Part shown: positions 1 through 64,000 of the stretch, in pieces
How positions within the stretch are numbered: the first letter of the stretch is position 1
How the letters are laid out: the number at the start of each line of letters is the position of its first letter
From: Kitasatospora cheerisanensis KCTC 2395
GTDB taxonomy: Bacteria; Actinomycetota; Actinomycetes; Streptomycetales; Streptomycetaceae
Length of the DNA: 64,000 bases
Reading direction: 5' to 3'
Assembly (NCBI RefSeq): GCF_000696185.1
Contig: NZ_KK853997.1
Location: 5,744,149 to 5,808,148 of the forward strand
Made by a program: the position numbers and the translations under genes
The notes under the pieces: model-generated
Database searches by the model: none
What the model was told of the DNA's origin: nothing
What the model saw: the letters and a program-made list of their open reading frames with translations, nothing else

Positions 1-229
1 CACCCCGCCGCCCACCACCCCGCCGCCCACGACGCCGGCACCCGCGCACCCGCCGACCCCGGCGCCGACGCAGCCCGCGCAGCCCGCGCAGCCGGCGCAG
101 CCGTCGAGCGGCGGCCTGGCGTTCACCGGCACGGACAGCACCACGCTCAGGTACGCGCTGCTCGGCGGCAGCACCCTGCTGGTGCTCGGCGCCGGCCTGC
201 TGATCGCCGTCCGCAGGCGCCGCGCCTGA
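1..229 (+). CDS. C-terminal end of a sortase-anchored, Pro-rich surface protein (5'-truncated)
   Basis: Only the last 75 codons are in the window; the reading frame uses codons starting at base 2 and stops with TGA at 227-229. The visible part is a wall-spanning linker rich in Pro, Thr and Ala with repeated Gln-Pro-Ala units. It is followed by LAFTG, a hydrophobic stretch of about 20 residues and a terminal RRRRA. LAxTG plus a membrane segment plus a basic tail is the sorting signal of class E sortase substrates in streptomycetes, such as long chaplins. The protein is therefore probably exported and covalently attached to peptidoglycan. Its functional domain lies upstream of the window and cannot be named. 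Confidence 0.8.
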   Translation, partial: TPPPTTPPPTTPAPAHPPTPAPTQPAQPAQPAQPSSGGLAFTGTDSTTLRYALLGGSTLLVLGAGLLIAVRRRRA

Positions 230-241
230 CGGAGCGGCAGC

Positions 242-287
242 AACGGCAGGGGCCCCGGGAGTTCGCGCTCCCGGGGCCCCTGCCGTT
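242..287. terminator. Bidirectional hairpin terminator
   Basis: A perfect 20-bp inverted repeat (242-261 with 268-287) has a 6-nt loop. It lies between the surface-protein gene and the convergent MscS gene and can end both transcripts. A 14-bp tandem repeat (281-294 and 295-308) follows and overlaps the hairpin's 3' arm and the MscS stop codon. Confidence 0.85.
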
Positions 288-304
288 CGGTCACTGCCGT
301 TCGG

Positions 305-1387
305 TCACTGCTGGGTCGGTATCGGCTTGGTGGCCAGCGAGCGTGCCGAGCTCGGGTCTGACAGCGCGGACGGCGGCAGGATCTCGGGGGCGGCGGCCTG
401 CGCGGGGACAGCGGCGGGCGCCTCCTCCTTGAGCTTCACGCCGGCCAGGTCGAAGGCCGCCTTCAGGCGCAGCCGCAGCGCGCGGGAGACCTGCGCGGAC
501 TTGCCGGGCGTGCAGCGGGCCTCGACCCGCAGCTGCACCGAGTCGACGGCCACCGACTCGACGCCGAGGACCTTCACCCGGCCCCAGATCAGCTCGTCGT
601 ACGGGGCTTCCTTGGAGAGCTGCTCGGCGGCCTCGGTGACCAGCAGCTCGATCCGCTCCAGGTCCTCCTTGTAGCCGACCTGGACGTCGACGGTGGCGGT
701 GCCCCAGCCCTGGCTCATGTTGGCGATCCGCTTGACCTCGCCGTTGCGGATGTACCAGATCTCGCCGCCGGAGCCGCGCAGCTTGGTGACCCGCAGGCCG
801 ACCTCCAGCACGGTGCCGGAGGCGACGCCGGTGTCGATCTCGTCGCCGACGCCGTACTGGTCCTCCATGATCATGAAGACGCCGGAGAGGAAGTCGGTGA
901 CCAGGTTGCGGGCGCCGAAACCGATCGCCACACCGGCCACACCGGCCGAGGCCAGCAGCGGCGCGAGGTTCACGCCGAGCACCGACAGCGCCATCAGCGA
1001 GGCGGTGCCGAGGATGCTGAACGACGCCACCGAGCGCAGCACCGAGCCGATCGCCTCGGAACGCTGCTGGCGGCGCTCGGTGTTGACGACGCCGCTGTTC
1101 GCCAGCAGCCCGCCGAGCACGCCGTGGTCGCTCTCCGCCTCCGAGGGCCGGCCCATCCGGGCGACCAGCTTGTCGATGACCTTCCGGACCACCGCCCGCA
1201 GCACCAGGGCGAGCAGCAGGATGAACACGATCCGCAGGCCGTCGATCAGCCAGCCCTGCCAGTTCTCGTCGATCCAGCTGGCCGCCTGCCGGGTGGAGTC
1301 GGTCACATCGGCGGCGCTGGTGGGCAGGACGAAGGTCGGCGTCGTCGCGTCGGGGGCGGAATCGGCGAGCGTGAATTCGGCGAGCAT
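305..1387 (-). CDS. MscS-family mechanosensitive ion channel
   Basis: This 360-residue inner-membrane protein should open under membrane tension and release solutes during osmotic downshock. Hydrophobic segments lie near residues 51-68, 120-137 and 140-175. The last is the pore-lining MscS helix, recognisable by AGVAIGFGARNLVTDFLSG and the following MIMEDQYGVGDEI, which leads into the beta domain. The C-terminal 50 residues are an Ala/Pro-rich tail without recognised function. The ATG is supported by a TAGAGT -10 box 6 nt upstream, so the transcript is probably leaderless. The gene is monocistronic, with a hairpin terminator beyond its stop. Confidence 0.9.
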   Translation of the reverse strand: MLAEFTLADSAPDATTPTFVLPTSAADVTDSTRQAASWIDENWQGWLIDGLRIVFILLLALVLRAVVRKVIDKLVARMGRPSEAESDHGVLGGLLANSGVVNTERRQQRSEAIGSVLRSVASFSILGTASLMALSVLGVNLAPLLASAGVAGVAIGFGARNLVTDFLSGVFMIMEDQYGVGDEIDTGVASGTVLEVGLRVTKLRGSGGEIWYIRNGEVKRIANMSQGWGTATVDVQVGYKEDLERIELLVTEAAEQLSKEAPYDELIWGRVKVLGVESVAVDSVQLRVEARCTPGKSAQVSRALRLRLKAAFDLAGVKLKEEAPAAVPAQAAAPEILPPSALSDPSSARSLATKPIPTQQ

Positions 1388-1695
1388 CGCCCCACTCTAG
1401 GGCCTGCCCCGCGGGCCCCGACGAGCCCGTTCACCCGCCCGGACGGCCCGTCAGGCGGGTTCCGGCCACCGTCCGCACCGCCCCGGGCACGGTGGGTGCA
1501 GGACGGCCCCGAGCTGGGCATACCGCCTATGGCGGGCCGCGCAAGATCCACCCGGCGCGTGCGGGCCGTTCACAGAGAAATGGTGGCGTCGTACGAGGGC
1601 GTAAGGCGACACTGAGGGAGATCGCGTCCCGCAGGGGCACGATCGCCCGCTCGACTCGGCGCGAGCCACGCGCCGCAGGCGTCCAAGGAGGCCCC
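1388..1695. other. Divergent intergenic region, MscS / HNH nuclease
   Basis: About 300 bp between divergent starts. The left end holds the MscS -10 box. The right end holds an AAGGAGG ribosome-binding site at 1684-1690, 5 nt before the HNH start. No convincing promoter for the HNH gene and no other structure was seen. Confidence 0.5.
1394..1399 (-). promoter_or_regulatory. -10 box of the MscS gene (leaderless)
   Basis: TAGAGT on the minus strand lies 6 nt before the ATG at 1387. No Shine-Dalgarno sequence fits between, so transcription likely begins at or next to the start codon. Confidence 0.5.
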
Positions 1696-2312
1696 GTGCC
1701 GCATGTCCTTGTCCTCAACGCGTCGTACGAGCCACTCGGTGTCGTCTCGATGCGACGCGCACTCATCCTCGTCCTCAACCACAAGGCGATCGCCCTGGAG
1801 GACGCGGGAACCACTCTGCACAGCGCCACCAGCGCCGTTCCGGCGCCGTCCGTCGTCAAACTGACCCGTTTCGTGCGGGTTCCCTACCGAGGCCCCGTGC
1901 CGCTGACCCGGCGGGCGCTGTTCGCCCGCGACCACGGGCGGTGCGTGTACTGCGGGGCCGCCGCCACCAGTGTCGACCACGTGATCCCGCGCAGCCGGGG
2001 CGGCCAGCACCGGTGGGACAACGTGGTGGCGGCCTGCCGCCGCTGCAACCACACCAAGGCCGACCGGCACCTCGCCGATCTCGGCTGGCGGATGAAGCGC
2101 CCCCGGCCGCGCCCAGCGGCCTGGCCTGGCGGGTCATCGGCACCGGGATCAAGGATCCGCGCTGGCGGCCCTACCTGGAGCCGTTCGGCGGCCTCGACCA
2201 GTTCCGGGACTTCGAACACCACGACCGCACGGAGCTGCCGCCCGCCGTTCCGTCCCCGGTCCGCACCCGACCCGTCCGCCGCGGCGAGCAGCACGCACCG
2301 CTCTCCGCCTGA
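1696..2312 (+). CDS. HNH endonuclease family protein (frameshifted)
   Basis: The GTG start follows AAGGAGG by 5 nt. The first frame gives a typical actinobacterial HNH protein beginning VPHVLVLNASYEPLGVV. It has the zinc CxxC at residues 83-86, Asp94-His95 of the HNH site, Asn109, and CRRCN at 114-118. After about residue 132 this frame becomes an Arg/Pro-rich extension. The expected family C-terminus (SGLAWRVIGTG, then DPRWRPYLEP) continues in the next frame and stops at 2312. The change lies in the C/G-rich run at about 2095-2119 and is explained by one missing base. The catalytic core is intact, so this is either an assembly error or a recent mutation. The family's cellular role is not established. 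Confidence 0.8.
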
Positions 2313-2411
2313 CCAGACAAGGGCCTGCCCGACACGACTCTCGGTACGCCTCATGGGCCGCCGGCGCACCCCCGCAGCGGGAGCGTCGGCGGCCCGCCGC
2401 GTTCCGGCCGC

Positions 2412-5400
2412 TCAGCCGGCGGTGACGCCGTAGAGCTCGACGGCGGCCAGCGCGTACCCGTAGCGGCCGGCCCGGCTGACGCCCTGCACCCGCAGGTACT
2501 GCGCGTCCGGGGCGTCGAAGCGGACCGTCTCGGTGCCGCCCTGGCCGTTGTCCACCACCGCCACGGTGGTCCACACCACCCCGTCGGGGGAGGTCTGCAC
2601 CCGGTACCGGGAGGCGTACGCGTCGCCCCAGCGCAGCACCGCCGAACCCAGCCGGGCCGGGGCGGGCAGCCGCAGCTGCACCCAGGCGTCGTCCTTCGCC
2701 GGGGCCGTCCAGAGGGTCTTCGGGTCGCCGTCGGCGATCGCCGAGGCCGGGGTCTTCCCGCTGTCGTCGCCCGAGGAGGACGCGGTGGCGGTCCGCGCCA
2801 GGTCGGGGCCGCCGGACTGCGGGACGACGTGCACCTGGAGCTCCTGGCGGACCGTCAGGCCGCCCGCGGTGAACACCACCGGCACCCGGTAGGTGCCCGT
2901 CGGGGTGTCCGCGGCCGCCGACACCTGCACCGGGGCGGCGACCTTGCCGCCGCGCGGCACCGTCACGGTCGGCGCCGGAGTCACCGTCAGGCCCTTGGCC
3001 ACCGCCGGGACCTCGGCCCTCAGCTCGCCGGTCAGCGCGTCCGGGCGGCCCGACTCCACGGTGGCCCGGGTCTGCGCCGGGGCGGCGGCGCCCGCCACCA
3101 CGTCCAGCGTCGGATCGGCCAGCGTCACCCGGGCCGCCGGGACGTCCGCGTACCAGGGGATCACCTGGTTGACCACCGGGGCCTCGCCGCCGGGCCGCCA
3201 CACCAGGCGGAACGCGTCCACCTGGCCGCCGTCCGCGCGCAGCTCGTTGTAGCCCGGGTGGATCTGGCCGAGGTCCGCCCAGCTGCCGTCCGGGCGGCGC
3301 ACCTGCGCGGTCGCCTCGGCGTGCACCGTCGGGTCGGTCAGCACGGTCAGCCGGTCCAGCGGGCGGGCCGCGCCCAGCTCCACGGTCAGCGGGGCGTCGC
3401 CCGCGGCGGGCGGCGCGGCCGCCCGGAACGCCGAGTCCGGGTCGCCCGACAGCACCGCGTCCGGCGAGGAGCCCGGCACCGCGGGCGGGCCGCTCACCTC
3501 GGCGTCCACCGCGCCGGGCGCGCCCGCGCTGAACTCGCGCACCGCGACCGCCGTCTTCTGCCCGCCGGTGGCGCGCAGCCGCACCGCCTTGGCGACCGCG
3601 CCCGCCGGGGCGTTCGCGATCACCAGCCGCTGCTCGTGCACCGTCGCCAGCGGCTGCCAGCCGCCGGAGCCGCTGAAGTACTCCAGCACCCCGTCGTGCA
3701 GGTAGTCGTCGGCCGCCGAGGCGGAGTCCGGGTCGTCGCCCCGGCCGCCCATCATCACCGTCACCGTGCCCAGCGGCTTCGCGGTGCCCAGGTCCAGGCC
3801 GAAGCTGTCGCCGACCTGCGGCGGCGCCGAGGACCAGTAGAAGGTCTGCGCGGAGCCGTCCGCCATCAGCGCCGGGCCGTGGTCGTGCGCGGTGCCCAGG
3901 GTGGTGGTCGGGCTGGCGCCGGCGGTGATGCCCGCCCAGGTGTCGGCGGCCTTCACCGCCCGGTCCAGGAACGGATCCAGCACGCCCTTGCCGACCGTCA
4001 CCGGGTTCTGCTCCAGCGCCGAGCGCTGCCGGCCCAGCTCCAGCCGGGCCTGCCAGGCCGCGGTGCCGTCGCCGTCGTGCTGCGCCGCCAGCATGTCCAG
4101 CGCGGCCCGGCCCGCCGCGCCGTACGCCGCCAGCCGGGCCAGCCACGGCGCGGCGTCCGCGCCCAGCGGGTCGCCCGCCAGCGTCCTCGGGGCGTCCGCC
4201 ATCACGGCGAACGCCTCCCGCAGCGGCTGCGCGGCCTCCCGGACCTTCGCCGGGTCGGCGGGCGCGCCCGAGGCCGGCTCCACCGCCGCCCAGAACCGCT
4301 CCACCAGCGGGGCCAGGTACGCCGACTCCTTGCCGCCCAGCGGCGAGGACGCGCTGTTCCCGGCCAGCGCGGCCACCGCGGCCTGCTGCGCCGGGCCGGC
4401 CGTCAGCAGCCGCAGCGCCGAGGACAGCGACTGCTCCGGCTGGTAGCCGGCCGGCTGCCAGCCGAAGTCCGCAGCCGTGGCCAGCGGGATCCGGGACGCC
4501 ACCGGCTGGCTCATCGCCGAGGTCAGCAGCACCGCCGAGCGCTGCGCCACCTCCGCCTCCCGGCCGCCGTAGCCGGCCAGGAACAGCCGGTCCGGGGCCG
4601 AGTCGTTCACCGGGTAGTTGTCCAGCGTCACCAGCGGGCGGCGGAACAGCCCGGCGGTGTCGGCGAGCTGAGTGCCCGTCACCTGCTTGGCGATCACCGC
4701 GCCGCCGCTCCACACCACCTGCACCTCGGCGGGCAGCGCCGCCGCCAGCGCCGACCGGTACGGCGTCGACCCCTGCTTCTGGTACTCCGTCGGCACCACC
4801 GACAGCGGCGCCAGCTCCGGGTGCGGCGCCATCAGCCGCTTCTGCACCGCCGCGACCACCGCGGCCTGCGCCTTCGCCGCCGCCACCGGCCCGGTGCCGA
4901 ACTTGCGGCGGTCCGCGCCGCAGTGCCACTCGTCGTAGGAGACGTTCACGAAGTCCAGCTGGAAGGCCCGGAAGCCCGTCCGGCGCAGCGCGTCGAGCTT
5001 GCCGACCAGCGCGTCCAGGTCCTTGCCGGAGGAGAAGCAGAACGACTGCCCCGGGGCCACCGAGTACGCCGCCGTCACGTGGTTGTCCCGCGCACGGGCC
5101 GCCAGCTCGGTCAACTCCCGTGCCTGGTCGGCCGGGTAGGGCTCGCGCCAGCGCTGCGAACGGTACGGGTCGCCGCCCGGCGCGTACAGGAAGAAGTTCT
5201 GCTTGGTGCGGCCCAGGAAGTCGACCGTCGCCAGCCGCTGCGCGGCGCTCCACGGCTCCCCGTAGAACGACTCGGCGGTGCCGCGCACCGGCGCGCCGGT
5301 CGGCCAGTCCCGCACCAGCACGCCGGGGAAGCCCCGGTCGCCCTCCGCGCCCTGCCCCTGCCCCGGGCCGATCGGCGACAGCAGCTGCGCCAGGCTCTGC

Positions 5401-6311
5401 GCCGCGTAGAACGTGCCCTCGCCGTCCACGCCGGCCAGCACCACCGCGCCGTACGCGCCGCCGGCCGTCGGCAGCTGACCCGCCGCCAGCAGGTGGCCGC
5501 CGGACGGCAGGCCTGCCAGCTCCGGCACCTCGGTGTCCTTCAGGCCCGCGGCCACCGCGAGCCCGCGCAGCGCCCGGTCGGTCGCGCCGCCCGCGCCCTC
5601 GTGCGGGCCGCCCACGTACACCACCAGCGAGCCCGCCGCCGGCGCCTCGGGCGCCTCCGGGGCGGTCCGCACCTCGACGGCGCCGGCCCGGGCCAGCAGC
5701 GCGCGCACCGCGTCCACGGCGGGGCCGTCCGCGCCGTCCGCCAGCACCACCGTCACCTGCCGGGGCACCGACACCGGCTTGCCGCCCGGCCGCAACTGCT
5801 GCGGGCGCGGAAACACCTGAGGGGCCGTCAGCGAACCCAGCGGCAGCGGCGCCTCCACCGCGGCCGGGAGGTCCGCGCCCGCGGACACCGCCCGCCGGTC
5901 GCCCGGCTGCGCCGCGAAGCTCTGCGCCGGGATCAGCAGCCCGCCGACCACGGCCGCCGCCGACAGCGTCGCCGCCAGCCGCAGCGTGCTGCCGCGCCGG
6001 ACGGCCCGCCGTTCGGCGCGCACCGAGGCGAGCAGCGGGTCCGTGCCCTTGAAGTCCGCGATGAACCGGTCGGCGGCGCGCGGCGCCAGCTGACGGGCCG
6101 TCCTGGCCGCGGTCCGGCGGGCCGCCAGCGCCGCCGGGTGGCACAGCACCTCGCGCAGCGCCGTGCTCTGCTCCAACTGCTGCCTCAGCCGCCGCCCGGC
6201 CACCACCGACACCCGCGCCTGCACCGGAGCCTCCTCGCCCGAAACGCCCAGCTCACCGGCCCCCGCCGCCCGGCCCGGGCCCCCCTCGGCCATCCGGCCC
6301 GCCCAGCCCAT
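2412..6311 (-). CDS. GH84-like beta-N-acetylglucosaminidase-domain protein with discoidin-type modules
   Basis: This 1299-residue membrane-anchored or exported protein has a basic, probably cytoplasmic N-terminus (1-108), a hydrophobic anchor or signal (109-133), an alpha/beta domain like the GH20b/GH84 N-terminal domain (about 160-310), and a GH84-like barrel (about 340-620). Family hallmarks are PTEYQKQGSTPY, VVWSGG, LDNYPVND and SRIPLATAADFGWQPAGYQPE. The C-terminal half carries F5/8 type C (discoidin)-like modules, one at about 795-920 and one at the extreme C-terminus, with beta-sandwich spacers. The usual GH84 Asp-Asp catalytic dyad is not found: the matching strand reads AFQLDFVNVS (Asp453). 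The substrate could be beta-GlcNAc glycans, or the protein may be a binding homologue. A GGAG 6 nt upstream supports the ATG. Confidence 0.75.
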   Translation of the reverse strand: MGWAGRMAEGGPGRAAGAGELGVSGEEAPVQARVSVVAGRRLRQQLEQSTALREVLCHPAALAARRTAARTARQLAPRAADRFIADFKGTDPLLASVRAERRAVRRGSTLRLAATLSAAAVVGGLLIPAQSFAAQPGDRRAVSAGADLPAAVEAPLPLGSLTAPQVFPRPQQLRPGGKPVSVPRQVTVVLADGADGPAVDAVRALLARAGAVEVRTAPEAPEAPAAGSLVVYVGGPHEGAGGATDRALRGLAVAAGLKDTEVPELAGLPSGGHLLAAGQLPTAGGAYGAVVLAGVDGEGTFYAAQSLAQLLSPIGPGQGQGAEGDRGFPGVLVRDWPTGAPVRGTAESFYGEPWSAAQRLATVDFLGRTKQNFFLYAPGGDPYRSQRWREPYPADQARELTELAARARDNHVTAAYSVAPGQSFCFSSGKDLDALVGKLDALRRTGFRAFQLDFVNVSYDEWHCGADRRKFGTGPVAAAKAQAAVVAAVQKRLMAPHPELAPLSVVPTEYQKQGSTPYRSALAAALPAEVQVVWSGGAVIAKQVTGTQLADTAGLFRRPLVTLDNYPVNDSAPDRLFLAGYGGREAEVAQRSAVLLTSAMSQPVASRIPLATAADFGWQPAGYQPEQSLSSALRLLTAGPAQQAAVAALAGNSASSPLGGKESAYLAPLVERFWAAVEPASGAPADPAKVREAAQPLREAFAVMADAPRTLAGDPLGADAAPWLARLAAYGAAGRAALDMLAAQHDGDGTAAWQARLELGRQRSALEQNPVTVGKGVLDPFLDRAVKAADTWAGITAGASPTTTLGTAHDHGPALMADGSAQTFYWSSAPPQVGDSFGLDLGTAKPLGTVTVMMGGRGDDPDSASAADDYLHDGVLEYFSGSGGWQPLATVHEQRLVIANAPAGAVAKAVRLRATGGQKTAVAVREFSAGAPGAVDAEVSGPPAVPGSSPDAVLSGDPDSAFRAAAPPAAGDAPLTVELGAARPLDRLTVLTDPTVHAEATAQVRRPDGSWADLGQIHPGYNELRADGGQVDAFRLVWRPGGEAPVVNQVIPWYADVPAARVTLADPTLDVVAGAAAPAQTRATVESGRPDALTGELRAEVPAVAKGLTVTPAPTVTVPRGGKVAAPVQVSAAADTPTGTYRVPVVFTAGGLTVRQELQVHVVPQSGGPDLARTATASSSGDDSGKTPASAIADGDPKTLWTAPAKDDAWVQLRLPAPARLGSAVLRWGDAYASRYRVQTSPDGVVWTTVAVVDNGQGGTETVRFDAPDAQYLRVQGVSRAGRYGYALAAVELYGVTAG

Positions 6312-6440
6312 CAGCTCTCCGCGTCCCTGTCAACGCTGCTGGCGGCTATGTCCGTTATCGACCGGTATCGGATCGCCGCCGGAACTGCCTTGACCGCACT
6401 GGGACGATGACGGAACGACACCCGGGGGAGAGGGGACGCC

Positions 6441-6647
6441 GTGGCCGAGGAGTCCGTGGTCGAACTGGTCCTGACGGCCGCCCTGCTGACGCTCGGCCTG
6501 CTGGTCGCCCGCGACTTCCGCGGCTGGATCCGCCGGATCCACGAGTTCGGCGGCGCGAGCCCCGAACGGATCCGCCTCGGCGGCGTCCTGCTCGTCCTCC
6601 TCGCCCTGCTCTGGTCCGTCGAGCCGATCACGCGCCTGCTGCACTGA
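6441..6647 (+). CDS. Small two-helix membrane protein of unknown function
   Basis: A 68-residue protein starting at GTG behind a GGGGGAGAGGGG purine tract. It has two hydrophobic segments (about 9-22 and 47-62) joined by a basic loop containing DFRGWIRRIHEFGG, and a short tail. GC-phased third positions support real coding. It lies between the divergent GH84-like gene and malQ with its own short leader. Nothing identifies a function; it may be a small membrane regulator. Confidence 0.55.
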   Translation: MAEESVVELVLTAALLTLGLLVARDFRGWIRRIHEFGGASPERIRLGGVLLVLLALLWSVEPITRLLH

Positions 6648-6735
6648 CCGCCACGGCAACCCGCCGACGGAACGTTCACCCGTCCGGTGCCGGCGGGCGG
6701 CCGTGTCGGTCGGGGTCGGGGCCCGGGCGCGCGGG

Positions 6736-6741
6736 TAGGAC
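6736..6741 (+). promoter_or_regulatory. -10 box of malQ (leaderless)
   Basis: TAGGAC lies 8 nt before the ATG at 6750, and no ribosome-binding site lies between them. Confidence 0.4.
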
Positions 6742-6749
6742 TGTGGCTG

Positions 6750-9014
6750 ATGGCATTGGGGCGTGGCGAGGACGGAGTGCGCTGGGTGGCCGCATACCTT
6801 GACCGTGAGCAGGTGGGAGCCGAGCAACTGCCGGCCGAGGACAACCCGTCCGCGCCGCCGGAACTGCTGGCGCTGGCCCACGCGTACGGGGTGGACACCG
6901 GCTACGACGCCGGCGCCGGGCCGATCCAGGTCGGGCCGCGCACCCTGATCGCCGTGCTCGCCGCCCTCGGCGTCGACGCCTCCACGCCCGACCTGGCCGC
7001 CGCCGCGCTCGACGCCCACCGCGCCGCCCAGGCCCGCCGGCTGCTCCCGCCCACCGTCGTCGCCTGGCAGGGCCGGCGCACCGCGCTCGACCTGCCCGCC
7101 GAGGCCGAGGTCCGACTCGAACTCGAACAGGACGGCGGGGACTGGGAACTGACGGGCGACCACTCCCACTGGCTCCCCGAGGACCTCCCGCTCGGCCGGC
7201 ACACCCTGCACGTCACCGCCGGGGACCGCACCGGCCGGGCCGCCCTGATCGTCGCCCCGGCGCGCATCCCCGAACCCGCGCACCGCAGTTGGGGCTTCCT
7301 CGCGCAGCTGTACTCCGTGCTGAGCGAGCAGTCCTGGGGCATGGGCGATCTCGCCGACCTGGCCGAACTCGCCCAGTGGGCGGGCGCCGAGCTCGGCGCC
7401 GGCTTCCTGCAGATCAACCCGCTGCACGCCGGCCTGCCCGGCGCCCCCTCCGACCCGTCCCCCTACCGCCCGTCCTCCCGCCGCTTCGCCGACCCGGTGC
7501 ACCTGCGGATCGAGGCGATCCCCGAGTACACCCGCCACGACGAGGCCCGCGACCTGGCCCGCCGCGCCCGGCTGCTGCGCGAGGAAGTCCTCGAACACGA
7601 CGCGCTGATCGACCGCGACTCGGTCTGGGCCCTCAAGCGCCGGGCGCTGGAACTGCTGCACACCGTCCCGCGCGGCGCCGGCCGGGAGGCCGCGTACCGC
7701 GCCTTCGTCCGGCGCGAGGGCGAATGGCTCGAACGCTACGCGGTGTGGAACGCGCTGGCCGAGGTGCACGGCGCGGCCTGGCACCACTGGCCCAAGGGCC
7801 TGCGCCACCCCGCCAACCCCCAGGTCGCCGCCGCCAAGGCCGAACTGACGGACCGGATCGAGTTCCACCGCTGGCTGGCCTGGCTGGTCGATGGCCAACT
7901 GCACGCCGCCCAGCGCGCCGCCACCGACGCCGGCATGCCGATCGGCCTCATCCACGACCTCGCCGTCGGCGTCCACCCCGACGGCGCCGACGCCTGGGCC
8001 CTCCAGGACGTCCTCGCCACCGGCATCTCCACCGGCGCCCCGCCCGACGCCTTCAACGCCCACGGCCAGGACTGGGGCCTGCCGCCCTGGCGCCCCGACG
8101 CCCTCGCCGAGACCGGCTACGCCCCCTGGGCCGAACTGCTGCGCGCCGCGGCCCGGCACGCCGGCGCGATCCGGATCGACCACGTGATGGGCCTGTTCCG
8201 GCTCTGGTGGGTCCCGGCCGGCGCCCGCCCCACCGAGGGCACCTACGTCCGCTACGACGCCGAGGCGATGCTCGCCGTCCTCGCCCTCGAAGCCCACCGG
8301 GCCGGCACCGCCGTCATCGGTGAGGACCTCGGCACCGTCGAACCCGGCGTCCGGGAACGGCTCGCCGAACACGGCGTCCTCGGCACCTCCGTCCTCTGGT
8401 TCGAACGCGACTGGCACGTCGGCGGTGCCGTCCTGCCCCCCGAACGCTGGCGGGCCGGCTGCCTCGCCACCCTCACCACCCACGACCTGCCCAGCACCGC
8501 CGCCCGGCTCACCGGCGACCACGTCGCCCTCCGCCACCAACTCGGCCTGCTCGCCCGCCCGCTGGCCGAGGAACAGCACGCCGCCGCCACCGAGGTCGCC
8601 GACTGGCAGCACGAACTCGTCCGCACCGGCCTGCTCGCCGACGGAGCCCCCGTCACCACCGAAGCGCTGTACGCCTACCTCCGCACCACCCCCGCCCGGC
8701 TGATCGGCGTCTGGCTGCCCGACACCATCGGAGACCCCCGCCCGCAGAACCTCCCCGGCACCTGGGACCAGTACCCCAACTGGCGCCTCCCCGTCGCCGA
8801 CGCCACCGGAACCCCCCGTACCCTCGACGCGATCGCCGCCGCCCCGGGCACCGCCGCGATCGCCGCCGCGCTCGCCCCGATCGGCCCCCGCCCCCGGGAC
8901 ACGCCGACAGGCGCACCCCGCCGGGCGAGGCGGTGTAGGGGGCCGGTACCTTGGGAAACGTGGACAAGAGGAACGCAATGCGCGCCGGTGCGGTCACCGC
9001 GGCGGCCACGCTGA
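6750..9014 (+). CDS. malQ: 4-alpha-glucanotransferase (amylomaltase, GH77)
   Basis: This cytoplasmic enzyme transfers 1,4-alpha-glucan segments in maltodextrin and glycogen metabolism. GH77 motifs are clear: RIDHVMGLFRLWWVP with the nucleophile Asp477, GEDLGTV with the acid/base Glu525, and TTHDLPS with the transition-state Asp579. The N-terminal 100 residues match the extra domain of actinobacterial MalQ. The ATG is chosen for its position 8 nt after TAGGAC. The in-frame stop at 9014 gives an Arg-rich tail overlapping the next gene by 55 bp. A stop in another frame at 8936-8938 would be reached if one base were missing in the C-runs at 8881-8900, so the true C-terminus may end there. Confidence 0.9.
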   Translation: MALGRGEDGVRWVAAYLDREQVGAEQLPAEDNPSAPPELLALAHAYGVDTGYDAGAGPIQVGPRTLIAVLAALGVDASTPDLAAAALDAHRAAQARRLLPPTVVAWQGRRTALDLPAEAEVRLELEQDGGDWELTGDHSHWLPEDLPLGRHTLHVTAGDRTGRAALIVAPARIPEPAHRSWGFLAQLYSVLSEQSWGMGDLADLAELAQWAGAELGAGFLQINPLHAGLPGAPSDPSPYRPSSRRFADPVHLRIEAIPEYTRHDEARDLARRARLLREEVLEHDALIDRDSVWALKRRALELLHTVPRGAGREAAYRAFVRREGEWLERYAVWNALAEVHGAAWHHWPKGLRHPANPQVAAAKAELTDRIEFHRWLAWLVDGQLHAAQRAATDAGMPIGLIHDLAVGVHPDGADAWALQDVLATGISTGAPPDAFNAHGQDWGLPPWRPDALAETGYAPWAELLRAAARHAGAIRIDHVMGLFRLWWVPAGARPTEGTYVRYDAEAMLAVLALEAHRAGTAVIGEDLGTVEPGVRERLAEHGVLGTSVLWFERDWHVGGAVLPPERWRAGCLATLTTHDLPSTAARLTGDHVALRHQLGLLARPLAEEQHAAATEVADWQHELVRTGLLADGAPVTTEALYAYLRTTPARLIGVWLPDTIGDPRPQNLPGTWDQYPNWRLPVADATGTPRTLDAIAAAPGTAAIAAALAPIGPRPRDTPTGAPRRARRCRGPVPWETWTRGTQCAPVRSPRRPR
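8947..8952 (+). promoter_or_regulatory. -10 box of the small exported-protein gene
   Basis: TACCTT lies 7 nt before the GTG at 8960, consistent with a leaderless message. Confidence 0.4.
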
Positions 9015-9178
9015 TGATGCTGATGTCGTCGCCCGCCATGGCGCTCGTACGCGACGACGGCGACGACCCGGGCACCGGCCTGAGCGTCGGCGAGACCCTG
9101 GGCCTGTACGTCGCCCTCCCGATCGTCTCCTTCCTGGTGATCGCGGGCCTCTGCATGATTCCGGGCAAGAAGAAGTAA
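8960..9178 (+). CDS. Small exported/membrane protein, unknown function
   Basis: 72 residues from GTG 8960 (leaderless) or 66 from ATG 8978, which has AGAGGA 5 nt upstream. The N-terminal half is a signal-peptide-like helix with AMA before an acidic stretch rich in Asp (LVRDDGDDPG). The C-terminal half is a transmembrane helix ending in PGKKK. The layout is a short extracytoplasmic loop between two membrane segments, or a processed peptide with a C-terminal anchor. It is the last gene before a strong terminator. No function is recognised. Confidence 0.6.
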   Translation: MDKRNAMRAGAVTAAATLMMLMSSPAMALVRDDGDDPGTGLSVGETLGLYVALPIVSFLVIAGLCMIPGKKK

Positions 9179-9198
9179 CCCCACGGGTCCTGGACCCG

Positions 9199-9252
9199 AA
9201 CGGCGACTGCCGGGGCGGCCAAGCCTTTTTGGCCGCCCCGGCAGTCGCCGTT
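9199..9252. terminator. Strong hairpin terminator
   Basis: A perfect 22-bp inverted repeat (9199-9220 with 9231-9252) has a 10-nt loop containing TTTTT. It follows the small exported-protein gene. Confidence 0.85.
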
Positions 9253-9385
9253 GCCCGTTCCCGCGCGCATTTCGGCCGAGTCGCGCCGAGACGGTGGCGG
9301 CAGCACCACAGGTGACGCAGCATCAGGTGTGCCCACGGACGGGAGCCGCCCGCACCCGCCGACGAACCGTCACCCGGGAGTGCGC

Positions 9386-10120
9386 ATGCCCCGTCCCGTC
9401 CACCGCCGGACGCTCGCCCTGGCCGCCACCGCCCTCGCCGCGCTCATCGTCCCCGCCGCACCCGGCAGCGCCGCCACCGGCCGGATCCTCTGGACGCCCT
9501 CCACCGCGACCGGCCCCTCCTCCTTCGCCGCCGTCCAGTGCAAGGACGGCAACTTCGGCGTCGTCACCGACCCCGCCAAGGGCAAGGTGTGGCGCGCCCT
9601 GCAAGCCGCCGGCGAAGAACGCTGCGAGACGCTCGGGCCCGACCTCACCAACGGCGACACCTTCTACGTCGGCTGGTCCTCCAAGGTGAGCATCCAGGAC
9701 ACCGAGAGCCGCTACGTCTTCCAGCTCAAGTGCTCACCCAGCACCGGCACCGCCAACCACCCCGTCGAGATCGACATCGCCGACGGCCGCATCCGCCTCC
9801 AGAACTGGGACCTCGACCACAACGCCCACCCCCTCTGGAGCACCCCCACCGCCGACAACCAGTGGCACAGCTACGCCCTCAAGATCCACCTCGGCCGCAC
9901 CGACGGCACCATCGACTTCTGGTTCGACGGCACCAAGCAGACCTTCACCACCGGCACCTCCACCTACACCGGCACCACCTGGGACGGCACCCGCAACTAC
10001 TTCAAGTGGGGCTCCTACCACCCGTCCCCCGCCCCCGCCACCAACACCTTCACCAGCCCCGTCATCGCCACCACCCTCCCCCTCGCCACCACCCTCCCCC
10101 TCGCCACCACCACCTCCTGA
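9386..10120 (+). CDS. Secreted polysaccharide-lyase-like (heparin-lyase-fold) protein
   Basis: A 244-residue exported protein. The ATG follows GGGAG by 5 nt. A signal peptide covers about residues 1-31 (RRTLALAATALAALIV, cleavage near GSAA). The mature part has the beta-jelly-roll pattern of the Polysacc_lyase / glucuronan-lyase-like families: SFAAVQCKDGNFGV, FYVGWSSKV, NQWHSYALKIHLGRTDGTIDFWFDG and NYFKWGSYH. It would act outside the cell on an acidic polysaccharide, but the substrate cannot be fixed from sequence. The C-terminus ends in a low-complexity ATTLPL-ATTLPL-ATTTS tail made by an 18-bp tandem duplication, which may have replaced the normal last strand. Confidence 0.7.
   Translation: MPRPVHRRTLALAATALAALIVPAAPGSAATGRILWTPSTATGPSSFAAVQCKDGNFGVVTDPAKGKVWRALQAAGEERCETLGPDLTNGDTFYVGWSSKVSIQDTESRYVFQLKCSPSTGTANHPVEIDIADGRIRLQNWDLDHNAHPLWSTPTADNQWHSYALKIHLGRTDGTIDFWFDGTKQTFTTGTSTYTGTTWDGTRNYFKWGSYHPSPAPATNTFTSPVIATTLPLATTLPLATTTS
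10067..10102 (+). repeat. 18-bp tandem duplication, two copies
   Basis: Two identical 18-bp units (10067-10084 and 10085-10102) encode Ala-Thr-Thr-Leu-Pro-Leu twice at the C-terminus of the lyase-like protein. A partial third copy follows. Confidence 0.9.
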
Positions 10121-10171
10121 CCGGCGGTCCGCACCGGCCCCGAGCACCGCCCACTGCCTCCTGAGGGCTCG

Positions 10172-10891
10172 TCAGGGGAAGGTCGGGGTGTGTTCGTGGT
10201 GGCCGTCGGGGTGGATGGCGAGGGCGGGGATGTTGTGGGTGGTGAGCCAGGGGAGGGGGGTGGGCATGGCGAAGGCGGCGGTGGTGAGGGCGTCGAGGCG
10301 GGTGAGGTGGGGGCCGAGGAGGGTGAGGGAGGCGAGGGTGGTGGCGGGGCGGCCGGTGTGGGGGTCGAGGATGTGGGGGCCGCGTTCGGCGGTGCCGGAG
10401 GTGGCGACGGCGAGGTCGTGGCCGGTGACGACGCGGGCGACGGCGCCGGGGCGGTGGGGGTCGGCGATGCCGATGCGCCAGGGTCCGCCGGCGGTCTGGA
10501 CGTCGCCGCCGCCGCTGACGCAGTGGTGGCCGGAGCCGGAGTCGCGCAGGGCGCGGGAGGCTTCCTCGACGGCCCAGCCCTTGACGTAGCCGCTGGGGTC
10601 GAGGCGTCCGCCGGGCGTCGCGGTGAAGTAGCCGTCGGTCTCGGCGGTGAGTTCGGCGCAGCGGTCCAGGACCCACCCGACGTCGGGGTCGCACGCGGTG
10701 AGGGGGAGTTCGCCGCGTCCGAGCCGGCTGATCTCGCTCTCGGGGCGGTACGTCGAGAACAGTTCGTCGATGCGGTGCAGGCGGGTGACGATCCGTTCGA
10801 GGGTCGCGGCGGTGCGCGGGCCCGGGTCGCGGACGGTGAACGAGAAGACGGTGCCCATGACGTGTTCGACGTGGGTGACGGGCGCGGTCAC
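10172..10891 (-). CDS. apbE: FAD:protein FMN transferase (ApbE family)
   Basis: A 239-residue enzyme that attaches FMN through a phosphoester bond to a Thr/Ser of a partner flavoprotein. Visible family motifs are MGTVFSF at the N-terminus, YRPESEISRL, SGYVKGWAVE, CVSGGGDVQ, and the metal-binding TSGTAERGPHILDPHTGRPA region. It is shorter than typical ApbE (about 330 residues) and lacks an evident signal peptide. The GTG/ATG start overlaps the end of the FMN-binding gene by 4 bp, so the two are translationally coupled. The neighbour provides its obvious substrate (SGAT site). Confidence 0.88.
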   Translation of the reverse strand: MTAPVTHVEHVMGTVFSFTVRDPGPRTAATLERIVTRLHRIDELFSTYRPESEISRLGRGELPLTACDPDVGWVLDRCAELTAETDGYFTATPGGRLDPSGYVKGWAVEEASRALRDSGSGHHCVSGGGDVQTAGGPWRIGIADPHRPGAVARVVTGHDLAVATSGTAERGPHILDPHTGRPATTLASLTLLGPHLTRLDALTTAAFAMPTPLPWLTTHNIPALAIHPDGHHEHTPTFP

Positions 10892-11334
10892 CGCCCGGCC
10901 GCCTGGTCGAGCGCGCTCTGCAGGGAGCGGGTGTAGCCGTCGCTGGTGTAGGTGGCGCCGGAGACGACGTCGATGTCCGCGTTCTGCGCGGTCATCGCCT
11001 CCTGGTTGAGCTGGGGTATGGCGTAGCTGTTGATCTCCCGGTCGCGGCGGTCCCGGGTGGGGTACTGGACGACGTCGATCTTGCTGATCGTGCTGCCGTT
11101 CAGGGTGACCTTGACCTGCACGGGACCGTACCGGGTGTTCACGGCGCTCCCGGTGACGGTCCGCGTGCCGCCGGCGGTGCCGCTGCCGGCGGACGGCGGG
11201 GCGCTGCTCCCGGTGGCGGCCTCGGCGGGGGCGGAGGAGATCGCCGCGGTCCTGGACGGCTCGTGCGGCTTGAGGGAGAGCAGCAGGACGACCCCGGCGG
11301 CGGTCGCGGAGGCGGTGATGACGGCTCGGCGCAT
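10888..11334 (-). CDS. Exported FMN-binding domain protein
   Basis: 148 residues with an N-terminal membrane anchor or signal (about 4-22), an Ala/Ser/Gly-rich linker to about residue 58, and a single FMN_bind domain. The domain contains VVSGATYTSDGY; the Thr in SGAT is the position covalently flavinylated by ApbE. FMN_bind proteins relay electrons across the membrane surface, as in RnfG/NqrC-type and ferric-reductase-linked modules. It is the middle gene of a three-gene operon, 16 bp after the reductase and overlapping apbE. An AGGAG precedes the ATG. Confidence 0.88.
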   Translation of the reverse strand: MRRAVITASATAAGVVLLLSLKPHEPSRTAAISSAPAEAATGSSAPPSAGSGTAGGTRTVTGSAVNTRYGPVQVKVTLNGSTISKIDVVQYPTRDRRDREINSYAIPQLNQEAMTAQNADIDVVSGATYTSDGYTRSLQSALDQAAGR

Positions 11335-11350
11335 GGCGGTGGGGTTTCTC

Positions 11351-12706
11351 CTAGAAGGCGAAGGACTCGTGGTGGATGCGGGAGGGCCGGACCCCGGCCG
11401 CCCGCAGCGCGCGGACGGCCTCGGCGGTGAACGCCTCCGGCCCGCACAGGTACACCTCGTGGCGGCCGAGGTCGGGCACCAGCCGTCCCAGCGCCGCGCC
11501 GAGGTCGCCGACCTGCTCGCGGCTGCCGAGCAGTTCGTGGACGCGGGCGCCCCGCCCGGCGGCGACGGCGGCGAGTTCGCGGCGGAACAGCACGTCCTCC
11601 GGGCGCCGGGCGCGCTGAACGAGCGTCAGCCGTCCGGGCAGGGTCTCGAACAGCGCGCGCAGCGGGGTGATGCCGACGCCCGCGCCGAGCAGCAGCACCG
11701 GCCCGCCGTGCCGGCGGCGCGCGGTGAACGCGCCGTACGGTCCCTCCGCCCGGACGGGCGTGCCGGGGGCGAGGCCGGCGACGGCGGCGCTGTGCGCGCC
11801 GAGGCCCTTGACGGTGAAGCGGAGAAAGTGCGGGTGCGGCGGGGCGGACAGCGAGTACGGGTTGGCGGCCCAGCGCAGCCCGGGGGCGAGGAACTGGAGG
11901 CGGAAGAACTGGCCGGGCTCGGCGCGGAGTTCGTCCAGGTGACGGCCGGTCAGGAAGAGCGAGACGACGCCGGGGCCCTCGGCCCGGACCTCGGCGATCC
12001 GCAGCCGGTGCCGGCGGTCGCGCAGGTGGGGCCGCAGCAACCGGTACCAGCCGAGGACGGCGGCGGTGCCGAAGTACAGCAGGTACCAGGCCGCCTTCGC
12101 GGGGCCGTCGGCGAGGTCGGCGCCGGTGCTGAGCTGGTGGGCGAAGCCCAGGGCGACGGCCAGGTAGGTGGCCAGGTGCAGGTAGTACCAGGTCTCGTAG
12201 CTCAGCCGGCGCCGGGCGGCCCGCGCGGAGACGGCGCCGGTGCCGAGGATCAGCAGGGTGGCGGCGCTGGCCTTCAGCATGTCGGGGAACCGCAGGACGA
12301 TCTCCACGCCCTGGTTCCACAGGCCCTGGCCGCTGGTGAGCGCGTAGCCCCAGACGACCGTCAGCACGTGCACGGTGATCAGCCCGACCAGGTAGCGGCC
12401 GCCGAACGCGTGCCAGCGGGCCGTCCGGTCGGCGCCGACCTCGCGTTCGAGCAGCGGGATGCGGGCCATCAGCAGCAGCAGGACGGGTGCGGTGTAGCCG
12501 GCCAGCAGGCCGGTGATCCGGCCGGCGCCGGTGAGCCAGTCCGCGGCGCCGGCGACCCGCGGGGTGTCGGCCCACCACACGGCGAGGACGCCGAGCGCGC
12601 CGAGGGCGATCAGTACGAGCGCGCCGCGGCGGACGGCGTCCGGCGGGAGGCCGCGACGCGGGGCGGCACGGCGGGCGGCCCGGGTCGGGGTGGTCAGTGC
12701 GGTCAA
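11351..12706 (-). CDS. Ferric-reductase-like transmembrane / ferredoxin reductase-type protein
   Basis: The 451-residue product starts at TTG 12706, 5 nt after AAGGAGG. Six or so membrane helices fill the N-terminal half (about 28-215), with histidines in the heme-binding layout of ferric-reductase-like domains (RWHAFGG, VHVLTVVWG, YYLHLATYLAVALGFAHQ). The C-terminal half is an FNR-type unit: FAD-binding PYSLS, a glycine-rich NAD(P) loop LLGAGVGITPL, YLCGPE, and a C-terminal HHESFAF. It probably takes electrons from cytoplasmic NAD(P)H across the membrane to the flavinylated partner. It is the first gene of the operon and divergent from a two-component system that may control it. Confidence 0.88.
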   Translation of the reverse strand: MTALTTPTRAARRAAPRRGLPPDAVRRGALVLIALGALGVLAVWWADTPRVAGAADWLTGAGRITGLLAGYTAPVLLLLMARIPLLEREVGADRTARWHAFGGRYLVGLITVHVLTVVWGYALTSGQGLWNQGVEIVLRFPDMLKASAATLLILGTGAVSARAARRRLSYETWYYLHLATYLAVALGFAHQLSTGADLADGPAKAAWYLLYFGTAAVLGWYRLLRPHLRDRRHRLRIAEVRAEGPGVVSLFLTGRHLDELRAEPGQFFRLQFLAPGLRWAANPYSLSAPPHPHFLRFTVKGLGAHSAAVAGLAPGTPVRAEGPYGAFTARRRHGGPVLLLGAGVGITPLRALFETLPGRLTLVQRARRPEDVLFRRELAAVAAGRGARVHELLGSREQVGDLGAALGRLVPDLGRHEVYLCGPEAFTAEAVRALRAAGVRPSRIHHESFAF

Positions 12707-12886
12707 CGGGCCCTCCTTCGGTGGTGCGGGGCCCACGGTGGCACCGAATGCTCTCAGTTCGCTATGAAAGGGACGCCGCCCGGAGGTGCCCGCGGCGGCG
12801 TTCGCGCAGGTCACGACGGTGGAAGCGGCCGCAGCGCGGTCGGACGATCTCACCGCTTTCTCATGCCGGAGCGCCAGAATGGGCCC

Positions 12887-13590
12887 ATGCAGCACGCGGA
12901 CACCCCCTGGCGGGTCCTGGTGGTCGACGACGAACCCGACCTGGTCGAGGTGATCTGCGGCGCCCTGCGCTACGAGGGCTGGCAGGCCCGCGGCGTCACC
13001 GGCGGCCTCGACGCCGTCACCGTCGCCGCCGACTGGCACCCGCACGCCATCGTGCTGGACGTGATGCTCCCCGACTTCGACGGCCTGGAGGTGCTGCGCC
13101 GGGTGCACACCGCCGACCCCGAGGTGCGGGTGCTGTTCCTGACCGCCCGGGACGCCGTCGAGGACCGGATCGCCGGGATCTCCGCCGGCGGCGACGACTA
13201 CGTCACCAAGCCGTTCAGCCTGGAGGAGGTCGTGGTCCGGCTGCGCGGCCTGCTCCGCCGCACCGCCCCGCCGGCCCGGCCGCCCCCGGCACCCTGACCG
13301 TCGGCGACCTGCGCCTCGACCCCGCCGCCCGGGAGACCAGCCGCGGCGGCGAGGCGATCGACCTCAGCCCCACCGAGTTCGCCCTGCTCCGCTACCTGAT
13401 GGAGCACCCCCGGCAGGTGCTCAGCAAGGCGCAGATCCTGGACGCCGTCTGGTCCTACGACTTCGGCGGCCAGGCCCACGTGGTCGAGCTGTACATCAGC
13501 TACCTGCGCCGCAAGATCGACGCCGGCCGGCCGCCGATGATCCACACCGTCCGCGGCGCCGGCTACGTCCTCAAGGCCCCCACCGGATGA
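12887..13590 (+). CDS. OmpR/PhoB-family response regulator (frameshifted)
   Basis: The receiver domain occupies the first frame from ATG 12887: VLVVDDEPDLVE acidic pocket, phosphoacceptor Asp58 in VLDVMLPDFDG, and DDYVTKPFS lysine. That frame then stops at 13297. The winged-helix DNA-binding domain (TLTVGDLRLDPAARE, LSPTEFALLRYLMEHP, HVVELYISYLRRKID, VRGAGYVL) continues in another frame to 13590. One missing base in the CCGG-rich stretch at about 13262-13296 explains the break. The end overlaps the kinase start by 4 bp. It likely regulates the divergent reductase/FMN/ApbE operon. Both domains are intact, so a sequence error is more likely than decay. Confidence 0.85.
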
Positions 13591-15098
13591 CCGCCCCGAC
13601 GAGGACGGGCCGCGCCACGCTGCGCCCGCGCACCCTGCGGGCCCGGCTGGTGGCGGGCGTGCTGGTGCTGATCACCCTGATCTGCGTGGGCGTCGGCGTC
13701 GCCACCTGCGAGGCGCTGCGGCACTTCCTGGTCGACCGGCTCGACCAGCAGCTGTCCTCGGCCGGCGGCCGGTACGCGGCCAGCCTCGAACACCCCGACC
13801 AGGACGGCCACGACACCCGCGCCCAGTCGCCCGGCACCTTCGGCGCCCGGCTGGTGGGCGGCACCGTCACGCACGCCTCCGTGGTCTGCGGCGTCCCGCC
13901 CGGCGACGACGACCCCGTCCCGATCGCCAAGGGCACCAACGGCGACGCCCCCGTCCCGCTCGACGCGGCGGACATCAGCACCCTGCGCGCCCTGCCGCCG
14001 GACGGCCGGCCGCGCGACCTCACGCTGTCCGTGCTCGGCCACTACCGGGCCGCCGCCCTCACCGGCCACGACGGGGACGTGCTGATCACCGGCCTCCCGC
14101 TGCACCCCGTCGACGAGACCGTGCAGCGCCTGCTGCTGATCGAACTCATCGTGTTCGCCGTCGCGCTGGCCCTCGCCGCGATCGTCGGCACGCTCGGCAC
14201 CCGCCTCGCGCTGCGCCCGCTGGAACGGGTGGTGGCCACCGCCGAACGAGTCTCCGCGCTGCCCCTGGCCAGCGGCGCGGTCGACCTCGGCGAGCGCGTC
14301 CCGGACGACGACCCGGGCACCGAGGTCGGCCGGGTCGGCGCCGCGCTGAACCGGATGCTCGGCCACATCGGGGACGCGCTGACCCGCCGTCAGGACGTCG
14401 AGGAACGGCTGCGCGGATTCGCCGCCGACGCCAGCCACGAACTGCGCAACCCGGTCGCCGCGGTCCGCGGCCACGCCGAACTCGCCCTGCGGCACCCCGG
14501 GCCGGTGCCCGAGCCGGTCCGGCACTCGCTGGAGCGGATCACCGCCGAGTCGCAGCGGATGGGCACCGTGGTCGAGGACCTGCTGCTGCTCGCCCGCCTC
14601 GACGCCGGCCGCCCGCTCGCGGTCGAGGACGTCGACCTCACCCGGATCGCCCTGGACTGCACCGCCGACGCCCGGGCCGCGGCCCCCTCGCACCGCTGGC
14701 TGCTGGAACTCCCCGCCGAACCGGTCACCGTGCCCGGCGACCCGCACCGCCTCGCCCAGGTGGTGGCGAACCTGCTGGCCAACGCCCGCACCCACACCCC
14801 GGACGGCACCGAGGTCACCCTCCGCCTCTCCGCGGACGCCGCCCAGGCCCGCCTGACCGTCACCGACGACGGGCCGGGCATCCCGGCCGACCTCGCCCCC
14901 CAGGTCTTCGACCGCTTCGTCCGCGGCGACCGCGCCCGCACCCGCCGCACCGGCTCCACCGGCCTGGGCCTCGCCATCGTCCAGGCCGTCGTCCACGCCC
15001 ACGCCGGCACCGTCACCCTCCACAGCGCCCCCGGCGAGACGGCGTTCCGCATCACCCTCCCCACCCGACCCCCCGCCCACCCCAACCCGCTCCGCTGA
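13587..15098 (+). CDS. Membrane sensor histidine kinase
   Basis: A 503-residue kinase translationally coupled (ATGA) to the response regulator. TM1 spans about 19-40 and TM2 about 176-200, enclosing a roughly 135-residue extracytoplasmic sensor domain of unknown ligand, followed by a HAMP linker. The H-box is FAADASHELRNPVAAV with phosphorylated His284. The N-box is QVVANLLANARTHTP, and ATP-lid glycine boxes appear as DDGPGIP and STGLGLAIV. The pair forms a complete two-component system next to a redox operon, so a redox or metal cue is plausible but not shown. Confidence 0.92.
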   Translation: MTAPTRTGRATLRPRTLRARLVAGVLVLITLICVGVGVATCEALRHFLVDRLDQQLSSAGGRYAASLEHPDQDGHDTRAQSPGTFGARLVGGTVTHASVVCGVPPGDDDPVPIAKGTNGDAPVPLDAADISTLRALPPDGRPRDLTLSVLGHYRAAALTGHDGDVLITGLPLHPVDETVQRLLLIELIVFAVALALAAIVGTLGTRLALRPLERVVATAERVSALPLASGAVDLGERVPDDDPGTEVGRVGAALNRMLGHIGDALTRRQDVEERLRGFAADASHELRNPVAAVRGHAELALRHPGPVPEPVRHSLERITAESQRMGTVVEDLLLLARLDAGRPLAVEDVDLTRIALDCTADARAAAPSHRWLLELPAEPVTVPGDPHRLAQVVANLLANARTHTPDGTEVTLRLSADAAQARLTVTDDGPGIPADLAPQVFDRFVRGDRARTRRTGSTGLGLAIVQAVVHAHAGTVTLHSAPGETAFRITLPTRPPAHPNPLR

Positions 15099-15302
15099 CG
15101 TTTCGCCGAACCAAGAACACCCGCCGCCGCCCGGCGGCACCACCCAGCCCGCTCCGAAGACCCGACACCACGAGCCCTCCCGAAAGCCTTCCCGGCGGCC
15201 CGGGCGCAGCCGCGAGCGCGTACCGCCGCAGGCTCTCCCGACCGCGCTTCTGACAGGCCGTGAGGCCGGACGCGTGGTGTCGACATCTGCTGGTGGGTGC
15301 TC

Positions 15303-15317
15303 GGGTGGGTGGGTGGG
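15303..15317 (+). other. Perfect four-tract G-quadruplex motif
   Basis: GGGTGGGTGGGTGGG: four G3 tracts with single-T loops, and a fifth GGG at 15295-15297. It sits in the 296-bp gap (15099-15394) between the convergent kinase gene and pepN. Apart from this and the hairpin at 15353-15378 the gap holds nothing recognisable. Confidence 0.75.
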
Positions 15318-15352
15318 CGCAGCGAACAAAGACCACCCCCGAACATGCCGGA

Positions 15353-15378
15353 GGCCCGGGAGGACAAGCCCCCGGGCC
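15353..15378 (-). terminator. Hairpin downstream of pepN
   Basis: GGCCCGGG (15353-15360) pairs with CCCGGGCC (15371-15378) across a 10-nt loop, 17 bp beyond the pepN stop. On the minus strand it is followed by a T-rich stretch. Confidence 0.5.
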
Positions 15379-15394
15379 CCGTGGGCACCTCGCG

Positions 15395-17959
15395 TCAGCG
15401 GTCCGCAGCCTGCGCCTTCAGCGCACGCTCGATCCCCGCCCGGGCCTCGACGACCTGGCGGCGGAGGGCCGGCGCCGGCTCGGCCTGGGCCAGCCACGCG
15501 TCGGTCGCGTCGAGGGTGGCCTGCGACACCGCGTACGCGGGGTACAGGCCGCCGATGATCTGCTGCGAGATCTCGTGGCTGCGGGTCTCCCACACCTGCT
15601 TGACCGAGGCGAAGTACTTCTCGGCGTAGGGCGCGAGCAGCTCCCGCTGGTCGGGCTGCTGGAAGCCGGCGATGACGGCTTCCTGGACGTAGTTGGTGAG
15701 GGTGTCGGACTCCACCACGGAGGCCCACGCCTCGGCCTTGGCCTCGGCGGTCGGGCGGGCCGCCCGGCAGGTGGCGGCGTGCTCCTGGCCGGAGGAGGTG
15801 TTGTCGCGGGCGAGTTCCGCCTCGATCGCGGCCTCGTCGGCGCGGCCGGTGGCGACCAGGCGGCCGAGCAGGGCCCAGCGCAGCTCGGTGTCGACGGCCA
15901 GGCCCTCGACGGTGCGGGTGCCGTCGAGCAGGGCGGCGAGCAGGTCGAGCTGGCCGTCCGTCCGGGCGGAGCCGGCCAGGGTGCGGGCCCAGGCGAGCTG
16001 GTGGTCGCTGCCGGCGGGGGCGTCGAGCAGCGCGGCCTCGGCGGCCTCGGCCCAGCGCTGGAGGCCGGTCTCGCGCCACGCCGGGTCGGCGTACATTTCG
16101 AGGGCGAGCTTGACCTGGCGCTGCACGGACTGGACGACGCCGATGTCGCTCTCGCGGCGCAGGCCGGACAGTGCCAGCGACAGGTAGTCGCGGGTGGCGA
16201 GTTCGCCGTCGCGGGTCATGTCCCAGGCGGAGGCCCAGCACAGCGCGCGGGGGAGCGAGTCGGTGAAGTCGCCGAGGTGCTCGGTGACGACGGCCAGCGA
16301 GTCGGCGTCGAGGCGGACCTTCGCGTAGGACAGGTCGTCGTCGTTGAGCAGCAGCACGGCGGGCCGCTGACGGCCGGTCAGCTGCGGGACCTCGGTGCGC
16401 TCGCCGTCCACGTCGAGCTCGATCCGGTCGGTGCGGACCAGGTCGCCGTCGACCAGCTCGTACAGGCCGATGGCGATGCGGTGCGGGCGCAGCACGGCCT
16501 CGCCGCGGGCGCCGGCGGGCAGCGCGGGGGCTTCCTGCAGGACGGCGAAGGACTCGATGACGCCGTCCGCGGAGACCTCGATCGCGGGGCGCAGCACGTT
16601 GATGCCGGCGGTCTCCAGCCAGGCCTTGGACCAGGTGCGCAGGTCGCGGCCGCTGGCCTCCTCGAGGGCGCCGAGCAGGTCGGTGAGGCGCGTGTTGCCC
16701 CAGGCGTGGCGCTTGAAGTAGGCGCGCACGCCCTGGAAGAAGGCGTCCTGGCCGACGTAGGCGACCAGCTGCTTGAGCACCGAGGCGCCCTTGGCGTAGG
16801 TGATGCCGTCGAAGTTGACCTGGACGTCCTCCAGGTCGTTGATCTCCGCCATGATCGGGTGGGTGGACGGCAGCTGGTCCTGCCGGTACGCCCAGGTCTT
16901 CATCTGGTTGGCGAAGGTGGTCCAGGAGTGCGGCCACTTGGAGCCGGGGGCCTCGGCCTGGCAGACGGCCTCGGCGAAGGTGGCGAACGACTCGTTCAGC
17001 CAGAGGTCGTTCCACCACTCCATGGTGACGAGGTCGCCGAACCACATGTGGGCGAGCTCGTGCAGGATGGTCGCGGCGCGCAGCTCGTAGGAGGCGTCGG
17101 TGACCTTGGAACGGAACACGTACTGGTCGCGGAGGGTGACGGCGCCCGCGTTCTCCATCGCACCGGCGTTGAACTCCGGGACGAACAGCTGGTCGTACTT
17201 CGCGAAGGGGTAGGCGAAGTCGAACTTGTCCTGGAAGTAGTCGAAGCCCTGCTTGGTGACGTCGAAGACGGCGTCGGCGTCCAGGAACTCGCGCAGCGAG
17301 GGGCGGCAGTAGACGCCGAGCGGCACGCTCTGCGCGCCGTTCTGGTAGGTGTCGAAGACGCCGACGTACGGGCCGGCCACCAGGGCGGTGATGTAGGTGG
17401 ACATCCGCGGGGTGGGCTCGAAGGTCCACACCCGGGTGTCGCCCTCGCCGGTGGGCTCGGGGGTCGGCGAGTTGGAGACCACGACCCAGCCGGCCGGGGC
17501 GGTGACCGTGAAGGAGAACGCGGCCTTCAGGTCGGGCTGCTCGAAGTTGGCGAACACCCGCCGGGCGTCGGCGACTTCGAACTGGGTGTAGAGGTAGGTC
17601 TCGCCGTCGGCCGGGTCGACGAACCGGTGCAGACCCTCGCCGGTGTTGGTGTACGCGCAGTCGGCGACCACCCGCAGCTCGTTCTCGGCGGCCAGCTCGG
17701 GCAGCGCGATCCGGCTGTCGGCGAAGCTCTCCGGCGGCAGCGCGCGGCCGTTGAGGACGATCTCCGAGACGGCGGGGGCGACCAGGTCGATGAAGGTGGA
17801 GGCGCCGGGCTCGGTGGCGGTGAACCGGACCACGGTGGTGGACCGGAAGGTGCCGCCCTCGCGCGCCGTGCTCAGGTCGAGCTCGACGTCGTACGCCTCC
17901 ACATGCAGGAGCGCGGCCCGGGTGCGGGCCTCCTCACGGGTCAAGTTGGTGCCAGGCAC
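15395..17959 (-). CDS. pepN: Aminopeptidase N (M1 metallopeptidase)
   Basis: An 854-residue cytoplasmic zinc aminopeptidase that trims N-terminal residues from peptides. The exopeptidase motif GAMENAG precedes HELAHMWFGDLVTMEWWND, which provides the HExxH zinc site and catalytic Glu, with the third zinc ligand in LWLNE. The length and ERAP1-like C-terminal helical domain are normal for actinobacterial PepN. The GTG start follows AAGGAG. It is divergent from the ROK regulator gene. Confidence 0.96.
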   Translation of the reverse strand: MPGTNLTREEARTRAALLHVEAYDVELDLSTAREGGTFRSTTVVRFTATEPGASTFIDLVAPAVSEIVLNGRALPPESFADSRIALPELAAENELRVVADCAYTNTGEGLHRFVDPADGETYLYTQFEVADARRVFANFEQPDLKAAFSFTVTAPAGWVVVSNSPTPEPTGEGDTRVWTFEPTPRMSTYITALVAGPYVGVFDTYQNGAQSVPLGVYCRPSLREFLDADAVFDVTKQGFDYFQDKFDFAYPFAKYDQLFVPEFNAGAMENAGAVTLRDQYVFRSKVTDASYELRAATILHELAHMWFGDLVTMEWWNDLWLNESFATFAEAVCQAEAPGSKWPHSWTTFANQMKTWAYRQDQLPSTHPIMAEINDLEDVQVNFDGITYAKGASVLKQLVAYVGQDAFFQGVRAYFKRHAWGNTRLTDLLGALEEASGRDLRTWSKAWLETAGINVLRPAIEVSADGVIESFAVLQEAPALPAGARGEAVLRPHRIAIGLYELVDGDLVRTDRIELDVDGERTEVPQLTGRQRPAVLLLNDDDLSYAKVRLDADSLAVVTEHLGDFTDSLPRALCWASAWDMTRDGELATRDYLSLALSGLRRESDIGVVQSVQRQVKLALEMYADPAWRETGLQRWAEAAEAALLDAPAGSDHQLAWARTLAGSARTDGQLDLLAALLDGTRTVEGLAVDTELRWALLGRLVATGRADEAAIEAELARDNTSSGQEHAATCRAARPTAEAKAEAWASVVESDTLTNYVQEAVIAGFQQPDQRELLAPYAEKYFASVKQVWETRSHEISQQIIGGLYPAYAVSQATLDATDAWLAQAEPAPALRRQVVEARAGIERALKAQAADR

Positions 17960-18062
17960 TCGCAGGACTCCTTCGTCAGGGCTTGGTTACCGGGCATCCT
18001 CCCACGTGAGTAACGATCCGTGTTCGTACTTGACTCCCCCTCCGATCCGTACCGGAGCATAG

Positions 18063-18085
18063 AGTTCAGAAGTTGAAGCTGAACT
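18063..18085. promoter_or_regulatory. Inverted repeat upstream of the ROK gene (possible autoregulatory operator)
   Basis: AGTTCAG (18063-18069) and CTGAACT (18079-18085) form a 7-bp dyad with a 9-bp spacer, in an AT-richer patch 37-59 bp before the ROK start. It overlaps the likely promoter zone shared with pepN. Binding by the ROK protein is inference. Confidence 0.4.
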
Positions 18086-18121
18086 TTGGACGAACCGCAA
18101 GGGCGCCCTGGAGGGTGGAAC

Positions 18122-19291
18122 ATGTCGACGGACACACCGGGATCGCAGTCCTCGCTGCACCGGGCGAATCTCGAACGGGTGCTGCGGGCGGTCCGGATGG
18201 CCGGATCGCTGACCCAGGCCGAGATCGCCCGGGGCACGGGGCTGTCGGCCGCGACGGTGTCCAACATCGTCCGGGAGCTCAAGGAGTCCGGCACCGTGGT
18301 GGTCGCCGACACCTCCTCGGGCGGGCGCCGGGCGCGCAGCGTCTCGCTGAGCGGGGACGCCGGGATCGTGGTGGGCGTGGACTTCGGCCACACCCACCTG
18401 CGGGTCGCGGTCGGCAACCTGGCGCACCGGGTGCTGGCCGAGGAGAGCGAGCCGCTGGACGTGGACGTCTCCGCGCAGCAGGGCTTCGACCTGGCCGAGC
18501 GGATGGTGGCGCGGCTGCTGGAGCAGGCCGGCTTCCAGGCCGACAAGGTGATCGGCGTGGGCCTGGGCGTGCCGGGGCCGATCGACGTGGAGACCGGGGC
18601 GCTCGGCTCGACCGCGATCCTGCCCGGCTGGACCGGGGTGACGCCCGGTCAGGAGCTGGCCCGCCGGCTCGGCATGCCGGTGCACGTGGACAACGACGCC
18701 AACCTGGGCGCGCTGGGCGAACTGGTCTGGGGCGCCGGGCGGGGCCTGGGCGACCTGGCGTACATCAAGGTGGCCAGCGGCGTCGGCGCCGGCCTGGTGA
18801 TCAACGGCCAGATCTACCGGGGCCCGGGCGGCACCGCGGGCGAGATCGGCCACATCGTGCTGGACGAGGCGGGGCCGGTGTGCCGCTGCGGCAACCGCGG
18901 CTGCCTGGAGACCTTCGTGGGCTCCCGTTACCTGCTCAACCTCTTGAACGCCAACCACCCCGGCGAACTGACACTCGGAAAGGTGGTGCAGCTGGCCCAG
19001 CAGGGCGATCTGGGCTGCCGCCGGGTGATCGCCGACGCCGGCCGCCAGATCGGCATGGGCGTCGCCACCCTGTGCAACCTGCTCAACCCGCGCCGGGTGA
19101 TCCTCGGCGGCGACCTGGCCGAGGCCGGTGAACTGGTGCTTTCCCCGATCCGGGACTCGGTGGCCCGGTACGCGATCCCCAGCGCGGCCCGCCAGTTGTC
19201 GGTCGTTCCGGGGACGCTCGGCGGCCGTGCCGAGGTGCTCGGGGCGCTCGCCCTGGTGATGAGCGAGATGGGTGAGACGGGCGGGCTCTGA
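18122..19291 (+). CDS. ROK-family transcriptional regulator (Rok7B7-like)
   Basis: 389 residues from ATG 18122, behind GGAGGG. The N-terminal winged HTH (LTQAEIARGTGLSAATVSNIVREL, about 32-55) is followed by a ROK sugar-kinase-like domain with VGVDFGHTHLRVAV, DNDANLGALGE and the zinc motif CRCGNRGCLE. The regulator rather than kinase form is indicated by the HTH. In streptomycetes the ROK gene directly upstream of xylFGH is Rok7B7, linked to carbon catabolite control, xylose transport and antibiotic timing; the same order here supports orthology. The palindrome before xylF and the dyad before this gene are candidate operators. Confidence 0.9.
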   Translation: MSTDTPGSQSSLHRANLERVLRAVRMAGSLTQAEIARGTGLSAATVSNIVRELKESGTVVVADTSSGGRRARSVSLSGDAGIVVGVDFGHTHLRVAVGNLAHRVLAEESEPLDVDVSAQQGFDLAERMVARLLEQAGFQADKVIGVGLGVPGPIDVETGALGSTAILPGWTGVTPGQELARRLGMPVHVDNDANLGALGELVWGAGRGLGDLAYIKVASGVGAGLVINGQIYRGPGGTAGEIGHIVLDEAGPVCRCGNRGCLETFVGSRYLLNLLNANHPGELTLGKVVQLAQQGDLGCRRVIADAGRQIGMGVATLCNLLNPRRVILGGDLAEAGELVLSPIRDSVARYAIPSAARQLSVVPGTLGGRAEVLGALALVMSEMGETGGL

Positions 19292-19369
19292 GCCGCCGGA
19301 AGGGGCGTCGGACGGCCTCCGAGGGGCCGTCCGATCTCGGGTAAGCCTTCAGGAAGATAACGAAAGGGT

Positions 19370-19397
19370 TTGAATCCGGGGGCCTCAAGGTTTACTT
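19370..19397 (+). promoter_or_regulatory. Tentative xylF promoter
   Basis: TTGAAT (19370-19375) and TTACTT (19392-19397) are spaced by 16 bp in the AT-richest part of the ROK-xylF gap. The match to a vegetative promoter is moderate. Confidence 0.35.
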
Positions 19398-19440
19398 ATT
19401 GACGACAAGCTCGGTGACGGGGTTGACTCCTGCCCACCTC

Positions 19441-19456
19441 GCCGCAACGTTGCGGC
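19441..19456. promoter_or_regulatory. Perfect 16-bp palindrome in the xylF leader
   Basis: GCCGCAACGTTGCGGC reads the same on both strands and lies 24 bp before the xylF start, between the putative promoter and the ribosome-binding site. Its CAACGTTG core resembles operators of sugar regulators. It could block transcription or, as a hairpin, affect translation. Confidence 0.55.
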
Positions 19457-19480
19457 TCTGTCAGGGAGGCACCCCCCACC

Positions 19481-20575
19481 ATGAACGCAATGATGCGTCG
19501 CGTTGTCGTCGGCACCGCCGCTGTCTCGATGGCTCTGACCATGGCCGCCTGTGGCAAGGCCGGCAGTGACAAGAAGGACGACGCGGCCTCGGGCAACAAC
19601 AAGTCGATCGGCCTGCTGCTGCCGGAGAACGCGTCCTCGACCCGCTACGAGTCCTTCGACAAGCCGTTCATCGAGGCGAAGGTCCACGAGCTCTGCGCCG
19701 ACTGCAAGGTCGAGTACAGCAACGCCGAGGGTTCCGCCTCGAAGCAGAAGCAGCAGTTCGACACCCTGATCGCCCAGGGCGTCAAGGTGATCATCCTCGA
19801 CGCGTTCGACGCCAAGGCCACCCAGTCCTGGGTGAAGGAGGCCGCCGACAAGGGCGTCAAGGTCATCGCGTACGACCGCCTGGCCACCGGCCCGGTCTCC
19901 GCGTACGTCTCCTTCGACAACGAGAAGGTCGGCGAGCTCCAGGGCCAGGCCCTGGTCGAGGCCCTCGGCGCCAAGGCCGCCGACGCCAACGTCGTCATGA
20001 TCAACGGCGACGACGCCGACCCGAACGCCGGCAAGTTCAAGGCCGGTGCGCACAAGGTGCTCGACGGCAAGGTCAAGAAGATCGTCTACGAGCAGAGCGG
20101 CGAGTGGAAGCCCACCGTCGCCGGCCAGAAGATCGGTGCCGCGATCTCCTCGCTCGGCAAGGACGGCTTCCAGGCCGTCTACTCCGCCAACGACGGCATG
20201 GCCGGCGCGATCATCACCCAGCTGAAGTCGCAGGGCATCAACGTCCCGGTCGGCGGCCAGGACGCGGGCCTGGACGCGATCCAGCGCCTGGTCTCCGGCG
20301 ACCAGGCCTACACGATCTACAAGGCCTACAAGCCGCTGGCCGACGGCGCCGCCGAGCTCGCCGTCGACCTGCTGCAGGGCAAGGACATCAAGTCCGTCGC
20401 CACCTCGACGATCGACAGCGACACCGACAAGGGCATCCCGGCCACCCTGCTGGAGCCGAAGGTCGTCACCAAGGCGAACATCAAGGACACCGTGATCGCC
20501 GACAAGCTGTACAAGGCCTCGGACATCTGCACCGCCGACTTCGCCGCCGCCTGCACCGCGGCCGGCCTGCAGTAA
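19481..20575 (+). CDS. xylF: Sugar ABC transporter substrate-binding lipoprotein (XylF-type)
   Basis: A 364-residue periplasmic-binding-protein-fold lipoprotein. The signal peptide ends in LTMAAC with lipidated Cys24. The mature part has the type I SBP pattern (SIGLLLPENASSTRYESFDKP, FDTLIAQGVKVIILDAFD, NDGMAGAIITQL), closest in style to xylose-binding XylF. AGGGAGG precedes the ATG by 11 nt. Two hairpins separate it from xylG, which should make the binding protein more abundant than the ATPase and permease. Confidence 0.9.
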   Translation: MNAMMRRVVVGTAAVSMALTMAACGKAGSDKKDDAASGNNKSIGLLLPENASSTRYESFDKPFIEAKVHELCADCKVEYSNAEGSASKQKQQFDTLIAQGVKVIILDAFDAKATQSWVKEAADKGVKVIAYDRLATGPVSAYVSFDNEKVGELQGQALVEALGAKAADANVVMINGDDADPNAGKFKAGAHKVLDGKVKKIVYEQSGEWKPTVAGQKIGAAISSLGKDGFQAVYSANDGMAGAIITQLKSQGINVPVGGQDAGLDAIQRLVSGDQAYTIYKAYKPLADGAAELAVDLLQGKDIKSVATSTIDSDTDKGIPATLLEPKVVTKANIKDTVIADKLYKASDICTADFAAACTAAGLQ

Positions 20576-20582
20576 CACCCGC

Positions 20583-20621
20583 CCGGCGGGGGCTTCCTGA
20601 CCACCCGGAGGCCCCCGCCGG
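20583..20621 (+). terminator. Intercistronic hairpin after xylF
   Basis: CCGGCGGGGG (20583-20592) pairs with CCCCCGCCGG (20612-20621), followed by CCCCTTTCGCTT. It probably attenuates read-through or protects the xylF 3' end. Confidence 0.6.
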
Positions 20622-20644
20622 CCCCTTTCGCTTCGCAGTCCCAC

Positions 20645-20670
20645 CCCGCGTGCCCGGCCCGGCACGCGGG
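20645..20670 (+). other. Second hairpin in the xylF-xylG gap
   Basis: CCCGCGTGCC (20645-20654) pairs with GGCACGCGGG (20661-20670) around a 6-nt loop. No T-run follows. Confidence 0.5.
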
Positions 20671-20723
20671 TAGCCCGTGCCGGAAACGTCAGGTCCGACA
20701 CGGAACTCAAGGAGATGGTTCAC

Positions 20724-21503
20724 GTGACAGGCGCACCCGTACTGGCGTTGCGCGGGGTCTCCAAGCGCTTCGGCGCCGTCCAGGCACTCACCGACGTGCA
20801 GCTGGAGGTCCATGCGGGCGAGGTCGTCGCCCTGGTCGGCGACAACGGCGCCGGAAAGTCCACCCTGGTCAAGACCATCGCGGGCGTCCACCCGATCGAC
20901 GAGGGCGTCATCGAGTGGGAGGGCAGGCCGGTCACCATCGGTCGCCCGCACGACGCCCAGGCGCTCGGCATCGCCACCGTCTACCAGGACCTCGCGCTCT
21001 GCGACAACCTCGACGTGGTCGGCAACCTGTTCCTCGGCCGCGAGCTCAAGCGCTTCGGCACCCTGGACGAGGTCGCCATGGAGAAGCGCGCCCGCGAACT
21101 CCTCGACACCCTGTCGATCCGCATCCCCAGCGTCCGGATCCCGATCGCCGGCCTCTCCGGCGGCCAGCGCCAGGTCGTCGCGATCGCCCGCGCCCTGGTC
21201 GGCGACCCGAAGATCGTCATCCTGGACGAGCCCACCGCCGCCCTCGGCGTCGAGCAGACCGCCCAGGTCCTCGACCTGGTCGAGCGGCTGCGCGAGCGCG
21301 GCCTCGGCGTGATCCTGATCAGCCACAACATGGCCGACGTCAAGGCCGTCGCGGACACCGTCGCGGTGCTCCGCCTGGGCCGCAACAACGGCAGCTTCGA
21401 GGTGGCCACCACCTCGCACGAGGAGATCATCTCCGCCATCACCGGCGCCACCGACAACGCGGTGACCCGTCGTCAGGCCCGTATCGCGGAGGACGCCAAG
21501 TGA
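20724..21503 (+). CDS. xylG: Sugar ABC transporter ATP-binding protein (XylG-type, single domain)
   Basis: 259 residues from GTG 20724, chosen because AAGGAG lies 9 nt upstream; the ATG at 20715 is too close to it. It contains Walker A GDNGAGKST, Q-loop VYQDLAL, signature LSGGQRQ, Walker B VILDEPTAAL and the switch His in ISHNM. It is a single ABC domain, whereas enterobacterial XylG/RbsA have two tandem domains, so it should work as a homodimer. It overlaps xylH by 4 bp. Confidence 0.92.
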   Translation: MTGAPVLALRGVSKRFGAVQALTDVQLEVHAGEVVALVGDNGAGKSTLVKTIAGVHPIDEGVIEWEGRPVTIGRPHDAQALGIATVYQDLALCDNLDVVGNLFLGRELKRFGTLDEVAMEKRARELLDTLSIRIPSVRIPIAGLSGGQRQVVAIARALVGDPKIVILDEPTAALGVEQTAQVLDLVERLRERGLGVILISHNMADVKAVADTVAVLRLGRNNGSFEVATTSHEEIISAITGATDNAVTRRQARIAEDAK

Positions 21504-22756
21504 GCACCGAGACCCCCACCACGCCCACCCCGCCCGCCGTCGACCCGCGCCTGCTGGTCCGCAAGGAGGGCGTGGCCGGCTACCTCGACGAGTTCGGCCG
21601 CAAGCTGCGCAGCGGCGAGCTCGGCTCGCTGCCGGTCGTGGTCGGCCTGATCATCATCGCGGCCATCTTCCAGTGGAAGACCGGCTCCTTCCTCAACGCC
21701 GACAACCTCACCAACATCACCAAGTGGATCGCCGGCCCCGGCCTGATCGCCACCGGCGTGGTCTTCGTGCTACTGCTCGGCGAGATCGACCTGTCGCTCG
21801 GCTCGGTGGCCGGCGTCACCGCCGCGCTCTCCTCGGTGCTGGCCGTCCGCCAGGGCGTCAACGAGTGGCTGGCGGTGCTGATCGGCATCCTCGCCGCGAT
21901 CGCCATGGGCGCCGTGCACGGCTTCTTCTTCTCCAAGATCGGCGTGCCCGCGCTGCTGGTCACCCTGGCCGGCATGCTCGCCTGGAGCGGCCTGCAGGAC
22001 TTCACCATCGGCAAGCTCGGCACCGTCAACAACCTCAACGACGGCGTCATCGCCAACCTGGACACCTACTTCATGGGTGACGGCGACATCGTCTGGGCCT
22101 GGCTCGCCGCGATCCTCGCCATCGCGCTGTTCGCCGCCGGCCAGCTGATCGACGCCCGCCGCCGCGCCGCCGCCGGCCTGCCGGCCCGCCCGATCGCCGA
22201 GATAGCGCTGCGCACCGGCGTGCTCGCCGTGGTCGTGCTGGTGGTCGCCTACATGCTCAACCAGGACCGCGGCCTGCCGCTGCCGCTGGTGCTGTTCGTC
22301 GGCATCGTCGCGATCGGCGACTTCGTGCTCCGCCGCACCGGCTACGGCCGGCAGATCTTCGCGGTCGGCGGCGGCATCGAGGCGGCCCGCCGGGCCGGCA
22401 TCAACGTCGCCTGGGTCCGCACCTCGGTGTACATGATCTCGGCCGGCCTGGCCGGCTTCGGCGGCCTGTTCATCGCCTCCCAGCAGGGCTCGGCGGACAA
22501 GTCGCTCGGCGGCGGCAACGTGCTGATGAGCGCCATCGCGGCGGCCGTCATCGGCGGCACCAGCCTGTTCGGCGGCCGCGGCAAGCTGTGGTCGGCGCTG
22601 CTCGGCATCCTGGTGCTGCAGTCCATCACCACCGGCCTGGACATGGTGCACGCCCAGCAGGCGATCCAGTACATGATCACCGGCGCGGTGCTGCTCGCCG
22701 CGGTGGTCCTGGACTCGATCTCCCGCCGCACCCAGAAGTCCTCCGGACGCGGCTGA
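21500..22756 (+). CDS. xylH: Sugar ABC transporter permease (XylH-type)
   Basis: A 418-residue inner-membrane permease with about ten hydrophobic segments and the BPD_transp_2 signature region (GEIDLSLGSVAGV, FSKIGVPALLVTLAGM, AARRAGINV, GGTSLFGGRG). The GTGA overlap with xylG indicates coupling. A helix-free insertion around 215-235 (DARRRAAAGLPARPI) is a cytoplasmic loop. It is the last gene of the transporter operon, followed by a hairpin terminator. Confidence 0.92.
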   Translation: MSTETPTTPTPPAVDPRLLVRKEGVAGYLDEFGRKLRSGELGSLPVVVGLIIIAAIFQWKTGSFLNADNLTNITKWIAGPGLIATGVVFVLLLGEIDLSLGSVAGVTAALSSVLAVRQGVNEWLAVLIGILAAIAMGAVHGFFFSKIGVPALLVTLAGMLAWSGLQDFTIGKLGTVNNLNDGVIANLDTYFMGDGDIVWAWLAAILAIALFAAGQLIDARRRAAAGLPARPIAEIALRTGVLAVVVLVVAYMLNQDRGLPLPLVLFVGIVAIGDFVLRRTGYGRQIFAVGGGIEAARRAGINVAWVRTSVYMISAGLAGFGGLFIASQQGSADKSLGGGNVLMSAIAAAVIGGTSLFGGRGKLWSALLGILVLQSITTGLDMVHAQQAIQYMITGAVLLAAVVLDSISRRTQKSSGRG

Positions 22757-22770
22757 CCCCGCACCACTCC

Positions 22771-22818
22771 GACCGCGCGACCGGCAGACACCCCGCCATA
22801 CCGGGGCCGGTCGCGCGG
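22771..22818 (+). terminator. Terminator after xylH
   Basis: A 14-bp perfect stem (22771-22784 with 22805-22818) followed by GCTTTT. Confidence 0.75.
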
Positions 22819-22960
22819 TTCGGCGCTTTTCCGCCCCCGCCACCCGAACAGGGGACGGGGTTGCCCGCCGCACTACGCCCGGGTAATGGACATTAGACTC
22901 AACCGGGGCGTACGCCCTCCGGGCCCATGCGGGCGCGAGAACTTGGACGAGGAGGAACGG

Positions 22961-24862
22961 GTGGCCCTGCTGACCCGCATTCGGGGACCGCGCGATCTCG
23001 ATCGACTCACGCCCGCGCAGCTCGCGGAGCTCGCCGAGGAGATCCGCGGCTTCCTGGTGGAGGAGGTCTCCAAGACCGGCGGCCACCTCGGACCCAACCT
23101 CGGCGTGGTCGAACTGACCCTCGCCATGCACCGGGTGTTCGACTCCCCGCGCGACCGGATCCTGTTCGACACCGGCCACCAGAGCTACGTCCACAAGCTG
23201 CTGACCGGCCGTCAGGACTTCTCCCGGCTGAAGATGAAGGGCGGCCTGTCCGGCTACCCCTCGCGCGCCGAGTCCGAGCACGACGTGATCGAGAACTCGC
23301 ACGCCTCCACCGTCCTCGGCTACGCCGACGGCCTGGCCAAGGCCAACAAGATCCAGGGCCACAAGGACCGCCCCGTGGTCGCCGTGATCGGCGACGGCGC
23401 GCTCACCGGCGGCATGGCCTGGGAGGCGCTGAACAACATCGCCGACAGCCAGGACCTGCCGATCGTCATCGTCGTCAACGACAACGAGCGGTCCTACTCG
23501 CCGACCATCGGCGGCCTCGCCAACCACCTCGCCACGCTGCGCACCACCCAGGGCTACGAGCGCTTCCTGTCCTGGGGCAAGGACGCGCTGCAGCGCACCC
23601 CCGTGGTCGGCCAGGCGATGTTCGACACCCTGCACGGCGCCAAGAAGGGCCTGAAGGACTTCATCGCCCCGCAGGGCATGTTCGAGGACCTCGGCCTGAA
23701 GTACCTCGGCCCGATCGACGGCCACGACCTGCAGGCGCTGGAGTCCGCGTTCACCAAGGCCCGCAACTTCGGCGGCCCGGTCATCGTGCACTGCATCACC
23801 GAGAAGGGCCGCGGCTACCACGCCGCCGAGAACAACGACGAGGACCGCTTCCACGCGGTCGGCGTCATCCACCCCGACACCGGCCTGCCGGTCAAGACCT
23901 CCGGCAAGGACTGGACGTCGGTGTTCGGCGAGGAGATGGTCGCGCTCGGCCGCGAGCGCCGCGACCTGGTCGCGATCACCGCCGCCATGCTGCACCCGGT
24001 CGGCCTGGCCCCCTTCGCCAAGGCCTACCCGGACCGGATCTTCGACGTCGGCATCGCCGAGCAGCACGCCGCGGTGTGCGCCGCCGGCCTCGCCACCAAC
24101 GGCCTGCACCCGGTGGTCGCGGTCTACGCGACCTTCCTGAACCGGGCGTTCGACCAGGTGCTGATGGACGTCGCGCTGCACAAGCTGGGCGTCACCTTCG
24201 TGCTCGACCGGGCCGGTGTCACCGGCACCGACGGCGCCTCCCACAACGGCATGTGGGACATGTCGATCCTCCAGGTGGTCCCCGGCCTGCGGCTCGCCGC
24301 CCCGCGCGACGCCGAGCAGGTCCGGCTCCAGCTGCGCGAGGCCGTCGAGGTCGCGGACGCGCCCACCGTGGTCCGCTACTCCAAGGGCAACGTCGGCCCG
24401 GCCGTCCCCGCCGTCGGCACCGTCGGCGGCATGGACGTGCTGCGCCGCCCCGAGGACGGCTCCGCCGACGAGGCCGCGGACGTGCTGATCGTCTCGATCG
24501 GCGCGATGGCCCCGCTCTGCCTGGAGGCCGCCGAGCTGCTCGCCGCGCAGGGCATCACCAGCACCGTGGTCGACCCGCGCTGGGTCAAGCCGGTCGACGC
24601 CGCGCTGCCGGGCCTGGCCGCCCAGCACCGGCTGGTCGTCACCGTCGAGGACAACGGCCGGGCCGGCGGCGTCGGCTCCGCGATCGCGCAGGCGCTGCGC
24701 GACGCCGACGTGGACGTGCCGCTGCGCGACTTCGGCATCCCGCAGGAGTTCCTCGACCACGCCTCGCGCGGCGAGATCCTGGAGGAGATCGGGCTGACCG
24801 CCCCGGCGGTCGCCGCGAAGATCGAAGCCCTGGTCAAGACCCGCTCCTTCGCGCGGAGCTGA
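22961..24862 (+). CDS. dxs: 1-deoxy-D-xylulose-5-phosphate synthase
   Basis: A 633-residue thiamine-diphosphate enzyme that condenses pyruvate and glyceraldehyde 3-phosphate, the first step of the MEP isoprenoid pathway. GTG 22961 is chosen because GAGGAGGAACG precedes it and [19 protein letters not shown] is the usual N-terminus; upstream in-frame codons are leader. Motifs include [15 protein letters not shown], the ThDP/Mg [16 protein letters not shown], and [10 protein letters not shown] with the catalytic Glu. It has its own promoter region and terminator and is not in the xyl operon. Its length is normal. Confidence 0.96.
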
Positions 24863-24880
24863 CCACCCGAAATCCCCCGA

Positions 24881-24923
24881 GCGCACCGTCACGGGACCGC
24901 CCTTCGGCCCAGTGACGGTGCGC
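24881..24923 (+). terminator. Terminator after dxs
   Basis: GCGCACCGTCAC (24881-24892) pairs with GTGACGGTGCGC (24912-24923), with an inner stem and a following TTATTGT. Confidence 0.8.
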
Positions 24924-24983
24924 TTATTGTCGGACTGTCGCACTCATTCGTGGACTGTCACTGACTACGCCGTCCACGCCCGG

Positions 24984-24989
24984 TAGGTT
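24984..24989 (+). promoter_or_regulatory. -10 box of the GT39-like gene (leaderless)
   Basis: TAGGTT lies 7 nt before GTG 24997, with no room for a ribosome-binding site. Confidence 0.5.
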
Positions 24990-24996
24990 GTCACCC

Positions 24997-26511
24997 GTGT
25001 CCCTCACCCTCACGAGCAGCCCGCGTACCCTCGCCGAGCGCCTCCCAGAGCGCCTCCGCACCGGGTACTGGACCAGACTGGTCCCGCTGCTCGCGGTCGT
25101 GGCCACGCTGACCCACCTGCCGTCCTTCCTGCGCCCCGTGTGGAGCCCCGACGAGGGCTACCTCGCCACCCAGGCCCGGATGCTCGCCGACGGCGGCGTC
25201 CTCTACGACACCGTCGTCGACCGCAAACCCCCGCTGCTGCCCTGGCTCTACGAGGCCTGCTTCGCGCTCTTCGGCTCCGCCTCGCTCTGGCCGCTGCGCA
25301 CCCTCGCGATCTGCGCCCACCTCGCCACCGCGATCCTGCTCGCCTCGCTCGCCCGCGGGCGCTGGGGCGACAAGGCCGGGCGCTGCGCCGGCGTCCTCTA
25401 CCTGCTGGTCTCCATCGGGCTCTCGCCCGAGGACACCCAGGCCGCCACCTTCGAAGTCTTCATGCTGCCCGCCATGGTCGCCGCCTTCCGCTACGCGGAG
25501 CGCCGGCGCTGGCTGGCCGCCGGCATCGCGGTCGCGCTCTGCTCGCTCACCAAGCAGACCGGCGGCGCCGTCCTGCTCCCCGTGCTGTGGATGCTCCTCC
25601 AGGACAGCCGCCGCCGCGGCGTCCGCTGGCCCCCCGCGCTCGCCAAGATCGGCTTCGGGTTCACCCTGCCGATAGCGCTGGTCGCCGTCATCCTCACCAA
25701 ACCCAAGGGCTTCCTGTTCTGGGTCGTCACCGGCTCCGGCGACTACGCCGGGCTCGGCTCCAACTGGCCCCAGATGCTCGGCCGCGCCCTCGGCAACTCC
25801 GCCATCCTGATGAGCGCCGGCCTGGCCTTCCTGCTGCCCGCCGCGCACCGCCTGTGGCTGCGCCACCGCCGACGACCCGTCCCCGCCCGGGGCCGCGAGC
25901 ACGGCTCCACCGTCGACCTCTGGATGTGGCTCGCCTCCTCCGTGATCGCCGTCTCCGTCGGCTTCCACTTCTTCGGCCACTACTACCTCCAGCTGATGCC
26001 CCCGCTGGTCCTGCTCGGCGTCGGCGCCGTCGCCACCTCCGCCGTCCGCTGGAAGCCCGTCCTCGTCTACACGACCCTCGCCAGCACCTTCTTTCTCGGC
26101 CTGGCCGTGTTCTGGCCCGGCCAGCGGCTCACCCAGACCACCGAGGTCGCCACCGCCGTCGCCGCCCAGACCACCCCCAAGGACAAACTGCTGGTCTGGG
26201 GCATGCACCCCGAGGTCTACTGGCTCGCCGACCGGCGCCCCGCCACCCGCTACCTCACCGCCGGCTTCCTCACCAACTTCAGCGGCGGCAAGGGCGCCGA
26301 GAAGGTCGGCGAGCAGTACTCCGTCGACGAGGCCTGGCAGACCTTCGACAACGAGATCTCCACCAACGGCTTCCCCGAGGTGGTGGTCGACGACTCCGGC
26401 ACCGCCCCCTACCAGCCCGACCTGGTGCCCCGCATCGCCACCCTGCTCTCCACCCACTACGAGGTCGTCGGCGTCACCGGAGACACCGTCATCTACCGGC
26501 TCAAGAAGTAG
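24997..26511 (+). CDS. GT39-like (PMT/ArnT-type) membrane glycosyltransferase
   Basis: A 504-residue polytopic membrane protein with roughly ten or eleven helices. The first extracytoplasmic loop has WSPDEGYLATQARMLADGG, with the acidic pair typical of the DD/DE GT-C fold, followed by DRKPPLLPWLYE. The soluble C-terminus contains WGMHPEVYWLADRRPATRY. GT-C enzymes of this kind use a polyprenyl-phosphate sugar donor to modify cell-envelope lipids, glycans or proteins outside the membrane. The acceptor here is unknown. A start at TTG 24988 is possible, but the -10 spacing favours GTG 24997. Confidence 0.8.
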   Translation: MSLTLTSSPRTLAERLPERLRTGYWTRLVPLLAVVATLTHLPSFLRPVWSPDEGYLATQARMLADGGVLYDTVVDRKPPLLPWLYEACFALFGSASLWPLRTLAICAHLATAILLASLARGRWGDKAGRCAGVLYLLVSIGLSPEDTQAATFEVFMLPAMVAAFRYAERRRWLAAGIAVALCSLTKQTGGAVLLPVLWMLLQDSRRRGVRWPPALAKIGFGFTLPIALVAVILTKPKGFLFWVVTGSGDYAGLGSNWPQMLGRALGNSAILMSAGLAFLLPAAHRLWLRHRRRPVPARGREHGSTVDLWMWLASSVIAVSVGFHFFGHYYLQLMPPLVLLGVGAVATSAVRWKPVLVYTTLASTFFLGLAVFWPGQRLTQTTEVATAVAAQTTPKDKLLVWGMHPEVYWLADRRPATRYLTAGFLTNFSGGKGAEKVGEQYSVDEAWQTFDNEISTNGFPEVVVDDSGTAPYQPDLVPRIATLLSTHYEVVGVTGDTVIYRLKK

Positions 26512-26522
26512 GACCGCCGACG

Positions 26523-26974
26523 ATGGGCTACTACCTGGAGGCCGCCGTCGCGGCCGAGACGCTGCTCCGCGAGGCCGCCGCCGACCTCCCCGGCACCCGC
26601 GTCGTCCCGCTCGTCCAGGGCCTCGCGCTGCTCCCAATGAGCGACGGACTGGACGAGGCGGTCCGCACCGGCGCCCCCGGCTCGCCCCGTTCCGGATGCT
26701 CCCGCAGGGCTTCGACCGCACCCTCGCCGACTGGTCCGCGGCCGGCCCGGTCGCGTACGTGGAGACCGACATCTGGGGCGGCACCGGCGACCAGGCCGTC
26801 GCCGTCTGGGAGCACGGCGCCCTCACCCTCGGCCCGCTGATCGCCTCGACCGGCAGCCCGATCTCGCTCGCCCTGCGCCGGCTCGGCGCCCACGCCGACG
26901 GCCACCGCGACGAGTTCGACGCCGTCGGCCTCGGCCGGCACCGCCGCACCGAGGGCTGGCTCAAGGACGACTGA
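26523..26974 (+). CDS. Conserved hypothetical protein (frameshifted)
   Basis: The first frame from ATG 26523 gives MGYYLEAAVAAETLLREAA and continues to about residue 55 (TGAPGSP). A second frame then continues FRMLPQGFDRTLADW, then VAYVETDIWGGTGDQAVAVWE, to WLKDD at 26974. The join falls near 26670-26690 and needs one missing base. The product of about 150 residues has no recognised catalytic motif. Repeated hydrophobic beta-strand patterns and conserved Trp/Gly suggest a small alpha/beta fold. It is 11 bp after the glycosyltransferase, so it may be co-transcribed, and its end overlaps the convergent hydrolase gene by 14 bp. Confidence 0.6.
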
Positions 26975-27589
26975 GCCCCGCCGCGAACCCCGCCACCGCC
27001 GCCACCAGCGGCCCCGGCCGGAACAGCGGGTGCGGCGGTTCCGGGCACCCCGGCAGCTCCGCCGCACCCGGCACCAGGGCCAGCAGCGCGTCCGCCGTCC
27101 GCCGCCGGTGCACCGGGTTCTCCGGCACCGCGGGCAGCACCCCCACCGGCATCCGAAGGCCCGTCAGTTCCCCGTCCGCGACGCCCCGCAGCACCCCGCC
27201 CGCGAGCAGCGGCGCCAGCTCGGCGGGCAGCCGCCCGTCCGCCTGCGGGTCGCCCGCCGTCGCGGGCCACGCCAGCAGCAGCCCCCGCACCCGCTCCGGC
27301 GCGGCGAGGGCCAGCCGGACGGCCGCCGAGCAGCCGTTCGAGCCCGCCACCAGGACCACCGGCCGGTCCGGCAGCCCCGCCGCCAGGTGGGCGGCCTCCG
27401 CCGCCCAGCTCCCGGCCCGCATCGCCCGGTCCGGCGCCGCCACCGCCAGCCCTCGCCCCGCAGGCCCGCGACCACCCCGGTCCGCCCCCAGAACCGCTCC
27501 GCGTCCATTCCGTCGTCCCACAGCCCGCCGTGCACCAGCACCAGCACCGCGCCGTCCCCCTTCGCGAAAAAAGAACCGGCAGCATACAA
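26961..27589 (-). CDS. Alpha/beta-hydrolase-fold protein (frameshifted)
   Basis: The first frame from ATG 27589 has the early hydrolase strand VLVLVHGGLWDDGMDAERFW with the HG oxyanion turn, and ends in sense near RGEG. The rest continues in another frame: PDRPVVLVAGSNGCSAAVRLAL with the GxSxG-like nucleophile elbow (G-S-N-G), then LLLAWPATAG, to AGLSRP at 26961. The break lies near 27440-27475, in a C/G run, and needs one missing base. No strong ribosome-binding site precedes the ATG. Substrate and role are unknown. Confidence 0.6.
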
Positions 27590-27596
27590 CGCCGAA

Positions 27597-27634
27597 GGGC
27601 GGCACCCCCGTCCCGAAGGAAGGGGGTGCCGCCC
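27597..27634. terminator. Terminator downstream of fadB
   Basis: A 13-bp stem (27597-27609 with 27622-27634) lies 13 bp beyond the fadB stop on the minus strand. Confidence 0.75.
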
Positions 27635-27646
27635 GTCAGGGGTTCG

Positions 27647-29773
27647 TCAGGCGGGGACCGAAGCCAGGCCCGGGGCCAGGAACTTCTTGCCGTTGACGCG
27701 CTCGGAGACGCCCTCGCGGTCGAGGTACGGGGTGATGCCGCCGAGGTGGAACGGCCAGCCGGCGCCGGTGATCATGCACAGGTCGATGTCCTGCGCCTCG
27801 CCGACGACGCCCTCGTCGAGCATCAGGCCGATCTCCTGGGCGACGGCCTCCAGCGCGCGGGCGCGTACCTGGTCCTCCGTCAGGACGGAGTCGCCGAAGG
27901 TGAGGAGGGCGAGGACCTCGGGGTCGAGGACCTGGGCGCCGTCCTGCCAGATGTAGAAGCCGCGCTTGCCGGCCTGCACGACTTTGCCGAGGTTCTCGGA
28001 GACGGTGAACCGCTCCGGGAACGCGCCGTGCAGCGTCTCGGAGACGTGCAGGGCGATGGCCGGGCCGACCAGTTCGAGCAGGGCGATCGGGGACATCGGC
28101 AGGCCGAGCGGCTTCACCGCGGCCTCGACGGTCTCGAACGGGGTGCCCTCGTCGATGATGTTCTGGATCTCGCCCATGAAGCGGGTCAGGATGCGGTTCA
28201 CCACGAACGCCGGGGCGTCCTTGGTGAGGACCGCGGTCTTCTTCAGCTTCTTGGCGACACCGAACGCGGTGGCCAGCGAGGCGTCGTCGGTCTTCTCGGC
28301 CCGGACGATCTCCAGCAGCGGGAGGATCGCGACCGGGTTGAAGAAGTGGAAGCCGACCACGCGCTCCGGGTGCTGGAGCTTGGAGGCCATCTCGGTGACC
28401 GACAGCGAGGAGGTGTTGGTGGCCAGGATGGTGGTCGGCGAGACCACCGCCTCCAGCTCCGCGAACACCTTCTGCTTGACGCCCATCTCCTCGAACACGG
28501 CCTCGATGACGAAGTCCGCGTCGCCGAACGCCACGGCCTTGTCGAGGTGGCCGGAGACCAGGCCCTTCAGCTTGTTGGCCTTGTCGCCGCCGATGCGGCC
28601 CTTCGCCAGCAGCTTGTCGATCTCGCCGTGGACGTAGCCCACGCCCTTGTCGATGCGCTCCTGGTCGATGTCGGTGAGCACCACCGGCACCTCCAGGCGG
28701 CGCGCGAACAGCAGCGCCAGCTGGGAGGCCATCAGACCGGCGCCGACGACGCCGACCTTGCTGACCGGGCGGGCCAGCGACTTGTCCGGCGCACCGAACG
28801 GCCGCTTGGCGCGGCGCTGCACCAGGTTGAAGGCGTAGATGCCGGAGCGCAGCTCGCCGCTCATGATGAGGTCGGCCAGCGCCGCGTCCTCGGCGTCGAA
28901 GCCGGCCTGCAGGTCGCCGTCCTTGGCCTGCTGGATGATGTCGAGCGCCTTGTACGCGGCCGGAGCGGCCCCGTGCACCTTGGCGTCGGCCACCCAGCGG
29001 CCCCACAGCACGGCGTCGTCCCACGCCTTGCCGCGGTCGAACTCCTCGCGCTCGACGACGACGTCGCCCTTGAGCACCTTGGCCGCCCACAGCAGCGACT
29101 GCTCCAGGAAGTCGGCCGGCTCGAAGATCGCGTCCGCGATGCCGAGCTCGAACACCTCCTTGCCCTTGAGCTGCTTGTTCTGGGCCATCGAGTTCTCGAC
29201 GATGACCTTGACCGCCTTGGCCGGACCGATCAGGTTCGGCAGCAGCGTGCAGCCGCCCCAGCCGGGAACCAGGCCGAGGAAGACCTCGGGCAGCGAGAAC
29301 GCCGGGACGCCCGCGCTGACGGTGCGGTAGGAGCAGTGCAGGCCGACCTCGACGCCGCCGCCCATCGCCGCGCCGTTGTAGAACGCGAAGGACGGGACGG
29401 GCAGCGCGGCGATCCGCTTGAAGACGTCGTGGCCGCCCTTGCCGATGGCCAGCGCGTCCGCGTGCTCCTTGAGCACCTCGACGCCCTTGAGGTCGGCGCC
29501 GACCGCGAAGATGAACGGCTTGCCGGTGATCGCGACGGCGACCACCTTGCCCTCGGCGGCCTCGGCCTCGACCCGGTCCAGCGCCTCGGACAGCTTCGCC
29601 AGCGAACCCGGGCCGAAGGTGGTCGGCTTGGTGTGGTCGAAGCCGTTGTCCAGGGTGATCAGCGCCAGCTTGCCGGCCTGCAGCGGCAGGTCCAGGTGGC
29701 GCACGTGCGCGGTGGTGACGACCTCGCCGGGGAACAGCTCGGCAGCGCGCTGCAGCATCTCAGTGGTGCTCAT
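27647..29773 (-). CDS. fadB: Multifunctional fatty-acid oxidation protein: enoyl-CoA hydratase / 3-hydroxyacyl-CoA dehydrogenase
   Basis: About 708 residues. The N-terminal crotonase domain (about 30-250) contains AVGADLKG and the oxyanion segment YNGAAMGGGVEVGLHC, with LPEVFLGLVPGWGG. The 3-hydroxyacyl-CoA dehydrogenase part follows: NAD loop VGVVGAGLMASQL, then NTSSLSVTEMA, RVVGFHFFNPV with the catalytic His, and a C-terminal helical domain. It carries out the two middle steps of beta-oxidation. It starts at ATG 29773, or GTG 29779 overlapping the thiolase stop, so it is coupled to the upstream thiolase gene, which supplies the last step. Confidence 0.95.
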   Translation of the reverse strand: MSTTEMLQRAAELFPGEVVTTAHVRHLDLPLQAGKLALITLDNGFDHTKPTTFGPGSLAKLSEALDRVEAEAAEGKVVAVAITGKPFIFAVGADLKGVEVLKEHADALAIGKGGHDVFKRIAALPVPSFAFYNGAAMGGGVEVGLHCSYRTVSAGVPAFSLPEVFLGLVPGWGGCTLLPNLIGPAKAVKVIVENSMAQNKQLKGKEVFELGIADAIFEPADFLEQSLLWAAKVLKGDVVVEREEFDRGKAWDDAVLWGRWVADAKVHGAAPAAYKALDIIQQAKDGDLQAGFDAEDAALADLIMSGELRSGIYAFNLVQRRAKRPFGAPDKSLARPVSKVGVVGAGLMASQLALLFARRLEVPVVLTDIDQERIDKGVGYVHGEIDKLLAKGRIGGDKANKLKGLVSGHLDKAVAFGDADFVIEAVFEEMGVKQKVFAELEAVVSPTTILATNTSSLSVTEMASKLQHPERVVGFHFFNPVAILPLLEIVRAEKTDDASLATAFGVAKKLKKTAVLTKDAPAFVVNRILTRFMGEIQNIIDEGTPFETVEAAVKPLGLPMSPIALLELVGPAIALHVSETLHGAFPERFTVSENLGKVVQAGKRGFYIWQDGAQVLDPEVLALLTFGDSVLTEDQVRARALEAVAQEIGLMLDEGVVGEAQDIDLCMITGAGWPFHLGGITPYLDREGVSERVNGKKFLAPGLASVPA

Positions 29774-29775
29774 GG

Positions 29776-30993
29776 TCACTTACCACCCTCGAAGTGCGGG
29801 TTCTCCCAGATGACGGTCCCGCCCATGCCGAAGCCGATGCACATGGTGGTCAGGCCGTAGCGGACGTCCGGGCGCTGCTCGAAGCGGCGGGCCAGCTGGG
29901 TCATCAGGCGGACGCCGGAGGAGGCCAGCGGGTGACCGAACGCGATCGCGCCGCCGTACGGGTTGACCCGCTCGTCGTCGTCCGCGATGCCGTAGTGGTC
30001 CAGGAACGCCAGCACCTGGACGGCGAACGCCTCGTTGACCTCGAACGCGCCGATGTCGTCGATGGTCAGACCGGCCTTGGCCAGCGCCTTCTCGGTCGCC
30101 GGGACGGGGCCGATGCCCATCACCTCGGGCTCGACGCCCGCGAACGCGTAGCTCACCAGGCGCATCTTGACCGGCAGGCCCAGCTCGCGGGCCACGTCCT
30201 CGGCGGCCAGCAGCGAGGCGGTCGCACCGTCGTTCAGGCCCGCCGCGTTGCCCGCGGTGATGTTGCCGTGCGGACGGAACGGGGTCTTCAGGCCGGCCAG
30301 CGACTCCATGGTGGTGCCCGGGCGCATCGGCTCGTCCGTGGTCGCCAGGCCCCAGCCGGTCTCGCCGACCTCGGGGTTGGTGTTGCGGATCGCGATCGGC
30401 ACCAGGTCCGGCTGGATGTCGCCGTTGGCGTACGCCTTCGCCGCCTTCTCCTGCGAGCGCACCGCGTACGCGTCGCAGCGCTCCTTGGTGAGGTGCGGGA
30501 AGCGGTCGTGCAGGTTCTCCGCCGTCATGCCCATGAACAGGGCGGACTCGTCGACGAGCTTCTCGGAGACGAACCGCGGGTTCGGGTCCACGCCCTCGCC
30601 CATCGGGTGCCGGCCCATGTGCTCCACGCCGCCGGCCACGACCACGTCGTACGCGCCGAAGGCGATGCCGCCCGCGGTGGCGGTGACGGCGGTCATCGCA
30701 CCCGCGCACATCCGGTCGATCGAGAAGCCCGGAACGGACTTCGGCAGACCCGAGAGCAGCGCGGCGGTGCGGCCGATGGTCAGGCCCTGGTCGCCGATCT
30801 GGGTGGTCGCCGCGACGGCGACCTCGTCGATCCGCTCGACGGGCAGGCTCGGGTTGCGGCGCACGAGCTCGCGGATGCACTTGACGACCAGGTCGTCCGC
30901 CCGCGTCTCGTGGTACATGCCCTTCGGGCCGGCCTTGCCGAACGGGGTGCGGACGCCGTCGACAAAGACGACGTCCCTCGCGGTACGAGGCAC
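29776..30993 (-). CDS. fadA: Acetyl-CoA C-acyltransferase (thiolase)
   Basis: 405 residues from GTG 30993, chosen because GGGAGGAG lies 6-7 nt upstream; earlier in-frame codons are leader. The active-site nucleophile is Cys96 in SIDRMCAGAMTAV. The C-terminal motifs are NEAFAVQVL, GGAIAFGHPLASSG with the catalytic His, and TTMCIGFGMG with the second Cys. It cleaves 3-ketoacyl-CoA to acetyl-CoA in beta-oxidation. It forms an operon with the downstream multifunctional protein. Confidence 0.95.
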   Translation of the reverse strand: MPRTARDVVFVDGVRTPFGKAGPKGMYHETRADDLVVKCIRELVRRNPSLPVERIDEVAVAATTQIGDQGLTIGRTAALLSGLPKSVPGFSIDRMCAGAMTAVTATAGGIAFGAYDVVVAGGVEHMGRHPMGEGVDPNPRFVSEKLVDESALFMGMTAENLHDRFPHLTKERCDAYAVRSQEKAAKAYANGDIQPDLVPIAIRNTNPEVGETGWGLATTDEPMRPGTTMESLAGLKTPFRPHGNITAGNAAGLNDGATASLLAAEDVARELGLPVKMRLVSYAFAGVEPEVMGIGPVPATEKALAKAGLTIDDIGAFEVNEAFAVQVLAFLDHYGIADDDERVNPYGGAIAFGHPLASSGVRLMTQLARRFEQRPDVRYGLTTMCIGFGMGGTVIWENPHFEGGK

Positions 30994-31137
30994 GGGGGTC
31001 TCCTCCCAGGGGGACATGGCGGGGTGAGCGCGCACACGAGTGGCGCTGCTACGCGACCAATCTACCCACGAGTAACAACGGCGGGCAAGGAGCCTGCGGA
31101 GTGGGCGGAAACACAGCAGGCACGCACCCCCGGCGGC

Positions 31138-32373
31138 TCACGCCCCTGCTGCCCTGAACGCCTCCGCGAGCACCGGCGCCGCCAGTTCGGTCTGCCACTG
31201 GCGGGCGCCGAGAGCTTGCAGGGCGTCGGCGATGGAGGTCGCGTCGGCCTGCGCCGGGGGCTCCCAGGAGACGCGGCGGACCAGGTCGGGGGTGATCAGG
31301 TTCTCCGCGGGGAGGTGGTGCTGCTCGGCGAGGGCGGCGACGGCGGCGCGGGCGTTGGTGAGGCGGGCCGCGGCGACCGGGTCCTTCTCGGCCCAGGCGC
31401 GCGGCGGCGGCGGCCCGTCGTGCGGGGCGGTCGCGGTGGGCAGCGCGCTCTCCGGGATCTCGCGGGCGCGCTCGATCGCGGCCAGCCACTGGTCGAGCTG
31501 GCGCCGGTTGATCCGGGGCCCGAAGCCCTGGACGGCGATCAGCGCGGGGGCGTTCAGCGGCATCGCGAGGGCCGCGTTGACGATCGCGGTGTCGGCCAGC
31601 ACCCGGCCGGGGGAGACGTCCCGCTCGCGGGCGATCCGGTCGCGGGTCTGCCAGAGCTCGCGGACCACGGCGAGCTGCCGGCGGCGGCGGACCTTGTGCA
31701 GCTGGGAGGTGCGGCGCCACGGGTCGACCCGGGGGGCGGGGCGGGGGGCGGCGGCGAGGGCGGCGAACTCCTGGTGGGCCCAGTCGAGCTTGCCCTGCCG
31801 GTCGAGTTCGGTCTCCAGCGCGTCCCGCAGGTCGACCAGCACCTCGACGTCGAGCGCGGCGTAGCGCAGCCAGGGCTCGGGCAGCGGGCGGGTGGACCAG
31901 TCGACGGCGGAGTGCTCCTTGGCGAGCGACAGCCCGAGGACGTTCTCGGTCATCGGGCCGAGGCCGACCCGGGGGAACCCGGCGAGCCGGCCGGCGAGCT
32001 CGGTGTCGAACAGCACGCCGGGGTGCATGCCGACGTCGAACAGGCAGGGCAGGTCCTGGGTGGCGGCGTGCACGACCCACTCGGTGTCGTGGATGGCCTC
32101 GTCCAGCGCGGACAGGTCGGGGCAGGCGATCGGGTCGATCAGCGCGGTGCCCGCGCCCTTGCGGCGCAGCTGGATCAGGTAGGCGCGCTGGCCGTAGCGG
32201 TAGCCGGACGCGCGTTCGGCGTCGACGGCGACGGGGCCGCTGCCCGTGCGGAACGCCGCGATGGTGGCGGCGAGCGCCTCGGGGTCCGACACCACCGGTG
32301 GGAGTCCGTCCCGGGGTTCGAGGAGCGGAACCGGGGCGATCTCTTCTGGGATGGAGGCTACGGCGTCGGTCAC
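31138..32373 (-). CDS. Ribonuclease D family 3'-5' exonuclease (HRDC domain)
   Basis: A 411-residue protein with a DEDD exonuclease domain in the first half: VAVDAERASGYRYGQRAYLIQ (Asp/Glu of motif I), HAATQDLPCLFDVG (motif II), and YAALDVEVLVDLRDAL (motif III). An HRDC-like helical domain follows at about 205-290, and a further HRDC-like tail reaches the end. It probably trims the 3' ends of structured RNA. GTG 32373 lies 6 nt after TACCCT, so the mRNA is probably leaderless. The actinobacterial form is longer than enterobacterial Rnd. Confidence 0.88.
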   Translation of the reverse strand: MTDAVASIPEEIAPVPLLEPRDGLPPVVSDPEALAATIAAFRTGSGPVAVDAERASGYRYGQRAYLIQLRRKGAGTALIDPIACPDLSALDEAIHDTEWVVHAATQDLPCLFDVGMHPGVLFDTELAGRLAGFPRVGLGPMTENVLGLSLAKEHSAVDWSTRPLPEPWLRYAALDVEVLVDLRDALETELDRQGKLDWAHQEFAALAAAPRPAPRVDPWRRTSQLHKVRRRRQLAVVRELWQTRDRIARERDVSPGRVLADTAIVNAALAMPLNAPALIAVQGFGPRINRRQLDQWLAAIERAREIPESALPTATAPHDGPPPPRAWAEKDPVAAARLTNARAAVAALAEQHHLPAENLITPDLVRRVSWEPPAQADATSIADALQALGARQWQTELAAPVLAEAFRAAGA

Positions 32374-32379
32374 CCCCCA

Positions 32380-32385
32380 AGGGTA
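32380..32385 (-). promoter_or_regulatory. -10 box of the RNase D-like gene
   Basis: TACCCT on the minus strand lies 6 nt before GTG 32373; leaderless layout. Confidence 0.5.
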
Positions 32386-32513
32386 CGTCGTGTGCCGCCG
32401 CCGGGAGTGTTGTCCGACTGGTCGGACCATGTTCGGACCGGTGACGGGCGGCGCGGGCGGGCCGGCCGGGGGCCGCCGGGCGGGGGTGACGGGCCGTCAG
32501 GGGGCGAACGGGA

Positions 32514-32544
32514 GCGGCCCGGAGGAAACGTTCCTCCGGGCCGC
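32514..32544. terminator. Terminator of the response-regulator gene
   Basis: A perfect 14-bp stem (32514-32527 with 32531-32544) with a 3-nt loop, 18 bp downstream of the regulator's stop on the minus strand. Confidence 0.75.
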
Positions 32545-32562
32545 CACCAGGGACGATGCCGA

Positions 32563-33293
32563 TCAGTGGATGATGCCGGTGCGCAGCGCGACCGCCACCA
32601 TGCCGGCCCGGTCGCCGGTGCCCAGCTTGCGGGCGATGCGGGCCAGGTGGCTCTTCACCGTCAGCGCCGACAGGCCCATGGCCACGCCGATCGCCTTGTT
32701 CGACTGGCCCTCGGCGACCAGTCGCAGCACCTCCACCTCGCGGCCGGAGAGCTCGCGGTAGGCGGACGGCTGGGCGCCGGGCGCTCCCGGGGCACCGGGC
32801 GCGGCGCCGGGCTGGCCGGGGCGCCGTGCATGCCGGGGTGGTGGTGGCCGGGGATCCCGGGGCGGCGCATCCGGCCGGCCAGGCCGGCGCCGATCGGCAG
32901 TCCGGGGCGGCCCGGCATCGGCATGTTGGTGCGCGTGCCGGTGACCACGTAGCCCTTGACGCCGCCGGCCAGTGCCGAGCGGACCGCGCCGATGTCGTCG
33001 GCGGCGGACAGCGCCAGGCCGTTGGGCCAGCCCGCGGCGCGGGTCTCGGCCAGGACGGTCAGGCCGGAGCCGTCGGGGAGGTGGACATCGGCGATGCAGA
33101 TGTCGCGCGGGTTGGAGATCCGGGGTCGGGCCTCGGCGATCGAGGAGACCTCGATGACGTCGCGGACGCCGAGGGCCCATAGGTGCCGGGTCACCGTGTT
33201 CCGAACCCGGGGATCGGCGATGACCACCATGGCGGTGGGCTTGGTCGGGCGGTAGGCGACCACGTTTGCGGGGTGCTCAAGAAGGACCGACAC
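32563..33293 (-). CDS. LuxR/NarL-type orphan response regulator (frameshifted)
   Basis: From GTG 33293, with AGGAGG upstream, the first frame encodes a receiver-like domain with VVIADPRVRN and IADVHLPDGSG (Asp69), then a Gly/Pro/Met-rich linker. That frame runs on without the DNA-binding domain. The LuxR HTH (LSGREVEVLRLVAEGQSNKAIG, then LTVKSHLARIARKLGTGDRAGMVAVAL) is in another frame and ends at 32563. The join is near 32805-32835, in GGCCGGGGCG-type sequence, and needs one missing base. No kinase is adjacent. This is a conserved streptomycete regulator next to the RNase D and DUF3000 genes; its targets are unknown. Confidence 0.82.
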
Positions 33294-33724
33294 CTGGGGC
33301 CTCCTGCGGGGGAGTGGCGGACGGAACCCCGAGGGGGCGGTCGGAGTGTTCCGCGTCTGGAAAGGGTCACTGACACCTTCGGCATCAACCGTGACCGGCT
33401 TTAGCGGGTGATCACGATCTGGTGAGTAACAATACGGACAAATCGCGCAGATGACCGGTACGACGTGCCCGGAAATCGCACGGATTCGATCGTTTTCGAC
33501 ACGCCGGCGATCACGAACGGGCGGGTAATTGACCGGGAGCGCCTACGAAGTCACACTCCGTCAGCCCTGCGGGTGGTCGCCGGACCGGAACGCGCGACTG
33601 TCCCCCCGGGGTGTCTGCGGGCCGCGTGGTGCGGACAGCAGTACGAGCGGCGGCGCGGAGCGCGGTGGTGCGGAGAGGGGCGGCACGGAGCGCGGCGCGG
33701 ACGACGGACGGGCGTGACGGCGCG
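33294..33724. other. Intergenic region between regulator and DUF3000 gene
   Basis: About 430 bp. The left end holds the ribosome-binding site and promoter zone of the minus-strand regulator, including an AT-richer patch at 33360-33500. The right half (33600-33720) is a purine-skewed tract with repeated GGAGCGCGG / GCGGAGAGG words lying just downstream of the DUF3000 stop. No ORF with convincing coding pattern or clear RNA structure was seen. Confidence 0.4.
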
Positions 33725-34369
33725 TCAGTGCGAGTTGCGCGGCCGGCGGCGGGCCGGCATCGGCACCACGCCGCCGAGGCCGCCGGACTCGGCGACCGGC
33801 AGCGCCGCCGGCGGCAGGCCCGCGCACACGCACAGCAGGTCGGCCCAGGCCGCCAGGTGCCGCTCGAAGCGCCGGTCGGCGGGCGTCCAGGAGGCGCGCA
33901 GCTCGATCTCGGTGGAGGCGCCGCGTTCGGCCAGCGCCCCGAAGTACTGCGAGTGGCACCTGGTCACCGTGCCGCTCGGCTCGGCGTAGCGGGCGCCGTG
34001 CGCCTGCAGCGCGTCCGTCAGCCAGCTCCAGCCGACCTCGGACAGCAGCGGGTCGCCGGCCATCTCCGGCTCCAGCTCGGCGCGGGTCATGGTGACCACC
34101 CGGAAGTCCCCGTTCCAGGGCTCCGGCGCGTCCGGGTCGTGCAGCAGCACCAGGGTGCCGTCGGCCAGTTCCTCGCCGTCCACCTCGACCGAGGCGGACA
34201 GTGCGAAGGTGTACGGGGCCAGCCGGCGGGGGGCGGGCTGCGGGGACAGCCGTACCTCGGGACGCAGCCGCGCCCCGGTCAGCGCCTCGACCGCCTCGCG
34301 GAACTCGATCGGCGCCGACTCCCTGCCCGTTCCTCCACCCTGTGCGGATTGCCCGCCGACCGCTGCCAT
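33725..34369 (-). CDS. DUF3000 family protein
   Basis: 214 residues matching the actinobacterial DUF3000 family: PIEFREAVEALTGARLRPEV, DGTLVLLHDPDAPEPWNGDFRVV, AELEPEMAGDPLLSEVGWSW and ELRASWTP. It is soluble with no signal peptide. The family is conserved beside hemE in streptomycetes, but its function is unknown. ATG 34369 lies 7 nt after TAGGCT, so it is probably leaderless. It is divergent from hemE. Confidence 0.85.
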   Translation of the reverse strand: MAAVGGQSAQGGGTGRESAPIEFREAVEALTGARLRPEVRLSPQPAPRRLAPYTFALSASVEVDGEELADGTLVLLHDPDAPEPWNGDFRVVTMTRAELEPEMAGDPLLSEVGWSWLTDALQAHGARYAEPSGTVTRCHSQYFGALAERGASTEIELRASWTPADRRFERHLAAWADLLCVCAGLPPAALPVAESGGLGGVVPMPARRRPRNSH

Positions 34370-34376
34370 GTCCGGA

Positions 34377-34382
34377 AGCCTA
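34377..34382 (-). promoter_or_regulatory. -10 box of the DUF3000 gene
   Basis: TAGGCT on the minus strand lies 7 nt before ATG 34369. Confidence 0.45.
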
Positions 34383-34544
34383 GGCGGCGCGGGCCCGCAA
34401 TCCGAGCACTTTCGTTCCCCCGGCGTGCCGAAATTCCGGAAATCGGCCAGGCCGGGACCGGTGTGCGCCCCCCGCCTGTCCGAGGTGTCCGTTTTGCCTG
34501 GTGGGCGGCCGGGACGGGAGCGGCCGCGTGCGAGGATGTGACGC

Positions 34545-35624
34545 GTGAGTGAGACCCCCGCAGCCCAGTCCGGTCAGCGGCCCCGCGGCGCCGCGTACGA
34601 CTCCGTCTTCCTGCGCGCCGCCCGCAACGAGCCGGTGCCGCACACCCCCGTGTGGTTCATGCGGCAGGCCGGCCGCTCGCTGCCCGAGTACCTGAAGGTG
34701 CGCGAGGGCATCCCGATGCTCGACGCCTGCATGCGGCCCGAGCTGGTCAAGGAGATCACCCTGCAGCCGGTCCGCCGGCACAAGGTGGACGCGGCGATCT
34801 TCTTCTCCGACATCGTCGTCCCGCTCAAGGCGGTCGGCATCGACGTCGAGATCAAGGGCGGCGTCGGCCCGGTCATCGCCGACCCGATCCGCACCGAGGA
34901 CGACCTCCAGCGGCTGCGCCCGCTGGAGCCGGACGACATGCCGTACATCACCGAGGCGGTCGGCCTGCTGGTCGCCGAGCTCGGCGCCACTCCGCTGATC
35001 GGCTTCGCCGGCGCGCCGTTCACGCTGGCCAGCTACCTGGTCGAGGGCGGCCCGTCGAAGTCGTACGAGAACACCAAGGCGATGATGTACGGCGCGCCCG
35101 AGCTGTGGGCGGAGCTCGTCGACCGGCTCGCGCAGATCACCTCGACGTTCCTGAAGATCCAGATCGAGGCGGGCGCCTCGGCGATCCAGCTGTTCGACTC
35201 CTGGGCCGGCGCGCTCGCGCCCGACGAGTACCGCCGCTCGGTGATGCCCGCCAGCGCCAAGGTGTTCGACGCGGTCGAGCCGTACGGGGTGCCGCGGATC
35301 CACTTCGGCGTCAACACCGGCGAACTGCTCGGCCTGATGGGCCAGGCCGGCGCGGACATCGTCGGCGTCGACTGGCGGGTCCCGCTGGACGAGGCCGCCA
35401 ACCGGGTCGGCCCCGGCAAGGGCCTGCAGGGCAACCTCGACCCGGCGGTGCTGTACGCCCCCACCCACGTGGTGGAGACCAAGGCCCGCGAGGTGCTGCA
35501 CGCCGCCCAGGCGCTCGGCGGCAGCCACCACATCTTCAACCTCGGCCACGGCGTCATGCCGACCATGGACCCGGACGCGCTGACCCGCCTGGTCGCCTTC
35601 GTCCACGAGGCCAGCGCCCGCTGA
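34545..35624 (+). CDS. hemE: Uroporphyrinogen decarboxylase
   Basis: A 359-residue cytoplasmic enzyme that decarboxylates the four acetate side chains of uroporphyrinogen III to give coproporphyrinogen III. The invariant N-terminal segment PVWFMRQAGRSLPEYLKVRE and the second signature IGFAGAPFTLASYLVEGG are present, along with FDSWAGAL and FNLGHGVMP. GTG 34545 lies 7 nt after a GAGGAT box, possibly leaderless. Together with the downstream hemG/hemY and hemQ genes it makes up part of the coproporphyrin-dependent heme route. Confidence 0.97.
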   Translation: MSETPAAQSGQRPRGAAYDSVFLRAARNEPVPHTPVWFMRQAGRSLPEYLKVREGIPMLDACMRPELVKEITLQPVRRHKVDAAIFFSDIVVPLKAVGIDVEIKGGVGPVIADPIRTEDDLQRLRPLEPDDMPYITEAVGLLVAELGATPLIGFAGAPFTLASYLVEGGPSKSYENTKAMMYGAPELWAELVDRLAQITSTFLKIQIEAGASAIQLFDSWAGALAPDEYRRSVMPASAKVFDAVEPYGVPRIHFGVNTGELLGLMGQAGADIVGVDWRVPLDEAANRVGPGKGLQGNLDPAVLYAPTHVVETKAREVLHAAQALGGSHHIFNLGHGVMPTMDPDALTRLVAFVHEASAR

Positions 35625-35635
35625 CCCGGCGCCGC

Positions 35636-35667
35636 CAGGGGCCCGGCCGGTCGCGGCCGGGCCCCTG
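35636..35667. terminator. Bidirectional terminator, hemE / DUF4349
   Basis: A 14-bp perfect stem (35636-35649 with 35654-35667) with a GTCG tetraloop between the convergent gene ends. Confidence 0.85.
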
Positions 35668-35675
35668 ACGGCCGG

Positions 35676-36688
35676 TCAGCCGTCGGTCCCGTCCGGCCCG
35701 TCGGCCGGGGCGGACGCCGGGGGCTGCCGGGGCGGCATCGGGACGGTGCTCCAGGCCGGGGCGGGGCCGGCGGGCGGGCCGGCGCGGGCGGGTGCGGCGG
35801 TAGCGGAGCAGGAGCCAGGCCAGCGGGGCCAGGACCAGCAGGAACGGGGCTCCGGCCGCGAGCACCATCAGCAGGCCGCGGAGGACCGCGAGCAGGGCGT
35901 GCCAGCCGCCGGCCAGCGCCTTCCCGACCGAGGCCCAGAAGCCGTCCTTGTGCTTCGGCACGGCGCCGGTGGGCCGCTGATCGTCCGTCAGCAGGTCCAG
36001 CGTCACGGTGGACAGCGAGGTGCGGGCGGTCAGTTCCTGCTGCTGGCGTTCCAGCGCCTCCAGGTCGGACTCGCGGCGGGTCAGCTCGCTCTCCAGCGAC
36101 ACCACCTCGGACAGCGTCTTGGCCTCGGCCATCAGCGCCCGGACCCGGTCCACGCTGGCGCGCATGGACTTGACCCGGCTGTCCACGTCGGCGATCTGCC
36201 CGGTCAGGTCGTCGGCCTGGCTGGTCAGGCCGAGGCGCTGGCCGAGGCCGCCGAGCGCGTCCAGGGTCCGCTGGTACGACTCGGACGGCACCTTCAGCGT
36301 CAGGGTGGCCTGCGCGCCGTCGCCCGCGCCGCGCCGGCTCTCGGCCGACACGTAGCCGCCGGCCTGCCCGACCAGGTCGACGGCCTTGTCGCGGGCGGGC
36401 TCCAGGGCGTTCACCTTGACGGTCATCCGGGCCTGGTAGGCGATCTGACGGCTCGTCGGCTGCCCGGTCGCCCCGGCCCCGGCGTCGCCGCCGCGCCGCC
36501 GGCCCCGCGCCGCCCGCCCCCGGGGTGCCCGCCGCCTTCGCGCCGCCGGCGGGCGGCGCCACCGCCGGTGCGGCCGCATTGTCCGCCTTGGACGCGGAGG
36601 CGCTGCGGCCGCCCTCGCTGCACCCGGCCAGCAGCAGCACCGCCGCCACCGCGCCCGCCACCCCCGCTCTGCGCACGCGTACTCCCAT
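35676..36688 (-). CDS. DUF4349 lipoprotein (frameshifted, probably twice)
   Basis: From ATG 36688 the first frame encodes a lipoprotein signal with lipobox LLLAGC. The DUF4349 body is in a second frame: RQIAYQARMTVKVNALEPARD, SYQRTLDALGGLG, a coiled-coil of Leu/Glu/Arg repeats (LESELTRRESDLEALERQQ), and a transmembrane helix LLAVLRGLLMVLAAGAPFLL. The first break lies near 36470-36530. The second frame then reads through the terminator into hemE, whereas a third frame gives STVPMPPRQPPASAP and a stop at 35676, just before the terminator, so a second indel near 35770-35800 is likely. The protein is exported and membrane-bound; its function is unknown. Confidence 0.7.
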
Positions 36689-36881
36689 GCCCGTCCCCTC
36701 CCCGTGTTCGACGGCGGGCCGCTCGCCCGCCCCTCGGCACTGTGACGCGCGGACCCGCGAACCGGACCCGCCCGGGCGGTACCGGAACGATCACGCCTCG
36801 GCCTCGCACCGGTCTCGGCGGCCGGGACGGGCGGAGCGGGCCGTTTCGGGATCCGGGATAAGGGCTGCGAGACTTCGGGAC

Positions 36882-38252
36882 ATGGCGAAACCTCACGTCG
36901 TGGTGATCGGTGGCGGCATCGCGGGCCTGGCCGCGGCCGCCTTCCTCAGTGACCGGCCGGTGCGGGTCACCGTGCTGGAGGCGTCCGACCGCTTCGGCGG
37001 CAAACTGCTCGGCGGCGAAGTCGGCGGCGTCCGGGTCGACCTGGGCGCGGAGTCGATGCTCGCGCGGCGTCCCGAGGCCGTCGAACTGGCCCGGAAGGTC
37101 GGCCTCGGCGAGCAGTTGGAGCCGCCGACCACCGCCAAGGCGTCGATCTGGACCCGCGAGGGCCTGCGCCCGATGCCGGGCGGCCAGCTGATGGGCGTCC
37201 CCGGCGACCTGGACGCCCTCAAGGCGTCCGGGGTGCTCACCCCGGAGGGCCTGGAGCGGGCCGCGAACGAGCAGCCCGCCGAGATCGGCGACGACGCCGC
37301 GATCGGCTCCTACGTCGCGGCCCGGCTCGGCCGCGAGGTCGTCGACCGGCTGGTCGAGCCGCTGCTCGGCGGCGTGTACGCCGGCCACGCCGACGAGATC
37401 TCGATCCGTGCCGCCGTCCCGCAGCTGCTGGCACTGGCTCGGGGCGGCGGCTCGCTGGTCGAGGCCGTCCACGAGCGGACCGCCGCGGCGACCGCCACCG
37501 GCCCGGCCTTCCAGGGCCTGCGCGGCGGGCTCGGCACCTTCCCCGGGGCGATCGCCGCGTACGACCGCGCGCACGGCGCCGAACTGCTCACCGGCCACCC
37601 CGCGGAGGCGCTGCGCCGCACCGCCGACGGCTGGCAGGTCGGCACCGCCGGGCGGCAGCTGCACGCCGACGCCGTGGTGCTGGCCGTCCCCGCGCCGCAG
37701 GCCGCCGCGCTGCTGGCGGCCGACGCGCCCGCCGCCGCGGCCGAGCTGCGGGAGGTCGAGTACGCGTCGATGGCGCTGGTCACCCTGGCGTTCCGGCGCG
37801 CCGACCTGGCGGACAGCCCGCTCACCGGCAGCGGCTTCCTGGTGCCGCCGGTGGACCGGCGGCACATCAAGGCGTCCACCTTCTCCAGCAACAAGTGGGG
37901 CTGGCTGGAGCGCTCCGCCCCCGACGCCTTCCTGCTGCGCACCTCGCTCGGCCGGCACCGCGAGGCCGCCGCGCTCCAGCTGGACGACGCCGAACTCGTC
38001 GCCCGCTCGCTCGCCGACCTGGGCGCCGCGGTCGGCCTGAGCGCCACCCCGTACGACCACGCCGTCACCCGCTGGACCGACGGCCTCCCGCAGTACCCGG
38101 TCGGCCACCTCGACCGGGTCGCCCGGATCCGCGCCCGGCTGGACGGACTCGGCGCGATCGCCGCCTGCGGCGCCGCCTACGACGGCGTCGGCATCCCCGC
38201 GGTCGTCGCGAGCGCCCGCCGGGCCGCCGACGCCGTCCACCCCGTCGCCTGA
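36882..38252 (+). CDS. hemG: Coproporphyrinogen III / protoporphyrinogen oxidase
   Basis: A 456-residue FAD-dependent oxidase. The N-terminal dinucleotide loop is VVIGGGIAGLAAAAFL, followed by the partner Glu of VLEASDRFGGKL. The C-terminal FAD contact is YDGVGIPAVVASARRAAD. In actinobacteria this HemY-type enzyme oxidises coproporphyrinogen III to coproporphyrin III, and the adjacent hemQ agrees with that. The locus name hemG is used in streptomycetes; hemY/cgoX is biochemically more exact. ATG 36882 follows GAGACT by 7 nt. The stop is 30 bp before hemQ. Confidence 0.93.
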   Translation: MAKPHVVVIGGGIAGLAAAAFLSDRPVRVTVLEASDRFGGKLLGGEVGGVRVDLGAESMLARRPEAVELARKVGLGEQLEPPTTAKASIWTREGLRPMPGGQLMGVPGDLDALKASGVLTPEGLERAANEQPAEIGDDAAIGSYVAARLGREVVDRLVEPLLGGVYAGHADEISIRAAVPQLLALARGGGSLVEAVHERTAAATATGPAFQGLRGGLGTFPGAIAAYDRAHGAELLTGHPAEALRRTADGWQVGTAGRQLHADAVVLAVPAPQAAALLAADAPAAAAELREVEYASMALVTLAFRRADLADSPLTGSGFLVPPVDRRHIKASTFSSNKWGWLERSAPDAFLLRTSLGRHREAAALQLDDAELVARSLADLGAAVGLSATPYDHAVTRWTDGLPQYPVGHLDRVARIRARLDGLGAIAACGAAYDGVGIPAVVASARRAADAVHPVA

Positions 38253-38282
38253 ACCACCCCGTACAGAAGGGACAATGGGCTC

Positions 38283-38993
38283 ATGACCGAAAGCACTGAG
38301 CAGCCCGTGAAGAAGAAGGCCCGTGACCTCAACCAGGTCATCCGCTACACCATGTGGTCGGTGTTCAAGCTCAAGGACGGTCTCCCCGAGGACCGCACCG
38401 CCCTCGTCGCCGAGGTGGACGCCCTCTTCGAGCAGCTCAACGCCAAGGACGTGGTGATCCGCGGCACCTACGACGTGTCCGGTCTGCGCGCCGACGCCGA
38501 CCTGCTGATCTGGTGGCACGCCGAGTCCTCGGACGACCTGCAGGAGGCGTACAACCGCTTCCGCCGCACCGAGCTCGGCCGCCGCATGGAGCCGGTCTGG
38601 TCGAACATGGCGCTGCACCGCCCCGCCGAGTTCAACAAGTCGCACATCCCGGCGTTCCTCGCCGACGAGCGGGCCCGCGAGTACGTCTGCGTCTACCCGT
38701 TCGTCCGCTCCTACGAGTGGTACCTGCTCCCCGACGAGGAGCGCCGGGCGATGCTGTCCGAGCACGGGCAGATGGCCCGCGGCTACCCGGACGTGCGCGC
38801 CAACACGGTGGCCTCGTTCGCGCTCGGCGACTACGAGTGGCTGCTGGCCTTCGAGGCCGACGAGCTGCACCGCATCGTCGACCTGATGCGCGACCTGCGC
38901 CCGTCCCGCGCCCGGCTGCACGTGCGCGAGGAGGTGCCGTTCTTCACCGGCCGCCGCAAGTCGGTCGGCGACCTGGTCGCCGGACTGTTCTGA
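38283..38993 (+). CDS. hemQ: Coproheme decarboxylase (HemQ/ChdC, chlorite-dismutase family)
   Basis: A 236-residue protein that uses peroxide to convert coproheme to heme b, the last step of the coproporphyrin-dependent route. Family motifs are [25 protein letters not shown] with the catalytic Tyr138, and the proximal heme ligand His161 in [18 protein letters not shown]. It lacks the distal Arg context of true chlorite dismutases. ATG 38283 has AAGGGA upstream and a GACAAT box 6 nt before it. It forms a short gene pair with hemG. Confidence 0.95.
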
Positions 38994-39000
38994 GCCGCCC

Positions 39001-39038
39001 CGACAGCCGCCGCCGTGCCCACGGCGGCGGCTGTCGGC
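39001..39038. terminator. Bidirectional terminator after hemQ
   Basis: An 18-bp perfect inverted repeat (39001-39018 with 39021-39038) between hemQ and the convergent secreted-protein gene. Confidence 0.85.
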
Positions 39039-39051
39039 CGTCCGGGCCCCG

Positions 39052-39516
39052 TCACGCCGGGGCGTTCTCCAGGTCGTCGATGGTCAGGTCGGGCAGCCGC
39101 AGCCGGTAGTCGACCGGGACGGTGGAGCCGTCGTCCCACTGCTCGGTGAGCAGCACCGTGGTGTGCCCGGCGCCGCTGTCGCCCTGCGTGACGCTCCAGC
39201 CGGTCGGCACGTTCTGCGCCCGGAACACCGGGTCGGCGTCGTTCTCGGCGGCCCACTGGTCGAGCCGGGCGTTCAGGTCCGCGGTCAGGTACTGCTCGCG
39301 GACCTGGCGGGCCCCGTCGAGGTCCCCGTTCAGGACGTCCTCGCGGTACTGCGCGAAGAAGGCGTTGACCTGGCGCTCGGCCGGGGTGAGCCGCTGGTCC
39401 GGCGCGGACCGCGGGTGCTGCCGGGGCCGTTCGACGGCGACCGCCGGGGCGGGCGCCAGCAGACCGGCCAGGGACAGGGCGAGGACCGCCGCGGCGGCGG
39501 TGCGGAGACGAGTCAT
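39052..39516 (-). CDS. Secreted protein of unknown function
   Basis: 154 residues with a clear signal peptide (about 1-28, AAAAVLALSLAGLLAPAPAVA). The mature domain begins after a basic linker and has RQVNAFFAQYREDVLNGDLDGARQVREQYL-type helices followed by beta strands (TVLLTEQWDD, VPVDYRLRLPDLTIDD), similar in outline to small NTF2-like folds. No catalytic residues are apparent. It is the last minus-strand gene below the two TIGR04222 genes, 93 bp downstream, and could be part of that operon. Confidence 0.7.
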   Translation of the reverse strand: MTRLRTAAAAVLALSLAGLLAPAPAVAVERPRQHPRSAPDQRLTPAERQVNAFFAQYREDVLNGDLDGARQVREQYLTADLNARLDQWAAENDADPVFRAQNVPTGWSVTQGDSGAGHTTVLLTEQWDDGSTVPVDYRLRLPDLTIDDLENAPA

Positions 39517-39609
39517 GCCGAGGAGTCTGCGGGCCGCCGGGCATCCTTCGTGTACGACGCGCTGGGGCGGCGCCGGAAGTCCGCCCGGTCGGCCCCCGGG
39601 GGGAGGGCC

Positions 39610-40374
39610 TCAGCGCCGGCCGAGCGCCGCCCGCAGCCGCGGGTCCTGGACCGCCTCGGCGCCGCGGATCGCGACGGCGGTCAGCAGGTCGTCGGCGGTG
39701 CCGGCCAGGCAGACGTGCGGCCAGCGCATGGCGCCCAGCAGCCGCTGGCCGGCCGGGGCCGCCCAGGCGGTGTAGGCGTGCACGTCGACCCGGGCCATCA
39801 GCAGCGTGCCGCCGGTCAGCACCAGCGGCAGCGCGTACCAGGCGAGGGCCGTCCGGGCGGACTCCCCGTCGGCGTTCAGCACCACCGTCAGCAGCAGCAT
39901 CGCCGCCGCCCACAGCAGCGCGTACCGCACGTGCCGGATCGCCCGCAGCGCCCGGTCCCGGACCACCGCCGGCGTGGCCAGCCCGGCCAGCGCCAGCCGG
40001 TCGCCGATGTCCCGGACGGTGGGGTGGGCGGCCAGCGCCGCCTTCAACTGGGCGGTGCGGCACTGGCCCTCGGGGCCGATCGCGGAGATCAGCGCCCGCT
40101 CCAGCCGGCTCCGCCCCTGCGGGTCGACCACCGTGGTCCACCCCGTGTGCGCCAGGTGCAGCCGGCCCAGCCCGGCCATCCGGACCAGCGCCAGATCGAC
40201 CACCCGGGCCGGGCCTCCCGCCAGGTACGCCGTCTCGTACAGGCCGATCCCGGACGGCCGGGCGTCGGCCGGCAGGTGGTCGGCGAGAGCGTCGGCGATC
40301 GCGGCGACCCGCACCAGGCGCAGACAGGACAGCACCGCGGCGGCACAGGTCGGGATCAGCAGCAACACCCACAT
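39610..40374 (-). CDS. TIGR04222-type membrane protein without Cys-rich tail
   Basis: 254 residues. An N-terminal helix (about 2-20) is followed by a cytoplasmic domain with ETAYLAGGPARVVDLALVRM, ISAIGPEGQCRTAQLKAALAAHPTVRDIGDRLALAGL and two more membrane helices (about 160-178 and 187-205). The same domain layout appears in the next gene upstream (LDAAFLAGGPARAVDTALLRM), so the two are paralogues. This copy ends in DPRLRAALGRR and lacks the Gly/Ser/Cys tail. It lies 80 bp downstream of the tailed paralogue. Role unknown; it may help anchor or assemble the tailed partner. Confidence 0.8.
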   Translation of the reverse strand: MWVLLLIPTCAAAVLSCLRLVRVAAIADALADHLPADARPSGIGLYETAYLAGGPARVVDLALVRMAGLGRLHLAHTGWTTVVDPQGRSRLERALISAIGPEGQCRTAQLKAALAAHPTVRDIGDRLALAGLATPAVVRDRALRAIRHVRYALLWAAAMLLLTVVLNADGESARTALAWYALPLVLTGGTLLMARVDVHAYTAWAAPAGQRLLGAMRWPHVCLAGTADDLLTAVAIRGAEAVQDPRLRAALGRR

Positions 40375-40454
40375 GCTGCTTGTTCTAGTCCCGTCCCCGC
40401 GGCAAACGGAACGGATCCCCCGGCCGCGATACCGAACTGTGACAAAGCTGTTTC

Positions 40455-41546
40455 TCAGGAACCGCACCCACCGCCGCCGCAGCTCGAACCGCACGAACTG
40501 GACGAACCGCACGAGTGCGACGACCCGCAGGAGTGCGAGGAGCCCCCACCGGAGTGCGAGGAGCCCCCGCAGGAGTGCCCGCCCGAGTGGCCACCGGAGT
40601 GCCCGCCCGAGTGCCCGCCGGAGCCGCCCGGGGAGCTGGACGAGCCGCACGAGGAGCCGGCGCTCCCGCACCACGCCCCGCTCGCGGCCACCGCCCCGGC
40701 GTCCGACTCGCTGCCCGACCGCGAGGACCGCGACGACCGGCCCGCCTTCACCAGCGACGGCCGCACCGCCGCGCCGCCGCCGAACGCCTCGCGCAGCGGC
40801 CGGTCCTCGGACGCCGTCAGCGCCGCGGGCCCGTCCAGGGCGAACGCCCCGACCAGGGCGGCGTGCCGGCGGTCGAGGCCGCGCGGCTGCCACGGGCTGC
40901 TGCCGCGCACCAGCTGCAACTGGCGCTCGCCGGCCGGCGTGATCCGGGCCTTCGGCGGCCGGGCCACCAGGAGGTGCACCGCGGCGACCACGGCCAGCGC
41001 CCCGAAAGCCAGGAACGGCGGAACCCCGGCGCCCACGCCCGGCCCGGGCCGCCACCGGACGGTGGCGACCGTCCCGAGCACCAGCGTCACCAGCAGCGCG
41101 ACCACCACCAGCCGGCGGGCCCGCCACGCCGCCCGGAGCGCGTCCGGCCGGCGCAGCAGGCCGCGGGCGGCCAGCGCGTCACCGATCCGCTGCACCTCCG
41201 GGCTGCCCGGCACGGCGGCCCGCAGCACCGACAGGTCCCGCCCCGCACGGCCGCCGACGGCGGTGACCAGCACCGTCTCGACCGGGTCGCGCGGCGCCGG
41301 GTCGGTGACCGTCACCCGGTGCGCCCGGGAGACCACCACCCGGCCCTCGCGCTCCATCCGCAGCAGCGCGGTGTCCACCGCGCGGGCCGGACCGCCGGCC
41401 AGGAACGCGGCGTCCAGCAGCGGCATGCCGCGGCCCGGCAGGCCCTGCGGATCGGTGACCCGGCGGCAGCGCCGGTCGAAGACGGTGGCGACGGTCATGG
41501 CCAGCGCGACCAGGACCAGTGCGACAACGAACTGCGTGTTCCACAT
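40455..41546 (-). CDS. TIGR04222-type membrane protein with Cys/His/Gly/Ser-rich tail (candidate MNIO substrate)
   Basis: 363 residues from ATG 41546. Helices lie at about 5-22, 146-163 and 177-195, with the TIGR04222 domain between and around them. Residues 290-363 are low complexity: four GGHS repeats (309-325), then SSHSCG twice and SSCG units, ending GGGGCGS. The tail has eight Cys (293, 300, 326, 340, 346, 352, 356, 361) and seven His. It resembles a repetitive, membrane-tethered precursor for a Cys-modifying enzyme. The MNIO gene two ORFs upstream in the same operon is the obvious modifier. Metal binding by the tail is inference. Confidence 0.85.
   Translation of the reverse strand: MWNTQFVVALVLVALAMTVATVFDRRCRRVTDPQGLPGRGMPLLDAAFLAGGPARAVDTALLRMEREGRVVVSRAHRVTVTDPAPRDPVETVLVTAVGGRAGRDLSVLRAAVPGSPEVQRIGDALAARGLLRRPDALRAAWRARRLVVVALLVTLVLGTVATVRWRPGPGVGAGVPPFLAFGALAVVAAVHLLVARPPKARITPAGERQLQLVRGSSPWQPRGLDRRHAALVGAFALDGPAALTASEDRPLREAFGGGAAVRPSLVKAGRSSRSSRSGSESDAGAVAASGAWCGSAGSSCGSSSSPGGSGGHSGGHSGGHSGGHSCGGSSHSGGGSSHSCGSSHSCGSSSSCGSSCGGGGCGS
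40458..40670 (-). repeat. Tandem Gly-Ser-His/Cys codon repeats
   Basis: Degenerate 12-18 bp repeats encode the GGHS, SSHSCG and SSCG units of the TIGR04222 protein's tail. Confidence 0.8.
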
Positions 41547-41581
41547 TCCCCCGTGCGTCCTTTCGTTCGGCGGTGCGGTGG

Positions 41582-42019
41582 TTACGGGTGGGCCCGGGCG
41601 GTGCGGCGCGGCAGCAGCCGGCCCCACCGGCTCGCGGCCGGGCGCAGCAGGCGGCGCAGCGCCGGGTGCCAGGGCGCGGCCGGCGCGGCGTCCAGCGCCC
41701 AGTCGGCGAAGGCGCGGGCGTCGGCCCGGAGGCCGCCGGTGAGCGGCCGGCCGGCGGCGTAGCGGCGGAACAGCGGCGCGAAGTCCGCGCCGAGCAGCTC
41801 CGGCAGCTCCGGCATCAGGTGGCCGACGGTCTCCCGCCGCTTGGCGAGCAGCCCCTCGGACTGGGTGCGCAGCTGCGCCGGGTCGAAGCCGGCCGGGGCG
41901 GGGCCGCCGGCCACCAGGGCGGTCAGCAGCTCCTCCTGACGGGCGGCCAGGTGCCGGCGGGCCAGCGCGAGTTCGGCGTCGGCACGGTCGCGGATCAGGT
42001 ATTCGTCAAGCTCGGACAC
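41582..42019 (-). CDS. Small helical partner protein of the DUF692 enzyme (unknown family)
   Basis: 145 residues from GTG 42019, with GGGAGGAG upstream inside the end of the MNIO gene; the two genes overlap by 14 bp, indicating tight coupling. It is mainly helical and charged: [20 protein letters not shown], a Leu-rich middle ([23 protein letters not shown]) and [20 protein letters not shown] near the C-terminus. No metal ligands or signal peptide. Position and size match the partner proteins that accompany MNIO enzymes (DUF2063/MbnC/TglI-like recruiters), but no clear homology to those can be claimed from sequence alone. Confidence 0.7.
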
Positions 42020-42860
42020 GGGCGTTCTCCTCCCGGTGGACGCGGGCCGTGCGGTGCACCCGGCGGATCGCGTCGAGTTCGGCGGACAGTTCGGCGGGCG
42101 GCGGGTAGGCGCCGTCGCGCTCCAGCAGCACCCCCGGCGGGTCGGTGCGTTCGCACAGCGCGGCGAGCACCTCCAGCACGGGGGCGGTGACGGGGTGGGT
42201 GTGGGTGTCGTGCCAGACGCCGTCGCGCTCCACGCCGCCCGCGACGTGCACGTAGGCGAGCGCGTCCAGCGGCAGCCGGTCGAGTTCGGCGGCCGGGTCG
42301 ACGCCCAGGTTGACCCGGCCGGTGTGCAGGTTGGCGACGTCCACCAGCAGGCGCACGCCGGTCCGCTCGACCAGCTCGGCGAGGAACTGGGCCTCCGTCA
42401 ACTCGTCGCCCGGCCAGGCCAGCTGGGCGGCGATGTTCTCCAGCGCCAGCGGCGCCGGCAGCTCCCGCTGGGCGATCCGCACGTTCGCGGCCACCACCCG
42501 CAGCGCCTCCCGGGTCCGCGGCACCGGCAGCAGGTGGCCCGCCTCCAGGCCGCCCGCCCGGACGAACGCCAGGTGCTCGCTGACCAGCGGCGCCCCGAGC
42601 GCCTCCGTCACCGCGGCCAGCCGGGCCAGCCGGGCCGGGTCGGGCTCGGCGGCGCCGCCCAGGCCGAGCGAGACGCCGTGCGGGACGACCGTGACGCCCC
42701 GGGACCTCAACTCGGCCAGCGAGGGCGGCAGATGGTCCGCGCAGACGTTCTCGGCGACCACCTCCACCCAGTCCAGACCGGGCAGCCGCTCCACGACGGT
42801 GTCGATCTCGGGGCGCCAGCCCAGCCCCGTGCCCAGCCGCGGAATTGCGTGCGAAGACAT
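42006..42860 (-). CDS. DUF692 multinuclear non-heme iron-dependent oxidase (MNIO)
   Basis: 284 residues from ATG 42860, preceded by AAAGGGG. A TIM-barrel DUF692 protein with the full set of expected metal ligands and motifs: [17 protein letters not shown] (His61), VSEHLAF (Glu95-His96), LENIAA (Glu141), [10 protein letters not shown] (Asp174, His179), YVHVAGG (His205), WHDTHTHPV (Asp218, His220) and LLERDGAYP (Glu247). MNIOs such as MbnB and TglH oxidatively modify Cys or other residues of RiPP precursors. It is the first gene of the operon with a small partner and two TIGR04222 proteins. The natural substrate is not known. Confidence 0.9.
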
Positions 42861-42913
42861 ATTCCACCCCTTTCCGCCGGGCCATTCGACGGCCCCGGCT
42901 CCCCCTTGCCGAG

Positions 42914-42940
42914 GGTGTATCCGGGCGGAGCCGATGCCAA
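42914..42940 (-). promoter_or_regulatory. Tentative promoter of the MNIO operon
   Basis: On the minus strand TTGGCA (42940-42935) and TACACC (42919-42914) are spaced by 15 bp, with 53 nt of leader to the MNIO start. Spacing is short and the match is moderate. Confidence 0.3.
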
Positions 42941-42961
42941 GCGGGACACCGGAAACTCAGA

Positions 42962-43022
42962 GCTGAACTTGAGGTTTCCCACCCACTGAACGAACCGGCC
43001 CGCAGGTGGGGGGAAATTCAGC
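42962..43022. promoter_or_regulatory. Long imperfect inverted repeat between MNIO operon and GNAT gene
   Basis: GCTGAA...TTTCCCACC on the left and GGTGGGGGGAAATTCAGC on the right form an interrupted dyad spanning about 60 bp in the divergent intergenic region. It lies just upstream of the GNAT -10 box. It could be an operator or a hairpin. Confidence 0.35.
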
Positions 43023-43044
43023 GGCGCGCAGGCGAACGACTGGC

Positions 43045-43050
43045 TAACGT
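43045..43050 (+). promoter_or_regulatory. -10 box of the GNAT gene
   Basis: TAACGT lies 9 nt before ATG 43060 (3 nt before ATG 43054), favouring the second ATG and a leaderless message. Confidence 0.4.
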
Positions 43051-43059
43051 GACATGCCT

Positions 43060-43968
43060 ATGACTGCGACGCCGTACCACATCCGCCCGTTCACCCCCGA
43101 GGACGCCGCCGGGGCCGCCGAGGCCTACCGGGCCGGCCGGCCGCACCTGGTCGTCACGCCCGAAGTGACCAACTGGCTCGCCGGCCTGCCGCACTACCAC
43201 CTGCTGGTCGCCGAACGCGCCGGACAGGTCGTCGGCTCCGCGAGGTTCGGCCCGGTCACCGAGAGCACCACCCCGCACCAGGGCTTCCTGAACGTCAGCG
43301 TGCTGCCCGCGCACCGCGGCGCCGGCATCGGCACCGCCCTGGTCGCCGCCGCCGAACGCGAACTCGCCGCCCTCGGCACCCGCGAGGTCCACGGCTGGGC
43401 GGACGGCACCCCCGAGGCACTCGCCTTCGCCGCCGCCCGCGGCTACCGCAAGGGCCGCCGCGCCCAGTTCGCCGGCCGCGACCTCACCACCCCGCTGCCG
43501 CCGCTGCCGCCCACCCCGCCCGGCATCGAACTGCGCCCCGCCGCCGACTTCCTGGACGACCCGTACCCCGTCTACCTGGTCGACATCGACGGCACCCGCT
43601 CCGAACCCGGCGACCTCGCGCTGGAGGACCAGTCCTACGAGAGCTGGCTCGCCGAGATCTGGAACCGCCCCGACCAGGACCACACCCTCACCATGGTGGC
43701 CCTCGACGGCGGCCGGGCCGTCGCGTTCTCCGCCGCGCAGACCGACGGCCGCCACTACTGGTCGGCCTTCACGGCCACCTCCTCCACGCACCGCGGCCGC
43801 GGCCTCGCCAAACTCGCCAAGGCCCACTCGCTGCACCGCGCGCAGGCCCGCGGGCTGCTCGCCGCATACACCAACAACGACGCGGACAACGCGCCGATGC
43901 TCGCCATCAACGACTGGTTCGGCTACCGCGTCTGCGCCGAGGAGTGGAAGCACAGCCGGACGCTGTAG
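43060..43968 (+). CDS. Double GNAT-domain N-acetyltransferase
   Basis: About 302 residues with two tandem GNAT folds. The N-terminal one has the acetyl-CoA loop LPAHRGAGIGTALVAAAE. The second, after a Pro-rich linker (PLPPLPPTPPG), has SSTHRGRGLAKLAKAHSL and ends NDWFGYRVCAEEWKH. This layout resembles mycothiol synthase-like and other tandem-GNAT enzymes, but the acceptor is unknown. ATG 43060 is preferred because of the TAACGT box; ATG 43054 is also in frame. It is divergent from the MNIO operon and convergent with the nuclease-TerD gene, 7 bp away. Confidence 0.85.
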   Translation: MTATPYHIRPFTPEDAAGAAEAYRAGRPHLVVTPEVTNWLAGLPHYHLLVAERAGQVVGSARFGPVTESTTPHQGFLNVSVLPAHRGAGIGTALVAAAERELAALGTREVHGWADGTPEALAFAAARGYRKGRRAQFAGRDLTTPLPPLPPTPPGIELRPAADFLDDPYPVYLVDIDGTRSEPGDLALEDQSYESWLAEIWNRPDQDHTLTMVALDGGRAVAFSAAQTDGRHYWSAFTATSSTHRGRGLAKLAKAHSLHRAQARGLLAAYTNNDADNAPMLAINDWFGYRVCAEEWKHSRTL

Positions 43969-43975
43969 CCCCGCC

Positions 43976-46090
43976 TCACTCCACGTCGACGCCGTGCGCG
44001 CGGGCCAGCCCCGCCAGGCCGTCCGACCAGCCCTGGCCGATGGCACGCAGCTTCCAGCCGTCGGCCGGGTGCCGGTAGATCTCCGCGACCACCATCGCCG
44101 AGACCGCCGGATCGGCGGGCGGCCGGAACACCCAGCGCCCGGGGCCGGCGGCGAGCTCCACGGCCGGATCGACCAGGTCCGCGCAGGTGGCGTCGGAGTC
44201 GGTGTCGAGGTTCACCGACACCGCGATCCGGTGAACGGCGGCGGGGAGGCGGCCGGGGTGGACGACGGCGCTGCCGTCGCCGGGCTCCAGGACGACGGCT
44301 CCGTTCGCCGCGGTCGGCTGGTGGTAGAAGACGAAGTCCTCGTCGGTGCGCACCTTCCCGTCGGAGCCGAGCAGCAGCAGCGTCAGATCGGCGTCCGCGC
44401 CGCCGGCCCGGAACCGCATCCGCACCTCGCCGTCGGGCAGCGCGGTGTTCTGACCGGGCGTCAACTCCGCGGCGGCCGGCCCGGAGGCCCGCTGGGCCGG
44501 GATCGTGCCCGGCCCCAGCCGGCCCGGCAGGCCGTGCTCGCGGAGCAGGGTGAGCAGCATCGGCCCGTCGACCAGGGTGAGCGGCTGCCCCTCCGCGTGC
44601 TTGCGCGAGCCGGGCCCGAAGCCCGAGGTGGTGACCAGGATGCCGCGGTTCGCGCCCTGGCGGCGCATGGTGGACTCCAGGTCGCGGACGGCGCTGGGGG
44701 AGACGGTGTGCCGGTAGCGCTTGGCCTGGATGACGATCTTCCCGCCGGTGATCGGGTCCGGGTCCTCGGCGAGCACGTCCACGCCCTCGTCGCCGCTGCG
44801 GGCCGTGGTGCTGGTCCGGAAGCCGCGGCGGCGGAACAGTTCGGCGATCAGCTTCTCGAACTCGATCGGGTCCATGGCGAACAGGTCCGGCTCCTCGCCG
44901 TCCCCGGCGGAGGTCGCGGCGGCCGGGATCTCGGCCACGGTGTCGGCCTTCTCCGGCCGGGCGGAGATCCGGCCGCCGAGCGCCTCCAGGAAGCATTCCA
45001 GCGGGGCGACCCGGTCCAGGGCCAGCCCTGCGAAGGTCTCCCGGTCCACCTCCACCGCCAGCAGGCAGCGGTCGCCCTCCTGGCCGGTCGCCGGATCCGG
45101 GGCCACCACCACGCCGTTCAGCCCGACCGTGGCGATCGTCCGGCCGGTGTCGGCGCGGAACACCTCCGCCAGCACTCGCAGCGCGCACTGCGCCAGCACC
45201 TCGCGGTAGATCTCCTTGCGCTGGGTGGCCGGCCGGGCCACCTCGTCCTCCCGGTCGTCGGAGCGGACGTAGCGGTACCTTCCGACCGTCGGCACCACCT
45301 CGTACGGCGGCAGCTCCCAGCGGACCACCAACCGGCGGGTGTCCGCGTCCCAGGAGGTCTCGCCGTCGGTGGGGAAGCCGTCCGGCCAGTCCTCCCGCCA
45401 GTCGATCACCGCCTCGAAGTACTCGGCGACCGCTGCCGCTTCGCCGGCCCGCAGCCGCTGCGCGAGCATCCCCGCCTGGGTCGATTGCCCGGCCAGCAGC
45501 CGGTGCCGCTCGGCCGCCCACGCGTCGTACTGGGCCCGGTAGTCGGCGAGTTGACGCTGCCGCTGCTGCTCGGCCGCCCACGCCGCCTGCCAGTCGTACT
45601 CGAACCTGGCCCGGGCGTGCGCGGCCTGCTCCTCCCACTGGCGGCGCGCGGCCGGCTGGTAGGCCTGGGGGCCCGTCAACGGCGGCACCAGGTACCAGTT
45701 CTGATCGGGCATCGGCACCGGCTCACCCAACGGGCCCGGGTCGAACGGCGGAACGGCGCCCTGCCCGCCCCGGCTCTGCTCCGTCAGCGAGAACCCCGGA
45801 CCGGCCAGCCCCGCCGCCAGCACGCCGCGCAACTCGGCCACCCGGTCGTCCAGTTCGGCCGTCCGCCGGGCCGCGTCCGCGTCCCGCTGCTGCTGGTACG
45901 CCTTCAGCGCCTCGCGCTCACCCCGCGCCGCGGCCCGCTGCGCCTCGCGCTGCGCCCGTTCGTAGTCCCGCTGTTGTGCGGCCGCGGCCTTCCGCTGGGC
46001 CTCCGCGCGCTGGTGCTGTGCACGCTGCGCCTCCGCCAGTACCGACCACACTCCGGAAGACCGCCGCCGCGCCACGCCCGCCCCACCCAC
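43976..46090 (-). CDS. Mrr-type restriction endonuclease-TerD fusion with N-terminal coiled coil
   Basis: 704 residues from GTG 46090. Residues 15-90 and 145-200 are Ala/Gln/Arg/Glu-rich coiled coil. Residues 225-375 form an alpha/beta region with no recognised motif. An Mrr_cat nuclease domain (about 405-520) has FEKLIAELFRRRGF, SGDEGVDVLAEDP (Asp438) and VIQAKRYRH (Gln455, Lys457), the D-QxK active site of type IV-like enzymes. Residues 545-704 are a TerD-like Ca-binding domain (DADLTLLLLGSDGKVRTDEDFVFYHQP, SVNLDTDSD, WKLRAIGQGW). A DNA-cutting unit joined to a stress-signalling TerD fold suggests defence or damage response. No methylase or partner gene is adjacent. Confidence 0.85.
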   Translation of the reverse strand: MGGAGVARRRSSGVWSVLAEAQRAQHQRAEAQRKAAAAQQRDYERAQREAQRAAARGEREALKAYQQQRDADAARRTAELDDRVAELRGVLAAGLAGPGFSLTEQSRGGQGAVPPFDPGPLGEPVPMPDQNWYLVPPLTGPQAYQPAARRQWEEQAAHARARFEYDWQAAWAAEQQRQRQLADYRAQYDAWAAERHRLLAGQSTQAGMLAQRLRAGEAAAVAEYFEAVIDWREDWPDGFPTDGETSWDADTRRLVVRWELPPYEVVPTVGRYRYVRSDDREDEVARPATQRKEIYREVLAQCALRVLAEVFRADTGRTIATVGLNGVVVAPDPATGQEGDRCLLAVEVDRETFAGLALDRVAPLECFLEALGGRISARPEKADTVAEIPAAATSAGDGEEPDLFAMDPIEFEKLIAELFRRRGFRTSTTARSGDEGVDVLAEDPDPITGGKIVIQAKRYRHTVSPSAVRDLESTMRRQGANRGILVTTSGFGPGSRKHAEGQPLTLVDGPMLLTLLREHGLPGRLGPGTIPAQRASGPAAAELTPGQNTALPDGEVRMRFRAGGADADLTLLLLGSDGKVRTDEDFVFYHQPTAANGAVVLEPGDGSAVVHPGRLPAAVHRIAVSVNLDTDSDATCADLVDPAVELAAGPGRWVFRPPADPAVSAMVVAEIYRHPADGWKLRAIGQGWSDGLAGLARAHGVDVE

Positions 46091-46144
46091 GTCCAGACCG
46101 AACCAGAGCGTTCAGTCTTCCACGGGGGCGGGCGTGGGCGCGCC

Positions 46145-46549
46145 CTACTCGGCGGGCTTCAGGCGCAGCGAGATCGAGTTGATGCAGTACCGCTGGTCCG
46201 TCGGCGTGTCGTAGCCCTCGCCCTCGAACACGTGCCCGAGGTGGCTGCCGCACTTCTTGCAGCGGACCTCGACCCGGCGCATGCCGAGCGTGCTGTCCTC
46301 CAGGTACTCCACCGAGTCGCCGGCCAGCGGCGCGTAGTACGACGGCCAGCCGCAGTGCGAGTCGAACTTCGTCTCGCTGCTGAACAGTTCGGCGCCGCAC
46401 GCCCGACAGCTGTACACGCCGACGGTCTTGGTGTCGGTGTACTCGCCGACGAAGGGGCGCTCGGTGCCGGCTTCGCGGAGCACGTGGTACTCCTCGGGGG
46501 ACAGCTCGGCCTTCCACTCGGCGTCGGACTTCTGGACCTCGTAGCTCAC
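46145..46549 (-). CDS. msrB: Peptide-methionine (R)-S-oxide reductase
   Basis: A 134-residue cytoplasmic repair enzyme reducing methionine R-sulfoxide. The zinc site is Cys48/Cys51 (CRAC) and Cys97/Cys100 (CKKC). The catalytic Cys122 is in QRYCINSISL, and Cys66 in FDSHCGWPSY is the likely resolving residue. GTG start with GGAGAG upstream. Its own short region separates it from murC, and the stop is 54 bp upstream of the divergent-side fusion gene end. Length is normal. Confidence 0.96.
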   Translation of the reverse strand: MSYEVQKSDAEWKAELSPEEYHVLREAGTERPFVGEYTDTKTVGVYSCRACGAELFSSETKFDSHCGWPSYYAPLAGDSVEYLEDSTLGMRRVEVRCKKCGSHLGHVFEGEGYDTPTDQRYCINSISLRLKPAE

Positions 46550-46576
46550 GGTGCTCTCCAGGGCTCGCCGTCGGAC

Positions 46577-47983
46577 TCAGACAGCAGGTGCAACGTCCGC
46601 CAGGGCGGCCAGAATTTCCGGGCCCAGGTTGGTGACGTCGCCCGCGCCCATGGTCAGCACCAGGTCGCCGGGGCGGGCCAGGCCGGCCAGCACGGCGGGG
46701 GCGGCGGCGAACTCGTGCTCGGCCCGGACGTCCGCGCCGGCCCGGCGGGCCGCGTCGATGATCAGCTCGGCGGTGACGCCCGGGATCGGGTCCTCGCGGG
46801 CCGGGTAGATGTCCAGCACCACCGAGGCGTCGGCCAGCGCCAGCGCCTGCCCCATCTCCTCGGCCAGCTGCTGGGTGCGGGAGAACAGGTGTGGCTGGAA
46901 CACCACCAGCACCCGGCCGGCGCCCGCGGCCTCGCGGATCGCCTCCAGGTCGGCGGCCATCTCGGTCGGGTGGTGCGCGTACGAGTCGATCACCTGCACG
47001 CCGCGGGCCTCGCCCTTCAGCTGCAGCCGCCGCCGGACGCCGGTGTACGCGCCGAGCGCCTTCGCCAGCCCGTCCGCCGGAACGCCCAGCGCGACGCCCG
47101 CGGCCAGCGCCGCCACCGCGTTGTGCGCGTAGTGCCGGCCCGGCACCGAGACGGTGAACGTCAGCCGCTCGCCGCCCAGTTCGACCGTCACCTCGCTGGT
47201 CATGCCGCGCGCGGCCACCGACAGCACCCGGACGTCGGCGTCCTCGGCGGCGCCGACCGTCACCACGTTCAGGCCGTCCCGGCCGGCGACCCGGCGGGTC
47301 AGCTCGCGGGCGCCCTCGTGGTCGGCCGAGACCACCAGGGTGCCGCCGGGGACGATCCGGCCGACGAAGGTCTCGAAGGACTCGTAGATCTCCTCCATCG
47401 ACGCGTAGTTGGCGTGGTGGTCCAGCTCCACGTTCAGCACGATCGCCACCTCGGGCGCGTACTTGTGGAAGCTGCGGTCGCTCTCGTCGGCCTCCGCGAC
47501 GAAGATCTCGCCCGCCCCGTGGTGCGCGTTCGACCCGGGCGCGTCCAGGTCGCCGCCGATCGCGTACGAGGGCTCCAGGCCCAGCTCGCCCAGGCTGACC
47601 GCCAGCATCGAGGTGGTGGTGGTCTTGCCGTGGGTGCCCGCCACCGCGAGCGCCCGGCGGCCGCCCATCAGCGCCGCCAGCGCGTCCGAGCGGTGCACCA
47701 CCGGGACGCCGCGCTGCCGGGCGGCGACCAGCTCCGGGTTGTCGGCGCGGATCGCGCTGGAGACCACCACGCTGCTGGTGCCGGCCGGCAGGTGCTCGGC
47801 GGCGTGCCCGACGAACACCGTCGCGCCCAGCTCGCGCAGCGCCCGCACGGTCTCCGACTCCTTGGCGTCGCTGCCCGACACCGCGGCGCCGCGCACCGCG
47901 AGGATCTTCGCCAGGCCGGACATGCCGGCGCCGCCGATGCCGATGAAGTGCGGGGCGTGCAGGTCGTGCGCGGCGTCGTTCAA
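46577..47983 (-). CDS. murC: UDP-N-acetylmuramate-L-alanine ligase
   Basis: A 468-residue cytoplasmic ATP-dependent ligase that adds L-Ala to UDP-MurNAc in peptidoglycan synthesis. It has the N-terminal UDP-binding loop FIGIGGAGMSGLA, the ATP P-loop AVAGTHGKTTTTSM, the central EADESDRSF, NVELDHHANY and the C-terminal DSYAHHPTEM and VFQPHLFSRT. The start is TTG 47983 with GGAG 7 nt upstream. It lies outside the dcw division cluster here and is followed by msrB. Confidence 0.95.
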   Translation of the reverse strand: MNDAAHDLHAPHFIGIGGAGMSGLAKILAVRGAAVSGSDAKESETVRALRELGATVFVGHAAEHLPAGTSSVVVSSAIRADNPELVAARQRGVPVVHRSDALAALMGGRRALAVAGTHGKTTTTSMLAVSLGELGLEPSYAIGGDLDAPGSNAHHGAGEIFVAEADESDRSFHKYAPEVAIVLNVELDHHANYASMEEIYESFETFVGRIVPGGTLVVSADHEGARELTRRVAGRDGLNVVTVGAAEDADVRVLSVAARGMTSEVTVELGGERLTFTVSVPGRHYAHNAVAALAAGVALGVPADGLAKALGAYTGVRRRLQLKGEARGVQVIDSYAHHPTEMAADLEAIREAAGAGRVLVVFQPHLFSRTQQLAEEMGQALALADASVVLDIYPAREDPIPGVTAELIIDAARRAGADVRAEHEFAAAPAVLAGLARPGDLVLTMGAGDVTNLGPEILAALADVAPAV

Positions 47984-48021
47984 GGCTGGCTCCGTACTGG
48001 CAGTAGAGGAGGCGGAAGAGG

Positions 48022-48061
48022 TCGTCCCGTGAACCCTGTAGCTCCACGGTTCACGGGACGA
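48022..48061. terminator. Terminator between the USP-like gene and murC
   Basis: A perfect 14-bp stem (48022-48035 with 48048-48061) with a 12-nt loop, 23 bp beyond the USP-like stop and upstream of murC on the same strand. Confidence 0.75.
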
Positions 48062-48084
48062 TTCTGCCCTAATCGGCAGGGCGG

Positions 48085-48549
48085 TCAGGATTCGCTGGCG
48101 AACAGCTTGAGCACCGGGACGCCGACCTCGTGCCGGGCACGGGAGGCCCAGTCGCGGTGGAAGAACTCCTCGACGAAGTGCGGCGAGGTCAGCACCAGCA
48201 CCTCGTCGGCCCGGTTCTCCTCCACCACCTCGCGCAGCCGCACCAGCGGCTGCTGCTCGACCACCTCGCCGACCGCCTCCGCCCCCGCCCGCCGCAGGTG
48301 CCGCAGGCTGTGTTCGAGGGACTCCCCGGCCAGGGTCGGGGCCGTGTCGGCCGGTTCCTCGCGCTCGTGCACCGCCTGGTCAAGATGGCCGAGGGCCACA
48401 TCGTCCAGGGCGCGCAGCAGTTCGTCCTGCTTGCCGCGCGGTTGCATCAGGACGACGAAAGACACCTGCTCCTCGCCGTGGAGGGTGGTGACCAGTTCCA
48501 CGTCGGCGTCGGACAGTGCCTTTTCGATCATCAGTACGGTCTTGAACAC
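48085..48549 (-). CDS. Conserved actinobacterial protein, universal-stress-like fold
   Basis: 154 residues from GTG 48549 (AAGGGA upstream); an in-frame start at 48606 would add a non-conserved leader. Alternating strands and helices include VELVTTLHGEEQVSFVVLMQPRG, RLREVVEENRADEVLVLTSP, then EEFFHRDWASRARHEVGVPVLKL. The strand-helix order and DEVLVLTSP resemble USP/HUP-fold proteins, but the ATP-binding GxxG motif is not obvious. Function unknown. It lies upstream of murC but is separated by a terminator. Confidence 0.65.
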   Translation of the reverse strand: MFKTVLMIEKALSDADVELVTTLHGEEQVSFVVLMQPRGKQDELLRALDDVALGHLDQAVHEREEPADTAPTLAGESLEHSLRHLRRAGAEAVGEVVEQQPLVRLREVVEENRADEVLVLTSPHFVEEFFHRDWASRARHEVGVPVLKLFASES

Positions 48550-48682
48550 GTGAGTCCCTTCGCTGGTACGGGCCCCCGGGTCCGGTTTCCTCAGCCCCTC
48601 CTTCATAGTGCCCGGAGGAAGGATTCCTCACGCTGCACACGCGCCACACGGAACACATGATCCACATCGGTCAGGAAGTGGC

Positions 48683-49459
48683 TCAGGTGAGGGCGGGGTC
48701 GCTCGGGGAGCGGTCCGGATCGGTCGACCGCAGATAGCGGGTGAAGAGGAAACCTTTCTCCTCGATCAATGACACCAGCCGCATCCGCCGGACGTCCGCG
48801 ATTTGCGGCCCGTTCACGATCCTCGGTGAATCACCCGCTGTCACCAACGGGGCCAGCGAGAGGCACAACTCGTCCAGCAGACCGTCCGCCGCGAGCTGGC
48901 CGAGCAAGCGGGGACCGCCCTCCGAGAGCTGGCGGTGCCAACCACGCTCCGTGAGCGCCGCCACCGCCCGGGGGAGGTCCACCGACCCCGTTCCTGCGGT
49001 GATCACATCGGCTGCCGCGGCGGTCCGGGCGAGCTTCTCCGACGGCGCGTCCTCCGTGGTGATCACCACCGTCGGCACCAGCGGGGACGCGAACAGCGGT
49101 GCCGAGAGGTCCAGGTCCAGGCTCCGCGTCACCACCGCGATCACCGGTGCCGGGAGCTGGCCCGCGGCCCGCCGCCGCTCGGCGAACTCCGCCCGCGCCC
49201 GACCCGGCCGGTACCCCTCCGCCCGCACCGTCTCCGCACCCACCAGCACCACGTCGCACAGCGCGCGCAGCACCCCGAAGATCCGCTTGTCCGCCTCGCT
49301 GGACAGGCCGTCCGAGAGACCGTCCAGCCGGGCCGCGCCGTCCAGCGACGCCACCATGTTCGCCCGCAGCCACGGGCCGTCCGACGGGTACGCGTACGCC
49401 TCCGCCAGCCACTCCAGACTGCCGGGGGTGCCGGGGGTGTTGCCGAGAAGTTGTTCCAT
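48683..49459 (-). CDS. Pyrimidine reductase family protein (RibD C-terminal domain)
   Basis: 258 residues from ATG 49459. A stand-alone RibD_C / dihydrofolate-reductase-like fold: [53 protein letters not shown], and the nucleotide-binding [12 protein letters not shown] near the C-terminus. Family members reduce the ribosyl side chain of pyrimidine intermediates in riboflavin or related biosynthesis. No deaminase domain or other rib genes are nearby, so the real substrate is uncertain. It is divergent from the zapE-like gene. Confidence 0.88.
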
Positions 49460-49690
49460 GGCACCGAGTCTCGCAGCAGGCGGGCGGGCCGACGGGCGGA
49501 CGCCGCGAGGGCGCGAAACCCGGGCGCGGGGAGCTGCGCGAAGCGGGAGGCGCCCGACCGCGGGACCGCGACGCAGGCCGGCGGCTCGCAGGCGGTCGCG
49601 ACCTTGCGGACGGGTGTGCGCCTGCCGCGCAGTTCCCCGTGCCCCCGGTGCCTCCTGTCGGCCGCTCGCCCACCTGTACGCTGGTTCTTC
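49460..49690. other. Divergent intergenic region, RibD-like / zapE
   Basis: About 230 bp containing the promoter zone of both genes. The TACGCT box at 49677-49682 serves the zapE-like gene. No other structure was recognised. Confidence 0.4.
49677..49682 (+). promoter_or_regulatory. -10 box of the zapE-like gene
   Basis: TACGCT lies 8 nt before GTG 49691; leaderless layout. Confidence 0.45.
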
Positions 49691-50740
49691 GTGTCTGCAC
49701 CTGCCTCGGAGTCCGAAATCCGTACCGTGACAGCCCTCGCCTCCCGGCGGCCGGTGGTCCCGGCCGAGCGGCTGGTGGCCGAGATGGTGCCGCCGCCACG
49801 GTTCGCCGGCGTCAGTTTCGGCAGCTACCTGCCGGATTCCTCGCAGCCGAGCCAGTACGAGGCCGTGCAGATCCTGGAGTCGTTCGCGGCGAGCCTGAAC
49901 GCGGGCGCGGAGCCGGTCAGGCGCGGCTGGTTCCGGCGGTCCGCGCCGGCGCCGAGCGGGCCGGCGGGGATCTACCTGGACGGCGGCTACGGCGTAGGAA
50001 AAACGCATCTGCTGGCGTCGCTCTGGCACGCCGTGCCGGGCCCGAAGGCGTTCGGCACCTTCGTGGAGCTGACCAACCTGGTCGGTGCGCTGACCTTCCA
50101 GGGCGCGGTGAAGACGCTGAGCTCCCACCGGCTGCTGTGCATCGACGAGTTCGAGCTCGACGACCCGGGCGACACCGTGCTGGTGTCCACCCTGCTGAGC
50201 CGGCTGGTGGAGAACGGCGTCAAGCTCTGCGCGACCTCGAACACGCTGCCGGAGAAGCTCGGCGAGGGCCGGTTCGCCGCCGCGGACTTCATGCGGGAGA
50301 TCCAGGGCCTGTCCGCGCACTTCCGCCCGGTGCGGATCGACGGCCAGGACTACCGCCACCGCGGACTGCCGGACGCGCCCCCGCCGTACTCGGACGCCGA
50401 GGTGACCGCCCGCGCCGAGCGGGCCCCGGGCGCCTCGCTGGACGACTTCGACACGCTGCTGGAGCACCTGAAGGAGGTGCACCCCAGCCGCTACGGCGCG
50501 CTGCTGGACGACATCGGCGCCGTCTTCCTGCGCGGCGTGCGGCAGGTCGACGACCAGTCGACCGCGCTGCGCCTGGTGGTGCTGGCGGACCGGATGTACG
50601 ACCGGGAGCTGCCGATCACCGCGTCCGGCGTGCCGTTCGACCAGGTGTTCACCGAGGAGATGCTCCGCGGCGGCTACCGCAAGAAGTACCTGCGGGCGGT
50701 CTCCCGCCTGGTGGCGCTGGCCCGCGACTCCGCGAAGTAG
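49691..50740 (+). CDS. zapE: ZapE/AFG1-like AAA+ ATPase
   Basis: 349 residues. Walker [14 protein letters not shown] (about 98-108), Walker [15 protein letters not shown], sensor-1 region [14 protein letters not shown] and the C-terminal arginine-rich part [18 protein letters not shown]. Members of this family associate with cell-division and stress-related membrane functions in proteobacteria, and with mitochondrial protein quality control (AFG1); the actinobacterial role is unproven. GTG 49691 is chosen from the leaderless -10 spacing. It is followed by uvrB on the same strand with its own promoter. Confidence 0.88.
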
Positions 50741-50815
50741 GGCCCGGGCCGTACCGGCCGGCGGTCGTGCCGGACCCGCCGGTGACCACCGCCGGCGGCC
50801 GGCGCCGGGCCCGGA

Positions 50816-50838
50816 GTGTCGGTGGGCGGTCGTACCGT
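50816..50838 (+). promoter_or_regulatory. PafBC-type (RecA-NDp-like) damage promoter of uvrB
   Basis: GTGTCGGTG - 8 nt - TACCGT matches the TTGTCRGTG-N8-TANNNT consensus at 8 of 9 upstream positions, with exact spacing. The -10 ends 6 nt before GTG 50845, so the message would be leaderless. Confidence 0.65.
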
Positions 50839-50844
50839 GGAGGC

Positions 50845-52935
<2,091 letters not shown>

Positions 52936-53110
52936 TCCGGAGGTCCGAAACAGCCCGTCATGTCGTGGTTCTGCCACAGTCTCGCCGTCCCGGACCGGGG
53001 CGGCGGGGCGGCGGCGTAGGGTGGTGCGCGGCCGGCCCGGTGCCAGGACGCTCCTGGCGCGCCCGGTCGCGTGCGAGGGCCGGGGCGACCCGGCGGAAGG
53101 GGTGGTCGGT

Positions 53111-53689
53111 GTGTCGGTGAACCTGGCCAAGGGTCAGAGCGTCAGCCTGGCGAAGTCCAGCGGCGGGGAACTGAGCGTGGTCCGGATGGGCCTCGGCTGG
53201 AAGTCCGCTCCGGGCAAGCGCGGCTTCTTCAGCCGCCGCCCGAAGGAGATCGACCTGGACGCGTCCGCGCTGCTGTACGACGGCAGGGCGATGAGCGACG
53301 TGGTGTTCTTCTCGCACCTGGTCAGCAACGACGGATCGGTGCAGCACACCGGCGACAACCTGGTCGGCGGCGCCGGCGGCGAGGACGACGAGAGCATCCT
53401 GGTGGACCTGACCAAGGTGCCGCGCCGGGTGACCCAGATCGTGTTCACCGTCAGCTCGTACAGCGGCCAGAACTTCCTGGAGGTGCAGAACGCGCACTGC
53501 CGGCTGGTCGACGAGAGCACCGGCAAGGAACTGGCCCGCTACGAGCTCACCGGCGGCGGCAACCACACCGGGCAGATCATGGCCAAGGTGGAGCGGGACG
53601 GCACGGGCTGGAAGATGACCGCGATCGGCGCCCCCGCCAGCGGCCGCACCTTCCGGGACATGCTGCCGTTCATCGAGCCCTTCCTGTAG
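53111..53689 (+). CDS. TerD family protein
   Basis: 192 residues from GTG 53111, behind GGAAGGGG. A single TerD domain: LAKGQSVSLAK, IDLDASALLYD, HTGDNLVGGAGGEDDESILVDLTKVPRRV, FTVSSYSGQNFLEVQNAHCRLVD and MAKVERDGTGWKMTAIG. The acidic residues in the DLDAS and GDNLVGGAGGEDDE loops are the Ca2+ sites of the family. TerD proteins belong to stress and metal-resistance modules, here directly upstream of a terC gene. It is a stand-alone TerD, unlike the fusion at 43976. Confidence 0.92.
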   Translation: MSVNLAKGQSVSLAKSSGGELSVVRMGLGWKSAPGKRGFFSRRPKEIDLDASALLYDGRAMSDVVFFSHLVSNDGSVQHTGDNLVGGAGGEDDESILVDLTKVPRRVTQIVFTVSSYSGQNFLEVQNAHCRLVDESTGKELARYELTGGGNHTGQIMAKVERDGTGWKMTAIGAPASGRTFRDMLPFIEPFL

Positions 53690-53697
53690 GCCGCGCC

Positions 53698-53733
53698 CTT
53701 TACCTGCGAGGGCATCCCTTTACCTTCTTTACC
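53698..53733 (+). repeat. CTTTACC direct repeats upstream of the terC leader
   Basis: CTTTACC occurs at 53698, 53718 and 53727 in a pyrimidine-rich patch of unusually low GC, just before the expected promoter of the riboswitch transcript. Possible activator site. Confidence 0.4.
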
Positions 53734-53761
53734 TTCCCTTGGTTCTCCTGTTACTCTCGAC

Positions 53762-53916
53762 GGGAGCGGAGGGGAGTATTCCCCGTTCAGTGACCCCGTC
53801 ATCACGGGTGCCCGTCGCGGCATCCCGGGGCGCTGGCCGTGCGGTGCCGACCGATGGGCGCGCCGCGCGGCGGAAGAGACCTCCGGCAGTGACGATGTTC
53901 GCCTAGCTGCCGGAGG
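53762..53916 (+). ncRNA. yybP-ykoY (manganese) riboswitch with RBS-sequestering hairpin
   Basis: The leader of terC has the family landmarks GGAGGGGAGTATTCCCC (53768-53784), a long variable stem, GTGCCGACCGATGGG (53855 region), and a closing segment. A downstream hairpin (53880-53889 with 53907-53916) pairs CCTCCGGCAG with CTGCCGGAGG. Its 3' arm contains the GGAGG that is the terC ribosome-binding site, 7 nt before ATG 53924. The likely mechanism is translational: Mn2+ binding to the aptamer would free the ribosome-binding site and switch on an exporter. Boundaries are approximate. Confidence 0.75.
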
Positions 53917-53923
53917 AGCAGTC

Positions 53924-54907
53924 ATGGACGTTTCCGCAGGCCTGTGGGCCGGCACCATCGCGGTGCTGGCCCTGTTGATCCTGGCCGATTTCTTCATCGG
54001 CGGCCGCAAGCCGCACGAGGTCTCCATCAAGGAGGCCGGGATCTGGACGGCGGTCTGGGTCGTGCTGGCCCTGCTGTTCGGCGGTTTCCTGGCCTGGTAC
54101 GGCGGTGGGAAGCCGGCCGGGGAGTTCTTCGCCGGCTACATCACCGAGAAGTCGCTCAGCGTCGACAACCTGTTCGTGTTCATCCTGATCATGGGCAAGT
54201 TCGCGGTGCCGAGGATCTACCAGCAGCGCGTGCTGATGTTCGGCGTGATCATCGCGCTGGTGCTCCGCGCGGTGTTCATCGCCGGCGGTGCGGCGCTGGT
54301 CTCCAGCTTCTCCTGGGTGTTCTACCTGTTCGGCGCGTTCCTGGTGTGGACGGCCTGGAAGCTGATCAAGGAGGCCCGGGCCGAGGAGGAGGGCGAGGAG
54401 GACTTCGAGGAGAACCGCCTGCTCAAGTCCATCCAGAAGCGCGTCCCGTCCACCGAGCACTACCACGGCACCAAGCTGTTCGTCCGTGAGCACGGCCGCC
54501 GGCTGATGACCCCGATGCTGATCGTGATGATCGCGATCGGCACCACCGACGTGCTGTTCGCGCTGGACTCGATCCCGGCCATCTTCGGTCTCACCCAGGA
54601 CCCGTACATCGTCTTCACCGCCAACGCCTTCGCGCTGATGGGCCTGCGGCAGCTGTACTTCCTGATCGGCGGCCTGCTGAAGAAGCTGGTCCACCTGTCC
54701 TACGGGCTGTCGGTGATCCTCGGCTTCATCGGCGTGAAGCTGGTGCTGCACGCGCTGCACGAGAGCGGCGTGCACGTGCCGGAGATCAGCATCCCGGTCT
54801 CGCTGGGCTTCATCCTGGTCACCCTGGCGGTCACCACCGTCACCAGCCTGATCGCCTCGCACCGGCAGAACGAGGACTCCGACAAGCCGGAGAAGATCGA
54901 AGCCTGA
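53924..54907 (+). CDS. terC: TerC-family membrane protein (probable Mn2+ export/metal homeostasis)
   Basis: 327 residues with about eight membrane helices. The two family motifs with membrane-embedded acidic residues are EKSLSVDNLFVF and GTTDVLFALDSIPAIFG. A charged cytoplasmic loop is at about 145-190 (EEEGEEDFEENRLLKS). TerC proteins are linked to tellurite resistance clusters and, in the Alx/MeeF type, to manganese export coupled to protein secretion. The yybP-ykoY leader strongly favours the manganese role. It lies downstream of terD with its own regulated leader and ends at a strong terminator. Confidence 0.92.
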   Translation: MDVSAGLWAGTIAVLALLILADFFIGGRKPHEVSIKEAGIWTAVWVVLALLFGGFLAWYGGGKPAGEFFAGYITEKSLSVDNLFVFILIMGKFAVPRIYQQRVLMFGVIIALVLRAVFIAGGAALVSSFSWVFYLFGAFLVWTAWKLIKEARAEEEGEEDFEENRLLKSIQKRVPSTEHYHGTKLFVREHGRRLMTPMLIVMIAIGTTDVLFALDSIPAIFGLTQDPYIVFTANAFALMGLRQLYFLIGGLLKKLVHLSYGLSVILGFIGVKLVLHALHESGVHVPEISIPVSLGFILVTLAVTTVTSLIASHRQNEDSDKPEKIEA

Positions 54908-54908
54908 C

Positions 54909-54958
54909 GCATGCGCGAGGGCCCCCGCCGAAGCCTCGGCGGGGGCCCTCGCGCATGC
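54909..54958. terminator. Bidirectional terminator, terC / MBL-fold gene
   Basis: A perfect 23-bp stem (54909-54931 with 54936-54958) and a 4-nt loop, lying between convergent stops only 51 bp apart. Confidence 0.9.
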
Positions 54959-55612
54959 TCACCAGCCGCGCTCGCGCCACTCCGGCAGGTGCGGGCGCTC
55001 GGCGCCCAGGGTGGTGTCGCCGCCGTGGCCCGGGTAGACCCAGGTCTCGTCCGGGAGGACGTCGAAGATCTTCTCGTTGACGTCCCGGTACAGCGAGTCG
55101 AACGCGGCCGCGTCGCCCCAGGTGTTGCCCACCCCGCCCGGGAACAGGCAGTCGCCGGTGAACAGGTGCGGGTGGCCCTGCGGGTCGTCGTAGACCAGCA
55201 CGATCGCGCCGGGGGTGTGGCCGACCAGGTGGCGGACCGTCAGCTCGATCTGCCCGAACCGGAGCACCGAGCCGTCCTCCAGCGCGACGTCGGTGGGCAC
55301 GTCGATGCCCTCCGCGTCGATCCGGCCGGCCGCGGTGCGCGCCCCGGTCGCGGCGACCACCTCGGACAGCGCGGCCCAGTGGTCGCGGTGCCGGTGGGTG
55401 GTGACCACCACGGCCAGCCGGCTGCCCACGGTCTCCAGCAGCACCGGGGCGTCGGCAGCCGCGTCGATCAGCAGCTGCTCGTCGGTGGCCCGGCAGCGCA
55501 GCAGGTAGGCGTTGTTGTCGTACGGCCCGACCGCCACCTTGGTGATGATCAGGTGGGCCAGCTCCCGGACGTCCGGCGCGCCGCCGACCTTGACCGCTCC
55601 GTGGTACGTCAT
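54959..55612 (-). CDS. Metallo-beta-lactamase-fold hydrolase (glyoxalase II-like)
   Basis: 217 residues from ATG 55612 with GAGGAG upstream. The metal site is [11 protein letters not shown] (HxHxDH), with further ligands in [29 protein letters not shown] and [10 protein letters not shown]. The arrangement is that of hydroxyacylglutathione-hydrolase-like and persulfide-type MBL enzymes. In an actinomycete the thiol would be mycothiol rather than glutathione. It lies downstream of the mycothiol-dependent-isomerase-family gene on the same strand, 47 bp away, supporting a joint role in thiol conjugate or electrophile metabolism. Confidence 0.85.
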
Positions 55613-55659
55613 CACGCCGCTCCTCGCTGTCGCTGGGGGTGTCCCGTCAACCGGCACCA

Positions 55660-56412
55660 TCATCCCATCGGGGGGAGCTCGGGCAGCGAGGTGCGCGCGT
55701 CGACCAGGCCCTCGTGGCCGCGGTGCACCTGCAGGCCGTCGCCGTTCGAACGGCCGGACAGCCAGCCGGTGAGCGCCCGCACCGGCCCCTCGGCGACCAG
55801 CTGCGGCTCGCCGTCGCCGCCGAGCCGGGCCTCCAGGCCGGCGTCCTCGGCGACCAGCCGGACCGCGGGGAGGCCGTCGAGCGCGCCGAAGTGCGCTCCC
55901 AGGCGGCGGAACTCGGCGATCGCGAACGGCTCCGGCCAGTGCGCCGGGGTGTAGCCGGCGTTCAGGTCGACGTGGTGGTACTCCAGCTCGGCCAGCCGCT
56001 TCCCGGGCAGCTGCCAGGCCGGGAAGGTGTAGCCGGAGCGGTGGGTGAGGACGGTCTGCCAGTGCTCGGGGGCGAGCTCCCGGGCGGCGTCCACGAACCG
56101 CTGCTGGCTGTCGCGGATGTCGGCCAGCTGCACGTCCAGCGGCCGGCCGGAGCCGGCCTCGATGTCGGCGTCCCGGGCGGCCGGGCTGGCGTACTGGGGA
56201 AGGTTCTCGCCGGTGCGGGCGTTGGACAGGAGGATCACCAGGGAGTCCGCGTTGCGGGCGAGGTGCGTCAGCACGTGGCCGCGGGTCCAGCCCGGCAGGC
56301 CGGACGGTTCGAACACCTCGTCGGGCTTCAGCTCGGCCAGGGTGTGCAGCAGGATCTCGGTGCTCTCGACAGTGGCCCGCAGCTGCTCGGCCGCGGTGGT
56401 CGCGTCGCTCAT
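55660..56412 (-). CDS. Maleylpyruvate isomerase family mycothiol-dependent enzyme
   Basis: 250 residues. It has the MDMPI_N / DinB-like helical fold with the metal-binding triad: His in [18 protein letters not shown], then Glu and His in [18 protein letters not shown]-terminal MDMPI_C-like domain ([26 protein letters not shown]) follows. Such enzymes use mycothiol with a divalent metal to isomerise or conjugate electrophiles; the substrate cannot be assigned. ATG 56412 or GTG nearby. It is upstream of and probably co-transcribed with the MBL-fold gene, and divergent from uvrA. Confidence 0.88.
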
Positions 56413-56498
56413 CGGATGGTGCCTTTCGACGGTCGGTGGAGCGGTTCAAGGCGGTTCGGGGTGCTTCTCGACAGGGCCCGGGCCGTTGCCAGGACCGG

Positions 56499-56521
56499 CT
56501 GTCAGTCGTTGACGCTACCGT
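56499..56521 (+). promoter_or_regulatory. PafBC-type element upstream of uvrA
   Basis: CTGTCAGTC - 8 nt - TACCGT matches TTGTCRGTG-N8-TANNNT at 7 of 9 upstream positions with exact spacing. It would leave a leader of about 135 nt before GTG 56662. Confidence 0.5.
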
Positions 56522-56567
56522 CGGGCGCGGGTGCCGTTCACTCGTCCGGGTGGACCCCGCTGGACAG

Positions 56568-56582
56568 GTTCGATATTCGAAC
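56568..56582. promoter_or_regulatory. Inverted repeat in the uvrA leader
   Basis: GTTCGA-TAT-TCGAAC, a 6-bp dyad with a 3-bp centre. The half-sites point outward relative to a LexA box. A TACGCT at 56594 just downstream may be a second promoter. Confidence 0.4.
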
Positions 56583-56661
56583 TGATGAGCTAGTACGCTG
56601 GCGGGCGCATCCTGGAAGAAGCAGACCTCACATTTCGACCCGGAGAAAGGCGCCAGTTACT

Positions 56662-59538
<2,877 letters not shown>

Positions 59539-59555
59539 CCGAAGGGTTGGCCGGA

Positions 59556-59589
59556 ACCGCCCGGGGAGTCGCCAGGCTCCCCGGGCGGT
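59556..59589 (+). terminator. Terminator after uvrA
   Basis: A 13-bp stem (59556-59568 with 59577-59589) and an 8-nt loop, followed by a GTGTTGTG stretch. Confidence 0.8.
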
Positions 59590-59643
59590 CCGTGTTGTGC
59601 GTGCTAGGTTGCTGGCGCCCTTCCCCGCACCGAGGAGTTCCCG

Positions 59644-60060
59644 ATGTCCGAGCCCGTCGCGTCCCGCCGTACCGTCCTCTGCTGCGCGGCCGTCGCGCTG
59701 GCCGGTGCCACGGCGGCCGGCTGTTCGTCGAACGGCGGCGGCAAGGAGGCGGCCAAGTCCGCCGGCCCGATCGACCTCGGCAGCGCGGCGGACGTCCCGG
59801 TGGGCGGCGGCAAGGTGTACCGGGAGCAGGCCGTGGTCGTGACGCAGCCGACCGCAGGCCAGTACAAGGCGTTCAGCGCGAAGTGCACGCACGCCGGGTG
59901 CCTGGTCAACGGCGTGGTCAAGGAGCAGATCCAGTGCCTGTGCCACGGCAGCCGGTTCGGCATCTCCGACGGCGCGGTGCAGGACGGGCCGGCGCCGAAG
60001 CCGCTGCCCGAGTACCAGGTCGCGGTGCAGAACGGAAACCTCCAGGTCACCAAGGCCTGA
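59644..60060 (+). CDS. Rieske [2Fe-2S] lipoprotein
   Basis: 138 residues. The N-terminus SRRTVLCCAAVALAGATAAGC has a twin-Arg and a lipobox (Cys27), suggesting Tat export and lipidation. The Rieske cluster site is CTHAGC (Cys81, His83) and CLCHGSRF (Cys98, His101), with Cys86 and Cys100 as the stabilising disulfide pair. It is an extracytoplasmic electron carrier with no oxygenase or cytochrome bc gene nearby, so its partner is unknown. It lies between uvrA and uvrC. Confidence 0.92.
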   Translation: MSEPVASRRTVLCCAAVALAGATAAGCSSNGGGKEAAKSAGPIDLGSAADVPVGGGKVYREQAVVVTQPTAGQYKAFSAKCTHAGCLVNGVVKEQIQCLCHGSRFGISDGAVQDGPAPKPLPEYQVAVQNGNLQVTKA

Positions 60061-60129
60061 CGGCCGGCCGGCAGCGGGCCGCAGGGCCTGCCCGGTAGGA
60101 GGTGTCCGACTGACGGCGCGCGCACCGCA

Positions 60130-60152
60130 CTGTCACCCGCAGTCGGTACGGT
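60130..60152 (+). promoter_or_regulatory. PafBC-type element of uvrC
   Basis: CTGTCACCC - 8 nt - TACGGT keeps the TGTC core, exact 8-nt spacing and TANNNT -10, but diverges in the last three upstream bases. The -10 ends 6 nt before ATG 60159; leaderless. Confidence 0.5.
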
Positions 60153-60158
60153 AGGGGC

Positions 60159-62162
60159 ATGGCTGACCCGTCCACCTACCGACCGGCTCCGGGGGCGATC
60201 CCGCTCTCGCCCGGGGTGTACAAGTTCCGTGACGCGCACGGGCGGGTCATCTACGTGGGCAAGGCGAAGAGCCTGCGCCAGCGCCTGTCCTCGTACTTCC
60301 AGGACGTCGCCAACCTGCACCCGCGCACCGCGACGATGGTGACCACCGCGGCGTCGGTGGAGTGGACGGTGGTGTCCACCGAGGTCGAGGCGCTGCAGCT
60401 GGAGTACTCCTGGATCAAGGAGTTCGACCCGCGGTTCAACGTCAAGTACCGCGACGACAAGAGCTACCCGGAGCTCGCGGTCACCCTGAACGAGGAGTTC
60501 CCGCGGGTCCAGGTGATGCGCGGCGCGCACAAGAAGGGCGTGCGCTACTTCGGCCCGTACGGGCACGCGTGGGCGATCCGCGAGACGGTCGACCTGCTGC
60601 TGCGGGTGTTCCCGGTGCGGACCTGCTCGAACGGCGTGTTCAAGCGCGCCCAACAGGTCGGCCGCCCCTGCCTGTTGGGCTACATCGGGAAGTGCGCGGC
60701 GCCCTGCGTCGGCCGGGTCACCGCCGACGAGCACCGCGAACTCGCCGAGGAGTTCTGCGACTTCATGGCCGGCCGGACGGGCAACTACCTGCGGCGCCTG
60801 GAGGCGCAGATGCAGGAGGCCGCCGCCGACATGGAGTACGAGAAGGCGGCCCGGCTGCGCGACGACCTGGGGGCGCTGCGCCGCGCCATGGAGAAGAACG
60901 CGGTGGTGCTGGCCGACGGCACCGACGCCGACCTGCTCGCCCTCGCCGAGGACGAACTCGAGGCGGCCGTGCAGATCTTCCACGTCCGCGGCGGCCGGGT
61001 GCGCGGCCAGCGCGGCTGGGTCACCGACAAGGTCGAGGACGTGGACACGGCCGGCCTGGTCGAGCACGCGCTGCAGCAGCTGTACGGCGCGGGCACCGAG
61101 CCGGTGCCGCGCGAGGTGCTGGTCCCGGCGGTGCCGGAGGAGGCCGTCCGGGAGTGGCTGTGCACGCTGCGCGGCTCCCAGGTCGACCTGCGGGTGCCGC
61201 AGCGCGGCGACAAGAAGGACCTGATGGAGACGGTCCAGCGCAACGCCCAGCAGGCGCTGGCGCTGCACAAGACCAAGCGCGCCTCGGACCTGACCACCCG
61301 CAGCCGGGCGCTCCAGGAGATCGCCGACGCACTGGAGTTGGACTCGGTGCCGCTGCGGATCGAGTGCTTCGACATCTCGCACCTCCAGGGCGAGGACGTG
61401 GTGGCCTCGATGGTGGTGTTCGAGGACGGCCTGGCCCGCAAGAGCGAGTACCGCCGGTTCCAGATCAAGGGCTTCGAGGGCCAGGACGACGTCCGCTCGA
61501 TGCACGAGGTGATCAGCCGCCGCTTCCGCCGCTACCTCCAGGAGCGCGAGCAGACCGGCGAGTGGGCCGTCCCGGAGGAAGTGCCGGACGGCGACGAGGC
61601 GTTGACCGACGAGAACGGCCGCCCCAAGCGCTTCGCGTACCCGCCGCAGCTGCTGGTGGTCGACGGCGGGCAGCCGCAGGTCGCGGCGGCGCAGCGGGCG
61701 CTGGCCGAACTCGGCATCGACGACGTCGCGGTGTGCGGCCTGGCGAAGCGCCTGGAGGAGGTGTGGCTGCCCGGGCAGGACGACCCGGTGGTGCTGCCGC
61801 GCTCCAGCGAGGGCCTGTACCTGCTGCAGCGGGTCCGCGACGAGGCGCACCGCTTCGCCATCGGCTACCAGCGTTCCAAGCGGGCCAAGCGGCTCACGGC
61901 GGGGGAACTGGACTCCGTCCCCGGCCTCGGAGAGACTCGCCGCCGGGCCCTGCTGAAGCACTTCGGTTCGCTGAAGAAGCTGCGGGCGGCCACCGTCGAC
62001 GAGCTGTGCGAAGTCCCGGGCATCGGGCGCCGGACCGCCGAGACTGTTGCCGCAGCCTTGGCCTCCCGTACACCTGCCGCATTCGCGGTCAACACCGCGA
62101 CCGGCGAGATCATCGAAGACAGCACCGCCACAGCAGTACCGAGAAGCGGGGAAGAGACGTGA
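60159..62162 (+). CDS. uvrC: Excinuclease ABC subunit C
   Basis: A 667-residue endonuclease making both incisions in nucleotide-excision repair. The N-terminal GIY-YIG domain has [25 protein letters not shown]. The UVR motif ([21 protein letters not shown], about 225-246) binds UvrB. The RNase H-like C-terminal nuclease has [20 protein letters not shown] and [12 protein letters not shown] double helix-hairpin-helix ([19 protein letters not shown] and [16 protein letters not shown]) follows. Overlaps rapZ by 4 bp, so uvrC-rapZ-yvcK are probably one transcript. Confidence 0.97.
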
Positions 62163-63043
62163 CTGTGTCCAACGGGGGAGAGAGCACCCCCGAGCTGGTG
62201 ATCATCTCCGGCATGTCCGGGGCGGGCCGCTCCACCGCGGCCAAGTGCCTGGAGGACCTCGGCTGGTTCGTGGTCGACAACCTGCCGCCGGCGCTGATCC
62301 CCACCATGGTCGACCTGGGGGCCCGCTCGCAGGGCGCGGTGCCGCGGATCGGCGTGGTCGTCGACGTGCGCGGCCGCACCTTCTTCGACGACCTGCTGAC
62401 CTCGCTGGAGGAGCTGGAGAAGCGCGGCGTCCGGCTGCGGGTGGTGTTCCTGGACTCCTCCGACGACGCCCTGGTGCGCCGCTTCGAGTCGGTGCGCCGC
62501 CCGCACCCGCTGCAGGCCGACGGCCGGATCGTCGACGGCATCGCCCAGGAGCGCGAGCTGCTGCGCGAACTGCGCGGCGAGGCCGACCTGGTGGTCGACA
62601 CCTCGAACCTCAACGTGCACCAGCTGCGCGCCAAGATGGACGCCCAGTTCGCCGGCCAGGACGAGCCGGAGCTGCGCGCCACCGTGATGTCCTTCGGCTT
62701 CAAGTACGGCCTGCCGGTCGACGCCGACCTGGTCGTGGACTGCCGCTTCCTGCCCAACCCGCACTGGGTGCCCGAGCTGCGGGCCCGTACCGGAACCGAC
62801 CCGGACGTGGCAGAGTACGTGTTCCAGCAGCCCGGCGCGCAGCCGTTCCTGGACGGCTACACCGAGCTGCTGCGGATCATCACCGAGGGCTACCGGCGCG
62901 AAGGGAAGCGCTACATGACGCTTGCCGTAGGCTGCACCGGAGGCAAGCACCGCAGCGTCGCGATGTCCGAGCAGCTGACGAAGCGTCTGATCGCGGACGG
63001 GGTCGAGACGGTGCTGGTCCACCGGGACATGGGCCGGGAGTAG
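62159..63043 (+). CDS. rapZ: RNase adapter protein RapZ (YvcJ family P-loop protein)
   Basis: 294 residues from GTG 62159 (GTGA overlap with uvrC). The P-loop [21 protein letters not shown], the [11 protein letters not shown] segment and the C-terminal [19 protein letters not shown] are family hallmarks. In enterobacteria RapZ controls amino-sugar synthesis through sRNA decay; in Gram-positives the homologue YvcJ binds nucleotides and the gene cluster rapZ-yvcK-whiA is conserved. Here yvcK follows 61 bp downstream, as expected. Confidence 0.95.
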
Positions 63044-63104
63044 CGGCCGGGAACCCCCCGTACCGCCGCCCCGGCCGAGCACGAGACAGGAACATGGGGT
63101 CGGC

Positions 63105-64000
63105 GTGACGGGATACGTGCCAGCGCGGCAGCAGCTCCGGACCAGACCTGCCGAGCGGTCCGCCGCACCGCGCCCCGGCGCGCCGAAGATCGCCGCGCTG
63201 GGCGGCGGCCAGGGGCTGTCCGCGTCGCTGTCCGCGCTGCGCCGGCTCACCACCGAGCTGACCGCCGTGGTCACCGTCGCCGACGACGGCGGCTCCAGCG
63301 GCCGGCTCCGCGCCGAGCTCGGCGTGCTCCCGCCCGGCGACCTGCGCAAGGCGCTGGCCGCGCTGTGCGGCGACGACGACTGGGGCCGCACCTGGTCCGA
63401 GGTGATCCAGCAGCGCTTCACCGGCACCGGCGAGCTCGGCGGCCACGCGGTCGGCAACCTGCTGATCGTCGCGCTGTGGGAGAAGCTCGGCGACCCGGTC
63501 GAGGCGCTGAACTGGGTCGGCCGGCTGCTGAACGTGCAGGGCCGGGTGCTGCCGATGTCCGCCGTCCCGCTGGACATCGAGGCGCAGGTCCGCGGCCACG
63601 ACCCGCTGCGGCCCGGCGAGGTGACCGCGGTGCGCGGCCAGGCCTCGGTCGCGGTCACCCCCGGCACCGTGCAGTCGATCCGGCTGCTCCCGGACGGGCC
63701 GCCGGCCGTCCCGGAGGCCGTGCAGGCCGTCCTGGAGGCGGACTGGGTGGTGCTCGGCCCCGGCTCCTGGTTCACCAGCGTGCTGCCGCACCTGCTGGTG
63801 CCGGACCTGGCCAAGGCCCTCACCGAGACCCGGGCCCGCCGGCTGCTCACCCTCAACCTGGCCCCGCAGCCCGGCGAGACCGAGGGCTTCACCCCGCAGC
63901 GCCACCTGGAGGTGATCGCCGACCACGCCCCCGAGCTGGCCGTGGATGCGATCCTGGTGGATGAGCGGGCCGTCAGCGGAGGAGCTTTCGGGCTCGCCGA
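63105..64000 (+). CDS. yvcK: Gluconeogenesis factor YvcK / CofD-like protein (3'-truncated)
   Basis: The first 298 residues of a roughly 330-340-residue protein; the window ends before the stop. GTG 63105 is the only good start, since the ATG at 63094 hits a stop within five codons. The N-terminal nucleotide-binding loop KIAALGGGQGLSASLSAL is followed by VVTVADDGGSSGRLR, GELGGHAVGNLLIVAL, VLGPGSWFTSVLPHLLVPDL. The family binds UDP-sugars and influences cell-wall and carbon metabolism; in actinobacteria its signalling role depends on phosphorylation. whiA is expected next. Confidence 0.93.
   Translation, partial: MTGYVPARQQLRTRPAERSAAPRPGAPKIAALGGGQGLSASLSALRRLTTELTAVVTVADDGGSSGRLRAELGVLPPGDLRKALAALCGDDDWGRTWSEVIQQRFTGTGELGGHAVGNLLIVALWEKLGDPVEALNWVGRLLNVQGRVLPMSAVPLDIEAQVRGHDPLRPGEVTAVRGQASVAVTPGTVQSIRLLPDGPPAVPEAVQAVLEADWVVLGPGSWFTSVLPHLLVPDLAKALTETRARRLLTLNLAPQPGETEGFTPQRHLEVIADHAPELAVDAILVDERAVSGGAFGLA

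What the first reader, a model, noticed from the sequence alone, without database searches (positions are those of the whole stretch)
43976..46090. Mrr-type nuclease fused to TerD with a long coiled-coil N-terminus
Domain order is coiled coil - unknown alpha/beta region - Mrr_cat with intact D438 and Q455-x-K457 - TerD. TerD proteins form stress and phage-related signalling modules, and Mrr enzymes cut modified foreign DNA. A single polypeptide joining both suggests Ca2+- or stress-gated DNA cleavage, possibly anti-phage or damage related. It sits next to the MNIO locus and lacks a methylase, as expected for a type IV-like or self-controlled nuclease.
Basis: partly seen in the sequence, partly recalled or inferred. 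Interest (0 to 1): 0.6.

Follow-up and report, generated by a model that had tools for sequence, protein, structure and literature searches.

The report
Restriction nuclease with swappable TerD domain
This gene makes a DNA-cutting protein of a known phage-defence-like family that has gained a stress-response (TerD) domain at its end, and related bacteria carry two different versions of that extra domain on the same cutter, which suggests it acts as an exchangeable control switch.

Summary
The minus-strand gene (43976-46090; start more likely GTG at 46075, 699 aa) encodes a coiled coil, an unclassified alpha/beta domain, Mrr_cat (2.8e-31) and TerD (2e-20). The fusion is no oddity of this genome: in 72 of 150 Streptomycetaceae genomes (own included) one match runs from residue 24 or earlier to 701 or later, and 77 of the 80 best loci of genome contigs carry TerD. 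The part before TerD matches PADLOC's mREase_IV family over its length, which also occurs without TerD on plasmids and phage contigs. Main new point: this lineage's TerD groups with TerDs of DUF4236 proteins (100/100), not with those of related fused nucleases, and one common origin is rejected (p-AU 2.4e-5), while the nucleases are kin. So a TerD was added or exchanged at least twice. Ca2+ gating is weakened: the acidic loop is absent from 80 of 80 relatives. MNIO adjacency is lineage synteny. Best reading: a stand-alone type IV-like nuclease regulated by its TerD. Signal, substrate and anti-phage role are untested.

The parts
43976..46075 (-). Mrr_cat-TerD fusion gene, 699 aa, GTG start (frame open to GTG 46090)
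45827..46051 (-). first long helix of the N-terminal coiled-coil hairpin (residues 9-83)
   Evidence: AlphaFold2 model
45449..45655 (-). second long helix (residues 141-209)
44906..45448 (-). middle alpha/beta domain (residues 210-390), no clear solved relative found
44543..44878 (-). Mrr_cat nuclease domain (residues 400-511)
   Evidence: Pfam PF04471, E 2.8e-31
44855..44857 (-). conserved Glu407 in the first nuclease helix
   Evidence: invariant in 55 aligned sequences
   Evidence: invariant in 55 aligned sequences
   Evidence: Q450 and K452 invariant in 55 aligned sequences
44453..44542 (-). variable linker between nuclease and TerD (residues 512-541)
   Evidence: low pLDDT 524-531; residues 521-541 have the highest dN/dS of five segments in five of six pairs
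43979..44452 (-). TerD domain (residues 542-699), of the DUF4236-TerD type
   Evidence: Pfam PF02342; fold; tree

Best explanation
It is a single-gene, type IV-like DNA endonuclease with an added regulatory domain. Shown by computation: a coiled-coil hairpin, a middle domain and an Mrr-type PD-(D/E)XK nuclease form a chassis also found alone in other bacteria and on phages; in Streptomycetaceae a C-terminal TerD is joined through a variable linker, and TerDs from at least two different TerD branches sit on that chassis. Inferred: the coiled coil holds an oligomer (Mrr is reported to switch between inactive tetramer and active dimer), the middle domain reads the DNA target, and TerD is a ligand- or partner-sensing lid that keeps the nuclease off until a stress or infection signal, probably not Ca2+ bound at the canonical site, is present. 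The likely benefit is restriction of incoming DNA, or sacrifice of the infected cell.
For: Domain matches and fold. Active-site pattern in 80 of 80 relatives. TerD under purifying selection: dN/dS 0.07-0.37 in six pairs. Whole-length PADLOC mREase_IV match in 55 of 55 aligned members. TerD of this lineage is 52.6% identical on average to five DUF4236-TerDs, against group means of 26-31% to other Mrr-fused TerDs; common origin of all Mrr-fused TerDs rejected, p 1.0e-7 on the quick tree and 2.4e-5 on the careful tree without the longest branches, while the fused nucleases and three TerD-less kin form one side at 100. TerD-less kin: L134, L140, L163. No partner gene kept across lineages, so the protein should work alone. 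Parent form on contigs with portal, repressor and replication genes. TerD proposed as sensor of nucleotide-like signals: passages in PMC7159879 and PMC7824862. Mrr oligomer switch: passage in PMC11279042.
Against: No activity, ligand or phage test exists here. In lineage A the gene sits at a fixed spot among housekeeping genes (7 of 8 loci), and the Pfam families shown for 88 neighbours of lineages B and C are mainly metabolic, transport and regulatory (25 of 75 families shown; PADLOC), which is not a defence island. The model's pTM of 0.54 gives no support for a fixed TerD-nuclease contact. Pfam showed no known modified-base reader. PADLOC's 'type IV' is a label, not a test. The tree tool warns that long branches meet at the canonical and DUF4236/lineage-A TerDs.
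Confidence: 0.5

Rival explanations
1. Ordinary type IV-like restriction enzyme; the middle domain and nuclease do all the work and TerD is a passive or stabilising appendage.
For: TerD-less close kin exist; the same chassis occurs without TerD on plasmids and viral contigs. Linker is variable.
Against: TerD was joined or exchanged at least twice, is kept in 77 of the 80 best relatives and is under purifying selection.
Confidence: 0.22
2. TerD is a targeting domain: it docks the nuclease on a Ter/TerC membrane or stress complex instead of sensing a small ligand.
For: Other Ter proteins are described as parts of a multi-component system with membrane parts (PMC7824862 passage); a terD-terC pair lies about 7 kb away in the window.
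Against: The gene is not in a ter operon, and in 11 of 20 compared loci none of the other window genes used as queries was found within the 7-10 kb on either side.
Confidence: 0.17
3. Ca2+-gated nuclease.
For: One canonical TerD, of Klebsiella, is described with calcium-binding properties in the title of PDB 2kxt.
Against: The acidic loop is missing: 0 of 80 relatives match the motif, while four TerDs of this genome (L005-L008) do; L003, L004 and one domain of L002 of this genome do not (alignment).
Confidence: 0.05
4. Housekeeping DNA repair nuclease of Kitasatospora, not defence.
For: Fixed core-chromosome place near murC and uvrB in lineage A.
Against: One relative keeps only residues 1-97 at the same place and others lack it there; 44 of 150 family genomes have no match at 1e-30; kin are on plasmids and viral contigs.
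Confidence: 0.06

Closest known systems
PADLOC mREase_IV model PDLC03663 (predicted type IV restriction enzyme)
   Same: Whole-length match, residues 21-529 to profile 26-540 of 544, E 3.5e-67; 55 of 55 aligned members match
   Different: The match ends before TerD; here a 158-residue TerD follows
E. coli Mrr (EcoKMrr)
   Same: Mrr_cat nuclease with D and QxK
   Different: N-terminus here is a long coiled coil plus an alpha/beta domain; no Mrr_N match in Pfam at E 1 (that EcoKMrr carries Mrr_N is recalled)
MspJI / AspBHI modification-dependent endonucleases
   Same: Nuclease fold, Z about 12, 22-24% identity over 120-125 residues
   Different: Only the nuclease part aligns; no SRA-like reader domain among Pfam matches (that these enzymes have one is recalled)
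TerD proteins with solved structures (3ibz, 2kxt)
   Same: TerD fold, Z 20.7 and 15.3
   Different: N-terminal part of the Pfam profile (positions 1-36) unmatched and acidic loop missing; fused to a nuclease, not in a ter operon
DUF4236-TerD proteins of Streptomycetaceae (L077, L078, L079, L086, L087)
   Same: TerD 50-55% identical to lineage A's TerDs
   Different: No nuclease; DUF4236-like N-terminus, below Pfam's cut-off in the two scanned; middle regions not detectably related
CARF-type sensor plus REase effectors (Can2, Card1, Cdn1)
   Same: Works like, if right: a sensor domain controlling a PD-(D/E)XK nuclease; nuclease folds align at Z 7.6-9.6
   Different: TerD in place of CARF, at the other end; no second-messenger synthase recognised among the window neighbours scanned. 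Not a member

Membership tests
PADLOC mREase_IV (PDLC03663) | whole-length profile match | tested here: met
   E 3.5e-67, 26-540 of 544
Mrr_cat nuclease (PF04471) | score above cut-off | tested here: met
   108.5 bits against 21
Mrr_cat nuclease (PF04471) | D and QxK active site | tested here: met
   pattern G[VI]D..Q[AV]K in 80 of 80; invariant in 55
EcoKMrr-type enzyme | Mrr_N winged helix (recalled) | tested here: not met
   not among Pfam matches at E 1; model shows a coiled coil there
Type IV restriction enzyme | no cognate methylase beside it | tested here: met
   16 predicted neighbours in 36.9-54.9 kb scanned by Pfam, no DNA methylase
Type IV restriction enzyme | cuts modified DNA only | not testable with these tools
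   needs an assay
TerD (PF02342) | score above cut-off and TerD fold | tested here: met
   73.5 bits against 25.3; Z 20.7 to 3ibz
Ca2+-binding canonical TerD | acidic loop GDNxTGxGxGDD (that it binds Ca2+ is recalled) | tested here: not met
   0 of 80
Ter operon component | encoded with other ter genes | tested here: not met
   no ter gene among immediate neighbours in the window; the terD-terC pair is 7 kb off
CARF/SAVED-REase effector | second-messenger binding domain of those folds | tested here: inconclusive
   none among Pfam matches; middle domain has no clear fold match

The most novel reading that the evidence does not exclude
TerD here is an exchangeable infection or stress sensor: it binds a small, nucleotide-like signal and switches on a pre-made DNA endonuclease, making a one-protein counterpart of CBASS or type III CRISPR effectors, with different TerD types tuned to different signals.
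Probability: 0.22. Interest if true: 0.75.

Novelty: new variant of a known kind. Interest (0 to 1): 0.45.

Why it matters
What TerD domains sense is, to my knowledge, still open. A TerD that has been put at least twice on the same nuclease gives a simple read-out, DNA cleavage, with which a TerD ligand could be looked for. It would also add a widespread, stand-alone nuclease to the defence repertoire of Streptomycetaceae.

Tried and rejected
Ca2+ gating: tested by the acidic-loop motif, weakened. MNIO link: rejected by synteny.

Homology of the middle domain with the middle part of DUF4236 proteins looked likely by eye; profile comparison gave probability 0.2 of 100, so dropped. That profile has only 5 similar rows, so a distant link is not excluded.

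Fold of the middle domain: best Foldseek E 0.015 and best Z 7.5 against PDB; one viral match at E 4e-4, TM 0.48, to an uncharacterised siphovirus protein. Left as unclassified.

Defence-island context: among 88 neighbours PADLOC matched 37 families, at most 4 members for any (mad3), others with 2 (PD-T4-6 models, mad6, PglW, a kinase model C3a189); I did not take these as partners, since no family recurs across lineages. The 88 are the genes within two places of the centre, 80 aa or longer, in 22 of the 33 lineage-B and -C loci tried (C here also holds Embleya and Yinghuangia). A first gene caller gave antisense frames and was replaced (then 56). One search lost its centre gene in L161, L134 and L140. 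Three of the 17 window query frames, used again, were mis-set by me (second TIGR04222 protein, RibD-like, AFG1-like); the others carry the synteny result. The viral-neighbour set used 66 of 94 frames on 12 of 47 contigs.

Single TerD acquisition followed by divergence: rejected by AU test. A single fusion event as judged from the nucleases alone is not rejected (p 0.45), and the grouping of lineages A and B (87) is below the tool's star, so exchange of TerD and separate gains cannot be told apart; nor can the direction between DUF4236 proteins and lineage A. In one search one lineage-A row (L020_h) was binned with Streptomyces and makes that group's maximum of 59.9%. L039 gave no protein and was left out of the alignments.

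Print: the listings (capped at 8 to 25 titles except where fewer) showed no paper on an Mrr-TerD fusion. The review of Ter systems that would most likely mention it (Anantharaman 2012) is not held, so prior description is not excluded.

Full report
The feature. Frame 43976-46090 on the minus strand codes 704 aa. Relatives begin at the next GTG, 46075 (MARRR.., M-SRRS..), so I use 699 aa. Pfam gives Mrr_cat and TerD well above cut-off. The AlphaFold2 model, made from 55 sequences of this window, of genome contigs and of viral contigs, has mean pLDDT 89.6 and pTM 0.54: two long helices, an alpha/beta domain, nuclease, a low-confidence linker, TerD. So the domains are well predicted but their mutual placing is not.

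The chassis. Residues 21-529 match PADLOC's mREase_IV PDLC03663 over nearly its full length, as do all 55 aligned members. TerD-less relatives are annotated as restriction endonuclease on Agrobacterium and Methylobacterium plasmids, and 47 viral contigs encode relatives whose matches end by residue 528, before TerD. Matches among 66 neighbours on 12 of those contigs include portal, repressor, CII-like, anti-repressor and replication proteins. The nuclease fold is nearest AF1548 (Z 14.3), AspBHI and MspJI (Z about 12). The middle domain folds confidently alone (pLDDT 90.3) but matches nothing solved clearly.

Spread of the fusion. Of 150 Streptomycetaceae genomes, own included, 106 match at 1e-30, a count that includes TerD-only, TerD-less and partial matches. 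Read from that table, 72 have one match from residue 24 or earlier to 701 or later (two of these with one stop inside), and six more (G036, G120, G137, G105, G041, G059) have two matches that cover both parts within one open frame. Across the phylum only 13 of 396 genomes match, and the four full-length fusions are all in the own family. Of the 80 best genome-contig loci (of 490), 77 have TerD; L134 (Streptacidiphilus jiangxiensis), L140 (Dactylosporangium aurantiacum) and L163 (a Micromonosporaceae MAG) stop just after the nuclease. One lineage-A fusion comes from a record titled Saccharothrix sp. ST-888 (L101).

Two TerD types on one chassis. On the tree of the part before TerD (57 rows), 51 rows, 48 with TerD and 3 without, form one side at 100; lineage A (the window, K. 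griseola, K. phosalacinea and others) and lineage B (K. indigofera and others) join at 87, which the tool does not star. On the TerD tree, lineage A's TerDs join those of five DUF4236-TerD proteins at 100/100, apart from the TerDs of lineages B and C; holding all Mrr-fused TerDs together costs 90.9 log units, p-AU 2.4e-5 (quick tree with all rows 1.0e-7). The tool warns of long branches meeting where canonical TerDs join the lineage-A/DUF4236 group. Mean identities agree with the tree: 52.6% to DUF4236-TerDs, group means of 26-31% to the other Mrr-fused TerDs. The shared stretch begins in the linker by eye (LxPGQxxxLP). So the control domain was gained or exchanged at least twice; the direction is open. 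The TerD evolves under constraint, dN/dS 0.07-0.37 in six pairs; the nuclease (0-0.17) is more constrained in five of the six.

Context. In nine of the 20 loci that I chose, the order PPOX-chdC-..-MNIO-GNAT-[gene]-msrB-murC is kept; in the other 11 none of the other window queries is near (three of the 17 query frames were mis-set). PPOX and chdC are my names; Pfam says amine oxidoreductase and chlorite dismutase. In lineage B an ABC transporter pair (by eye, from the sequence) follows in 4 of 6 loci; in lineage C the commonest neighbour family is seen in 11 of the 26 loci with a called centre. One genome (G057, L228) keeps only residues 1-97 between msrB and GNAT, and G126 (L231) has msrB and GNAT without the gene between them, although it has a full-length copy elsewhere. 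The neighbour families shown are mainly metabolic, transport and regulatory. One plasmid copy sits near an AIPR-family and a PIN gene; another is among metabolic genes and a transporter; the third has no annotation. Hence: a stand-alone gene, held long in one lineage, lost or moved in others; MNIO is a bystander.

Ca2+. Against 2kxt and 3ibz the fused TerDs lack the loop that reads GDN.TGEGDGDDE or similar there. A motif test finds it in 0 of 80 relatives (three of which have no TerD), in 0 of 5 DUF4236-TerDs and 0 of 4 short Mrr-TerDs, and in 5 of 10 other TerD domains, among them L005-L008 of this genome. So loss of the loop is common in this branch and not special to the fusions. That this loop carries the Ca2+ ligands is my recollection, not a call.

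How it may work. Shown: domain anatomy, intact active site, two TerD origins, no fixed partner. Inferred: coiled coil for assembly, middle domain for target reading, TerD for control. Mrr of E. coli is described as an inactive tetramer that turns into an active dimer (passage of PMC11279042), so a TerD or coiled coil that governs assembly is a natural guess. TerD is described as a possible sensor of nucleotide-like signals (passages of PMC7159879, and PMC7824862). I put 0.5 on a TerD-regulated, type IV-like nuclease.

Standing. The parts are known and two fused proteins are annotated as restriction endonuclease on public plasmids. The exchange of TerD on the chassis I did not find in print, with the limits told under Tried and rejected. 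New variant of a known kind, interest 0.45.

Noticed in passing
window 53021-53689 (+) and 53924-54907 (+): A stand-alone terD and a terC follow uvrB about 7 kb from the fusion gene.
   Followed up: partly
window 40455-41627 (-): TIGR04222 membrane protein with a Cys/His/Ser/Gly-rich C-terminal tail, near the MNIO gene and its partner frame; a candidate MNIO substrate by its tail.
   Followed up: no
L080 6419-7831, L081 6850-7935, L082 6144-7262, L090 6578-7690: Short Mrr_cat-TerD paralogues without coiled coil and middle domain in genomes of the window's genus; the one in L082 has Arg in place of the Gln of QxK (Pfam on L081).
   Followed up: partly
L077, L078, L079, L086, L087: DUF4236-TerD proteins of 609-705 aa with TerDs near those of lineage A; function unknown.
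   Followed up: partly
L085 5756-6910; G088:C1:237229 and 9909713: A broken copy, its TerD running out of frame, lies in two equal matches equally far from both ends of one contig, as if in terminal repeats.
   Followed up: no
L228 4181-4471: Remnant of the fusion gene (residues 1-97 only) at the syntenic place between msrB and GNAT.
   Followed up: yes
L074: On an Agrobacterium Ti plasmid the TerD-less nuclease lies beside an AAA-domain protein and near a DNA methyltransferase.
   Followed up: no
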